Shown here one piece after another: positions 1 through 64,000 of a DNA stretch of 64,000 bases. The position numbers were made by a program, and so were the translations under genes. The notes under the pieces are model-generated. The model did no database searches, was not told where the DNA came from, and saw nothing but the letters and a program-made list of their open reading frames with translations. Within the stretch, counting starts at the first letter, position 1. Each line of letters opens with the position of its first letter. This DNA is from Trileptium ribeirensis (lineage: Eukaryota > Nematoda > Enoplea > Enoplida > Thoracostomopsidae), in the NCBI GenBank assembly GCA_030248225.1, contig JASANE010019328.1:1-64000 (forward strand), written 5' to 3'.

Positions 1-240
1 TAGCCTCCCTGGGGGACCTCAGAAATCATACCCGATACTAGACACGTGCGCAACCCTTCGGGCGGGGTCCGAACACACCCCGTGAAGCGCGCCTGCGGCC
101 TGCTAAGCTGCGTAGCTTCTTGGGTCTGACCAAGAATAGGTTCAAAATTTAGTATTCACGGTCCACCCTTGAGGTTACGATAGCCGGGGTCGTATGGGCA
201 TGGTGTTAGGAAGTTGCGCCATGCAGCTGCGTCACCGGTT
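1..240. other. GC-rich patch, unidentified
   Basis: This block is clearly richer in G+C than the AT-rich DNA that follows it. I find no long reading frame, and a GGTTCAAA-like string near 140 is the only hint of a pol III B box. It could be the end of a transposable element cut by the window edge. I cannot name it. Confidence 0.25.
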
Positions 241-659
241 ATTACAAATATTTATGTCATCTCTGCTATTGATTTTTGATTTCATAACAGATTTCAACTG
301 ATATAGCGGCACGGATACCACTGCTAATTGTGCTGATTACTTATTTCTTTAATAATATAAACATTTAACGTTTATTTCGAACCGCTGTAGAACTTCAAGG
401 ACACCTGGGTGCATACCGAACATAACCGGAGTAATCGCCTTCAGAATGATAAGCAACAACCTAGACTGCAGACCTCAGGTAATCAGGAGCGGACAGCTAT
501 TCCCCAGATTCCAATAATATACTATTGGATAACGATACGGTACAAGAGCTCCTAGATAATACGGAAAACGTTAATATTTCACAAAATCTTAACACGATCG
601 GCGTTCGATGCTCCAGAGAAAGATAACGAATGTTTCGGGGCGGGGGATAGGGAGGATGG
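241..659. other. AT-rich DNA, no gene seen
   Basis: No convincing reading frame, splice-bounded exon or clear repeat was recognised here. Confidence 0.4.
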
Positions 660-980
660 TTGCCATCAGGGAAAGGTCAGCCGATCGCTGGGGAAAATCG
701 TCGGAGCTGGGACAACTTTTCGAAATTTTTTAATTTTTTTGACTAAATTTTTTCTTAATTTTTGCCAATTTTACCACAAATATTGCCAATTATTCCCCAA
801 TTTGTATTTACTTTTGCCCAATTTTGTTTCATTTTCTTTTCGATTTTTACCTGTTTTTCCAATTTTTGTGCATTCGTTCAATTTTTGCCATTTCTCCTCG
901 ATTTTTACCTATTTTGGCAACATTTTTCGCGCGCCCACGGTGAAGTGGCGGGGCCGGTTGGGGAGGGGAGAGCAGAGTGA
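660..980 (+). repeat. Degenerate T-rich TTTTGCCAA-type repeat
   Basis: A GC-rich leader ending in GGGACAACTTTT is followed by about 200 bases of degenerate units of the form AATTTTTGCC. A related stretch lies in the opposite orientation at about 62,410-62,590, again with GGGACTTAACATTTTT followed by TTTTGCCAATTTTCC. The two look like copies of one dispersed repeat. The frames open across it (739-1047) are low-complexity Phe/Pro/Ile runs and are not taken as genes. Confidence 0.5.
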
Positions 981-1407
981 AGGTGGCGAGCTTCAAGGGG
1001 GCTTCACACTACCTTCCAAGGAGAGTGGTTCATCGGCTACGCGCTGACAGCAGAATCCTGCAGTAAAAGAAATAATCCTCTCTCGTCGCCCAATGAACCA
1101 TTTACCTTAAGATTGTGCGGCAGGGCCGATTTTGTCACAGTCTGCCGCGACTCCAAAGCCATGCTTGGCTAGCCGCGATTAGCCAGTGTGACATTTTTGG
1201 GCCGAGCCAGACCCTACAAATATGTTAGCTAATAGTAAAGCGAGGCTGATAAATTATCAGAAAGGCCGAAATCGGCTCTGAAAGCCAGAAATAAATGACG
1301 ACAATAGAAAATCGCGAAAAAAATGGAAATTGGTCATACATATGGTCATATATTTGTGAAACATCTTTCCAGTTATATCATAAATTTCATGTATGAAAGA
1401 GTGTGTT
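981..1407. other. No gene seen
   Basis: Mixed composition. No reading frame or repeat that I can support. Confidence 0.35.
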
Positions 1408-1443
1408 CCTAGTAGCCTCTTTCATGTGAAAGAGGCTACTAGG
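1408..1443. repeat. 36-bp perfect palindrome (17-bp arms, 2-nt loop)
   Basis: The arm CCTAGTAGCCTCTTTCA is followed by TG and then its exact reverse complement. There are no mismatches in 17 pairs, which is unusual in this degenerate region and suggests recent origin or selection against change. Confidence 0.85.
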
Positions 1444-1770
1444 TTGGCATAAAAATGTTTAAACAAAAATATTGAAAATACGATATTTACGAATTTATTT
1501 TATGGGTATCTAAGATAACTTGAGTGCGCTTTGTCTCTAGTTTGTTTCACAGTGAAGCGTGGCTGTATGGGACATTGGCACAGTCAAGGCTGACTATCGG
1601 ATTTGTCCTGAGGTTACAGTGAGCTTTATAAAATGTCCACATAGTTATAGGCGGAGCCATGTGGGGCAAATTTACCCGTCTCGCCTGACTCTTATAAATA
1701 GCCATAATACGATATATATTGTAATTTTTATATTATGTAATATATTTATTAATATATTAATGACATTTCA

Positions 1771-2126
1771 AATTTTGGCAGCTGTCCAGCGCGGTAAGTT
1801 CAAGTTTGACAGCTGCCCAACGCGAGAATTTCAAATTTTGGCAGCTGCCCAACACGGTAAATTTATATTTTGGTGGTTCTCCAGTGCGGCAAAGTCAAAT
1901 TTTAGCAAAATACAAAATTTGGCGGCTGTCCAGTGGGAGAAATTAAAATTTTGGCAGCTGTCCAGCGAGGTGAATTAAAATTTTGACAGCTGTCCAGCGC
2001 GGCAAATTCAAATTTTGGCAGCTGTCCAACGCGGTTAATTTATACTTTGGAAGCTGTCCAGCGCGAGAAATTCAAATTTTAGCAAAATACAAAATATGGC
2101 AGTTGTCCAACCTGGAAATTCAAAAT
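1771..2126 (+). repeat. 31-32-bp minisatellite with CAGCTG in most units
   Basis: About ten units share the core TTTTGGCAGCTGTCCAGCGC. GCTG-core starts at 1781, 1812, 1844, 1875, 1925, 1957, 1989, 2021, 2053 and 2102 give a 31-32-bp period. Two units are 49-50 bp long because both carry a related insert (AGCAAAATACAAAAT). Most units contain the palindromic hexamer CAGCTG. The 139-codon frame across it is a product of the repeat, not a gene. Confidence 0.85.
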
Positions 2127-2909
2127 TTGGTAGGCACCCAAGCTTATCACTATACCTAATGCATCATATACGGTGAGCCCGGACTATACAGGAGAGATAT
2201 CTGAGTCTGAGCCCACTCTTGTGCAAAACCTGACAGTATAGCTAAGCTGCTATTTATGTCTTCATAGTTGGCTTCACTGTTGCAGGACTTCAATGTAATA
2301 GTGGCGCCGGACTGCTGAACAATGCTAAGTCAGCCAGCACTCAATTTAATGCAAATGCCCCATTGCCTGCATTTATGCGTCTTGCGTTAAAACTACTAAT
2401 CTTGCCTTTTTTAGGACTAGAGCTAAATATTTTCCCTGTAAATGATGCATAAGTGTTGTACGCGGGAAGGACAAACATTCAAATGACCCTTTTGTAACGA
2501 TAAACAATCGAACGCTAGGGTTTAGGAGGATTTCTGCACTCTTAACTTTTGGGAATTTCCGACTGTCGTTACGAATAGCAGTGAACTCTGATCCTTTAAT
2601 TCAACATGCGGCCTGAGTGAAATAGATGTCTCAATGATCGATCAGCAAACAACCAACGTACACTACAAATATGCCCTGAGAAATTATCAACAGATAAATA
2701 TTCCACAACGATAATAAAGCAATTCTGTTAAAATATCGCTAATGCGAGCAAAAGCTCATTACAAATACTCATCATCATGCCGCAGTGTCTCTATCTGTAT
2801 TCGTCACACAATAGTTTTATATCGCCTTAATGTCGACGAGCCGCGTGACTATCTACAATAATCGCCGGATAATAGGATGCTAAGATGCTGCATGCGTGAT
2901 CAATCGATA
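2127..2909. other. No gene seen
   Basis: About 780 bases without a supportable exon, RNA gene or repeat. Confidence 0.4.
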
Positions 2910-3960
2910 AGCAGAGGTGTCCACGTGCCGTAATACAAATGAGCTAAAACCCAAAATCTTTAATCTGCTAGCAAACAGAAGTAACCTGGGAATACCACCG
3001 CGACGCCCAAACCGTAATCTAAGACTGACTTACAATAACCACGAAGAAGTGTGCCAGCCAACGACCAACCAAACAATCTACGAATAACTAAAACGCAGCG
3101 CAATATCTAACGACTTGAAGGGTAGCGAACAACTGTCGTGTAGCGCAGACTGACGATTTCTGCAACTGTCAAACTAAAGTGAGGCCTCGAGCAAAGCGAG
3201 CGCTAGCTTAAATATTCTATCTAACAACTCAAATACCATCCTTAAATAAATTTAGAATTTAAGTAACATTTGAACAATTAATCCAAACACCAATATGTTA
3301 TTACTAGCAGCATGTTTTGGCTAAACCCATGAGATACCGCTATTCTATTTGATCTTGTTGATTTGTGCCAGAAATTAAAACACATTGTGAAGAAGTCTAA
3401 TACCAATGTCGAAAACTAGTTCCGAGATTAAGCGGTCCCTGCCTACCTTTTAGCAGAGGTGTCCACGTGCCGTAGTACAAATGAGCTAAAACCCAAAATT
3501 TTTAATCTGCTAGAAAACAGAAGTAACCTGGGAATACCACCGCGACGCCCAAACCACAATCTAAGACTGACTTACAATAACAACGAAGAAGTGTGCCAGC
3601 CAACGACCAACCAAACAATCTACGAATAACTAAAACGCAGCGCAATATCTAACGACTTGAAGGGTAGCGAACAACTGTCGTGTAGCGCAGACTGACGATT
3701 TCTGCAACTGTCAAACTAAAGTGAGGCCTCGAGCAAAGCGAGCGCTAGCTTAAATATTCTATCTAACAACTCAAATACCATCCTTAAATAAATTTAGAAT
3801 TTAAGTAACATTTGAACAATTAATCCAAACACCAATATGTTATTACTAGCAGCATGTTTTGGCTAAACCCATGAGATACCGCTATTCTATTTGATCTTGT
3901 TGATTTGTGCCAGAAATTAAAACACATTGTGAAGAAGTCTAATACCAATGTCGAAAACTA
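2910..3960 (+). repeat. Direct duplication of a 509-bp unit
   Basis: The segment 2910-3418 is repeated at 3452-3960, a period of 542 bp with a 33-bp spacer. Both begin AGCAGAGGTGTCCACGTGCC and end AATGTCGAAAACTA. I see only a handful of differences (for example TAATAC/TAGTAC and AACCGT/AACCAC), so the duplication is recent. Neither copy has a coding frame. It could be two solo LTRs or a piece of a larger satellite, but no LTR hallmarks support that. Confidence 0.9.
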
Positions 3961-6295
3961 TCCTCATGTGTCTCAAGTTATAATGGGCTAGATAAATTCA
4001 ACTAAAATGGGACTTTTATGAAATCACAACAATCCAAGATTTAATTTTCAAGGAGCTCTATGAACCAAGTCAAAACACTCTAAAAAGTTCGTCGAAATCA
4101 AAAGAATGAAGCATTATATTAAAATCAAACAAATCTCAAAACAGTTCAACGACATAGCACAAAGATGAGCAGATAACCAACGAAGAACAAATTTTCGACT
4201 GATATATGTGTAGACACATAAACGTTAACAACTACACATGTCGAAGAAGACACAGAGACATTGTAGAAAACGCCAAGTAGAATTGTGATAGGTGGTACTA
4301 AATATATACTCGTTAATGAAAGACGCGTTGCGGCAAAAAGTATAATATCAAAAAGGCAACAGATATATACAAGCCTATATTTTATTTACGTACTTTACTA
4401 CATTTTAATTAAAACGTCGAAATATATAGCAGTATAAATAGAGAGAGGCATATCGTAGGTGAGTGCGGCACCAACATATAAATACCGACTGAAAAAAGGT
4501 TCAACATTGTCAAGTAAAACATCACTAAGATGATCAATGGAGCAGTCTTATTTACAATAAGATAGCGTTCTTATGTACTAAATATGATTGACATATACCT
4601 ACTGAACCATATATGAAAATATATGCCGTTGATACATAAAACAAGGTTCCGGTAATTGACAAAATAAGAATGCGATATGAATACCTAAAATTTCCTAAAT
4701 TTAAATAAGATTTCGAAATAATTTCTTGAATCATAGGGCAAGGCTACGCAGAAATCTTTAATTAAGTAACGAGCGAAACGACGTAGCTTTGCTTATCTCG
4801 GCAACACTGTCGCAACAGCCTCATTATATAATATTATATAATTACATTATGTTTGTACGTAGCATGCACAGTCCGTAGTAATTGCAAATGGACCCATTAC
4901 ATAATCAACAGCATGAAAATATGGGCAGACACTACTAGATTTACTGGGACTAGCTGAACTGCACAGCTGAGTAACCGAATGCTATACTATGAAATTGCTG
5001 TGCCACAATTTCACAAGTATTTGTATAATTATAGGAACAACGTAGTACTATAATTTCCCAATATACTTCCACTAATGCACTATAAATGCGTGCAAGTATA
5101 TAATTTAATATGCAAAACCGCAAAAATTAGATAGATAAATAATCCTAAAACGAGAGTCTTTGAGTTGGGTAGAATTTTCAATAGGAAATTTTATCACGTA
5201 TAATTTTTTTAACCATGAACTGGCACAACGGCGTAATGAAAGTATATTTTTCATCTAACTGATTTTACTTTTGCCAACGTAAATCCGCAATCATACCATA
5301 GAATGGCTAATACATAGATTACATGATAATGTGCTTTCTTATTGATACATCCTTCAACTGTCCCTGGCATTCTCGGCATTACATAATCCAGAACAAGAAA
5401 ATTAAGGTAACTTCAAAATAATATCAGTAGACAACAGAATCAAATAAGAGCCTATTTAATTGTCACTATAAGGGCTAAAATTTTCGACTCGTTTCATTAT
5501 GAGTTATGTGAATGGTCAAGACACCCATTGCTGGTACTTCTCCTACGAAAAGAAACCCAATACGGTTTATCTTGTAACTTCACTAAACTCAAGTTGGAAA
5601 ACCTAACGCGTGTGTACTTACTGAATTCAAGGCGTTTTTTAAAGGATAAGCTATTCTGCAGCTTCTTTACTCAGCATAGCGGGAAGAAGACATACAATTT
5701 AACAATTTTAACCCAATAGTCTTGGGAACACTTCTTCATTACCGGCAACTAGTTTGCTTGCAATAATTAATATTGAACGATACAATCCCTGGCATCCGCT
5801 CCATATCGAACAAAAGTCGTCCTGCCAATAGACCGCACGCGAATAGCTATGGCTATGCAATTTAGCAATAGTGATCTCTTGAACGCAGTGACAAAAAACT
5901 GGTTTGATTTACCTCTAGGACTTGAACAGATGCAAAATTTCTAACTATACGCAAAGCGTAATATTACATACATTCGGAAACGTCTTGGAGTAAAACCCTA
6001 TTAGTGCAAAATCTGCACTCTGAGTAATAAGCTCCAAATGGTGTAGTTCGCAATACGCGCCTTATCTATTATTTAAAATGTTTTAAAGTGCATGATCTGG
6101 TGTAAATCACTATAAAAAGATACCCAAACCGCAAATAATAATCTGCGGGGAATGCTTCTAAAAAGTATCGCGAGCGATCTACAAAGACTGACTGTCCTTC
6201 ACTTGAGCCGACACCAGGGTTGCACTAATAAACTAATACTTACAGCCTCCCACTGGTAAGCAACCGAACCAACAGCATCACCAACGGCAAAAATA
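3961..6295. other. AT-rich intergenic DNA
   Basis: Only short chance frames. A TATAAAAA string near 6111 lies about 180 bases upstream of the candidate gene at 6296 and could be its core promoter, though the distance would require a long 5' UTR. Confidence 0.3.
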
Positions 6296-6702
6296 ATGCC
6301 ACCAAGGCTATTGATCGTTAAAATTAGCAAACCGCCGGACCGATATCGTTTTTGTCTGTATAAATTGTCGTTGACCAAAAGTTGCTGCGGAAACGAAGCG
6401 AATCGAACCTATTCACCACAGTTGCAACCAGAGCCACAAGCAAATTCGGGCGAATCTACGGTTCGCGTAAGTCCAGTAAGTTCGCTTCAAGAATGAAGCT
6501 TGAAAATAAAGACCAGTAGAACGAGTTGTCGGCGTCACTCGAAAAGTGACTAGTACCTTTTTGCGAACCGTAGAAGTACGCCCTTAATCGCTCCTTCGAA
6601 TTTGAACTGGATAACAATCAGCCGCTGTTTGCTCCCAACGAAAATGAACGACTCACACTCGTTGTTGGCAAAATAGACAACTATATATCTGAAAATATGT
6701 AG
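6296..6702 (+). CDS. Candidate two-exon gene, unknown 99-residue protein
   Basis: I do not recognise the product. Exon 1 (6296-6466) opens with ATG and gives 57 codons with balanced codon use, a CC pair near residue 31 and a Gln/Pro-rich stretch. It ends at a consensus donor, GTAAGT at 6467. A 107-nt intron follows. Exon 2 (6574-6702) encodes 42 residues including FEFELDNNQPLFAPNENERL and stops with TAG at 6700. Both splice sites are phase 0. The acceptor is a tandem TAGAAG (NAGNAG), so one Lys may be optional. The exon-1 end and the intron 3' end form a perfect 12-bp inverted repeat (6455-6466 with 6563-6574) that would bring the splice sites together. The small size and lack of a recognised domain leave room for a chance model. 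Confidence 0.4.
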
Positions 6703-9700
6703 TTTGTGCTAGAGCTATTAAGAAACTGATAATATAAGGTACTTTAAGACTGTTTGTCATTTTTTTAAGATAAATATACCGAGTTACTATATGTTTGAGT
6801 GCTCTCATCGGGGTATGTGACATTGAGCAAAACAAAGTTTTAAGGTATAGGACGCGCCCGTTTACAAACTATAGGTCTCAAATTTCCCCAAATAAGAAGT
6901 TCGAAAAAGCAGCTGTAACAATAAATTTTTTGTTTGTTACTCGGGTCACACAAAATATATTGTTGCCGATAGATTTTTTAATTGATCGCGTTGTCGAGAC
7001 ATCTGATAGCAAGCTTGGTGTTAGTACTTCTATAATAAATTCCAGTTTAGAACCTCACAAAAATAGGCATGCGTAGTGAACTCTGTTAGCTGGACACATA
7101 TCCATCTACTCTGACATTTTGTTTACTAAATCTTTCCAGCAGTTGCTGACAAAAAATGATTGAATAACCTAAGCTGGGCCTCAAAGTTTTTTAAAAAACC
7201 TATAAACCAAAGAAATTTCAAAGTTTTAATAGAGTTGCTTTTTCTGCCGACATCACCTATTAGTTTATAAAGTTTCTTACCCAGTAAACACTTTAGCATA
7301 GTTATCCCCGACCAGCAACAAGACGTCGTTATGTAAATGAGAGACTATAAAACGCTAAAAACATTTAATTCTAAAGGCACTGGTAGCGAAACTTTGACAT
7401 TTGGAATCTAATACATAGAGGGCTACAATGTTCTTTTAGGTTTTGAAGGCAGATAAAGTTGTAAGAGCGATGACATTTACGCGAGATATTTCCAAATAAA
7501 GGTTTCCATGATTTTCAAATTAGCTCTCAAACAGCTGTCACGTAATATTTTCTAGATTGACTTTGCATTATTACCGTTTGGCTTCTTTCAAGGGAAGTGA
7601 AGAACTCATGTAAAAGCCTCAGTACGGCTGAGCGCAAATTTGCGACACTAACTCTGTATTCACTTTTCGCAGGAATAACTTTTATGCCAGACAACAATAA
7701 GCATCGGTTTCCTGCTGATACAATTTAAGTATAAAGGGAGTACAAAACTGGTCTGTTTAGGAATTAGACCTTAAACGGTTCTAAAAATTTAAAATCTCTA
7801 ATATATGAAAACCAGACTCATACTAGAATATCCAGACTAGATTTTTGTATGCCAGCAAAAAATACTAAGTTCCTCGTCAAAACGGATTACTTCTAAAGAC
7901 TTATATCAAGCGCTTCCTATCCACATTTCAACTATCAACTAGTTACATTAAATATTTTTGTTAACAATCTCAGATTTCAGCGTATGTATGAGGTTCATGA
8001 ATTCGGAAATTTTTAAACCAACATTTATCAGGCTGTTGAAAGATTTATTTTTAAATTTAAAGAATTTCTTAATTTGAATATAGGATAATTCTTGAGCAAC
8101 AGTTCTTGTATTTCTTAATGTTAACTTTAATAACCTACATTATTTTAAAAATTTTACTAAAGTAGTTAAAAGTTTCAAACTTCACGAAGTACTTGTGTGA
8201 CCTTTTAGGAAGTAAATTAAATTAAACGTGCTAGGAATTTGCAGGTTAAATTTAAGTGTCTATTTCCTTTATTTCATCCGAGAGTTTATCATTATTGACA
8301 GTTGTACACCAGGCGCGTATTGATAGCGACGAAGGACGTTACTCCTGACGTGCAATAAGGTATACAAGTTAACGGAAAAACGAGCAGATAATAACGAACT
8401 ACAAATGCATGCCGCGTTCCAAGCTCAGTTAATCCAATTCCTTACAATCTATGAGCTAGTAGCAAGTCCGAACTTGTCTGGCAGCGTTTCGCATAAAGCG
8501 GTGGAGTTCACCAAACCATAACAATCCGATATCCATACAAACTGTACCGTATAAAAAATTTTTTTATGAATATTACATCCATATATATTTTTCACAGGAA
8601 ACCTACTTTGGCCGAAACATTTCAAGTCATAGAATTTTCATTCAAAAATATGTGGTATGAAATTTTACATTTAGAGAAGAAACGCAATTAGGTTGTGAAA
8701 ATCGATTGAAACATTCACATTGCTCTGGAGAAACTCGACGTAAAATCTGTAAGCTACCGTTATTCTTGTATTTTCGAACAGCTGCAAGATACATATTCTG
8801 ATTGAGAGTTTTTCCAGTCTTCCATGAGAAGTCTCTTGCTATGTAAACTTTATTGTGCAAGACAAGGCTCCTTGGAATTAACGTAGAAACGAACGGGTGC
8901 GGTGCGCATCGCCCGATTAGCAATAAATTAACTTACAGTTTGCAGCTGCCTGCCTTCTCAACACCGTAGATTACACAAATGCTGCAACCACGAAGATAAT
9001 ACTATGCAATATCCAAACGTGAAGCAGCAACATGCTATTGCTCTGGCACTAACACAACCAGCACTATCATTTCGACAGCCCAGGCACCGGAAATAAAGGA
9101 ACGTTGGCTAACGCTTTAGCTTGTTCTGCAGCGAAATAACTTGCTTTCTATCGCAGAGCAGTTGCAATTGTTATGACCCATCGATGGAATTTTCGAACAT
9201 TTCGCGACCTGTCAAATTTTCAATGTTAATAACCATATACTAATAAAATCAACAGAATCAAACTATAATATTAAAACAAAAAAAATTGCCGAAAACGAGC
9301 AGCACTTATAAAGTCATGACAACTAAGCAGGCTTTTAAATATTGATCTGTACGACAATCCCAAAAAGAAGTAATTATTCTATTCCAGAAAAGTCGTATTC
9401 TTCTGTATTTACAATGATCGCAGCTGCATTAAATGTCGTAAATGAAAAGAAAAAGAAAGTACGTGCAGTCGCACGCCGAGTGGCGCAGTAGATGGTCAAC
9501 TGGTCAGGTAATGTTCGCCATGAGAAATGTGTGAATTTACAAACGAAAGGGTTAAAAACCAAAAATAATATCGCAAAATCACATTGAGAGTATATATGAA
9601 CTTTCAAAGCAAATATATAAGGCAATTTGCACAACTGATAAGGCTGTTGTGTCGATAAGGTTTTCCGTTTCAGGCAGACTTTCGCGTTCAATGCGAAATT

Positions 9701-11639
9701 CTTTGGTGACTAATTTTCGCGATTAACCCCCGATTGTATAAAAAAGGGGATTAGGTAAAACAGAATGTTTCGAAGATTAGTATTGGTGACGTGTCTGGAA
9801 TTCTTTTAATCTCAAAAGGAGATGTTATAACCGCTAAAGCATCAAACTAAGTTTAAATGCTACAGTGGTTGTTCGTTGAATGTGGATCCCGGTAATTTTA
9901 CAGCATATCCACGAACACAGTTTGAAATTTCCCATAAAAAGTTAGGATTTCACGACCCACGGGAATCACGCGTTGCCATTATCACTTCAGCTTCCATAAT
10001 TTTTATATTATAGAATTTGTAATAATGCATAGTATCAAAGCTTTTTCAACAAAGCGATGGTAATTGAAAAATTCCTAATCTCTATGCAGTATGCCTTTAA
10101 GACGTATTTATTTATTATTGAGTGAACTTTGTGCGACTTTGCTCATAAAAGTGTATTAAAAAGTCAATCATAAGTCAATAGAAACTAAAAGTTTTACCTA
10201 ATTATATGTCAAATATAATAGGAGTAACGGTTACATTGCATTTTGAGGTTGAGGGCCCATGCAAAAAATCCTATACTCCAAATTTGACCTGCAATTAAGT
10301 GGATATTTTAATATCTCAATTCCCAAAAAAACGACGAATTTAACTTCAATATTTCATGCTCGGGTTAAATTAAGAAGCTTCAACAGCAAGCATTTATATG
10401 ATAAACAGCCTTCAATTATACCTACGTTGCGACCTGGCTTAATGCAGATTTTGTACAGCATTACTAATATAAAACTATGGTAACCCTGCGACTAAGATTT
10501 AAACCTAAGCAATAAACTTTCCGCGACGACCAACTAAGAATACATCGGGGGTTCAAGTCATGCCGTTAGCAGAAATAGAGCCCATACATTGCTGAAGACT
10601 AAACAGCCCACTAAATAGAACGAAGAGTAAATGTACCTGCCGCACAACGAACAAATAGATTCTCATAGTATATGGCGGCGTAAAATACAGATCTCAAGAA
10701 CACTCGCCGAAATGTCACCAGACCTCTCGACATTTAATTTTGCTCTGAAAGCCACACAGCCTAGCGAATCTAAAATTCTTAGAAGCCAGAACATTTGCTA
10801 ATTTTAATTACCGCCACTATCTGGCATATGCAAGATTTAAAAAAACAAATAAAACACCTAACAGCTTTACATCGGCGCTATAGAGTTTTATTATTTCTAC
10901 GCCAACCACTGCTACGCTTAAACAACATTGCAGCAAATTAGTAAAACAAAAATCTTTTCTAAGTATGCACCAGAAGCAACACATGGAATGTAGATATTTG
11001 CGGCCATGAACTCGGACTTCCTCAGACAAAAGAACCTTAGATATACGTACCCTTTAGTTTTCGTGATTTGGCCATTGCTTGACATAATTCGACGACAGCT
11101 GCGCAATTGTACGAGCACTAAAACGGATGCATGTGGTAGAATAACTTATGGGCTTGTCAACATTTTGTAGAAGGTATATTTACACGGAATTTACAGCTAC
11201 AGTATCTCAGGGACCACATGCATCACAAAAATACTACCCTAGCGACTCACTGACGCTGCAGTTTAAATGAAGAAGAATGGATAGAATAAATGAAAAAATT
11301 AAAATGAAGCTTTAAACGTGGACTGTACAAGGAGTGTGGCTGGTTCGACAGTTGGGCTGAAAAACTAAAATGTTCGAAATTCGATCGTAACACAAATGAA
11401 CACAATTTCCATCCCAGTTATGGTGCCAATGTGTACAACAAATAGGGATGGTGCACCAGATCCCAAAATATAAATTATTCATTTTTGAATATAACTTCGA
11501 TTATGACGAAGTCACCGCTAACCCAAGACGTGGTAGTGGGACTATTGATTCCCGATCACTTTATTTCCGTCTTGGTCTTGGTACGCATCCAAGTGCTAGT
11601 GTGTCTCATGCGTCAAAAAATGCAACTCGACTCATACAG
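6703..11639. other. Long AT-rich intergenic stretch
   Basis: Nearly 5 kb with only short unrelated frames on both strands. The longest are about 93 codons on - at 8642-8923 and about 105 codons on - at 9374-9691. Neither shows a recognisable domain or a convincing pair of splice sites. No repeat arrays were seen. Confidence 0.35.
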
Positions 11640-13520
11640 ACATGGTCACAATGATTATCGTAATCATTATTGCAATTCAGGCGCAAATTGACAACTGGTA
11701 AAACAATCTTTGTTCAGCTGGAACGAAAGCCCGATCGATGTTGACGCACACAAACAAAGCGCAGACAAAGGCGATCAGTACCAACAATTGACGGATCAAA
11801 ATGCCTCGCAGGCTGAAGAAAACATAAGGAGTCGCCAACTATATGCTTCGTTAAATCTTAACGCCGTTGCTAATTTTACAAGTGCACGGCAATAACAACA
11901 AATTACTAAGCTCGTTTCATCTAATACTGTCCAGGGGTTTACCGGTGATATCACAAGGTAATCCATGAATTAGTGTAATGTACACGGTGTCCACGACACC
12001 ATTACTTGTGCTGAATAGTATAGCCTTCCGACTACCATGCGCTATGGTATGGTCGTGATCGCACAGTGACAAATCTTCCACATGTCGGGCGTTTCATAAT
12101 CTAATCGCCGCCTAAGAACGTGACAAGCCAGATGCACTCTGACAGTTTGAATTTTGCTGAGAGGATAAGAAGATCGGCTTAAATTACTTGCAAATCCTTT
12201 AAACAAAATACAAAAAATCAGGCAATAACGAGCCCGTAAGCATAAATTGCTCGACTGTGTGTTTGGCGTAGTATTGTAAGGGTATCTACTAAAATCAACA
12301 TACACAACTGGTCTTCGAAGCGACATCCGAAACCGACTGCCAGTTGCCAAAGACGACATGTGCGACACGTTTGCTGACTCAACTATTGCGATCGATTGGC
12401 TCAACGAACAAATGAAACGGGCTTCAAGCGGGCACGTACAAAATCAGAGCCCTCGTTATAATTGCTACAGGGAAGGCCAGGGTCTCAGAAATAACAGGAG
12501 CCAGGGTTCCTCAAGGTGTCAACCCGGTGGTTTATATCCTTGGTTCAAAAACCCAGGGTCTGTAAAGCTGCCGACACTGGCGTATTTAAGGGATGCATTT
12601 AGCCATTTTTAACTCTAAAAAATATCAAAGGTTCTCCTTGCTATTGACAATTCCATCTGACAATATGTGTAACATAAAAGTCTTTTTATACCGCCACTAA
12701 ATAGTATGACTCGAACATACTTTGCCCCTCCATCTCCAAATGAAAATTCAACATAGGCCAATAGCAGCCGATATTCCATTCTTAGGAGGCTTTTGAAAAA
12801 TCGGTTGCAGTCTTGGTCAATATGCACAAGATCAATTCAACAATTTAGGCCGCTGCGGCGCAAGTTTCCCAGGCAAAAGGGGTGCACACTAATCCAATGC
12901 GCACAGATTAGGCAGCAACATCAGGCGGTGCCCACCCCGCCGACAGCAAACGCTCATAGCAACATCGGCGAACAATTAAATTCACCGCAACGGCTTACAC
13001 ACCGTCCGGTAAAGAACTGTCGACCCAACATCCATCGGGTTAAACCACATTGGATACAAGGCAGCGAGTAATGTCGCATAGGGATGGCGTCTGCCAGGCA
13101 CGGTATCAACTGGGTACGCTCAATTCTGCGAGGTGGACAAGTTGGAGTTAGTCGAAACGCGCAAAAAGCAGCGTTTCTGGAACAAGTCGTTAGTCAATTC
13201 AAACACGTGGATTCGGTTGAGCTGCCAACGGATGTGTTGTTGGATACTACCAATACCGACGAATTCGGTAGGACATTAGCCAATGTTCTATTTAATTATC
13301 GTGATGTCTTTGCAATGGGCCAAGACAGATATCGTCGTTAATGCTCCAGTGGAACACCGAATTGAAACAATAGTTTAAAAGCCGATTCAACTGCCCCCGC
13401 ACAACCTTTCTATGGTATGACCGATATATCACACCACGTGCAAGAGATGCTCGATTAAAGCATTATTCGTCGTTCATTTAGACCATAGCACTGCAGGTCT
13501 TGCTAACAAAAAGGTTGAAT
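11640..13520 (+). pseudogene. Decayed Ty3/gypsy-like gag-pol remnant
   Basis: The frames are broken but appear in retroelement order. At 12,454-12,495 the translation RYNCYREGQGLRNN resembles a Gag zinc knuckle of the CYNCGREGH type with several Cys/His lost. Near 13,288-13,326 a segment LFNYRDVFAMGQD matches the stretch just before the reverse transcriptase of gypsy Pol. After a one-base frame change, VEHRIET and a Pro-rich segment follow, then HHVQEMLD, matching the start of RT. In-frame stops and shifts occur throughout. No catalytic RT or integrase motif remains. This element is unrelated in detail to the one at 40-45 kb and is much older. Confidence 0.5.
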
Positions 13521-16500
13521 AAGCAGTGCGGGTCCGATTCTAAGAAAGGTAGTCCCGTACCATAGCCCATAAGAACAGTTACGGTTATATATATTATGCA
13601 GTACAATGTAGGGTATGCGACGGTTTATTTTCTATTTACTTCTTAATAAAAGAGTTACACACGCATTTACGTATTTATTATAGATAAATCATAAGCGGTC
13701 AAGGTCCGGCTGCTTAGGGGAGTAGATGATCTCGGTGTGGAAGCGTGCGCAAGGGAAGGTAACCTAAAATAATCTTAGTATTCGCTAGATTTTCCCTTAA
13801 TTCTACGCCATTATCTTTCGCGTTCTATTAAAATTTTTTTGCAATTTTGGTCTTCATCGGCGCGAAGGGTGGCGTGGTTGCTACGGAGTTTCTGTAGGGA
13901 GGGTAAATGTGGCTTAGGGGGATATTTCTTACCCAAACGGCCGTATGGACATATATGTAGACATTTAGCATTTGTACGCTAAGTAGTAATACATAAGGGC
14001 AAAAAGATTGTAAGAAAAATATTAATAGAAAGCTAGTTTATGCTATATATAAATATTTTAGTCATATCGTATATATATATACGTTGTGGAAGTCTTTAAA
14101 ATGAGAGTTGGATTGAGTTTTTGCATTTCAGCACGAATTTATTACAAGCGCTTTAAATGCTGTACGTAATAAACAAAGCAACCCACAGAAATTTACACGA
14201 AATTCTGTGTTGCTCACAAGCTTTTCTTTCGAGTACGCGGCGTTGTCGTACCGTTTTGTTTTACTTTACGTTCGTTCCACGTTACTTTTTTTTCTGTGTA
14301 TTACGTGGAGCACACTTGGTATTGATTGATCCAATTCAGTTCTCTTTATTTATTGTTTCCGTTCTTTTCATTTAGCTTTGTAATTATGTTTATCATAAAA
14401 TTAATGACAAATTCTTTTTGAATACATCATACTTTTAGTCAGTCATATATTATGCACTGATTTTATAGTATGTTTTTACAAAACTATTTTAACAGAAGCT
14501 AATCTTGCGGACTAATAGGTGCTTTGAGCAATATAAATTTGGAAACTTTAAGTTTGAAGGTTGGACTATGTACGCTTAATGAATATATAAAGTTTTAACC
14601 CCTTTATGTCTTGAATTAATTTGTGTTTGTACTATCGACGAATAATAATTGGTGGCTACAAGGTATCGAACGCCGAAAGCTCAGCTGAAGGTCAAGCATA
14701 CTAGACATTGTGTTATTTTTGGAGCTGTTACTCGGATCTTTAAAGCTCCTTGCAAAAGTGAGCAACCAATAACACGCGCATATGATGCAGTATTCACTCT
14801 AATCAGCTAGTTAGCCAAACGTAATTAGGTGTCAACAACAACAGCAATTAATGGGCTCAGCATTTTGTATACTAAATTTTGATTAACGTTACGTGATTGA
14901 TGCAATGAACCCTTCAACTGCTTCCGATGACATTGCTTTCCACTATCCAATGTAAGCTGCACGCGCGGACTGCAGGTTTCCATTGTTGACTGTAGACTAT
15001 GCCAGCGGCACCCGTTTTTATTTGTTTGATGGGCTGTAGATAACCAACGAATGTACTGGGTATGAAAAATACATGACAAATTTTGACATACATATTCATC
15101 TTTTTGGTTTATATGTATTCGGTTTTAACACTTTGTAAGCTTTAAATATACATAGGTGTCCCAAACATAATTCAGATAAATATAAGGATTTTGTAACTGT
15201 ATATTTATAAGTGATATGTTACTGTATAATGCTGCCGAAGTACCAGTACACTCGTCTCGCCTAACTATGTGTATATACCATTTGCGTGTTATTTGGTTAC
15301 CTTAGAGGTGCGAACATATCGAAATTTTCATTTCCAGGCCGTGGTTCTAAAATTTTTATACTAGTACACATATCCAGTCTGTGCCTTTACTACAAATTTT
15401 TTAGCACCGCGATTATATTAAAGTGTCCGGCTCATATTTTAGGGTTTTATGTTACTATTATAGTTGAGTAGAGGTTTACATATCTAATGTAGCTTTAGGA
15501 CCCAAATTCTGCATCTTTTGAGCAATCTGTTGTATAATAATAATGTGAGGTCAATTCAGTTACTGTTAACAGTCTTAATAGAGTGAAATGTTTAGCTTAT
15601 AAATGATTTATATAATTAGATTACTAAAGTATTACACATGTGCAGTAGATACTGAATTTTATTGTATTGTAATGTGGCAATGTATGAATACTCATAATTT
15701 ACAAACATTATATCATGCAATGCCGATTAAGGAATATATCATGCAATCTTTGACAATCATGAGTTGGTGCCAGTAATTTAGCGCGGGTCTATATGATCGC
15801 AGAAGCTTTATGCAAACCACTTTGTTCTCTAAGAGTAGTTCCTTGGCTTCTTAAACAACCTCGCAAATCGATTGAATCACCCCCCCCCAAGCGATCACGG
15901 GTTTTAGATTTCAGAATATATAGCTTCGAAGTTTTTGCTACCAAACTATTTGTTTCTTACCGAATATAATGTAGGTTATGGTGTTGCTTTCATGATATTA
16001 TGGTCATGGTTGTGGTATATGCCACCGCAACACTTGGATCACATCTGTTTTCTTGTTATCATGATTTATGGGTGATAACACGAAGATTCAAGCTAAGTTT
16101 GAGATAAAAATCGGCATTATTTAATCTCTGTTTGTGAAAGAACAGATATTAGAACCAAAACTATTTGTCGGTATGCGCCAATATTTAAATGCATAGAATG
16201 TAAAAAAAATAGAAAATATGTGAATCCTTTGTTGAGTTATGATCACTGTTGTATAAAACTACGTTGTTGTGTCGTATTCACACAACATGGTTTATTCATG
16301 TTGCCGCAGAATAATTTTATTGATCTATGTCGTTGAATGAAAAACATATTTTAGCGCTTTTATTAGACTTTGAAGCATTCTTGAAAATGAGAATAGGCTC
16401 ATGTAATAAACGTTTAAGTGCCCGTTATACAAAGATTCTTGCTTTTCAAATACAAAAAATAAAATAAACAGGTAATAAAAAATTAATTATAAAAATAAAA

Positions 16501-18487
16501 TATAAAAATCCTAAACTGATAATAAATACGTACAATAATGGCTACATATTACTTGCTGCGGAACCCTAGCAAATCCACATAGGCGTGATGAAGGGCTTAT
16601 ACATAGGCGATGGTCATAAATCGGCATGTGTCGAATTTTTGTCTAAACTAACATTATAAGATGTTAATTTGGAAATAGAAATTCCTTGGATTTGTTCAAA
16701 AATCCAGGTCAAAAAAATTCAGGAAACAAACGGGGTATACGAATTTTGTCAAACCACATAATTTTTATGGTAATTAGCTGGTAGAATATATTTACAGCCT
16801 TTTAACAAACAATAAACGCGTAACTGATAATTTGCAACAATTAGGCCACACTTTGAGTCATGACCAAATACCCGATTAAACAACCTGCATATGCGAATAG
16901 GAATGACATTTTTATTCAATAAAACCCAGAATTGGACAATTATAATTAAAATTATAATTGGAATCTCCTAAATTTTGAAGCAAACGAATCCTTAAAATTC
17001 AGAATTTGCAATCAATATAAAAACGAGTAGTATTCGCTAAACATATTTGGGATGTAATTTACAAAGATACTCGCACGATCAATAAATAGAAGCCATGTTC
17101 TCTAATTGGACTTATGGGATTAGATTGCAGTAATGGGATGTATCCCACCGGTTAATAAAAGACGGAACTATAGCGTTATCAAGTGTGTCGTTGCTTTTAA
17201 AACGAGAAAACCTAAATACAGCAAACATAAAGCGTCACATTTTATGTAGCTCCAAATTTCAACTGGAAACAGGGACTTATATTAATATAATTCCGGATTC
17301 ACACTTGAAATTACTCTGCGTTGAGTTAAGGCTGTGTTTCAGATATAAGTTATTTAATAGCGAAAGTGCATAACATTCTTTTTAAATTTGTTATACTCGT
17401 AATTTCGTCGACATTGTGAAAAGCTGCAGCTCGTCACCTAGATTTTTGATGATACATATGAGCTCTAAGGTTGTCGCAATTTTAGGTTTTGTTACAGCTT
17501 TCTTTGTTTTTTGTTTTCGTTCGGCAATCGTCATCATATAAATGCTAATGACTATTTGACAATGTCACGAGCCTCAAAGGTTAAAATAAAAAAATTGCTG
17601 CCCTATTGATTTCTTAACCTTTAAAGAGAAGGGCCTTTATAAAGAGAGATGTTTTCGTGAAAGCATTTTATATAAAAAATAAATAACCGAAAATTTTCGG
17701 AATTTTTTGTCGCAGATGTTGATTTTAATCGCAAAAAATGCTTTTTTACCTGGACGTCACTGTAATCGATGCAGATCGAGTATTTAAGCTTTTGCTTTCA
17801 GATTTTTAGTGCCTTAGCAGCACCTCTATTGCGCCTTGGAACAAAATTACATTGGGAATTAGCAGCTAGGATGGTTTGAAAGATGACGCATGAACTCGCA
17901 ACGTCGCAAATCCGTATTAGAACTATCGTACCCAATTGCAGGACCGCTGAGTTTGAATATGCTACAGAATGTGGATATGTGTATTAGCCGATATATATAA
18001 GCTTATGTTGGGTGGGCTTTTTCCAGAGGGAATAGGAATGTCAAGGCAACTATGTGTAATATATGGCCAAATTCACTTGTTCATTAAACAATTTACAAAG
18101 TGTTTATTAAGGGTAGATAGGTTTGGAAGTTTCCGACTTTTTATGTGTAAAAGACCTACAATGGCAAGGTAAAATAGTTTTCATTATAGATCAAAAATGT
18201 TAGTACTAGTGCTAATGCTAACAAATATCAAATCATCCAATTCTGCGTCAAAATGTCTTCCCATCCGCTTCAATGTGGTTGAGGTATTTTTGAATAACGT
18301 AATCGCTGTATTACTAGTAACTTTCTGACTTGGTTTATTCTTAGGCTATAATGTTTAGGGATACAGGACAATGTATTTCGTGCATCACTTCAAGACGGGC
18401 GCACAAATTGATATATATATTTCGTACATACTTCTGCAGTTTATTTGAATTCTTCTGAATTACTTAACTCACAAGCTAAAACAATAT
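13521..18487. other. Long AT-rich stretch without a supported gene
   Basis: Only short frames, none with a domain or splice-bounded structure. Simple runs occur, including a C tract at about 15,880 and a short TA tract at about 14,070. Confidence 0.35.
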
Positions 18488-18842
18488 AGTTTAACCAAGA
18501 GTGCATTATGGAAGAGTATGACACTTCTCTGCACTCACATATAAACCCGTATTTGATGATACGGGCGTTTTCGGCCTAACAGTAACACCCCCAGTTTCTG
18601 TGGGAGGGGTAGTTCGGACACCCCAGTTTTTTTCTTTTTTTTTTGGGGGGGGGGGGGGGTCGGGCGCTCCCCAATTTCTGAGGGGGTCGGTTTATTAGCA
18701 GTTGCTTATAACCCGTCCCCCCCTCCCCAAAAAAATTGGGGAGGGGGCGGTCAGGACGAAAACGCCAGTATCAAAAAATACGGGTTTATATGTGAGTGCA
18801 AGGAAGTGTCATACTCTTCCCTAATGCACTCTTGGTTTAACT
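18488..18842. mobile_element. Foldback/MITE-like element with about 85-bp inverted ends
   Basis: The left end starts AGTTTAACCAAGAGTGCATT and the right end is its reverse complement with few mismatches. Pairing continues through a GCACTCACATATAAACCCGT block and GGCGTTTTCG. The centre is very GC-biased, with a run of about 15 G near 18,643-18,658 and several CCCC/GGGG blocks. There is no coding capacity. The size and structure fit a non-autonomous DNA transposon. I could not identify a target-site duplication with certainty. Confidence 0.7.
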
Positions 18843-19156
18843 GATGAATATAATCGGAAATAATAATGGGGTAACTATTGCAAAGTGTTTCCAATAAAAT
18901 GGCTAAAATTAAAGCCGTTTTGATTTTAAAATGAAATTCGACCGGCTTATAGTTTTAACTATTAAAAACGAGTCGATTTAAGCCATGCACAAGCTAATTA
19001 AATTGGCTGCGGCTGAGCTAGCTTTGCCCAAATTAATTTGACGCTGAGATGTTTTAAATTAGGCTTGTTGTATTACCAGGTATGGTTATTACCTAAAATT
19101 GCGCTGAAAAATGAAAAATATATTGTATTAGTTGTATTTTAATGTTTTCTGCGGAG

Positions 19157-19573
19157 TTTACGTTATAAAGGACCCCAATGTAGAAGGTTTGCCCCCCTGG
19201 GTGTCTTTGCCACCCTCCATTATATGGTGTCTTGCACGCCATAGTGTTTGCCGTGGTATTTTAAGATAGTATATATAGGTAGCGTACTGTCGATAATGGC
19301 ATAGTGTAAACTACATCATAGAATTAAAAAATATATGTTGTTAAATACACCATGCTGTGCTTTACATACTTTATGTATTGTGTTTATGTATTTATGCAAT
19401 GACACCATCTGTAAAAAACAATAGGCACATCTAGACGTCATAGTTAAATTGATGCTGTCCTAAACACCAGCTGTTTTACTATATAGTATAGGCATATACT
19501 GTATACTATTGAAATGTATGGTGTAGACTATTGGAGGACAAAACTTCCACATGGGGGTGTTTTATAACGTAAA
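19157..19573. mobile_element. MITE-like element, about 38-bp imperfect inverted ends
   Basis: Left TTTACGTTATAAA and its reverse complement on the right are exact for 13 bp. The pairing then continues with a few mismatches through CCCCAATGTAGAAG to about 38 bp. The interior is AT-rich, with several TATAC/GTATA hairpin-like segments and no coding frame. It is 417 bp long and lies 315 bp from the previous element. Confidence 0.65.
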
Positions 19574-19876
19574 TGTCGCATTAATGTCTTTTTGAATGAA
19601 ATTGTGAGAACCTATCCTATTTTGTCAACCTGACGTTAGCCTCGATTTGAAACAAAATATTTGGCGGCACTTTAAATTGGGACCAAACTGATTGGGAATA
19701 GCTGAATCAAAACCAGTGAGCGAAGCTCATTTATATCGAACACCACAAATTTGACAGCCCAAAGTAAAAGAGCTTTTAATTTTAATAACGCATCTGGCAG
19801 TAGTTCTCGCATATAATGCAGAGTGAGACTTGTGGGCTGAGCTGTATTTACGGAAGCGCAGTGCCGATTTTCATTA

Positions 19877-20352
19877 ATGCGCGAGCAAACTTAAGTTGAC
19901 CCCGCCAACCATCCTATTTTGTATTTTGGTATAGAGTTCGTTACGAAACGCTTTTTGGTCAATTGAAATTGCTCGCGAACACAGCGATCGCGATTGAAAT
20001 CTAACTATTTTGTGGTCGCGAAAATTGAAGTAAAATTACCCAAATTTTTGAGAACGAAATTGTGTCGATTTGATTGAGACGTCACTTTTGCATTAAATTT
20101 GTTCGCGAACTCTGAATAACCCAAATTTAAATGATAATGCATTAGGGAACAGATTTTCTGCAAACTGAAATCGCCGAAATTCTGTTCGAACACAAGGTCA
20201 AACTTCTGGCGCTTGAATTTGATTTACCAATTTCTGGTTAGCGAAAAACCGAATGAAACTAAGCCTGTTTTCCGTAACAAGGGTTTGGGATTCGATATCA
20301 GTAATGACAAAACAGGATGGTTGGCGGGGTCACCTTAAGTTTACTCACGCAT
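19877..20352. mobile_element. MITE-like element, about 46-bp inverted ends
   Basis: Left ATGCGCGAGCAAACTTAAG and the right-hand complement differ at only a few positions. The stretch GACCCCGCCAACCATCCT is identical in both ends. The interior holds several TTCGCGAAC-type short palindromes. A 62-codon frame on - inside it has no recognisable domain. The well-matched ends suggest it is the youngest of the three elements in this cluster. Confidence 0.75.
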
Positions 20353-21822
20353 AACATCTACAATATATTTCAGTAACATTCTATTCCAAATATATCAGAT
20401 TAACTACTCAGTTGACCCTACTGTTTTGAGGGTCGATGTATCGAGCTACAGAATGCCTTTATAACAATTGGTCTTAGCAAATATCGTGGCACAGAGAACT
20501 TCAAAAATCTCGATAGCTTAATAAACATTATTTGACTTTATTCCGCTTTCATTTTCAGGGGTGGAACACAAGTGTCCTATTCCTGCTAAACTAAATGGAT
20601 GTCGGTTACTCAGCCGCCTCAGCGCATCATCTATAGTTTTCATTTACAAAAGCAAAACAAATGATGGGTACAATACATTGCTGTGAATAAATCAACAGCC
20701 GATATGGTATTTAACTTAACAGATAAAACTTGAGAATCAATCAATTTTTCTCGTTGTCCTGCGAAATATTGTCGCATAAAACACCGAAACATGGATTGGG
20801 GTATATTGCTTCAATTTGAAAAATAAACTTATATAATCAAACTCTTTGCTATGGGTAAAGTTTCCTTGCGCTTCTCCATAAGTTATATAGTATCAAGACG
20901 TGGAATACGTTTGTCAACTTTTATAAAAAATCGGAAATACAGTTTCGGAATCTGTTCAAAATCTTAACACATTTCTCATTGTTTTTGCCTTTTCGCGTAT
21001 AAATCTGACACACTATTCAAAACTTTGAAGGATGTTGGTTTTAGTAATATTTTTGCGACGACACACGACGAAATTATGTTGATGTTAAGAGGATCAGATT
21101 AGCGAAAAAGGCAAAAAGTTAAGAAAAGTTAGTTCTGCTCATATTTTTAACAGATTCAGTTCGCATTCTGTATCCTGCATTTTGAGTCCAAAATGGTAAC
21201 TTGTGAAAACACTTTAAATGAAAATTGCATGTTACTGAAGTAAGAATGATACCGCTTTTCAAACTCTCCTTGACATGATTATTTCCGAACCATATTCGGT
21301 CCGGTCTGTACGGCTCTTTATGAACCATGTTCGATTCCGCTCGGCTTGGCTATTGATCCCGCAAGAAAGGCTTGATTAGACTTTTAAAGATAAGAAACAT
21401 TGAGGGTATCAATTGTTTTTAGAGATTCTTGGAATTCTTCTTTTCTGATGTTTGCTGGGATCATATTTACTGCCTTAGAAAAGTAACTTTTAACAGCCGA
21501 GCCCAATTTTTAGGTTATGGTAAGTTTGTATACTTCCGAAAGTCCGTTCGGCTCGGCTTTCACAATATAATTTAAGATCGACTTCTCTTGATTCTTCACA
21601 CAATATGGCAGGCTCAGCTTCTTTTTTTAGAGCCGAGGTAAGCCTAGAGCTTTAATGCTGGCTTCTATTATACGCGTTTTATTATTGTTTGGTAATATGC
21701 GAATTACAAAATTTTCTCGTTAGAATATCTGATACATCATTATTATCATAATGTAGTCTTGAAGTCTTCTTGACAGAATAATTTGTATATATTGTGCCTA
21801 AATATTATATATATTGTACAAG
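20353..21822. other. Upstream region of the small heat-shock gene, no gene seen
   Basis: No supported exon. GAA/TTC triplets occur just upstream of the TATA box near 21,761-21,778, but their spacing (GAAGTCTTC) does not fit a canonical heat-shock element, so I do not call one. Confidence 0.35.
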
Positions 21823-21829
21823 TATAAAT
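21823..21829 (+). promoter_or_regulatory. TATA box of the small heat-shock gene
   Basis: TATAAAT lies 20 bases upstream of the chosen ATG, so if used it implies a very short leader. Alternatively the true start of transcription is further upstream. Confidence 0.4.
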
Positions 21830-21848
21830 CGTTCAAAGCTCAGTGACG

Positions 21849-22175
21849 ATGAAAAATCCAGTTAAACTACCGAAAAAACAAGATATGCCTAAAGAACGAT
21901 CAATCGGGTTGCCGCCAGCGTTACCGGCTTCGAATGGCGATACAGCGGCAGGAATTGAACCGCAACAATTTGGTACAAATACGCCAAAACTGAGCCGAAA
22001 AGTAAAACACAAATTTGGAACAAATACCGTAGTAATGGAGCCTGAAAAGACAGGAAATGTACTTCTGTGGGATTGGCCACTACAGCATGGTGACGGTGTG
22101 GTTATTGTTACAGATACGGATGAAAAGTTTGAAGTCGGTCTAAATGTGAATCTATTTCAGCCTCGTGAAGTCGAA
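21849..22175 (+). CDS. Small heat-shock protein exon 1
   Basis: It contains the N-terminal extension and the first half of the alpha-crystallin domain. The donor GAA|GTGAGT is phase 0. The reading frame continues by chance to 22,238 inside the intron, and that extension does not resemble the family. Confidence 0.88.
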
Positions 22176-23926
22176 GTGAGTCTATTTTGTGTTATTGATA
22201 TATGCCGGATGAACTTTGGGGTTCAGCAATATCAATAGGGCATTCAGAAATGTTATCTGCAATCAGAATACGATGCTTTATAATCTACTGTGACTGTTAG
22301 GAGTATTAAATCATCCGAATTTCAGCCGTTAGTGCTATTTTTATAGAGATAATACAAAAATTTTTGCTAATTGTTTTCCCACAAACATTGAAAATTGGAA
22401 AATTATTCCACTATGAAAAACGCGAAGGACACCTCTCCAACTTCTCAGTCAGTTTGCGCATGAGTTGAATATACGCAAATATTGGTAATGATAAGAATAA
22501 TGATATGAATATTGATTCATCAGGTATAAATTGGTGCTGAATTTAACAGTATTGGAACTGCGATGCAGTCTGCTGTTCAAACACCACCTTACGCTGGCCT
22601 GTTTCCAACTAAACCATAGGCATATTATTAGACAAAAATTTAACCTCGTATAAAATTTTTCGTAATTTTTTCATATTTGAATATAGTCACATTAAACCAA
22701 ATGGAGACATTATGAAAGTCGATATTGACAGCCTAACATATGGAACAATAAACTTTTCTGTAACCAAAAGCTTGTAGAACGTTTCGCTGTATTGCTTTGT
22801 TTATCTTATTATAACAAGAGATGATAAATTTTACTGTATATACTAAGCGCCTCGATAATTCCCAACTATCACGAAAACGGAACTTTAATGGGCTGTTGAA
22901 TATATCAGCTTTATACCTGCTTTGAAGTCGGTTAGAGATAGTTCAGTTTAGCAGATCGCCTGTATGCGCATACAAAAGTAGGAGGTTGCGGATTTGAATC
23001 CTATCCTAGCCCAACTTTTGAGAATCCTGATTTCACTTACTTTCATCATCATGCTTCTATCGCTTGGCCCGACTGAAAAACTGTTACCTAAAAGATATTT
23101 AAAAAAGGAAAAGGCAAAACAAAAAGAAAAGGCACAATTTGAATTTACAAAAATTGTGTATTTTTAGAATTTAGTCGCTAAGGCACGGCGGCAGTTGGAA
23201 ATAGGTGTAATCGTAAACTTACCACCCACTTGAATTGGACTGAAGTCGGTGAAAATCTTGAACAGATACACGAGTCTAAAACTATAACTCGACGCTGATG
23301 TATGGTATTTCCTACAGACGCTACGTTAAAGCACCGTAGCTGTTCCAATAAAAGCGCTTTGGTAACTGGCAAACGGTAGTAAAGTTTGCGTTACATGCAT
23401 CCTTAACAGATCGAGTGTATCATGTATTCATTTTAGACATTTGTAAACTTGATAATTTCGCTTTTCACGTGATTGATTGCAAAAATACTTCTGGCTTCTA
23501 CTGTAGTCGGGCTTATAAAACGCTCTATTTTGACCGCCAAAATACTACGCTATAAAACTTAAACTTGCAATAAAAATTTTGACGAAAAGTGAAAACAATG
23601 TTGAAAGCTTTTTCTGTATGCATAATTAGGTTTGTTAAAAAGCTATGTTTGTGAAATACCTGCGTTTTATTGCTATTCCCCGCGAACGTTAGTAATAATG
23701 TTCACGTTATATTTGTTCAAAGGTCAAAGTTTGCGGTAACGAGCTGGTTATTCATTGTCGGCAACAAGTAAAACCTGACGACGTGAACGATCGTCGAATT
23801 CCGCGAGAAATAATGCGAAACTATCAGTTGCCTGATGATATCGATTTCACTTCGCTCAAGTCTTTTTTAACTGTTGCCGGTTTTCTTATGGTAACGGCGA
23901 AGAAGATTAAAAAAATTGACGATTGA
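21849..23926 (+). CDS. Small heat-shock protein (alpha-crystallin/Hsp20 family), two exons
   Basis: ATP-independent chaperones of this family bind unfolding proteins. Exon 1 (21,849-22,175, 109 codons) has a Pro/Lys-rich N-terminal region, then the start of the alpha-crystallin domain, EKFEVGLNVNLFQPREVE. A donor GTGAGT follows at 22,176. Exon 2 (23,723-23,926, 67 codons) begins after TTCAAAG and completes the domain with VKVCGNELVIHCRQ, REIMRNYQLPDDID and the C-terminal beta strand FLMVTAKK, ending at TGA. Both sites are phase 0 and the join restores the usual EVEVKV-GNELVIHC core. The total is 176 residues with one domain, short for the family. The C-terminal IXI motif is not obvious, although KIKKI is present. 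The pattern is closest to nematode Hsp12-like proteins. The ATG at 21,849 is preferred to the in-frame GTG at 21,843. No interruptions are seen, so it is probably functional. Confidence 0.9.
22930..23013 (+). repeat. tRNA-derived (SINE-like) sequence
   Basis: ATAGTTCAGTTTAGCAG resembles a pol III A box and GGATTTGAATCC a B box, in tRNA-like order and spacing, with GCCTGTATG and AGGAGGTTGCGG between them. The acceptor and anticodon stems do not close well. It lies in the intron of the small heat-shock gene and is best read as a decayed tRNA-derived SINE rather than a working tRNA. Confidence 0.5.
23723..23926 (+). CDS. Small heat-shock protein exon 2
   Basis: It contains the second half of the alpha-crystallin domain, including the conserved Arg-Glu-Ile...Tyr-x-Leu-Pro-Asp-Asp segment and the terminal strand. 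It is entered in phase 0 after an acceptor AAAG and ends with TGA at 23,924. It has no upstream ATG of its own, so it is easily missed by simple frame searches. Confidence 0.88.
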   Translation, partial: VKVCGNELVIHCRQQVKPDDVNDRRIPREIMRNYQLPDDIDFTSLKSFLTVAGFLMVTAKKIKKIDD

Positions 23927-26900
23927 GTGCAATATATATTTCTTATGTGTTTTTAACTATATTACTTGAGTTTAAACATCAGCTCCGGCCGAACATTACA
24001 CGTAATACTGCAACTTATTATAAAACTTAGTTTTGGCGTAAACGTGGGTTCACACGTCAAACTTTTAGCTCAACATTTGGTCAAAGCTTGAACAAAAACT
24101 GATAGCATTTTTCCTAATTTTCACGACCTTTGCTGTTTGAACTGCGTTCAAACCTTATTCAAAACATATGTTAAAATTTAAACAAAATATTCCAAAAATT
24201 GTCATTTAAATTTTGCCGCAGTTTTCCATTAATTATGAGGCCAAATTTTAACTGGGAGTAAAAATTTTGAGCTAAGAAGTTGCGCTCACCAATACGTCGA
24301 TGTCTACTGCGTGTGGGTCATTTTAATTTGAAGCCGAGTAATACAAGAACAGATAAGCACGAAAACATTTGATAATGGAGATATAGGTGCAAGCAAAATC
24401 ATTATATTATTAGGATATAAATGTTGTTCGATTATATACCTTAAGTTCTCGCAAATATTATATCCAGGAAAATTGAGTGAAGAAAATAAATTTATGAAAT
24501 CAAAATGCTCTCGTTACACCATATTGAGCAAACCGCGTCGACATTAAGGCCAATCGAGCTATAACTTTGTTAGTACTCCAACCTTAATTAAGTGGTAAAT
24601 GGATGCTTTTGTGTCACAATTTTTTAAAATTAAGAATTTTCATAAAAAAATTGATTACTCAGATTTTCTTTGTCATTATTATATGTTATTATCGTGTAGA
24701 TCATGGAATTTCAAAATTATATGTGTATATATTGTAACAAGTGTAGCATGAATGAGGTACGCGGATTGTACTGCGTTGTGTACCAACCGAGTACAGGACA
24801 TTATCACCATAAAGAACTTAAATAGAGGCTTCTCACAAAATATTCTGCAAATTACCTTGAAGAAAGCAGTATCTTATTCAAGATTTCACTGTTCAACGAT
24901 GCTCGAATGCTAATGAGTTCAGGGTTAATCCATGGACAGTTGCAAACATAGCGATATCAAACAACAACACCAAATGGACTTTCTTCTGGTAGCCTAAAAA
25001 TTTTCCAACACAGCTGATGAAATTTAACAAAAAATCGCGATTGCGCCAAACTGTAGGAAAGAGATTTGAGCAACATAAAAATGACTATTAACACATGGAA
25101 ACATTATACAGCTGAATGCAGAGTGATATTGTTTAAGCACTCATATAAATTTCATATCGCCGTATTACGCCAATGTATAGTAGAAGTAAATGTAGTAGAA
25201 GCTTAAAAACCAAATGTCTATATCACTTTAAATAACTGACATACCAACGGAGTTTACGCTAGATAATAAACGCAAGCTTTCCTGTCGAAAGGTCACGTTT
25301 GTAATGGTATTGTTACCGAGAGTCAAGATTCTATTTTCCTTTGCAGAAATATGGCACAGCAGCTTATGATGTTCACTGTTTATGCGGGTATACAAGTCTA
25401 AATACTTGGAATGATAAAGACTATATTGACTGTTAGATTAGTTGGAAAAGCTATGAATAACGTGTAGTTTTTAGACTGTCGTATCATGCAACGCATAAAC
25501 ACGTAATAATGTCACAGCGGTAAATGCTGTACTAAAAAGGCAGTGGGTCGAATATTTTGAAATAAATATACAAAACAGAAACAGCTTTATGCAACGCTCG
25601 AACTCAAGGTTGTATAATAGCAAAACCGATGCCTGTTACCATATCAGTGATCAGTTGTGTTATTTCTCGAATATAAACGCTAATTTTTATTTGCAGTGTG
25701 CTGTTTTGGGATGGATGTAAAGCTAGTTTGATATAAGTTCTGCGAATTTAAAGTTACATTTCAAACTTTCGCCAACGTTGTGCGTATGAAAATTGTTTGC
25801 TTTATGCCATTGGAAAATGACCCGGCTTTCACCGGTTTGCTCATGAACCAATGCCTTATCAATTTTGAAAAAAAATAATATGGTGAAGGTGCAGAAACCA
25901 ACCCAACTTTTGGCTTAAATTTAGCTTATACTACAGCCAAATTTTATATTTGCTAAAAATGGTTACGAAAAACCAACCGCAAAAAACAAATGAAACATAC
26001 GAAATCAAAATAGACAGCAGTTGAGCAAAAGTCAGAGCAGGGTTTAGAACGTCCGCAAATGCGACATATCAAGCATGACACCATTTCGTGAACCAACGCA
26101 ATTCTATGCGTAAGTTATAGATGCCACATAAAAGTGGATTATAATATGATGAGTGTAATAATTTGATATCATTACCGCTGCTGTACTACGCTGTGTTATA
26201 GAAGATTGTTTGATATGAATGTATAAACGAAAAGTTACATCAACGAAAAATCTGTGTCGATCTATGTATGATTTAAGTAAAATTTCACAACGATAAGTTG
26301 TATTGGAGTATCCCATTAGTGTCGCATGGCAGATCGATCGCCGCTTTTGCAGGTCGATTCGACAACAGGTCCAAGACTAAAAATTCGATCCGTTACACAT
26401 GTAGCTTAGATGAATGTTAGCTCTTAAGAACGTACTAATTCTCTGGCTCACGAAATGTTACATGTCGCTGTTGCGACCTTCACTTAAGAAGCAAAAATAG
26501 CTTTCGCAGTGATACATAATCCGAAAACAAAGTCACAGCTTGACGGTTGTGATAAAAATATTTGTTGGCTGTTTCTCAATAAAACTTGTACTTATCGGAT
26601 TTTTCTCTTATCAAATCGATCTTACTCAACCATTGCCGTCAGCGTAGAACCAAACCATATTGGTTTTTTCTCGGGTGTATTTGTAAAAGATAAGTTTATA
26701 GAGCCCTAAGTCTAGATAATAAAGAAATATATATAATACATAAATTTTTACGCAACGGGTCTGCAACCAGATATTTCTTAAGGGAATGCGTAATATACAC
26801 CTGGTTTACACCATGCTTGCTGCAGTCCAACGTTGCCACTGTAATATTCCGCATAAATTTGAAACTTTCTGTACGGAATTCCCAACTACCGTCGGCAATA

Positions 26901-28424
26901 GGGCCTTGTATCATTTAATTAAGGTTACATAGCTAGTGCAAATGCTTGCATATATACTTTATATGATAAACTAAACAACGTATAGTCGCATTGGGGTGGT
27001 AACGATTCATAATGTCTATCCTGATGTGTTCTATCGACTTCGATGTAGATGTGCTTAAACCTACACCGCGTCTTATTTTGAGATCTTTTTTGGCCATTTT
27101 ACTTTATGTGACCTTTATAATATTATTTGCAACATGTGTATCTGTGGAATGGGCTAACCAAATGCAATGAAGTTACTTTTAAATGGTAATTAGATTATGA
27201 GTGTACGTAACTGTGGATTTGACTAACTAGCTTCCTTTCGTGAACGATAATTGATGAATCATCACTCAAAATTGACATCTGTGAACACTTTGATTAGAAT
27301 TTTGTTTATCGCTCGAAGAGAATTGCAGGTAGGGTGAAATCTCTCATTTATAATATCACAAGACATCTGAAGACCTTACCTAGTATTATGTTCAATACTT
27401 TTTTCAAATGGGTGCAGTATCCCAGTTACGCGGCCAATTTATTTCTTTCAGCAAATTTTAGTTCTTTTACGGCCGCACATAGTCGTTTATACCTGAATTG
27501 ATATAAATTTTTGTTTATGTTACCACAAATCTAGCGATACACTAAAATCTAGCAATAAGCTTATGCACATCGTTGAATACACATCACTAAACTGGAGTGA
27601 TTGTGTTGCAGGATTTTATTTAAATCTAAACTTGAAGTTTGCACCGAGGTTTTAAAAAGTAAGTTATTATTTTTGACATACTGCACCTGTCTCAAGATCG
27701 TAAACAGAAGCCGACATGTTGTCCAGCACTGACCTGTCATTCGTTATTCAGTAACAAAAATCAGTAAAAAGTTAAGTGAAAATGTCTCAGCGACGATGAC
27801 TATATTTTCCACAATTATTCTTGCTGCATATTAAGTACAATAAAACTGAAGTGATCAATATGTTAATAGTTGCTGCTAGTTTTCGTGAACTAATGACTGG
27901 CAACATTAATTTTGACATTAATGTGTTTAATCTAAACTTATCGCTCAATGATTATGTGGTATGTCGACGAATATGCGCGTTGTTTTCAAGTATTAAAATA
28001 GTTACCCCGCAAATAATATTTTTGGCTGTTGCAGATATACTTAGGTCAACAAGCAACCATCATGCAAGTTGCCATAGTAAACAAAAGCCAGCAAAAACTA
28101 GGATTGTGTACTAAATTTGAGTACTTTTGCAAGAATGTATACTTCATTTAGAGTTAGGGATTTTACAGCAAATATATATCCATGGATATTGACACATATA
28201 ACTAGCTGTGTTTATAAGAATACCGGTTACTTACGGCTATATTTAGCCATATTATTTTGTAGTTGGGTACGACGGTATTTGGGATTTTGTAACATGCAGA
28301 CGCTTTGTATACATTTAAAGAACATGTTTCAATTTTACATATTTAATGTTTTATATTCACTACGCGCTGAGCTACGGAAACGTGGCATGAGCTCTGGGCC
28401 ACTATTCTTAAAAATATTTGGGTA
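23927..28424. other. AT-rich intergenic DNA
   Basis: No firm gene. About 24,046-24,290 has weak inverted ends (TTTAGCTCAA near 24,062 and TTGAGCTAAG near 24,268) and may be an old foldback. A minus-strand frame at 26,833-26,914 (GPIADGSWEFRTESFKFM...) has balanced codon use and could be a single exon of an unknown gene, but no partner exon was found. Confidence 0.35.
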
Positions 28425-28830
28425 ATTTTTACCTGGGAAGAATTTTTATTCTACCTTCACTCTTACCCTTACTCTTAATCATTTTCACATCCCTAAAATG
28501 GAGTACGGATAACAGTAAAAACAACACGGGAGTAATTTTTTTACTCGCGAGTAAAATATTTTCCAACTTGTACGCATATTTTACTGGCGAATGATTTTTC
28601 ATCTGCCGGTAATTCTTCACCTGAGAGTAATATTTTTTCTGCAGATAATTTTGCCCTACCTGCCGGGAATCATTTTTACGTGCGATTAATTTTGTCTTAC
28701 TTTCTGGTAACTCTTTTTACCTGTGGATAATTTTGCTCTACCTGATGGTAATTTTGTTAAATATGCAGGTGATTTTTTACGTGAGAGCAATTTTGCCCAA
28801 GCTGTCGGTAATTTTTCCTGGTCGAAGTGT
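28425..28830. repeat. Degenerate array of TTTTACCTG-GGTAA motifs
   Basis: About ten loosely spaced copies of a near-palindromic motif such as TTTTTACCTGTGGATAATTTT occur at roughly 30-60-bp intervals. The same motif in the opposite orientation fills 31,250-31,470. The unit looks like TTACC, four to six bases, GGTAA. Confidence 0.5.
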
Positions 28831-31249
28831 GCCATCCAGCACCCATAAGAAATAGCGGAAATTTGGCAAATAGTGTAATTTTGGGCCTGTGAACACATAT
28901 TCGAATAGCGATTTTCATGCTGAGCCCCCAGAAAAACCAGCTCGACACCTAATTTTTCAACCAAGCAGTGTATAAACAACTGCAAGAACCTTAATTTCAA
29001 ATGTCACACGGTATAGTGTTTAACGAATATCCTTCACACGCGCGTAGCACAGGTTCGATTATCTCTCCGGGCGTTTTTGGTGTTTTTCGGAATTTCGTTT
29101 TCATACAATTCGTTTTGAAGTTCTTAGTGCAATTGCAATGCTGGTACACCCATAGTTTCGCAATAATAGCACAACTTGCTACTGCAGCATATTCACAACG
29201 CGTAGCTCCACCACCAGCGGCAGGTACAGCCCCACCCACTCCAGGAATTTCTAATGGGAAGACCAGTATCGCTGTCCCTTCTCCACAAATATTTATTCGG
29301 ACGTCGGTCTCACAATGAAGTGATAGCAAATGGCAGCTTATTACTCAACTCAACTCAATATGCTGACTGGCTTATTTTACGGTACAAATAGAGCAATAAC
29401 AATGTACATTTTCAGTTGTATGTAATAATAAATTTAAATATATAGCCATTAGGCACCACGAATAAGATATATTAATAAACATTATTAACCAGAAAGGCAT
29501 AGGGCAACCTTACATGAGATTATATTTTTTGCGAAACTGAGCAATTTGCTCATCAAGCTGCTGCTTTGAAAATTTTCGAATTTTTACAAGGATTAATGGT
29601 TTTCCGTCATCAGGGCTGGCAAGTGGATTCCAATGGTTGGCTAATCGGTTAGCAAACGTAGAACGGAATATGCACAAATGCGTCAAAGGGTACTGAAGCC
29701 GGCTTAGACGAAGTACTCAGTAGGCGGGGGATCGCCGTGTGATTTCAGAGCTGTGCGACAAATTTACGTGGAGGAAGAGGTATGGACAAAGGGGTAATTT
29801 TTCCTGGCGAAGCGCACTGCTGACGATGACTCGAAATTCATGTTATTAGTAAACAGTAAAAATTCCGTGTAATTTACTGCCCAGACGTTAAATACATACT
29901 TCAACTATTCGCTCGTTGCTCGCTCGCAACTTGCTCGCAGAAAACTAAAGTATTACATTGAAATTTTGAAAAAATTGAATATGTGGCGAGGTTACGGTGT
30001 AGAATTGGAGCATTTTTGTAAATCCTGAAATAGTCGTATAGCCCACTGTATCATTGTCGTCGCCGTAAAATGATAGATGGTTGGGAGGTTGTGGACGCCA
30101 GAAAACTATCGGTTGCATTCTTTTTGAACTAGCAAATTGGGGAGGTTCAACAGAATGCTGATACGTGCACAAATGTGACCAATTTGTTGTGCAGAAAAGA
30201 CGCCCTACTTTTGAGGTCGTGGTAGAGACCGAGTATCAGTGCCTTCTTCCCCCAAATATTTTTGCAAAATTATTAAAAAGTGGACTTGAAAATTTTTGAA
30301 TCCGTCCCAATCCCTCATTGCAGGTAAATCGTAGTGGCGCTACTGCTGACCCCTACATTTTGTTTGAGTTATCGCTGTATCTCCCGCCTTTCCACAGAGG
30401 GAGAGTGGGCGTGCCTTAGATTTTCGGGCTCGTCCCTAGATTTCGGCGTTTCCCAAAAGTCATGCCCACGGGTAAATTTCGTTTGTCCCGAGGTCTACTC
30501 CCTATCACACCCAACGTATTTTCAGGTCACACCAAAAACGATCATTCTAGCAATAAACGGTTATATCAAAACTCGATATTATTGCTTATGTTTCATCTAT
30601 TTATGGCGAAATATTCAGTAAATATTTTCATATTTTCTTCTTTTCAGCTGGTAGATAATAAATATGAAATAAATACATCCATATATATTTACTTATAACA
30701 TGAATATGTGAAAAACTCCATAAATGCAAATATAAACCCCAAACCTGGGGTATATTATTCCTTCAGGTAGCCTGGAGGAAATTCCCCAGGTGTTTCCAAT
30801 TACCCTCATGCTGGTGCTGGTGGCCCCAGGTCAAAGCCCAAAGGTAAAATATTCTGTCTTATGGGGAGATCAGATACCGATTAACAGGATTGTTGTTATC
30901 CGTTCTCCGATTTTACCTTTTGCATGACGACATTTGGATTCGAAACTTTGTACTGAAAACTTTTTGCCATCACAATTAGCAATCATTCAACTTCGGAAAA
31001 TGGTGTCTCCACTTGCACAACTGATCTATTCCTTTTTACTACATGTTACAGGGATTTAGAAGTAGTTTGGGAATCACTAATTACTTAACAGTAATGCTTA
31101 GAAAGCGAGCACCAACAGATATCTTAACCCTGTAATTAGTCGGAGTAATTTCAGTTACCCTGGTGAATAGCAGGGTGGGCTAAATGAATATTTGTTTACT
31201 AATAAGAAGATAAAAATAAAGCGCGATTCCTATTTTAGAATACTACAAA
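28831..31249. other. No supported gene
   Basis: A frame of about 105 codons is open on both strands at 29,000-29,329 and is moderately GC-rich. It has no recognised domain on either strand and no clear splice context. GC-richer patches occur at 30,300-30,500. Confidence 0.3.
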
Positions 31250-31470
31250 TATAACTCCTGCCTGGGAGTAAAAACCATACCCGCAGGTAAAAAAATTACT
31301 CGCTGGTAATTTTAAATAATCATCAGCTAATTTGAAGTTACTCTCAGGTAAAATAGCCTATCCCATTTTTACAATACAATAAGCTGTGGGTAGGGCTAAT
31401 ATCGAATAAGAGTTGGAGAAATTTCTTCGCAGGTAGGTAAAAAATTACCTACGAGTTTAGGCTACCTTCA
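31250..31470. repeat. GGTAA/TTACC motif array, opposite orientation to 28.4 kb
   Basis: It contains CCCGCAGGTAAAAAAATTAC, CTCTCAGGTAAAATAG and GGTAGGTAAAAAATTACC. Reverse-complemented, these match the 28.4-28.8 kb array (TTTTACCTGAGAGTAA, TTTTTACCTGCGGGTA). The two arrays could be the arms of an old inverted structure about 3 kb long. Confidence 0.45.
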
Positions 31471-32499
31471 TTAAGAATAGAGGCCCTGGTGTCAGTGTGA
31501 ATTACCGGAAGCAATGGAACGTTGTTTCAGTTACTGTGGTTAGGTAGACATTAAAGTGGGTCTTGCACATCGATTAAATATATGATCTCTTTATTAGGAG
31601 GCCCTGCCATAATCTCTAGGCTTAGCTGTATCTCTGCGTCAGTGATGACATAATGACGGTGCACTAGGCTATAAGCATGGGCCCAAACAAGTGCAAAAAT
31701 TATATAAACCTCTTCCACATGAGCCCTAACCCCATACTCCACGATTATAGTTTTATTCTTTACACATTTCAGAAGTTAGTTATGGTCATCATTTCATGTA
31801 TGGCGTAGAGAAATAGCAGAACGTTAATAACATTTTGTAAAACGTGGTTCTTACTGTTTCTTTTGGTGGTTGGTATAAAGTATCACAGCTGTTGTGTGTG
31901 TGATGCAGGATGTCCCGCGAGCACGGGTTTCCTGTTGTGTCTTTTGACATTGCGTGTGCTGTTTTACGGCGTTGAAATGTAGGATTTATGCGATTTTTGA
32001 CGCCTAAAATGATCCACTTTTGTTGGATTACCTGCTTTATGTGTGCCATAGTCATATATTAAACCCTACAGTTTCTGAATCGTGCAATGTATGGAAAAGT
32101 CACGAATTATACATATAAATTGATCCGGCGATCATAAAATTGGCTAAAGAAATGCTTCTTTAATTTCATACCTATCATGCAATGATATCATCAGTGGTAC
32201 CTACTGCTATAAGTTGATCACTCTACATCAAAACAATAAAACGAAAAAGTTTAGAACAAATCTCATATAGATAGCTAATATATATTCACATTTCCCCAGG
32301 ATAGTTTCACAAAGCGACAATATATATATTATTTCTCAGTAAATCTGTCAGCCCTAGTAAAATCATGTATGACATTTATATATAATGATATGGTAAGGTC
32401 GTGATACAGCAACTCAAGAGCAAAGACGACATTTGATAAATGTTTTTATTGGAATTAATGGTATACATGCTCATTGGCTGGAATGGGGATCCCTTGAGC
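31471..32499. other. No gene seen
   Basis: Short frames only, including 63 and 88 codons on -, without domains. Confidence 0.35.
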
Positions 32500-32800
32500 C
32501 CCCCGCTTGCCGTAGATATCATTTGGGAGACGAAGGACTACACCCCACCCAAGGATTCGGCTAATCCTCCCGTCGAAGGACCCTGCTACCCCCGAGGACC
32601 GGGCTTCTCCCCTCGCCCCTCGACGACTAAGCTTTCTCTCCGCGGACCAAGCTACCCACACTAAGAACCGGGCTACCCCCGTCGAAGACAGGGCTACCCC
32701 CACAAAAAGACCGGACTCTCCCCGCCCCAAGTGCACGGCTACCCCATCTCCCGAGAACCCGACTACCTATCTCGGCGAGGACCCTACTACTCCTGGATGG
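32500..32800. repeat. GC-rich degenerate minisatellite
   Basis: Units of about 25-35 bases containing GACCGGGCTACCCCC (also AACCGGGCTACCCC and GACAGGGCTACCCC) repeat through a sharply GC-rich island in AT-rich DNA. Frames are open on both strands because the repeat is low in stops. I do not call a gene. Confidence 0.6.
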
Positions 32801-32873
32801 ACCTGTGCATGTAAGCATAGAGGTACCCTAAAACTACGATATAATCTCTTAAAATCGCTCCGAATAGGCTCCG

Positions 32874-32944
32874 TTTAAGTTTGATGTAGTTATATAAAAC
32901 AACTTTTATATAAGTTGTTTTATATCTGCATATCAAATTTAAAT
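32874..32944. repeat. Hairpin with a perfect 14-bp stem
   Basis: ATATAAAACAACTT and its exact reverse complement are separated by six bases. Imperfect outer pairing (AAGTTTGAT with ATCAAATTT) extends the structure to about 70 bases. Confidence 0.75.
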
Positions 32945-33425
32945 GGGTACAACTCAAAATGATTGTAAGGGTGTATATGCTAGTTTACCGGTACCTCTAT
33001 GTGTTCGAACAAAATACATTTTAAGCTACTTATATATATATATATATGATATAAAACCGCAAGAATCAGTTTATATTACTTCATGCAATCAGCTATTGAG
33101 ACCAAACTATAATCCATGCATGGTTTGGCCTGTTTTTTATAGAATTGTTCTTTTGCAGCTGTTGCTATTATCTACAGCTATAGCAGTAACGATTTTGGAT
33201 CAAATGTTGTTATGCTATTAGATCTATAAATATTTGTTATTTTTAGCTTTTAAAGTGTTAATCTTGTACGGATGTGTATATAACAGCCAGTTTTAATCGC
33301 AAGTCTGCTGTTGCTGATACTCCCTTACGTTTGGATATAAAAATGTAATCAGCATTAGCAGAAATAGGATAAATTGCAGTTGGATTCAAAGAATATACTA
33401 AAAACATTTACTTGTTCATTGGACA

Positions 33426-33700
33426 ACCGAAGACAGTCTTTGCAGCGTTCACGGAGAGATGTGTTACTACACATTGTTGAAAAAATTTTGGAAAAAACCG
33501 TTACAGAAACGATGTTACTTTTAGAAAACTGCTACAGTAACCGTGTCACTTTGATAACAACTGCTGCATAAACAGTCCCAATTTTAGAAAAACTCCTACA
33601 AACACAGAGTCACTTTTAGAAAAACTGCCACACGACCTGTATCGCTTTTATAAAAACAGCTACATGTATTTTTTCACTTTTAAGAAAAATTGCTACATAA
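33426..33700 (+). repeat. Left arm minisatellite of the foldback element
   Basis: Roughly five degenerate units of about 45-50 bases contain TTTTAGAAAAACTGCTAC and an (A)CAGTGTCAC-type segment. More diverged units continue to about 33,830. Confidence 0.6.
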
Positions 33701-34120
33701 AATTGAGCTGGGTTGCCGTAGTTTGTGCAGTAACATTTGACAATATTGCTGCACATGTTGTAACCATTTTGTTAAAATCAACTACAGAAACTTTGCACAG
33801 CAGAAAAATATTAGTAGGTATCTTCTGTGTTATGTGTATGCTGTTATTGTTACCTGTGTCTAGCGCTGGTGCGGTAGTGAGTCTATTTCTTAAGTTTTGG
33901 GTTCGTAATAATGAACTTAAATCCAGGTGCAAAACCTTTCAGGTTTCAACACCCATTCACCGTCAATGAGCGATTTTACCACTCGTTACAACGGTTAAAC
34001 AGCCGTGGCAAAACTACTTTCATAAAAATGTTATAAAGTCAACTACAATAAAACGTAAAATGATTTACTCGCCTGATATATCAATATTAAAAATTGCTTC
34101 GCTAAGACGTCATTAGCACG

Positions 34121-35377
34121 ATGGCATTGTTATGTAACCAGTTATTACTTGCTGCTGGAGAAAACGTTCCCTTAGTAAACACGGAACTAACATCGATGTA
34201 TAATGGGCCCGCAACTATGAAGAAAATTTTACTTCCTGGTCCATCTAGCGCAGCAGCGGCGAAGGAATTAATATTTTATGTGGTCTACGGTTTTCAACCT
34301 TCTGGCATCTATACGAAAGAAAACTCTTCCTTAGCAAATACGGAACTAAAATCGATCTATAATAGTGGGCCCGCAACTATGAAGAAAATTTTACTTCCTG
34401 GTCCATCTAGCGCAGCAGCGGCGAAGGAATTAATATTTTATGTGGTCTACGGTTTTCAACCTTCTGGCATCTATACGAAAGAAAACTCTCCCCTAGCAAA
34501 TACGGAACTAAAATCGATCTATAATAGTGGGCCCGCAACTATGAAGAAAATTTTACTTCCTGGTCCATCTAGCGCAGCAGCGGCGAAGGAATTAATATTT
34601 TATGTGGTCTACGGTTTTCAACCTTCTGGCATCTATACGAAAGAAAACTCTTCCCTAGCAAATACGGAACTAAAATCGATCTATAATAGTGGGCCCGCAA
34701 CTATGAAGAAAATTTTACTTCCTGGTCCATCTAGCGCAGCAGCGGCGAAGGAATTAATATTTTATGTGGTCTACGGTTTTCAACCTTCTGGCATCTATAC
34801 GAAAGAAAACTCTTCCCTAGCAAATACGGAACTAAAATCGATCTATAATAGTGGGCCCGCAACTATGAAGAAAATTTTACTTCCTGGTCCATCTAGCGCA
34901 GCAGCGGCGAAGGAATTAATATTTTATGTGGTCTACGGTTTTCAACCTTCTGGCATCTATACGAAAGAAAACTCTCCCCTAGCAAATACGGAACTAAAAT
35001 CGATCTATAATAGTGGGCCCGCAACTATGAAGAAAATTTTACTTCCTGGTCCATCTAGCGCAGCAGCGGCGAAGGAATTAATATTTTATGTGGTCTACGG
35101 TTTTCAACCTTCTGGCATCTATACGAAAGAAAACTCTTCCCTAGCAAATACGGAACTAAAATCGATCTATAATAGTGGGCCCGCAACTATGAAGAAAATT
35201 TTACTTCCTGGACCATGTAACGCAGCAGCGGCAGAGGAATTAATATTTTATGTGGTCTACGGTTTTCAACCTTCTTGCATCTATAAGAAATTTTATTTAT
35301 ATTATATGCCTACAAATTTAACGTTATGTACACTAGAATCGGAGATATGTGGTCAGCGGAATTGCCCAAACTTTTGA
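34121..35377 (+). CDS. 418-codon open frame over seven 54-residue repeats
   Basis: It starts with ATG and stays open across seven tandem units of 162 bp (starts 34,172, 34,331, 34,493, 34,655, 34,817, 34,979, 35,141). The repeat includes KSIYNSGPATMKKILLPGP and ELIFYVVYGFQPSGIY with an Ala-rich stretch between. I recognise no family. The internal units are almost identical at the DNA level. The Ser/Pro variant before LANTEL follows the pattern SS-SP-SS, SS-SP-SS, so units 2-4 were duplicated as a 486-bp block to make 5-7. The first unit lacks one codon and the last is diverged, as expected at the ends of an array homogenised by unequal exchange. Since 162 is a multiple of three, the frame may be open only because one unit lacks a stop. 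Expression is unproven. Confidence 0.3.
   Translation: MALLCNQLLLAAGENVPLVNTELTSMYNGPATMKKILLPGPSSAAAAKELIFYVVYGFQPSGIYTKENSSLANTELKSIYNSGPATMKKILLPGPSSAAAAKELIFYVVYGFQPSGIYTKENSPLANTELKSIYNSGPATMKKILLPGPSSAAAAKELIFYVVYGFQPSGIYTKENSSLANTELKSIYNSGPATMKKILLPGPSSAAAAKELIFYVVYGFQPSGIYTKENSSLANTELKSIYNSGPATMKKILLPGPSSAAAAKELIFYVVYGFQPSGIYTKENSPLANTELKSIYNSGPATMKKILLPGPSSAAAAKELIFYVVYGFQPSGIYTKENSSLANTELKSIYNSGPATMKKILLPGPCNAAAAEELIFYVVYGFQPSCIYKKFYLYYMPTNLTLCTLESEICGQRNCPNF
34172..35302 (+). repeat. 7 x 162-bp tandem array with a 486-bp higher-order unit
   Basis: Near-identical units with a 162-bp period (the first is 159 bp). The extra identity between units 2-4 and 5-7 shows a recent three-unit duplication. 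Such an array is prone to copy-number change between individuals. Confidence 0.92.
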
Positions 35378-35859
35378 GCCACATTTCTCTTTGACTAACA
35401 TGATTTGCGGTGATTAAATGCTGTGCGCATGCCTATTACAAAAATACAGCGAGGAGTGGTATGTTTTCAGCGAAACGGGTCCGGTCAATGTAAAGTTCCT
35501 GATGTACCTGCAAAATGATTGATTTTTGATTTTAACTAAAATAAAAGGCTTTCTATGGGAGGGACACAGCACTGTAGAAATTACACAATATAAATATAAC
35601 TACCAGCGCACCGTTTAGTCGGTGTAACGAATATTATCAATATGTTATATATTAGCAGCCGTTCTAAGAGTAGCCATCTAGCATTCTTGCTAACTGAATG
35701 AATATTTTGACCGCAATTAGACGTGGACAAATGTTGGGGACTGACGTAAATTTAGAACGTGCAATAAGGAGATTAGATAGTGATCTATTCGAGTTGGCTC
35801 AGTTTTTTAAAGTCTAATAGAAGTGCTGTTAACTTCAGCCGTATCACAGTTTTTAGCGT

Positions 35860-36256
35860 GATATTTTCAAGAAAATACTACACAAGCCATGCCAATTTCA
35901 TAAAAGTGACTCAAATTGTATAGATGATTTTCTTAAAAGTAACACAGTCTGTGCGGCAGTACTTCTAAAAGTGACACAGTTTTGCACCAGATTTTTTATA
36001 AAATTGACGCGATTTCCTTTTAGTTTTTGCAAAAATGACACAGCCTGTGTAGCAGTTTTTTCAAAAGTGACATAGTTTATGTTACAGTTTTTCTAAAAAT
36101 TATACAGTTTCTTTAGCAGTTATTATAAAAGTGAAGCAGTTTTTTGACATTTTTCCAAAAGTGACATATTTTCTGTAGCAGTGTTTTTCAACAATTTTGC
36201 CACAATGTGCAGTGACTACACACATTGCTTTGTGAACGCTGCATGACTGATCTCAA
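35860..36256 (-). repeat. Right arm minisatellite of the foldback element
   Basis: Seven or more units of the left-arm sequence lie in inverse orientation, for example GCAGTTTTTTCAAAAGTGAC, at about 35-50-base spacing. They end in the inverted GTGAACGCTGCA terminus. Confidence 0.6.
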
Positions 36257-37897
36257 CGCCAAACGTTATCGTTGCTCTTCTGTAAATCTTTCACTTGAAG
36301 CTGTGCGGAAAGGTTATGGGTGTCATATCACTTTAGTAGATGGAAAAATATGATGTAATATGTTTAATGCCAAAATCTGTGAATTATGAGCACTAGTTTA
36401 GTAATATTATTGGACCAATCATTTACAGGCTTTATTCGTAAATAATAATCAGTTAAGCATCCAAAATGGCTACACAGTTACACATATAGCACTGTAGGCA
36501 TCAGGGTTATAGATTTATGTTTCTAAAACTAGCGGTTTTGGTCCCAAAGTTAGTTATTTTTAACACTTTCTCGATTGCTAATTATCGTAAACTTCGATAA
36601 CAGAAGGGAAGTATTCGTAAATGAATACGATTGCAATTTTGAAATCAAATCTAAATTACCACACATCAAACAATTGAATAATATTCGAATATTATAAACA
36701 AATCCTGGCTCTCCATTATTCTGACCAAATTAATTTTCCGTTGAATTCTTTGTTTAGTACTCAACGGTATTACGTTCTAAATAGTGTAGAAGTATGTAAA
36801 GATAATTTGTTGTTGTGCAATTCTTTAATGTATAAGTAACAAGCTAAATATATTTTCCAACGATGTATCCATCAGTTTACCAGCTCTCCTCTGACTAATT
36901 ATGTCTTTTTGATCAACAAGTTCTTTGGATTTACGAGCAGTTTGAAAATTGAGGGTAACGTTGTTAAACTATGGTCCCTAGCCTAGTGTGTATTCTGCAG
37001 TACCTCTGTAACAGTGTTTTGCCTTAGCCTAAGCTTAGCTAATTATATGAGACATACTATAAGCCTAAACCTAAGTTACAGAAACATTGTTTTCAACTGC
37101 AGCATTCACACGACAAACTATGTCTTAAACATCGAAGATCATTTGAGCAGATATACTGTTTCGTTCATACCAGAAATATGGTTAAATCTTAAACAACATA
37201 TATTTATATATCAACAATTAAAGGGATCTCATGTGGAGAAAGCCTCTACAGCAACCCACAGTGAGTGATGCATATAAGGCCCGTCATAGATTACAAGAAA
37301 GAACAGCTTAGAGCGGGGGTTACGGGGTGGACAACTCCTACTTAGTTTTGTGCTTTGTCTTACTTTTATATAAAATGTAAAACACAAACATCTGTTTACG
37401 CTTCGGATACCCACAACTATATAGCTTGTCTTTCACTTTTGTGTTACTGTAGATGTTTTCTCTACACAAGTGCCAATTAAAGGACATATTTGTGTGCTAT
37501 TCTTGCATTTAGGCCACTGTAATGTTAATTTAAATGCAGCACATTAATTTTGATTCAATCAAACGTCTTCTTAAAAGACTTGTTCGAACTGCTCCAACGT
37601 CACAAATTTTTATACTCATATGCATATTTGCCATTTTCCTGATCGCAATATTGTCGATACATGGAAACGAAACAATTAATTGGTTTACAATATCAAAGTG
37701 AGGCGAAATTTTTTTTAAACTTTAGGAACCAATAAGCAAACAATTTAAATATTCAATACAATATTAAAGGTTTCTTAGCTTCGAAAGCTTATAATTTTCA
37801 ATGGTAACGTACAGTTCATCAGCAAAGAGCCATAGGTTTGTGTAAACTCACTTCGATCACATTATAACGCTACATAGCAAAACATGTACTAATACGT
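36257..37897. other. No gene seen
   Basis: AT-rich with short frames only. A GAACAGCTTAGAGC segment followed by a G-rich stretch at about 37,305 recurs at about 49,263, suggesting a small dispersed repeat. Confidence 0.35.
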
Positions 37898-38131
37898 CCA
37901 CCACATTTATTCCGTTACGTTAAGTGATATTTCTAGTGTAAAATGAAATCAACTGTGAAACAATATTCAATTTCGAAAAGTAAGTTTACAGAAGACATAT
38001 TCGTTGCACCACGTTTATCCACCACGTTTGTTCCGTTCCGTGAAGTGGTATTTCTAGTGTAAAATGAAATCAACTGTGAAACAATATTCAATTTCGATAA
38101 GTAGGTTTACAGAAAATATATTCGTTGTGTA
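37898..38131 (+). repeat. Tandem duplication of a 121-bp unit
   Basis: CCACCACATTTATTCCGTTA at 37,898 and CCACCACGTTTGTTCCGTTC at 38,019 begin two copies. They share GGTATTTCTAGTGTAAAATG-type sequence and an identical AAATCAACTGTGAAACAATA stretch. Confidence 0.85.
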
Positions 38132-40290
38132 CCAACAAACACTAGAAGTCGCTCACATGAGAAAACGGCGGTTTAGTAATCCATATCTAGAACTAACAGC
38201 AGGGTAATACCGGTGTTTGACCTGGAAGCGACTGATCTCATCTAACATGGCTCAGATTTTCGTACCATATATGTTACTTGATTGAAATTTACATAGACCA
38301 TCTAAGTTCAGCCGTAATGATGACAATTGTTGCTCAGACGATACTCAACACAACTGTTGCTGCTATATGGCTAAAATTTTTACATTACATATAACTTTAT
38401 ACTGTCTACCGTTAATATTGATATATTATGAACTACAGCTTCCGTGAGAAAACAAAAAAATTATATGCCAATTTTGGGTAGAAATTTATGAAATCAGTTC
38501 GTCAGCATCTACTATATGCTCTCATAATCCGGGAGTCCTGTTCACATCACAAGACAGTTAAACACAACTGCTGTGGATATCACCCGCTTAAATAATCAGA
38601 ACAAAATAAATGTGAAAAAATTTTGCAGAAACTGCCTACACCAAGCGGATTTGGTTACAACTGGCCAATAATTCATTGCCTAATACACCATGTTTCTTTT
38701 GGTGATAGCCAATAACAGCCGAAACAAGCTTGATTGTCGAACAGTGATATCTTTTGAAAATTTTGGCATACTCCTGTGTTTTTCTAAAGAGAAAAATGTC
38801 ACAGCAGTTTAGTGACCAACAACAGTATCTATAAGATTTTAACGGAATTAATAATTAAAAATGGGGTTTCGAGACGGATTCTTGACTCGAAATCAGAAGA
38901 GCTTAACAATTACACTATCAGTGTTTGGTGTAAAACTTATGTATTAAGCTTGATATGCAAAATACAATGAAATAACATAAATTACAAATTAAACATTTCT
39001 CCTGGTTCCTATAAAGACTACGTATGTGTTTTTCCCGACCTTTTAACCTTTGATTTCAACAAAATCTGCGTCGTAGACGTCCATACGCAACTGAATTGAG
39101 TCTTACATTTACGTAATAAGTCGGATATTTCCTTTTTGAAGTACGTCAACATAGCTTAGAACTAAAATTCGACCATGGCAATAAAACAAGGTATGGATCA
39201 TTCCGGCCAGATAGACAAATTAGCGTTGACTGCAAACAAATATATACATCTCATTAATAACAAGGTATGATTAAATATATAGTAGGAAAACGTGAAAGAC
39301 AATATCATAATTTGTGTTTGAATACATGAAACAAAAAATGAAACATTTAATATTATTGTTGTAGACGAGACTAGGAATCCATACGTTAATATTGTCAAAA
39401 CACCATACTACCAGTCGGCCATTGCAACGATGTAACCCGTTTTTATAAAGTGTATGATATTTCTGGCGTAAAAAAAGAATAAATAAAGAACGATACATAC
39501 AGTTAGCATAAAACCAGAAAATCCTTTTGATGAGAACATAGACCGTGTTTTGAATGGAAATTTTTGTGTTCCAGCAGTGACTCGAATGTATTTTCAGCTA
39601 CAGTTGATGCAAAACATCGTGGCTAAAATCAAAACACAGGTTAGCCTGAATGCTATATATGTTTCCAAATTTAGCCTAAACATTTATAAAATATTAAAAC
39701 ATTTAAGGGTATTATAAAGGTTTAAATCATTAAATTATTATTTTCAGATGAGTTCGTGTAACACGCATTTTCTGTATCGTTTTGGGTTAGGAATATTTAA
39801 CTTTTTAACCGAATAGCGGACACATCAAACATAGCGATCTGTTTTGTGCGTTCAATGTCGTTTCATTAGCACTGCAGCAGCTAGAAATGGCGCATTGTGT
39901 TTTATGTATTATGTATATATGTGCATATTATATAATATGACAGCGTAAAATTCCAATCTTTACATCCTTTGTTTCGAACATAATTTCGTAGATTTAACTA
40001 GTGCAGCGGTATGAGGTATAAGTGTCACACCGCAGATAGCTCCCCACGGTTGACGGGCGATTTGATAACAACGACCGGGGCGTAAAATTATACCCATTTA
40101 TTATTTATATACAAATTCATAAGAAAATGGTCACCTTTGACTTTGAGTCATGATATTGCACTCCTGAACACATCTATAGATAGACACGTACCATACACAA
40201 TAAGATTAAATGCGAAAACAATTTTACAGCCTGCCGGCCGTGACAATAACAGCTATGCACTAAAAAGTCGCGGATCTCAGTCGCTCATAT
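38132..40290. other. No gene seen
   Basis: Short frames without domains. The sequence left of 40,291 does not match the 5' LTR of the neighbouring retrotransposon, so its 3' LTR appears truncated or replaced here. Confidence 0.35.
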
Positions 40291-40339
40291 TGTCTTTGCT
40301 ACCATATATAATTTGCGTACGCAAATTATTAGCATTACA
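40291..40339 (-). repeat. 3' LTR start (49 bp matching the 5' LTR)
   Basis: On - it reads TGTAATGCTAATAATTTGCG and continues to AAAGACA. Beyond this point the sequence no longer resembles the other end, so the rest of the 3' LTR is missing, rearranged or strongly diverged. The pol stop at 40,354 lies only 14 bases away. No good polypurine tract is seen between them. Confidence 0.65.
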
Positions 40340-40431
40340 GAACCACCATTGTTTTAAGCGGAGCGCCGACCGAGCACAACAGCCTGAGGTGCAAAACGAA
40401 ATTTTTTACTGTTGGTGCAAGTGACGGCTGA

Positions 40432-40689
40432 CGCCAGATAAGGCTTTAAATGACGAGACGCTATGTCGAAGGCGCGCCGCAGGTCCGATCGTTTGACCGT
40501 TGGATCAGGCTCAAAATGACGAATCGATTGGAACGGGACGAAAGCAAGGCGTTCCGTACCAAAAAATATTACCGCGAGTGAGTTATGTGGTTGTTTAAGA
40601 GACGATAGTTCCGTTTTGGCTGACGAGGTAACGAGTGCAGGCCACCATTGCCAATTCCGCATTTTTGCCAGAATCACCGTGACTTCTTT
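40432..40689 (-). pseudogene. PWWP domain at the C-terminus of Pol
   Basis: PWWP domains are chromatin readers, many binding methylated H3K36 nucleosomes and DNA. Seen here are VILAKMRNWQWWPALV (the family pattern is V-W-A-K-x-x-G-aromatic-P-x-W-P-A), then LAVIFFGTERLAFVPFQSI matching the V-x-FFGT...A-F/W strand pair, then a helical tail SDLRRAFDIASRHL. A Ser/Asp-rich linker of about 35 residues joins it to the integrase end in the same frame. The conserved G before the aromatic is N, and the first P of PWWP is Q. It sits where chromoviruses carry a chromodomain, so I infer a role in choosing integration sites. This domain region has no stop or shift in this copy. Confidence 0.8.
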
Positions 40690-40790
40690 GTTCTGTTCAT
40701 CGTTACCGATATTAATGTCGCTCTGATCACGGAGAGTGTCGCTCGAAGAAGTTGAAGATGCGGATGATGTGTTTATGCCATCTTGATCAT

Positions 40791-41432
40791 TTAGAAAGGC
40801 GGGTTTAATGCGGTCGATGCTACTCGATCATCACCGCTTTGAAATTTGACGATCTTTTTGAAATTTTGACCTTTTGAAATTTGACTAAATTTATCATCAC
40901 AATCTAGTACCTCGTACGGACCATGATAACGCGGTTGTAGAGTGTTTTTAATGGAGTCGTCACGTATCCATACGTGTTTGGCGATTTTAATATTCGTCGG
41001 CACGTAACAATGTTTGTTGTGGTGACACTCAGGAGCATTAAGACGGCGGATGCCGGAAAATAGTCGTATTTTGAAATCGTGTTCTGACGCTAACTCTTTA
41101 GTCGACGTTGGCGTAAAATAATGGTGTGGCAAATCAATACCGGACCCAAACACCATTTCACATGGAGCAAAACCTTTATCGTTGACGCTAGTGCGAATTC
41201 CAAGCAAAACGAGAGGAAGTGATGTCCATGTAGCGGAAGCACAATGAGCACGCAATCCGTTTTGGAGCGTACGATGAAAACCCTCAACAGTACCGTTGCA
41301 TGCTGGATGATAGGCTGTCGTTCGACTGCGTTCAATTCCTAGTTGTTCCATGAGGGATGACCATAACGCAGATTCGAACTGCGTGCCGCGATCGGAAATC
41401 AGGACACGCGGAACGCCGAATCTCTTATCCAA
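40791..41432 (-). pseudogene. Integrase core and GPY/F module of Pol
   Basis: It carries the second and third catalytic acids (SDRGTQFES, NGTVEGFHRTLQN) and the C-terminal GPY/F module (RYHGPYEVLD). The apparent stop at 40,791 results from a one-base loss near 40,820. In the neighbouring frame the sequence reads on as IDRIKPAFLNDQD, the usual end of a gypsy integrase, and continues to the PWWP domain. Confidence 0.85.
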
Positions 41433-42352
41433 CCGGAGATGAGCGCCTCTGCCACTGACTCAGTAGTAATGTCGGAGATGGGAATTGCTTCGGGCCACCT
41501 AGTAAATCGATCGATAATGGTTACCAAATAACGCGTGTCTTTCGAAGAGGGCAACGGACCAACAATGTCAATGTGCACCGTGTGAAAACGTCCAGTTGTT
41601 GGGAGTGTTCCGACTGTAGCTTTTGTGTGTCGTACCACTTTGCTCCGTTGGCATTCGATACACTCTCGGCACCATGTCTTGACGTCACGATTCATGTTTG
41701 GCCAAATATAATTGTGGGAGATGCTGCTGAGAGTTGCGCGCGAATCAAGATGGGCGAGGTTGTGCACCGATTTGAAAATGTTAAATCGCATTTCCGTGGG
41801 AACGTACAGGCGAAGTTTCGGAACCATCTTACCGTCGATAACATACCGCTTGATGGGCAGATCGGTTGATTGAATAAACCGTATGAGGATAGAATCAGCG
41901 GCTTGAGCATCAGCCAGTTGACTGTCGAACGCAATTGAAATAGTGCACACAGGACGAGAGAGAGCGTCTGCGACCACGTTATCGGCACCGGCGACATGCT
42001 CAATTCTACAACCAAACTCGGAGATGTACGAGAGCCACCGGCTCTGTTGCGGTGATGGATTTGCCATTGTTAGCGCGTGGAGGAGTGGCTTATGATCCGT
42101 ACGAACGATAAATTCCGAACCGAGGAGCCATGAAAAATGTTTGAGAGTTTTGTATATCGCTAGCATTTCTCTATCAAATGCAGACTTTCTTGACTCCAGT
42201 TCAGTGAGCTTTTCAGAATAAAATGCGATTGGTTGGCAAACATTGTCTATAATTTGGTTAAGCGCAGCTTCAAGCTCCAACTGCATCGTCGGAGGCATCA
42301 GTGACGAGGCAAAGTTTGGCATTTGGATCTGGAAACGCCAGCGTAACCGCAT
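41399..42352 (-). pseudogene. RNase H and N-terminal integrase segment of Pol
   Basis: The RNase H catalytic region continues after the 7-bp duplication with [20 protein letters not shown], and [13 protein letters not shown] and [10 protein letters not shown] follow. The integrase zinc-binding region reads [20 protein letters not shown] then [12 protein letters not shown]. The core starts with [20 protein letters not shown]. The frame ends at a shift near 41,430 just before the second catalytic Asp. Confidence 0.85.
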
Positions 42353-43781
42353 CTTCCAGACCGGTCTTTCAGTTGTTGAACGCGGTATCCGTACACGTCG
42401 ACCAGTCTAAGTTGAAGTTTCCTTTGCCTTTCTTGCCACGGATCATGTCCGTTAAAGGCGCAGCGATACGAGAGAAATGCGGGACAAAACGGTGATAGAA
42501 TCCGGTCATGCCGAGGAAACGACGCAGACCTTTGATAGTGTGCGGCCGCGAAAACTCTTTGATTGCTTGAACCTTTGCAGGAATAGGGCGAACACCATCT
42601 CCGTCCACCTGTACGCCGACAAAGTTCACCTTTGTCCTGAATAGTACACATTTATCCGGACAAAGGCGAACACCATGCTTGTCGAGGCATTGCATTACCA
42701 TGTGAAGATGATTGAAATGTTCGTCGACGTTGGCACTTGTTACCAGGATATCATCAAGGTACACCTTTACGAACGGATATTCCGCAAAAAACAGAGTCCA
42801 TAAGACGTTGGAATGTTTGCGCGGCATTACGAAATCCGAAGAGCATTCGACGAAATAGAAATAGTCCGAACGGAGTTGTTATTGCGGTCTTTGGCTGATC
42901 TGCTTCAGCAATTGGGATTTGAGTATAAGCACACACTAGATCTAACTTCGAAAATATGGATGCCCCCTTAAGATCGCTTGTTAACTCGGCAAGATTTGGC
43001 ATATGGTATTATTCGGCTATTGTTTGACTGTTCAGTTTACGATAGTCACCAGTTGAACGCCACGGACTAGAAGGATCCCACTTGGGGACCATGTGCAGCG
43101 GAGATGCATAAGGAGATTCGCCGCGATAAACGATTCCCTTTTTCATCCATTCGGAGAACACTCGCTTTGCTATCGCAAGCTTTGGTCCAACTAATCGGCG
43201 TGGTCGTTCGTAACATGGCGGGCCGGTTGTAACGATGTGATGTTGAATGCTGTGACGAACGAGGGTGAACGTATCGACCGGTTTGAAGATGCACGGAAAT
43301 TTGGCACACAGTTGCTTTACTCGCATGGAGTAATCCTGCATATCAACATGATAGCTTGGCATTGCACGCGGCCGCTTCTTTGTCGTTGAATTACAAACAG
43401 CGGAAGGGACTTGTGCTTTGACCGGCATTAGTCGATTATTTAAACAGTCCACCGCGAAACGATGATAACACAGAAAATCGCGGCCAAGGATTGGGTGGTT
43501 AACATTTGCGACGTAGAAAGTCCATTTGAACGGCTTACGAAACCCATTTAAAGTAAATGTCAGTTCAGATGTGCCTATAATATTTAGCTGGCTGCCGTTG
43601 GCTTCAAACGCAGAGACTGATCCATGGCGTAGGGGTAAGAAATGAGGTGCGTGCACTTGTTGGATAAACAACCATGAACTGCCACTGTCGGCTATAAAAG
43701 ACCGAACAGGGTACGCACCGGTAAATACTGAATTTGCTACCCCACCGCGCCGTACCGAAACGGTGGGGACTAATCGTTTCC
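42265..43781 (-). pseudogene. Protease, reverse transcriptase and start of RNase H segment of Pol
   Basis: The protease follows the frameshift directly and is of retroviral aspartic type, with DSG in place of the more common DTG. RT spans about 43,150-42,450. A stop (TAA, 43,009-43,011) replaces the codon after GDYRKLNSQTIAE. A frameshift inside a T run near 42,790 separates FGFRNAAQTFQRLMDSVF from EYPFVKVYLDDILV. The TGA at 42,369 falls in the RT-RNase H connection. Confidence 0.82.
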
Positions 43782-43782
43782 C
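43740..43782 (-). promoter_or_regulatory. Programmed -1 ribosomal frameshift signal (gag to pol)
   Basis: The heptamer G GGA AAC (43,776-43,782, read on -) is in the correct gag phase, two codons before the gag TAG. After a 7-nt spacer a perfect 8-bp stem follows: CCCCACCG (43,761-43,768) pairs with CGGTGGGG (43,740-43,747) across 13 nt. The pol frame is exactly -1 to gag and overlaps it by about 36 nt. This is the standard layout of retroviral frameshift sites. Confidence 0.85.
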
Positions 43783-45119
43783 TGGCCACTGCTTGAGCGT
43801 GACCGTTTATGAAACGTGCAGAGTTGAGGGTCGTGACACTTACGCGCTTTGCTGCCAAATTGGTTGTGATAGCAGCAATACCCGGATTGTCGTCGAGTCA
43901 ATAGCGAGTTAGAACGAATACGATTATTGCGATTGCCACCGTTGGTACTTCGCGATCTGCTACGTCCATTATGGAAATTTGACGTACTACTGCCTGAAAG
44001 TCTGCGTACAGCGTTAGTAAGCTCAGCGATCTCACGTTCTTGCCAGGACGCATTCGGTGTGACCCGTGCGACCTCTTGTGTATCAATTTGATTGACCATA
44101 GAAGGATCTGCCATGTCCATCATCGTGTCTGCTATCCGAGCCAATTGTTCAAGAGGGACATTATCCATAGATACCAAGGTGAGACGGATACGCTCAGGTA
44201 AGATTTCGAGAAATCGGGGGCGTACCAGGTATTGACTGTTTGGTGCCATATCTAATAGTTCACGTAGGGCACTCGAGGGTTTACGGCCTTTGAGATCTTT
44301 CTCGGCTAGAAGCTTTCGAAGTCGTCGATTGTCGCTGTCGGCATAGAAATTTATCAGCGTGTACTTGATGTCAGCAAACGATGCCTTGAGATCGACCCCA
44401 GACTCGTAGACTACCTCGTTATCGATTGCTCGAAGGACATTGCGCTTTTTAAGATCCTCGTCCATCTGTCCGAGGATCTGGTCAATCTGATTGAAGCACG
44501 ATTGATGGCATCACGTATTGAATTGGGGAAGTCGATGAAATTGCGCCGAACTAGATGTCGTCTCGACCGCTGTGACTGACCCCGCGGAAGCTTGAAACTT
44601 GGCGATTGATAATTGATTGTAAGCTAAGTTGAGGACATCGGGCCCGAACGGGGTTAAAACCGCAATGATACTCTCTTTCGTCGATGGCATTTCGAACGCA
44701 CTGTCAGTTGCCTTGAGTAGCTCAAGCATACCGGTGAGTGTCTGTTTCGGCATCTGCGATAGGTTGACCGGCCCCGGGTTTGATTCGGTACCGCCGATAA
44801 GCAACAACACTCGAAGGCCAGTGGCATGACGATTATTTAGACATTCACCTGCAAAGATCGATAAATAGGAGCGGAATGAGACCGAACCGTCGGATGTAAA
44901 ACGTTTGCGTTTGACACAACCGGGCAATGTGACCGGAAGGACAGCCTGGAACAGCACGGGACCCGTTACACGTGGGGTATCGACATGAAAACACCGAACA
45001 TTGAACACCATTAAGGACACGACAAAAAGTATAGGAAAAACTCGGAGCCCAGAAGTGTTGCGTAGCCTTGTCGGGTTCAATATTGTAATTAGTTTATATC
45101 GTTCCGCGATTATAATCAC
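43770..45119 (-). pseudogene. gag: Gag of the LTR element (leader, 2A-like motif, capsid-like region, CHCC finger)
   Basis: Gag forms the particle and binds the element RNA. The frame on - runs from 45,119 to the TAG at 43,770 with one in-frame TGA at 44,511-44,513. The first ~100 residues include a hydrophobic stretch (VFPILFVVSLMVF) and lead to LLLIGGTESNPGP, a 2A-like end. The middle part, after the stop, contains ILPERIRLTLVSM and other capsid-like sequence. The C-terminus has an Arg/Ser-rich patch and the finger CCYHNQFGSKARKC, with another Cys six residues on. The CHCC arrangement differs from the usual CCHC knuckle and points to the CsRn1 group. A -1 frameshift site overlaps the end. 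The start at 45,119 is not firm. Confidence 0.8.
44769..44810 (-). other. 2A-like motif in the Gag leader
   Basis: The translation LLLIGGTESNPGP resembles 2A ribosome-skipping peptides, whose core is D-(V/I)-E-x-N-P-G-P after a Leu-rich stretch. The E-x-N-P-G-P part is exact. The Asp and Val/Ile before it are Gly and Thr, which may reduce or abolish activity in this copy. Its place between a hydrophobic leader and Gag would allow release of the leader as a separate peptide. Confidence 0.6.
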
Positions 45120-45372
45120 TTATCATCAATTGATTACTCTTCTTTTTCTAACAGATGTTCTTTCGGCTAGGCGTCTTCGATAGCGTTGATGTCTGATCTT
45201 ATCATGAATTATCAATGTTCTTTCTTTCAATCAAACTTCAGTCAGGCTTCTTATCAATCTACACGTTGTTTTGGTCGTTGAGTCTTTGGGCGTCGATTTA
45301 GGAATCATCTATCGTCACGACGTACGGCAGTCGATCTAATGAACAATGACTGAAGAGTTGAGATCACAAACG

Positions 45373-45381
45373 CCTTATATA
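45373..45381 (-). promoter_or_regulatory. TATA box in the 5' LTR
   Basis: TATATAAGG on - lies just inside the element, with an initiator-like TTCAGTC about 25 bases downstream. This fits the U3/R core promoter of an LTR element. Confidence 0.5.
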
Positions 45382-45387
45382 GTCTAA

Positions 45388-45436
45388 TGTCTTTGCTACC
45401 ATATATAATTTGCATAGGCAAACTGTTAGCATTACA
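45388..45436 (-). repeat. 5' LTR start
   Basis: It matches 40,291-40,339 at 45 of 49 positions and begins TGTAATGC on -. A TATA box follows closely. The 3' boundary of the 5' LTR and the primer-binding site could not be located. Confidence 0.65.
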
Positions 45437-45720
45437 CAACTATACATGGATTTCCTGTGCAATTGTAATGACTGTATCGACATCGTTCGTGCAATGGTTG
45501 CAACAATATCTACATTTCTTGCGCAATTGTAGTGATTATATCATCAAGGTCTGTGCATTGGTTGCAAACATGTATACAGTTCTTGCGCATTGACAGTGAC
45601 TATATCAATGTCCTTCATGCAGTGATTGCAACCATGTCTACATTTGTTGTGCGATGGGATTCACTATATAAACATCGTCCGTGTAATTGTCGGAACTATA
45701 TGTTTCGGGTGAAATGATAG
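45437..45720 (+). repeat. 64-bp degenerate minisatellite next to the 5' LTR
   Basis: Four units of 64 bp begin CAATTGTAATGACTG, CAATTGTAGTGATTA, CATTGACAGTGACTA and CGATGGGATTCACTA, preceded by a partial unit that abuts the LTR end. The LTR either inserted into the array or borders its origin. No matching units were found at the other side of the element. Confidence 0.75.
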
Positions 45721-48700
45721 CAGCTATACCAGCATCTCGCATGCGATGGTGAATATGAGCGAGCGTGGTTTCATTTTTAAATTATCATTTTGTGTAATCA
45801 CATGTAAGTAGTGTTGGACAACAACCGTGGAAACAGTCTCGCGGCTGGTCAAAGACTGTCATGGCTGTCGGCCGACGGAAAACAGCCTGTCGTTAACAAT
45901 TTCGTGGTCGTTAACAGCCGCAAATCCGTTAACAGTTTTGTTCGGTTGACATTCGCCAAAGTCGTTGGTCAGCAGTTACGGGCTGTCGCTCGACTGGCCG
46001 TGGTTTATACGCTCGCTATTGAATAGCAAGTGGATTATACCACACTACTGTAACTTTTTGATGCACACTCACCTATAACGATCATTCAATTATTCTCTGC
46101 GGTCTAGTATCACCTTGGTATATTTATGCATATGACATATATTTTCGTTATTAAACTAATATGGGTCCGTCTTTAACTATAGGCTTAAACGCCGACCGTG
46201 GTATACTCTAGACTCTTGATAACCAAATCATTGTATTGAGCCTTCAGAAACACTATATATATAATTGATGAGACGCAGAAAGAATTAATGTGCAGGCTGA
46301 CAAATGCAAAAATAATGCTTACGGTTTGATGATATGATAACTAGCATATCTATTTAAATGATTAATTACAGATTTATATATTACTGATCCTTTAATCAAT
46401 CATTTGAAAAATTGGTATATTGTGGCTTCTCAACAAAGTCTAGATTAATCCCAGGGTTACTGCCTATTTGTTGTAATGATGAGCATTCAACAGGCTTTGA
46501 ATTACTATACTAATAGTAATCTTCGTAACTATAAAATTTACTAACAGATGGTATTGTAGTACAAATGACTATTTTAGAAAGCCATTGGGCATCAATAACC
46601 AATATGCAGATACTGGAACTTTGAAAAACTTTCTTGTCAAGGTATTGGCCAGCTCCAGTAAGTAATATTTAAACTATTTTTGCGGTATATTGTCCCAGTT
46701 TGGTAACTTTGGTTTAGTACCTGTCTAGAATAGTTTTGAAATTGGTAAGTAACGAGGAACCGTCACAGATAGACAATGGTTGCTAAATATCACTGATTGA
46801 ATCATGTATGATTTTCGATTGTTACTTTATAAATTTATGTTACATATATAAAGGACAGATCATCACGATATCTGGCTGAGGATACATTGACTTAAGTCAT
46901 CATTGTAAATAGACGCCTATATCAAAGAAACCGACTTGGCGAAAAGTTTAATTATTTTTTTATTATTTTATCTATTCAAGGATTTAGAACATCCGATTAA
47001 AAAAGTTTGTCTTGCAGGTTTCAAAAAGGGGTGGAATAATCTATTTTGGAGACCAAAATCTGTTAATATTTTCATTATTAATAGTGTCTGTCTTTTTGAA
47101 AAGACTAAAATTTATTGGTCTGTAGTGGTTAATACTGACGGTTTTAGGGTGAAATGCTAGTAATGCTAATACAATTTCTGCAGGCTGTTTCATGAAAAAA
47201 TTATCGCATCAAGATGCGAAAGCTGCGTAGATTTTCGTGTTCTAAACTATAATTGGGGTTGGCTGGTACAGTTTCAGCCAGCTTTTCATAGCATATGTGT
47301 CTTTTAGACAAAATCTTTACAGTGAAGATGTCGTCATAACGGTTTCCTGACTAGCCAACAAAAGGTCGGCGATTGCTCTGTTTCGGGTCAAACTCAGTGT
47401 AAAGGTTGCTGTTGTCATTGATTACTTAGAAAGGGTTTGTCCGGTTTTTGACAAAATGTTTCGGGTCATTCTGCTCAATGGTGGAAAATCAATATCAGTT
47501 TTGTGATATACAGTTTTGATTTTTTCTTTATATAAGCTTATGGAATTGCGGTTTCAGGCAAAACCGACCGTGTTTTACCAATTAACTACTAAAATAGTAG
47601 TGCATCGATCACAATGGCATCAAATTTAACATGAGACCGTAACCTATGCCGTTTATACTAATTTGATTTGAATATCCTATTAATCCACTACAGTACATAA
47701 TTATGTTATTATTCTGTATTTTTAAATTTTTAGCTCTCGTATCTGGAGGATAAAAAATATGTGTTTCAGGAAAAAACCCAGCCCAGGTTTTTCTGTTAAT
47801 GCTTTTTACCCATTGTTGGACCGAGTTAGCTTAAATTTGGGACTCTTATATAATGCAATGACATTAATTCCAAATCTTTCCACAAATAATGGGCATACTG
47901 AAAGTTTAATGTCACATCTATATATAGTATCGCTATATACAAACTAAAATCTTCGAGTAAACTAGACTAAATTTATTTCAAATTTCCGCAATACATAAGT
48001 AATTACGTTGTGTGAGTTTATTAAATGAATGATTCCCAGCTCCGCCTTTTCGAGTAGATACTTTGTTATTTTGATGAAATATATATCGACAAATGACCAC
48101 TACCAAGATGTATAGTTTTGCGAGAACAGCAGACGTGTTCAGGCTTATGTAAAAGTGTATATCTCCAAGTTGTTTGAACTCAGCGCACAAGTGACTTCAC
48201 ATAATGACCAAACTACCTGTAAGACATACGAATAGAATAACATTTAACTGGAACACCTACCTAACTTTTTTCTAAGATTTGAGGGTTGTTGTGGGTACGC
48301 GTGCCCACGCATAGGTCAGGACTAAGGTCATACCGAAAACACACGTTTAATCTATCTGCAAGGCGGTTTGCCAAGCACATATTCAACTGTTTTCCATACA
48401 CCTTTTCTATTACGACTTCGAATAATTATATATTACACGTTGGGTGCTTTAGAAATTGACTTGTCACAAGGTGACTTCCATGACTGGGTCATCGGCTCAC
48501 TACTATGTCCGGGTTACCGATTCTCCGGTCACTTCCATGTGCGGGTCACCGTTTAAAAATATGGGAACCCGGTTATATCTCTGCTGTTTATGGTATCATC
48601 AACAATTCAGCGGATCATGATGTTGTATGACTTTTTCTGCAAGTGCTGCAGCATTGCTACACACATAGAAATACATCGTGAAGATAGTTTATTGTTTATG

Positions 48701-51700
48701 ATATGGTTAACAACAAAACCGGTTGTGATGCTATATATCTTTTTCTATAAACACCAATTCCTACAAATCTCACTGTACAGAGTCATGTATTATAATCATA
48801 TCAAAGATAAGAAATATGGCTAACCCAACAAGTTCAACCGTTCAACAATGTAACACATGCTTTAGTTTATTAAACCCTGCTATTAAGTCAACATAAGTTT
48901 ATATCAAGAGGCAACAAAACGTCATATGGAATTTGTGTTATATTGCAGACAGTGGTAGACACTAAACACTAAACGAAGCGAAGGCTAAAAACAAATAATA
49001 TCAAAATTAGTACTGCATTTGCAGGTGTATTTCTTCAATCCGTTGTTAGTTGCGCACAATATCACATCGTGCCCCATATTTTAGTGTATACTTGATTTCA
49101 GCCGATTTTATGCTCTGAGGATTTCTTAAAATTTCATGACCTGCCTATAGCACTTACTACCTTAACGTCCAGCGAAAGATATAAAAAATGTTTATATATA
49201 AACAAATGCACATTAAGACCCAGGTAACTATGAGGGGTAATACGTTATAGCGTTAGAAAACAGAACAGCTTAGAGCAGGTGGGTTCGGGGTATGCATGTA
49301 GTTTAGAGGACCACTCACACGTGATAATGACGCAGAACTTTTGCAGTGCTATGGTTTAAAGCTTTGTATGGCAACGACATGCTCCATTGCCTTGAGAAAG
49401 ATCCGTATTTAATGATATAAGCCTGCTTAAGCAAGAGTAGCAGTCATACGCTTACAAACTCGTTTTTGTGATACATCCGAGTAGCGGCAATTTATATGTA
49501 TGCTTGACAATGCATCCCTAGACGTATTTGGAAACGATTACTTCTTAGATGACAGATAGAATTTATATATTGGACTAGACACCAGTTTATTATAGCTGTT
49601 TTCACCTTAGGTATAAAATAAAATATTGACGCAGGAAAAATTGATTTCATCTATCTCAAACCGCAAGGTGGAAATGCGTATGTCATATGTTTACAGGGTG
49701 TCTTTTCTATTTAGCGGTTTCCTTTGTCCCGAATTTATTAGTTTTAGAATTACAGCTATAGATTTGGTGATATTTCACTCAGGTGATCGCGGCGGATTAG
49801 AAAACCCTTATGGGCCATATTTGGGACGAAAAGATTTGTCAATTTATTTTGTATGAACGTCTCACTTGCCTTTGGTAACGCAAATTTTGTGAATGTTCTT
49901 TTCGCTAAATGTATAGTTTTATATAGCATTCGAACGGCAAATTAAAATCAGCTCGATCCGTTTGCAACAGCACATTTTTACCTTCGATCCACTTTTGAAT
50001 TTTGCTGAGCTCAGCAATGATGTTTGGCTAATACACAATTACTAAAGTTTTCGAAATTTTTAGGTATCATTTGTAATAAAAAATTGAAACATTATTGTCA
50101 CAAATATTGCCAGATGAAAATTTTCGAAAGCACTTTAAAATCGACCAGTACCAAAATTATTTTTATGTTGCATGCAAAGGCTGGGGTGAGCACTAAAGGA
50201 AAACCGCTTAAATGTAGAAGGGTTCAGTGAATCGTACAGAGATTGCGATAGATCACATCTAAATAAGATACTCACAAAATGCGTTGAGCTACAGTTAAAG
50301 ATTTTTGTAGCAGCCATCAGGATGTGACATTGGTTTCGACATTTGTCAGCATTGCGTTATGGTTCAATTTGACTCATATATGTTGCGTTGAAAGGAGGGA
50401 TTGACAAACTCAACTGCTGTAGTTGGTTCACCATTGAGAAGGAATATACGGCAAAAGTCTTGAATTTGTCATCTGTATTCAAAGTAGGACGCAAATAGTT
50501 AACCGAACAAAATAAAAGCGATTACTTTAAATAGCGATTACGTTAAATAAGAAAATAAAAGCGATACGAAAGTTATTTCAATTGAACTAAAATTTTGAAA
50601 GAAAGATATTTGTGCAAATCAGGTAGCAAAAATTCTGGTGCCATTCTATAATATTGCAGCACGGCATCTTACCACCATTCTAGTTCCTGTTTAAAGACAT
50701 GTTTCATGTTTTCTTATTTATATACATTCTAATTAATAAATAGTTTTTTTGCAGTTTTATTGCCAAATGCAATTCATACTAGGAACAAAACAAAATAAGG
50801 TCAAAGGCTGTAATACAGAGCCGTTTCGTGTGGAATCATAATAATATAACAATTGTTGCCTGGTTTTGGTTGCACAATGTAACACATTAAAATCTGCTAA
50901 GAATATTGCTTAGTATCAGCTGAATAAAGAATATTGCCTAGCGCACAGCTGAATAACGTAGCTAAATTTTGTTCTCCATATTGCCGAAGACAGATTTGTT
51001 AGTTAAACTAAGTTTTACGCTGTTTAGAGGAGTAAAACATATTCGTAACAAAATCATATTTGTAACTTTACATCCTTCATTTTTAATACTAAAAGTGATC
51101 TAAAGTGTTCAGTGGATTGTGCCAATTACATTTTTAAACAAATTTTTTAATTCCGAACAATGCATGCATAGAGCCGCTAGCACTACTTTCCACTTAAGGG
51201 TTACTGACTAACCCAACGATGCTGAATTCAGACTTGTGATATGGGTCCTATTTTTCGTCGCATACGTTGTCGTCCAATCACCCTTCAAAAACGTCAACCG
51301 ACCAGCAATGCCAGGCTAACGGTAAATTCCCTACACCATTCGACATTGCGGGATTTTTCGCAAATTAAAAATTGTAATACAAGAATTTCGATGCAAATAG
51401 GGTTCATACTAGGTTTGTTACAGACTTTAATTATATTTTTCATTTTCCTGCGATCAATATCTAACAACAGCCAGCGCCATTTTTGAAGATCCAATTTCAG
51501 AATGGTTATTGTTTATGCGGTGGAGGCCGGCTATCTCCCTCTTTCCTAAATTATTAAAATTTCGTATGCATGGTAAATTTGGGTCGCTTAACCCGATTCC
51601 AGTAAGTTATTTTAATGCTTGGTATTATTTAACACAAAACCCAGTATGCCACATTTGCTCTCGATATAGTCGTATATCAACAGTTGTAAAAAAGTTAATT

Positions 51701-52722
51701 CCAACTCTCAGAATGCGGAAGGGTTAAAGGTCACCCGTGAGGCTGAGGCACGATGCCGGGACCAGATATTTTCTGTTGTGTTTTGTTTCCGAATTATGTT
51801 TTTATATGTATTTTCAAGAGCATAAGCACTGTGCGTGATGGTCATGGGGTCTAGACCTCCAGTCAGCGTGGTCCGCATACACGTTAGACTCCAAGTTTTG
51901 TAAATGAGGGTAGAGGTGCGAAATAGCAACCCAAGCATAAAGCGTTGTATGCTTGCATATATGATATGTGATGATTCGCATCGTTGTGTCGAATCTTAAT
52001 AGTACATTGCTTAGACCGTAAGGTTTTGCTCCATCCGGCTAGGTCCAGCTGTTACAGTGGCAACATTTTGTTTTGTCTTTTTTGATCATTTTCATTAGAT
52101 TTCTTAAAAAGGTTTGTGGAAGACGGGGCGCAGTACGACCGAACAAATCGGAGGATGAGGCAGGACCGGTTGCTATCGGTCATCCGTTGTTCGCTTATGC
52201 TTACTGAATATACATATATACTTGATGAATATGATATGTACATCGATAAATACAGTATGAATATGCGCATATATATATATTTGATCAACTTGGTACATTC
52301 CTGGAGCCTGCATCGCGCACCTGCATGTCAGTCCCCTAGATTTATTTCTATAGACACATGTAGATATAAATAATGTCTAACCTGACAGATTTCTGGGACC
52401 GCCAGGCATATTCTATATACGTATACATGATTGGCCCATTTGCGATATTTCTGGTGGATGACCTACATGGTCGTTCCGTGGACATAATCTGATATGAACA
52501 GCTAAGCTCGTTAGATTTAAGTCCATCATCATGGATTAATAACTGATTTTGAACATGTAACATTATACCTTATAATCTAATTTTAACAATTAAAAAACCT
52601 ATATATGGCATACGCCTATTTAATCACCTCAAGCTTTAAAAATCATGAATTACAATACTTTATCGATAAAACGAAAGTAGTGGTGTTGGGAGTAGGAAAC
52701 ATTAAAACGCCGAAGAATTGAA
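45721..52722. other. 7-kb stretch without a supported gene
   Basis: About 45,810-46,030 contains several GTTAACAG motifs and a 71-codon frame of simple Val/Ala/Asn composition. About 48,480-48,550 repeats a CTTCCATG..GGGTCA segment twice. Frames at 51,241-51,486 and 51,509-51,727 are open but show no domain. Confidence 0.35.
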
Positions 52723-52849
52723 ATGTTCTGTCGCAAAAGTCTCTTTAATCCCAAGCTTACAATATTCATACCAGCTGCAGTACGTGAAATTGGAGAAGCA
52801 TATGCTGCGGCTGGTCATATGAGTAACCTGACTGCTCTGTATGGCGAAG
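52723..52849 (+). CDS. Glycosyltransferase exon 1 (candidate first coding exon)
   Basis: It reads from ATG at 52,723 through FNPKLTIFIPAAVREIGEAY to a phase-1 donor GAAG|GTTAGC. The next exon is only 84 bases away and enters in matching phase. The frame is open for a short way upstream, so an internal acceptor near 52,739 is an alternative to a start here. Confidence 0.6.
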
Positions 52850-55800
52850 GTTAGCGCAATCTGGACTTGTATTGTTTAGACGACTGAGTTTCAACTGTTT
52901 AACCATGTGACACCTGCATATATATTGTTTTAGAACCGCACGGTGGTTCCACTGCTGCTGGTCTATCCCCATTAAATCTAACCCTATGGGACCCAACCCT
53001 GAACCGAAGAGTGACCGTCACGTTGGAATACAACAATGAATACAGTCTGTACACGTTCGATGGACAACCAATTATTTGGACGTTTTGGGACTATAGTCCG
53101 ATGCCAGCTTACATTCAACTGAATGTTGCTGCGCTCCGATGTTACCATCCTAAGAGTTCTCTTCAGGTGCATCGTGAATCAACTGATATTCCTCAACCGT
53201 ATTCCATATTGATTAATGATACTTTCGTCAAACTTAATCTTAACGGTGCGATTAATTGTTAAATATTGTGTACAAGTTGTTATTGCTGAACTAGGTTTCC
53301 GCATAACAATACAAGTCATGTAATGCAAGTTCAGGTAAAGTAATGAGGCTAACGATTTATATACCACCAAGTTCATTTTATATTTTATGTTAAGCGCTGA
53401 CCTATCAAAATGCTATAAACAAGTACGGAAGTAGGGCATAAACAAAATGACGTAATGACTGAAAATTAATTAAATATAATATAAATAAAATGTGATATGT
53501 CGTCTAAACATAAAACTCAGTGAGGTCCCGGAACTTTTCCATTTCACGCGATGTTTAGCTTGTTTCATTTGCAATTGTATCCAGTTATATACACATTCGA
53601 GCTCATTCTTTACAGCAAAAATATATCCATTTTATTTCAATTAAATTGCGTTTCAAGAAAAAAATTGTTTAAGTTGAATCATATTCATGCACCATGTTGC
53701 TTTAACTTAGGTACTAACAGTCAAAATAAGGGCGAACCTTGCAATCGATTAGGCCAATAATTACCAAAATTTTCAATATGAAATTTATTTTTAATAATTT
53801 CAATTTGAGTTTTCACAGCTAAAGTCGATTAAATTACAAACAATTCACCATTTTAGTAATTTTTTGGCTCTTTCCAAAAATCTGTCTTTTAACAATATGG
53901 GTTAGTTCACTCTCGAGGTATACAGTTTTAGACTTCGTTGAATGGTATCTGTATTTCTAAGATCTGTATTTCATTCCTATAAACTGTTACATGAGCATTC
54001 TATGCCGGGAAAACGAAGGTAACTAGGAACAGTAAGCTGTGGTTTAATAAAAATTTCCGCATGCAAATTGCGAAATTGCAAAATTGCGATTTGTAAAATT
54101 TAAAAATTTACATTATCACCAAAACCAAGAAAACAACCGCGCCACAGTAGCGCAGTATGGCAAGCTACGGGTTCCAAAAATTTCTGTTGACCATTTATGA
54201 AAGTCACTCCTGGTTGTTTTTACTCAAGGATCCCAGTGTGAATCCATGCATCGGAGCTTGTTGAGCACTCTGCAGCTGAAAACACTCTCTCCGAGATCCC
54301 GCTGACAAAAGATACAATGCCTCACTACGCTATGGCACATAGCGTAGCTGCAACGCGAGATAATCGGGGGCTGTTCTGTAGTTGTAGCGCATTAATCTTG
54401 CAAGTTAATAGCAAGGCTCACATGCCAACTGGTTTACAGTAAACTCTATTCTTAAATCTTCTCAGCTGCAACGTGAGATAATCGGGGGATGTTTTGTTGT
54501 TGTAGCGCATTATTCTTGCAAGCTAATAGGAAGGGCTCAAACCCCAACTAGTTCACCGTAAACACCATTCGCAGATTTTCTCACTATGAAAGTATGACGG
54601 CGTTTCCCGTACTTTAGGATGGCACTTCCATTCTTTTAAGTTTCATTGAAATTCTGTTTGAAATTCAGGTTCAATTTATCTATAATATAGAAATTATTAA
54701 AGTTATGAATCAGCTAACAAGGCAGTTTCCTGTTGATCACACTTGCTGGCTAACCTACTATATACATCAGCTGTATGAAATCTGAAAGTGGGGAAACGCA
54801 CCTAACACTAAAAGAAAAAGTTATCTTTGAAGATAAAAAAATATTGACGCACATACCTAGGTGATATTTGTGAAAAGAACCAAAAAATCGTTATTTTCGC
54901 ATATAACGACAATAGCGTTTCATGTCACCTCAGAAATCGATTAGATAAAAGCTTTAGTTGTTTTTTTTTCAATTAATTTAAACAGGAGCACTGTGGATCT
55001 GGCACAACCTGGTACATAGAACAATGATGTATACCAGAAGTAGGGACGTAAGCACCATCAAATCGTTCGCGCAACGCCTGGTTTAATAACAATGTCGTAA
55101 TAAAGTGTCATTAATTTTGCGTTAAGTCATCATTGAATATTGGCCTAACGCATAGATAACCATAGGGAGGGTAGGGTGTCACTCAGTAAAGATTGGACTC
55201 ACTCCCCTGAGGCACCGTACTCCTAGCATCTTTAAACGCCACCGCCCCTCCCTAATTATAAATTTAACTTTTGTAATTTCAGCACAATAACAAAAATAAA
55301 TTTTACATCAGAATTGAGGAAAGCATCCAAAATTATGAGGAAAATATGGGAAGACGGGGGAATGTTGAGCTATTCACTGACCTTCCCCAAAAGTATCAAA
55401 TGACTCTGAATTTTTAAATTATATGGTTTTTAATCAAGTTGCTTTATTTGGAACATGCGAATGTAGAACAGAAAATAAATTTGAAATATTTTGGTTTTTG
55501 AATCAGATCAAATTCTCCTAAATTTAGCAACAATATGAACTCTCTCCCAGATTTAAAATAGATAATGTAAAAACAGGTCGCCTCGTTAACTGGAAAACGT
55601 ACAGCAGAAACTATATTTCTGAACACTATGCAAACTGTGATTCTGCAGATTGTATATAATTTAAATTTTTGAAAGAGGGTTTTTAAAACATATATTATTT
55701 TTGAATTTGCTATAAAATTCGTTATAGTTGGTGAAAAATATGATAGTTATTAAAATTAGTTGTCGAAGAGTCATATTAAACGAAATTACCGTGCAAAACA

Positions 55801-58800
55801 AAAATTAATATTCTTTCTAAACGCTGTAAGAACGCTAAAGAAACAAAATACCCAAATTTGATATATATTTGTATGATACTAATTCTTAGCATACAGCTCG
55901 TGCATATTTCACAATAGTAATGAGCGGCTAAACGTAAGATGTCCGACTTTTGCAATGCCTGCTATGGAATCAACATTCATTGTAAAGGAACACATACCAA
56001 ATTCTACTCGTTTCATTGCTTACACAAACATCGATTTTCAATCAGGATATTGCATTTTAGTAACATAACCTAGTGTGAAATGAGATTCGTCTCTGTTCAA
56101 GTATAAATTTAATGTAACTGTGAAGTTATAAACGAAACTGTCTTAGTGTTTATCTGTTATTTTTCGTGAAAAATCTTTTTAGATTCAAACCTGACAAATC
56201 ATTGTCGGCGAACAAGTTTTTTTACAAACACAAAATAACTTTTCCGACAGCATATGTGCTGTTTCGGTGACTCAAATTTCTGGAAAATAACGAAATAGAA
56301 TGGTCGGAGAAGTCATCTTTTAAGTTTAGCCGAGCATAAGTTTAGAAACTAAAATACAACTTGAAACCAACCTTTAGCGAAAGCTGCTCCAATAACTTAT
56401 TGTAAACTCAATTTGCGTGTTGTTTGTTATATATTCAACCTTTATCATACAAAGCAACGATCAATGATTGCTAAGCCTACAAAACATGGTAAGATTGGCA
56501 TCAAAATAAAGTTTGTACAAAGGCAGCTAATAAAAGAATAGTTTGCTTAATCAAAATGTAGCCTATTGCTTAATAAAATATATATTTTAGATAACCTACG
56601 TTGGTTTTTCAACATCCTGAGTCTCGCTCATTGCTCGGATATAATACGATGTTTGCTGCTGAGGCTAAGGTACGGGGGCATGCGGATTGATCCTGATACG
56701 GTTGTGTGAAAAAGCGTTGGTCATATATTATTTAGCCTATACTTGACTAATTGTACATTTTAGATGATCTACCTTGGTTTTTCCACCTACTGCGTCCCGC
56801 ACATCGCTCGGATATCATACGATGTTTGCTGCTGCTAAGGTACGGCGGCATGTGGATTGATCCTGATACGGTTGTGTGAAAAAGCGTTGGTCATATATTA
56901 TTTAGTCTATTGCTTGACTAATTGTACATTTTAGATGATCTACCTTGGTTTTTCCACCTACTGCGTCCCGCACATCGCTCGGATATCACACGATGTTTGC
57001 TGCTGAGGCTAAGGTACGGGGGCATGCGTATTGATCCTGATACGGTTGTGTGAAAAAGCGTTGGTCATATATTATTTAGTCTATTGCTTGACTAATTGTA
57101 CATTTTAGATGATCTACCTTGATTTTTCCACCTACTGCGTCCCGCACATCACTCGGATATCATACGATGTTTGCTGCTGTTAAGGTACGGGGGCATGCGG
57201 ATTGATCATGATACGGTTGTGTGAAAAAGCGTTGGTCATATATTATTTAGCCTATACTTGACTAATTGTACATTTTAGATGATCTACCTTGGTTTTTCCA
57301 CCTACTGCGTCCCGCACATCGCTCGGATATCATACGATGTTTGCTGCTGAGGCTAAGGTACGGGGGCATGCGGATTGATCCTGATACGGTTGTGTGAAAA
57401 AGCGTTGGTCATATATTATTTAGTCTATTGCTTGACTAATTGTACATTTTAGATGATCTACCTTGGTTTTTCCACCTACTGCGTCCCGCACATCGCTCGG
57501 ATATCATACGATGTTTGCTGCTGCTAAGGTACGGCGGCATGTGGATTGATCCTGATACGGTTGTGTGAAAAAGCGTTGGTCATATATTATTTAGTCTATT
57601 GCTTGACTAATTGTACATTTTAGATGATCTACGTTGGTTTTTCCACCTACTGCGTAACGCACATCGCTCGGATAGCACACGATGTTTGCTGCTGAGGCTA
57701 AGGTACGGGGGCATGCGGATTGATCCTGATACGGTTGTGTGAAAAACCGTTGGTCATATATTATTTAGTCTATTGCTTGACTAATTGTACATTTTAGATG
57801 ATCTACCTTGGTTTTTCCACCTACTGCGTCCCGCACATCGCTCGGATATCATACGATGTTTGCTGCTGAGGCTAAGGTACGGGGGCATGCGGATTGATCC
57901 TGATACGGTTGTGTGAAAAAGCGTTGGTCATATATTATTTAGTCTATTGCTTGACTAATTGTACATTTTAGATGATCTACCTTGGTTTTTCCACCTACTG
58001 CGTCATGCACATCGCTCGGATATCATACGATGTTTGCTGCTGCTAAGGTACGGCGGCATGTGGATTGATCCTGATCCGGTTGTGTGAAAAAGCGTTGGTC
58101 ATATATTATTTAGTCTATTGCTTGACTAATTGTACATTTTAGATGATCTACCTTGGTTTTTCCACCTACTGCGTCCCGCACATCGCTCGGATATCACACG
58201 ATGTTTGCTGTTGAGGCTAAGGTACGGGGGCATGCGGATTGATCCTGATACGGTTGTGTGAAAAAGCGTTGGTCATATATTATTTAGCCTATACTTGACT
58301 AATTGTACATTTTAGATGATCTACCTTGGTTTTTCCACCTACTGCGTCCCGCACATCGCTCGGATATCATACGATGTTTGCTGCTGAGGCTAAGGTACGG
58401 GGGCATGCGGATTGATCCTGATACGGTTGTGTGAAAAAGCGTTGGTCATATATTATTTAGTCTATTGCTTGACTAATTGTACATTTTAGATGATCTACCT
58501 TGGTTTTTCCACCTACTGCGTCCCGCACATCGCTCGGATATCATACGATGTTTGCTGCTGCTAAGGTACGGCGGCATGTGGATTGATCCTGATACGGTTG
58601 TGTGAAAAAGCGTTGGTCATATATTATTTAGTCTATTGCTTGACTAATTGTACATTTTAGATGATCTACGTTGGTTTTTCCACCTACTGCGTAACGCACA
58701 TCGCTCGGATAGCACACGATGTTTGCTGCTGAGGCTAAGGTACGGGGGCATGCGGATTGATCCTGATACGGTTGTGTGAAAAACCGTTGGTCATATATTA

Positions 58801-61800
58801 TTTAGTCTATTGCTTGACTAATTGTACATTTTAGATGATCTACCTTGGTTTTTCCACCTACTGCGTCCCGCACATCGCTCGGATATCATACGATGTTTGC
58901 TGCTGAGGCTAAGGTACGGGGGCATGCGGATTGATCCTGATACGGTTGTGTGAAAAAGCGTTGGTCATATATTATTTAGTCTATTGCTTGACTAATTGTA
59001 CATTTTAGATGATCTACCTTGGTTTTTCCACCTACTGCGTCCCGCACATCGCTCGGATATCATACTATGTTTGCTGCTGCTAAGGTACGGGGGCATGCGG
59101 ATTGATCATGATACGGTTGTGTGAAAAAGCGTTGTTCATATATTAGTTATCCTATACTTGACTAATTGTACATTTTAGATGATCTACCTTGGTTTTTCCA
59201 CCTACTGCGTCCCGCACATCGCTCGGATATCATACTATGTTTGCTGCTGCTAAGGTACGGGGGCATGCGGATTGATCATGATACGGTTGTGTGAAAAAGC
59301 GTTGTTCATATATTAGTTAGCCTATACTTGACTAATTGTACATTTTAGATGATCTACCTTGGTTTTTCCACCTACTGCGTCCCGCACATCGCTCGGATAT
59401 CATACGATGTTTGCTGCTGCTAACGTACGGCGGCATGTGGATTGATCCTGATACGGTTGTGTTGAAAAGCGTTGGCCATGTATTTAATTTTCTTCGTTAC
59501 CATGATCGCGACTCTGCCGGATTCGATATGTTCAACATTGATTGGAAGCCAGAGTCTTCTCCTATTGCACTTGCAGTGCTAGGTTAATGGACTACTATAT
59601 ATATATTTTGTAGTATGATTATTAAATATGAGCTACATAAATGCAGTGGGTCTATCAGAAACGAACCGCGTTGGAGTAGGTCAGATAGTAACCAGTAACT
59701 GGTGCGGGACTTTAATATTAGAATTGCGTGGAAAGTGTAGATTTATTTATAATATATACAGTGAACTGACAGGATGACGACAGAAGATATCTAAACAAAC
59801 GATGGCGAAGACTCTTCTTTTCTGTCATTGCGAAGTTCGAAGTGTCTGTATAGCCAGCGGGCATGAGCAGTGTTGTGTTCGGCATGGCGCTACACTGAGC
59901 CTTGTTAGATGATTTTGTAACAAGCAACAAGTTGCTAACGAAGCAATGTGCAAACCGCTGTGCTAAACCAGCAATCATACTTTGGAAACAAATCTATTAG
60001 ATTAGATAACAAATTAGTTTAGGATATTTATATGTTGAATTATTATATACAATATAATACTAGATGCTGCGCTGAAGCACTTGGGAGAGTAATGTCACCA
60101 TATCTATAAATGCTTGGGATACTCGTCTACGAGAGACTGGGAAATTCAATGGCTTGCTATATCCAATTAGCGATAAACATGAAAATTGTTGAACAATCCA
60201 TTACATGTTTTTCGCAAGTAATAATTGCTCTAGAGGCATGCAGTTGCCGTATTATATTTTCTGGCATATAGATCGATTCAATGAATAGTTAAAAGACAAA
60301 GTATATTTTATTTTGAATTTAAAATATAGGTTTAGCCGGGAAATTCTACTATAAATGGTGGAACCATCACTAAGTCAACAAACGCATACGTATTTTAACA
60401 CAGGACACGTGTACCGTAAATACTTAATTTAACTGAAGCAACCCTTTCCAATTAATATTTGAAAACAGAGAAATTACAATAAATTTTCTAAAAGCACAGG
60501 CTTTTTTTGTAGCGGAGAGGTTGTTTTTATTTATTTTGCAAAGCTTCCTATCTAGTGGTGTATGTGCCATGAATGCTCGAATCTAGTTGTACCAACCAAT
60601 TTCAAGTTATAAATAACAACAAGTTAACAGGCAAGGTGTTGGCCCGAAATGTAGAGTTTTGACAACATTATGGTCTCATGAAATACCTTTCAGGTTTATA
60701 TTATCACTGCAGGTGCGTTGATTTATGCCACATGCATTAAAATTTTCTAACGCATAGTTTGCTCCTTACGGGGTTATATGTGATAACATCCTAATCCGAA
60801 ATGATTTTGGTCCAACATAATGGATTTGTTCAACTCTTGCTTGCAACCAATAAGAGATACAGGCGAATAATTTGTCATTTGTTTGTCATTCTATGATCAC
60901 ATTGAGTGGTAAAAAAATTTGGACATTCCGTCAATCGGATTTCGAGGTATAGGTGTTGCAATAAACATAGCGTTTTGTTGATGTATATTGTTGCTAGGCA
61001 ACAATATAATCTATCCTAGGATAAATTTATTCAGTAATAAATGAAAACTATATTTTGCTAAATTTCTGTTGTTTGGTAAATGTTATCTGCTAGTAACTGC
61101 CTGTTGCCGATGGCCACTTTCAAGCTATACCCTATACCCTGCTATACTACAACGCCCACATAAATATTTACCGTAAAGCTCAAAAAGCGATCATAGTTTT
61201 ATTGCTGAATTAATGTCTGCAAACACCTATGGTAAACATCCAATGGTAATAATATAATATTTACATAATAGCACTAAGAATTATAGCAATCATAAAACAA
61301 ATAAATATCTCAGAACCCGTTGCTGAATTTAGGCCCATCAGACCTTTCACATTACCAATCATATTTCAATATACGCAGAATGTTATATATAGTCTGTTAC
61401 GTTTTGCTTTCTATGAAATATTGTTTAAGACAAAATCATTCACTGCAGTCAAGACATTGCACTCGTCCAACTTATCAGTGAATGACCTAAGCTTTGTACC
61501 TAATACATTTGGTACATTGAAAGACTCATAAATAATAAATTCATGGCTTTAATTTGAGTATGTTTGTTTGCGGGTGCTGTTGTTACGCCGGTAAAGTACA
61601 TATTTTTAGGTCCGGTCAAAGCGCAGTCAGTGTTATTTCGGGAATGGGCCAAAGCTGTGTCTGAGCTCTATAGGCGCTATGACCGAAAATTTAGGAAACT
61701 GGAACAGTGGAATAGCGAAATCTCTGTTCGACCAAACGATAAACTTATGTCGCAAAGACAAGTCGACGTAAAACGAAGCGACGCGCGCAAACCTCAATAT

Positions 61801-62304
61801 CCGCTGGCATGGAATGCTTTACTTGGAAATATTTTAACTCCTATAGCTAGAAACTTGATAGTACACAAAGGGTTTCGTATAAAAACAATTGATGGGCCAA
61901 CAACATGGGGTCAGTTTGCTCGACATCAGTATATGGAAGGAAAGTTATTCACCGGTTTTAATTTGTCACATAAAAGCCAATTTTTGAAATTTTCAAACAT
62001 GTTGAATCAAATAAACTTCAATAACACAGAACTGTTATTCATGCACAATGCGCTTATTTCAATTAAACATAAGCAGTTGTCGCTCGACAAATACATTTCG
62101 ACTGCTTTGCCGAGTGTACTTAGTCACACGCAAACAAAATCTCTATGCAGATGTCTAGTGTCTAAGCATTTTGAAAACCTAACACATGACGAGTTTTTTG
62201 AAATTTATGGCAAATACATGATGTTTGATGGGTATGAAACTGCATTGTCTAAAATCATGCCCATGTGTAATAACACACAAAATTATATTCATTTATTAAA
62301 CTAA
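52723..62304 (+). CDS. DXD-type sugar transferase (GT32/capsular-synthesis-like), four exons
   Basis: Enzymes of this type transfer a sugar from a nucleotide donor, usually in the Golgi, using a DXD motif to hold metal and donor. The exons are 52,723-52,849, 52,934-53,245, 59,349-59,582 and 61,610-62,304, and all three introns are phase 1. Together they give 455 codons. Exon 2 carries IIWTFWDYSPMPAYIQLNVA, the family's N-terminal strand. Exon 3 carries RPAHRSDIIRCLLLLTYGGM followed by WIDPDTVV with the DPD. The exon 3-4 join restores a continuous ALAVLGPVKAQSVLFREW. The donors of introns 2 and 3 (GTGCGA, GTTAAT) are weak. I see no clear membrane anchor, so an upstream exon may be missing or the ATG at 52,723 may not be the start. 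Acceptor substrate is unknown. Confidence 0.8.
52934..53245 (+). CDS. Glycosyltransferase exon 2
   Basis: It follows the acceptor TATTGTTTTAG. It contains an N-terminal region (LTLWDPTLNRRVTVTLEY), the conserved IIWTFWDYSPMPAYIQLNVA segment and LINDTFVKLN, and ends AACG|GTGCGA in phase 1. Joined to exon 3 it gives LNDDLPWFF, which suits the family. The donor is poor, so the exact end is less sure than the exon itself. Confidence 0.75.
53246..56590 (+). other. First part of intron 2, no exon seen
   Basis: AT-rich intron sequence with a tandem tRNA-like repeat at 54,347-54,582. No additional exon was required by phase or by the domain. Confidence 0.5.
54347..54582 (+). repeat. Two tandem tRNA-like units, 118-bp period
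   Basis: Each unit starts GCTGCAAC(G)(C/T)GAGATAATCGG and contains GTTGTAGCGCATT followed by TCTTGCAAG and, in the second, GGGCTCAAACCCC. This resembles the D-arm, anticodon arm (TGC in the loop) and T-arm of a tRNA, but the acceptor stem is not evident. It is most likely a duplicated tRNA-derived SINE fragment in intron 2. Confidence 0.5.
56591..59348 (+). repeat. 16 tandem truncated copies of the DXD exon
   Basis: Copies begin at 56,591, 56,764, 56,935, 57,109, 57,279, 57,453, 57,624, 57,798, 57,972, 58,143, 58,316, 58,490, 58,661, 58,835, 59,009 and 59,179, just before the real exon at 59,349 (period 170-174 bp). Each covers about the first 155 bases of exon 3. All but the first keep the acceptor string ATTGTACATTTTAG. 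All read in frame through the DXD (DPD or DHD) to the same TGA, where the real exon has TTG. None reaches the exon 3 donor. Identities repeat every six units (1037 bp), so blocks were duplicated recently. The first copy is the most diverged. Confidence 0.93.
59349..59582 (+). CDS. Glycosyltransferase exon 3 (catalytic DXD exon)
   Basis: This is the only full copy of the amplified exon. It runs from ATTTTAG|AT to CTAG|GTTAAT, 234 bases, phase 1 at both ends, so its loss or repetition would keep frame. It encodes DDLPWFFHLLRPAHRSDIIR, the YGGMWIDPDTVVLKSVG catalytic stretch and a tail ending IALAVL. Compared with the copies it has CTAACGTACGG instead of CTAAGGTACGG and TTG instead of TGA. Confidence 0.85.
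59583..61609 (+). other. Intron 3
   Basis: About 2 kb, AT-rich, with a hairpin at 60,984-61,008 and no exon needed by the domain. An 86-codon minus-strand frame at 59,718-59,978 shows no domain. Confidence 0.5.
60984..61008. repeat. 25-bp palindrome with an X-box-like core
   Basis: TATATTGTTGC, three bases, then the exact complement. The central GTTGCTAGGCAAC resembles the RFX-factor X-box (GTTGCC...GGCAAC). It lies in intron 3, and regulatory use is only a possibility. Confidence 0.6.
61610..62304 (+). CDS. Glycosyltransferase exon 4 (C-terminal exon)
   Basis: It is entered in phase 1 after CATATTTTTAG and ends with TAA at 62,302. It begins GPVKAQSVLFREWAKAV, where this family has the GPxK...W segment, and contains PLAWNALLGNILTPIARNLI and the long helical C-terminal part with FTGFNLSHKSQF. 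The open frame extends upstream by chance to 61,564. No interruptions are seen. The last ~130 residues are not recognised beyond belonging to this protein. Confidence 0.8.
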
Positions 62305-64000
62305 ACCTACAAATTCTTTGCTGACAGTAACGTTTAACAGCAAATCATGCTTAGTCTTTAGTTATAACCGCTTCGTGTGTTGTAAAACCACACTTGCTCA
62401 TACGGTTGGAGAGGGTTTATATTCCCCTCCGACCCGAATGCGAAAACCAGTATTATATAGGGGAAATAGGTATAAAGTGGGGAAATAGCGGCAAAAATCG
62501 GCGGAAAATTGGCAAAATTCGCGGGAAAACTGGCAAGAATTAAAAAAAATGTTAAGTCCCGCTAATTTTCGAAAATTTATCTCCCCTGACGACATCGTGG
62601 ATGTATGGAAAAAACACAATGGATCCGATATTTTAATATCTACGCAATTTTTCATGCTAAATAACCCTAATCTGATCAAATTTTAATCTTTTTCGATCTA
62701 CGAAATTCCTTCGACATAAAGAACAAATGAAGCCAAATCGTAAGCATTTTATATACGCTATTTTATGCTATAAAAATAACTGCGACGAAATCCTAAACTT
62801 TTTTCACCTTCGCTATTTTATTCTTATCTTCGCTATTTTTTGCTTTTTTAAAGAACTACTTGAGTCCAAAATGTACACGTCTAAAATTTACGCTATTCTT
62901 ATGCTGTAAAACACACACCAGGTCAAATCCTGTTCTTTGTACGTCTACGCTATTCGTATGTTATAAAGAACAATCACGGCCAAATCCTAGACTTTTACAT
63001 TTACACTATATTTCATTGATCGCGTCTTCTATTGTATAAATGTATGAACTCGAACAAAATCCAAAAAATTCTTGGCATTAGGAACTGACAAAAAGAAACG
63101 GAACAAAACTCAAAGGCGCATTTCTAGAAGATACCAGTTTCAGGTAACGACAGTTTTTCTAATATATTTTGCATACATGTTCATAATTTGAGGGCCCATG
63201 GGGGAGGGAAGCCCCCTCCACGGGGAACTCAGTGTGTAACACCCAACTTTTTATGAGCATGTATAGTCTTTTGTATCAGCAATTCTTTCTCTGCTGTAAC
63301 ACTGAAAAAGTATAATAGATCACGTTAATCATGATATAGCTCTATTTTATTACCTCAAATTTTAGGTTTTCTATTTTGTATTACATTTCGACATATTGTG
63401 CATATGGGTAGCTTACGTTGTCAACAAGGGCTAAAATATCTATGTAAGAAATCGGAGTATCGTTTTTTCGAAGAAATGTATCACAGCAGTATATTATGTT
63501 TCCTCTTTAACCCGTTCCAGTAATAACGTAGTCTTAACTAAGGGATAAGAAAATAGGGCAAAAGCATCCAAACAGAAAACATTTTTAAATATCTCGAGAA
63601 AGAAACATGCCTGAAACGGAGGCTTTCAATCGAACTCGTGGCGTTGTAAGTAGAAGTAAACAATAATTAACAGGATATTGGACATTCAACTCTCAAAAGC
63701 TTGCTATCGTTATATATTGTGCATAAAATACATTAAAGCTATCGGTTTTGTTAGAGCTGTTGATCCAGCGATATTATTTTCGTTTACTAACCAGCGAATA
63801 ACAATGTCTGCCCTGACAAATGTGTCAATTTAAGAACGGAAGAGTTAATACAAAAGGTATTACAAAAATAGAAATATTCGTTTCTAAACCAATGAAGAAT
63901 AATACGCAATGAAGAACAATTGTTTAATGCTGCATGATTGAGGAATCGTCAAATCTCATAGCTGATTGTCACGAAATGCTCATGAGACATATGATGCAGC
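62305..64000. other. Downstream DNA, no gene seen
   Basis: A degenerate TTGGCAAAATT-type repeat on - at about 62,410-62,590 matches the one at 660-980. About 62,690-63,010 has several loose repeats of a TACGCTATT(C/T)TTATG-type segment. A GC-rich GGGCCCATGGGGGAGGG patch lies near 63,193. Confidence 0.4.

What the first reader, a model, noticed from the sequence alone, without database searches (positions are those of the whole stretch)
40432..40830. PWWP chromatin-reader domain fused to the integrase end of a Ty3/gypsy Pol
Seen: downstream of the GPY/F module, in the frame the integrase had before a one-base loss near 40,820, runs a Ser/Asp-rich linker and a domain with VILAKMRNWQWWPALV, LAVIFFGTERLAFVPFQSI and a helical tail. 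Known: PWWP domains read H3K36-methylated chromatin, and chromoviruses carry a chromodomain in exactly this position to guide integration. Inference: this lineage uses a different histone reader for the same purpose, possibly steering insertions to transcribed gene bodies. I am not aware of a described PWWP-bearing LTR retrotransposon family.
Basis: partly seen in the sequence, partly recalled or inferred. Interest (0 to 1): 0.88.

Follow-up and report, generated by a model that had tools for sequence, protein, structure and literature searches.

The report
Retrotransposon integrase with built-in PWWP reader
A family of jumping genes in this (probably animal) genome carries, at the end of the enzyme that pastes it into chromosomes, a PWWP domain of the type that reads marks on active genes, so it may steer its own insertions much as HIV does with a borrowed host protein.

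Summary
The window copy is a broken Ty3/gypsy element on the minus strand; its last Pol frame holds a PWWP domain (PF00855, E 9.9e-11). It is not a one-copy accident. Sister copies in the same genome have RT, RNase H, H2C2, integrase core and PWWP in one frame of 1,022-1,214 aa, five of them close relatives of the window copy. On a Pol tree built without the PWWP, the 19 PWWP-bearing rows, three from other sequence sources, form one group against 47 without it (SH-aLRT 100). The PWWP is under purifying selection while the linker before it drifts in most pairs. The four positions of the LEDGF methyl-lysine cage are compatible in 34 of 36 sequences. Solved chains matching the window domain at E <= 0.01 are all LEDGF/p75 or HDGF family. 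CHCC Gag motif and primer-binding site point to the CsRn1 clade, for which no chromodomain was reported. Best reading: an integrase with its own H3K36-methyl reader, a cis version of the HIV-LEDGF tether. Mark and targeting are untested. My paper searches listed no PWWP-bearing LTR retrotransposon.

The parts
40492..40677 (-). PWWP domain, Pfam core (residues 51-112 of the last frame)
   Evidence: PF00855 42.4 bits, E 9.9e-11; AlphaFold2 core, block means of pLDDT 80-90
40423..40488 (-). helix after the PWWP barrel
   Evidence: helix 114-135 in the model, its last residues of low confidence; a K/R/H-rich start of this stretch recurs in the alignment
40354..40827 (-). whole open frame with linker, PWWP and C-terminal tail
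40684..40827 (-). Ser/Asp-rich linker between the integrase C-terminal module and PWWP
   Evidence: sequence; the linker is fast-evolving in most sister pairs
40791..42406 (-). integrase (H2C2, split DDE core, C-terminal part) and RNase H, in two frames
   Evidence: PF17921, PF00665 (two partial hits below the cut-off), PF17917, PF17919
42369..43806 (-). protease/reverse transcriptase remnants in three frames
   Evidence: frames; partial DNA match (70.5%) to the same-family copy L027; frame 43009-43806 gave no Pfam hit, the other two were not scanned
43770..45119 (-). Gag remnant in two frames
   Evidence: frames, partial DNA matches (74%) to L027 in its Gag part; no Pfam hit
44769..44807 (-). 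2A-like motif (...GGTESNPGP) in the upstream Gag frame
   Evidence: sequence; E-x-NPGP motif in 16 of 17 sister LTR loci
45110..45434 (-). 5' LTR (two matching pieces, 45198-45434 and 45110-45132)
   Evidence: blastn with the LTRs of L027: 89-91% over the long piece, 100% over the 22-23-base piece
40288..40340 (-). truncated 3' LTR
   Evidence: blastn with the LTRs of L027, 94% over 50 bases; repeat pair D3

Best explanation
The segment is a PWWP chromatin-reader domain that is a fixed, selected part of the integrase of one clade of CsRn1-like Ty3/gypsy LTR retrotransposons. It sits after the integrase C-terminal module and a variable linker. Shown: the domain, its place in one frame with the integrase in sister copies, a single origin in the sampled Pol tree, its conservation, and the cage residues. 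Inferred: when the integrase-cDNA complex enters the nucleus, the PWWP binds nucleosomes carrying a methylated lysine, most likely H3K36me2/3 on transcribed gene bodies, together with nucleosomal DNA, and so tethers integration there.
For: PWWP hit in the window, and in the same frame as RT, RNase H, H2C2 and rve in 6 of 6 sister Pol frames scanned; PF00855 in 25 of 25 domains scanned singly. In one search, 27 of 150 scored PWWP places (of 777 candidates) lie in frames of 1,000 aa or more, one with a stop inside the match. One group of 19 PWWP rows against 47 without, SH-aLRT 100 under two models. PWWP distances follow Pol distances, Mantel r 0.746, 0 of 9,999 permutations as high. dN/dS, where dS was finite, over 13 pairs tried: integrase core 0.06-0.11 (7 pairs), PWWP 0.08-0.20 (6 pairs) and 0.34-0.37 (3 pairs), linker 0.34-0.91 (9 pairs) and 0-0.20 (3 pairs). 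Cage positions 15/18/21/44 of PSIP1 (named in PMC3663649, passages): all four compatible in 34 of 36. All 17 solved sequences matching the window domain at E <= 0.01 are LEDGF/p75 or HDGF family. LTR pairs up to 100% identical suggest recent activity (L024).
Against: No binding or insertion data. Two of 36 domains lack an aromatic or Met at the first cage position, and the 36 include near-identical copies, so they are not 36 independent cases. With a family profile the best solved matches are NSD2, DNMT3B and NSD3, ahead of LEDGF, so the LEDGF likeness is partly a property of the window family. PWWP dN/dS is 0.34-0.37 in L004/L017, L007/L017 and the nearly unchanged L046/L047, where the linker is lower; dS is high or saturated in many pairs. 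Both trees are 'quick' searches without bootstrap, and one outgroup row (P0023) is very long. Some PWWPs bind other marks or act mainly through DNA (recalled).
Confidence: 0.62

Rival explanations
1. The PWWP is a tether, but to another chromatin feature: another methyl-lysine, or mainly nucleosomal DNA, giving general chromatin retention or a bias other than gene bodies.
For: First cage position lost in L022 and L049; the family profile fits several PWWP subfamilies; the PSIP1 PWWP binds H3K36me3 peptide very weakly on its own (KD 17 mM in PMC3663649, passages).
Against: Full four-position cage in 34 of 36; closest solved relatives of the window domain include LEDGF, an H3K36-methyl reader.
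Confidence: 0.25
2. The domain serves integrase assembly, stability or nuclear import, not target choice.
For: It follows the integrase C-terminal module and ends in a helix with a basic start; no targeting was measured.
Against: A purely structural role would not need the methyl-lysine cage, which is kept, though W21 and F44 also matter for folding (PMC3663649); PWWP-less relatives in the same genome have long Pol frames without it (L035, L036).
Confidence: 0.1
3. A host gene fragment captured by one copy, or an assembly artefact.
For: The window copy is broken and its PWWP lies in a frame of its own.
Against: 24 sister places at 83-92% identity, five of them in frames over 1,000 aa; 32 Pol rows with adjacent PWWP; three PWWP-bearing Pol proteins in the public collection.
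Confidence: 0.01

Closest known systems
CsRn1 clade of Ty3/gypsy (CsRn1, PwRn1, AgCR elements; PMC2582038, passages)
   Same: CX2HX9CX3C Gag motif in 14 of 17 PWWP LTR loci; site TGGTGAACCCGA in 14 of 17, one base off the published TGGTGA(G/C)CCCG(T/A); gag and pol overlapping in a -1 relation in the loci I worked out (L013, L014, L024, L027)
   Different: [quoted passage not shown] here Pol ends in PWWP, a 2A-like motif lies at the start of Gag, and some families carry a third ORF
Chromoviruses and other chromodomain Gypsy elements (chromovirus features recalled)
   Same: Chromatin reader at the C-terminal end of integrase
   Different: PWWP instead of chromodomain; relation by tree not tested
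Ectocarpus Gypsy elements with C-terminal Tudor or chromodomain and with NADAR (PMC12477816, section 5 part 1 of 2 and passages)
   Same: Independent gains of chromatin readers by Gypsy Pol, chromodomains at the integrase end; NADAR domains in Gypsy elements
   Different: Tudor or chromodomain, not PWWP ('pwwp' 0 occurrences); [quoted passage not shown]
LEDGF/p75 (PSIP1) tethering of lentiviral integrase (PMC8149907 and PMC3663649, passages)
   Same: LEDGF-like PWWP with the same cage positions
   Different: Host protein acting in trans through an integrase-binding domain; here one polypeptide
Methyl-CpG-binding domain captured by an arthropod retrotransposon (de Mendoza 2019; only the title seen, in a reference list)
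   Same: Retrotransposon that acquired a chromatin-reading domain
   Different: Different domain; paper not held

Membership tests
PWWP domain (PF00855) | profile score over the curated cut-off | tested here: met
   42.4 bits vs 25.6 in the window; 25 of 25 domains match PF00855 at E <= 0.01
PWWP domain (PF00855) | beta barrel followed by helix | tested here: met
   predicted strands 51-54, 62-66, 83-88, 94-98, 102-104 and helix 114-135; comparison with solved folds not possible, tool off
H3K36-methyl-reading PWWP | aromatic cage residues | tested here: met
   M, W, W, F in the window at PSIP1 15, 18, 21, 44; all four compatible in 34 of 36, near-copies included
H3K36-methyl-reading PWWP | binding to H3K36me nucleosomes | not testable with these tools
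   needs a binding assay
Ty3/gypsy LTR retrotransposon | LTRs, and PR-RT-RH-IN order with H2C2 and DDE core | tested here: met
   LTR pairs in 13 of 17 LTR-type loci (L013-L028, L030; in L020 and L025 the contig ends inside the asked stretch); RT-RH-H2C2-rve in 6 of 6 Pol frames, protease scored by Pfam in only 2 of 6
CsRn1 clade | CHCC Gag motif CX2HX9CX3C | tested here: met
   14 of 17 PWWP LTR loci; not in L026, L027, L030 or the window copy as searched; the window family has a longer last spacing by eye
CsRn1 clade | tRNA-Trp primer-binding site | tested here: inconclusive
   near-identical site in 14 of 17 loci, but a pattern for a matching host tRNA gene found none
CsRn1 clade | grouping with CsRn1 on a Pol tree | not tested
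   no CsRn1 sequence was fetched
Chromoviruses | C-terminal chromodomain | tested here: not met
   no chromodomain among Pfam hits of 6 Pol frames

The most novel reading that the evidence does not exclude
A diverse, recently active clade of animal Ty3/gypsy elements evolved the HIV-LEDGF solution in cis: an integrase with its own H3K36-methyl reader that sends insertions into transcribed gene bodies. In some families this goes with further captured functions: a 2A-released Gag leader, a third ORF with NADAR and SGNH-like parts, and a UPF0029 (IMPACT-type) cargo before Gag.
Probability: 0.5. Interest if true: 0.9.

Novelty: new variant of a known kind. Interest (0 to 1): 0.78.

Why it matters
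Integrases with chromodomains are known to direct integration to heterochromatin (title of Gao 2008 seen in a reference list), and a Tudor-bearing element was reported in 2025 (PMC12477816). A PWWP-bearing integrase would aim the other way, toward active genes, and would be a natural one-piece counterpart of the lentiviral integrase-LEDGF pair. Because PWWP-bearing and PWWP-less relatives sit in one genome, whether a reader domain sets the insertion landscape becomes a direct within-genome comparison.

Tried and rejected
One-copy capture or artefact: rejected by sister copies. Chromovirus membership: no chromodomain found. Dating the window copy by its LTRs: not possible, the 3' LTR is a fragment. 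Host identity: Rfam and tRNA scans of the window found nothing; the two overlapping COX1 matches lie on one contig and contain stops, probably a nuclear copy. A primer-tRNA gene: pattern search found none. Insertion preference: not attempted, since this genome gives no file and no gene annotation. Source of the PWWP: unresolved, several PWWP subfamilies score well. Target-site duplications: a clear 5-base repeat by eye in L013 and L021 only, of 13 loci looked at.

Rows dropped: P0029, P0031 (not whole Pols), P0051 and P0052 (NADAR proteins) were left out of the trees. L040 and L042 (frame damaged inside the domain) were left out of the 36-sequence cage count. Loci L002, L006, L008-L011 (duplicates or near-duplicates) and L003, L029, L031, L032 (PWWP without integrase) were left out of the 38-row alignment.

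Literature: ten searches, judged from listings and, for a few papers, passages or part of one section. One search listed only 25 of 390 papers. The library lacks most subscription papers and preprints, so absence here is not proof of absence in print.

Full report
What was checked. The last frame of the Pol remnant, window 40354-40827 on the minus strand, encodes 157 aa with a Ser/Asp-rich linker, a PWWP domain and a tail. Pfam gives PF00855 at 42.4 bits, E 9.9e-11, over residues 51-112. AlphaFold2 with four aligned rows gives block pLDDT means of 80-90 over residues 51-130, five strands and a helix at 114-135; the rest is unsure. The integrase precedes it in other frames, with H2C2 and two partial hits of the rve core. 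The copy is a relic: Pol and Gag are split over several frames, the 3' LTR is a 53-base fragment, and the 5' LTR matches in two pieces.

It is a lineage trait. A genome-wide PWWP search scored 150 of 777 candidates; 27 of the 150 lie in frames of at least 1,000 aa, one of them with a stop inside the match. The window domain itself finds 24 further places at 83-92% identity over at least 133 of 157 residues (150 scored of 445 candidates); five of them lie in frames of 1,164-1,185 aa. Some contigs carry identical proteins and may be alleles, so copy numbers are rough. Six of six Pol frames scanned show RT, RNase H, H2C2, rve and PWWP in one frame. One search scored 44 Pol rows with a PWWP-less relative (P0026) as query. 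Of 33 rows at 44-47% identity, 32 have an adjacent PWWP match or 40 (two damaged: C7990, C11487) and one (C1411) was not checked. Eleven rows at 52-53% form the nearer group, of which the four fetched have none (L035-L038); the other seven were not checked.

One origin, long kept. A tree of 66 Pol rows cut before the PWWP puts all 19 PWWP rows on one side of a branch with SH-aLRT 100, under LG+G4 and under a mixture model; both are quick searches. Three PWWP rows are public proteins from elsewhere (P0001, P0024, P0025; 41-49% identity to the queries) and fall at different places inside the group, so the capture predates much of its divergence (inference). In those two searches PWWP was noted for 1 of 23 and 3 of 28 hits. 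PWWP and Pol distances agree over 19 rows (Mantel r 0.746, 0 of 9,999 permutations). Of 13 pairs tried, where dS was finite, the integrase core has dN/dS 0.06-0.11 (7 pairs); the PWWP 0.08-0.20 (6 pairs) and 0.34-0.37 (L004/L017, L007/L017 and the nearly unchanged L046/L047); the linker 0.34-0.91 (9 pairs) and 0-0.20 in those same three. The sister Pols L035, L037 and L038 end in a short tail with VRF; many PWWP rows keep a V-x-F-type motif after the domain, which suggests insertion into the linker rather than addition at the very end (inference).

Reader or not. PSIP1 residues M15, Y18, W21 and F44 form the cage, and the M15A mutant showed no enrichment on H3K36me3-rich genes (PMC3663649, passages). 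In the window these are M, W, W, F. Over 36 domains, near-copies included, the counts are F 29, M 3, Y 2, V 1, S 1; Y 18, F 10, W 8; W 36; F 36; all four compatible in 34. The window domain alone matches 17 distinct solved sequences at E <= 0.01, all LEDGF or HDGF family. A profile of 25 domains matches NSD2, DNMT3B and NSD3 best, then LEDGF and HDGF (72 sequences, 60 shown). A methyl-lysine reader is therefore likely, H3K36 its most likely mark, but the mark is inferred.

What kind of element. Gag shows the CX2HX9CX3C motif in 14 of 17 PWWP LTR loci, and the site TGGTGAACCCGA occurs in 14 of 17; the PWWP-less sisters L035 and L036 show both, the window copy neither. These are close to the marks given for CsRn1-like elements, whose authors detected no chromodomain or ENV-like protein (PMC2582038, passages). 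LTR pairs were found in 13 of 17 loci and are 91.8-100% identical. The tRNA primer was not confirmed, and no named CsRn1 sequence was on the tree, so membership is probable, not proven.

Extra cargo. Sixteen of 17 LTR loci carry a 2A-like E-x-NPGP motif in or just before the Gag frame (L024 is the exception). Five of five third-ORF proteins scanned have NADAR (PF08719), three of these with GDSL/SGNH matches below the curated cut-off (L013, L015, L028). UPF0029 is joined to the Gag-side frame in L026 and L025, and on 15 contigs a UPF0029 match lies about 2-5 kb upstream of a PWWP Pol on the same strand (my count by eye; 101 UPF0029 matches in all).

Mechanism. Most likely the PWWP tethers the integrase to methylated nucleosomes of transcribed genes, as LEDGF does for lentiviruses (PMC8149907, passages). 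Shown: domain, position, inheritance, selection, cage. Inferred: mark, tethering, target choice.

Known or new. Chromatin readers in Gypsy Pol are known (chromodomains; Tudor in Ectocarpus, PMC12477816, section 5 part 1). My searches listed no report of PWWP in an LTR element. Hence a new variant of a known kind, with a notable parallel to LEDGF.

Noticed in passing
L013, L015, L024, L028, L030 (third ORF): Longer elements have a third ORF after pol with a NADAR domain, three of five with a weak GDSL/SGNH-like second half; only two weak relatives of the L015 protein in the protein collection. In the window copy the 3' LTR fragment follows the PWWP frame at once, so no third ORF is there.
   Followed up: partly
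L025, L026 Gag-side frames; UPF0029 (IMPACT-type, label recalled) domain placed before Gag, in L025 between two 2A-like motifs; on 15 contigs a UPF0029 match sits upstream of a PWWP Pol.
   Followed up: partly
44769-44807; L013-L028, L030: 2A-like motif in or just before the Gag frame in 16 of 17 loci, often after a hydrophobic leader.
   Followed up: partly
L029:2722-5271 (-): An 850-aa frame with 2A-like motif, PWWP and DUF7869, perhaps another mobile element that took up a PWWP.
   Followed up: no
L031:7135-9261, L032:7014-8945: Long uninterrupted PWWP frames without integrase; the L031 type recurs with the same score on C448, C2882 and C5865.
   Followed up: no
whole genome: NADAR is abundant: 2,317 first-look candidates, 150 scored, all 150 above the cut-off, in frames of 135-331 aa.
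   Followed up: no
34200-35309: Tandem array of a 162-base unit, copies 91-99% alike.
   Followed up: no
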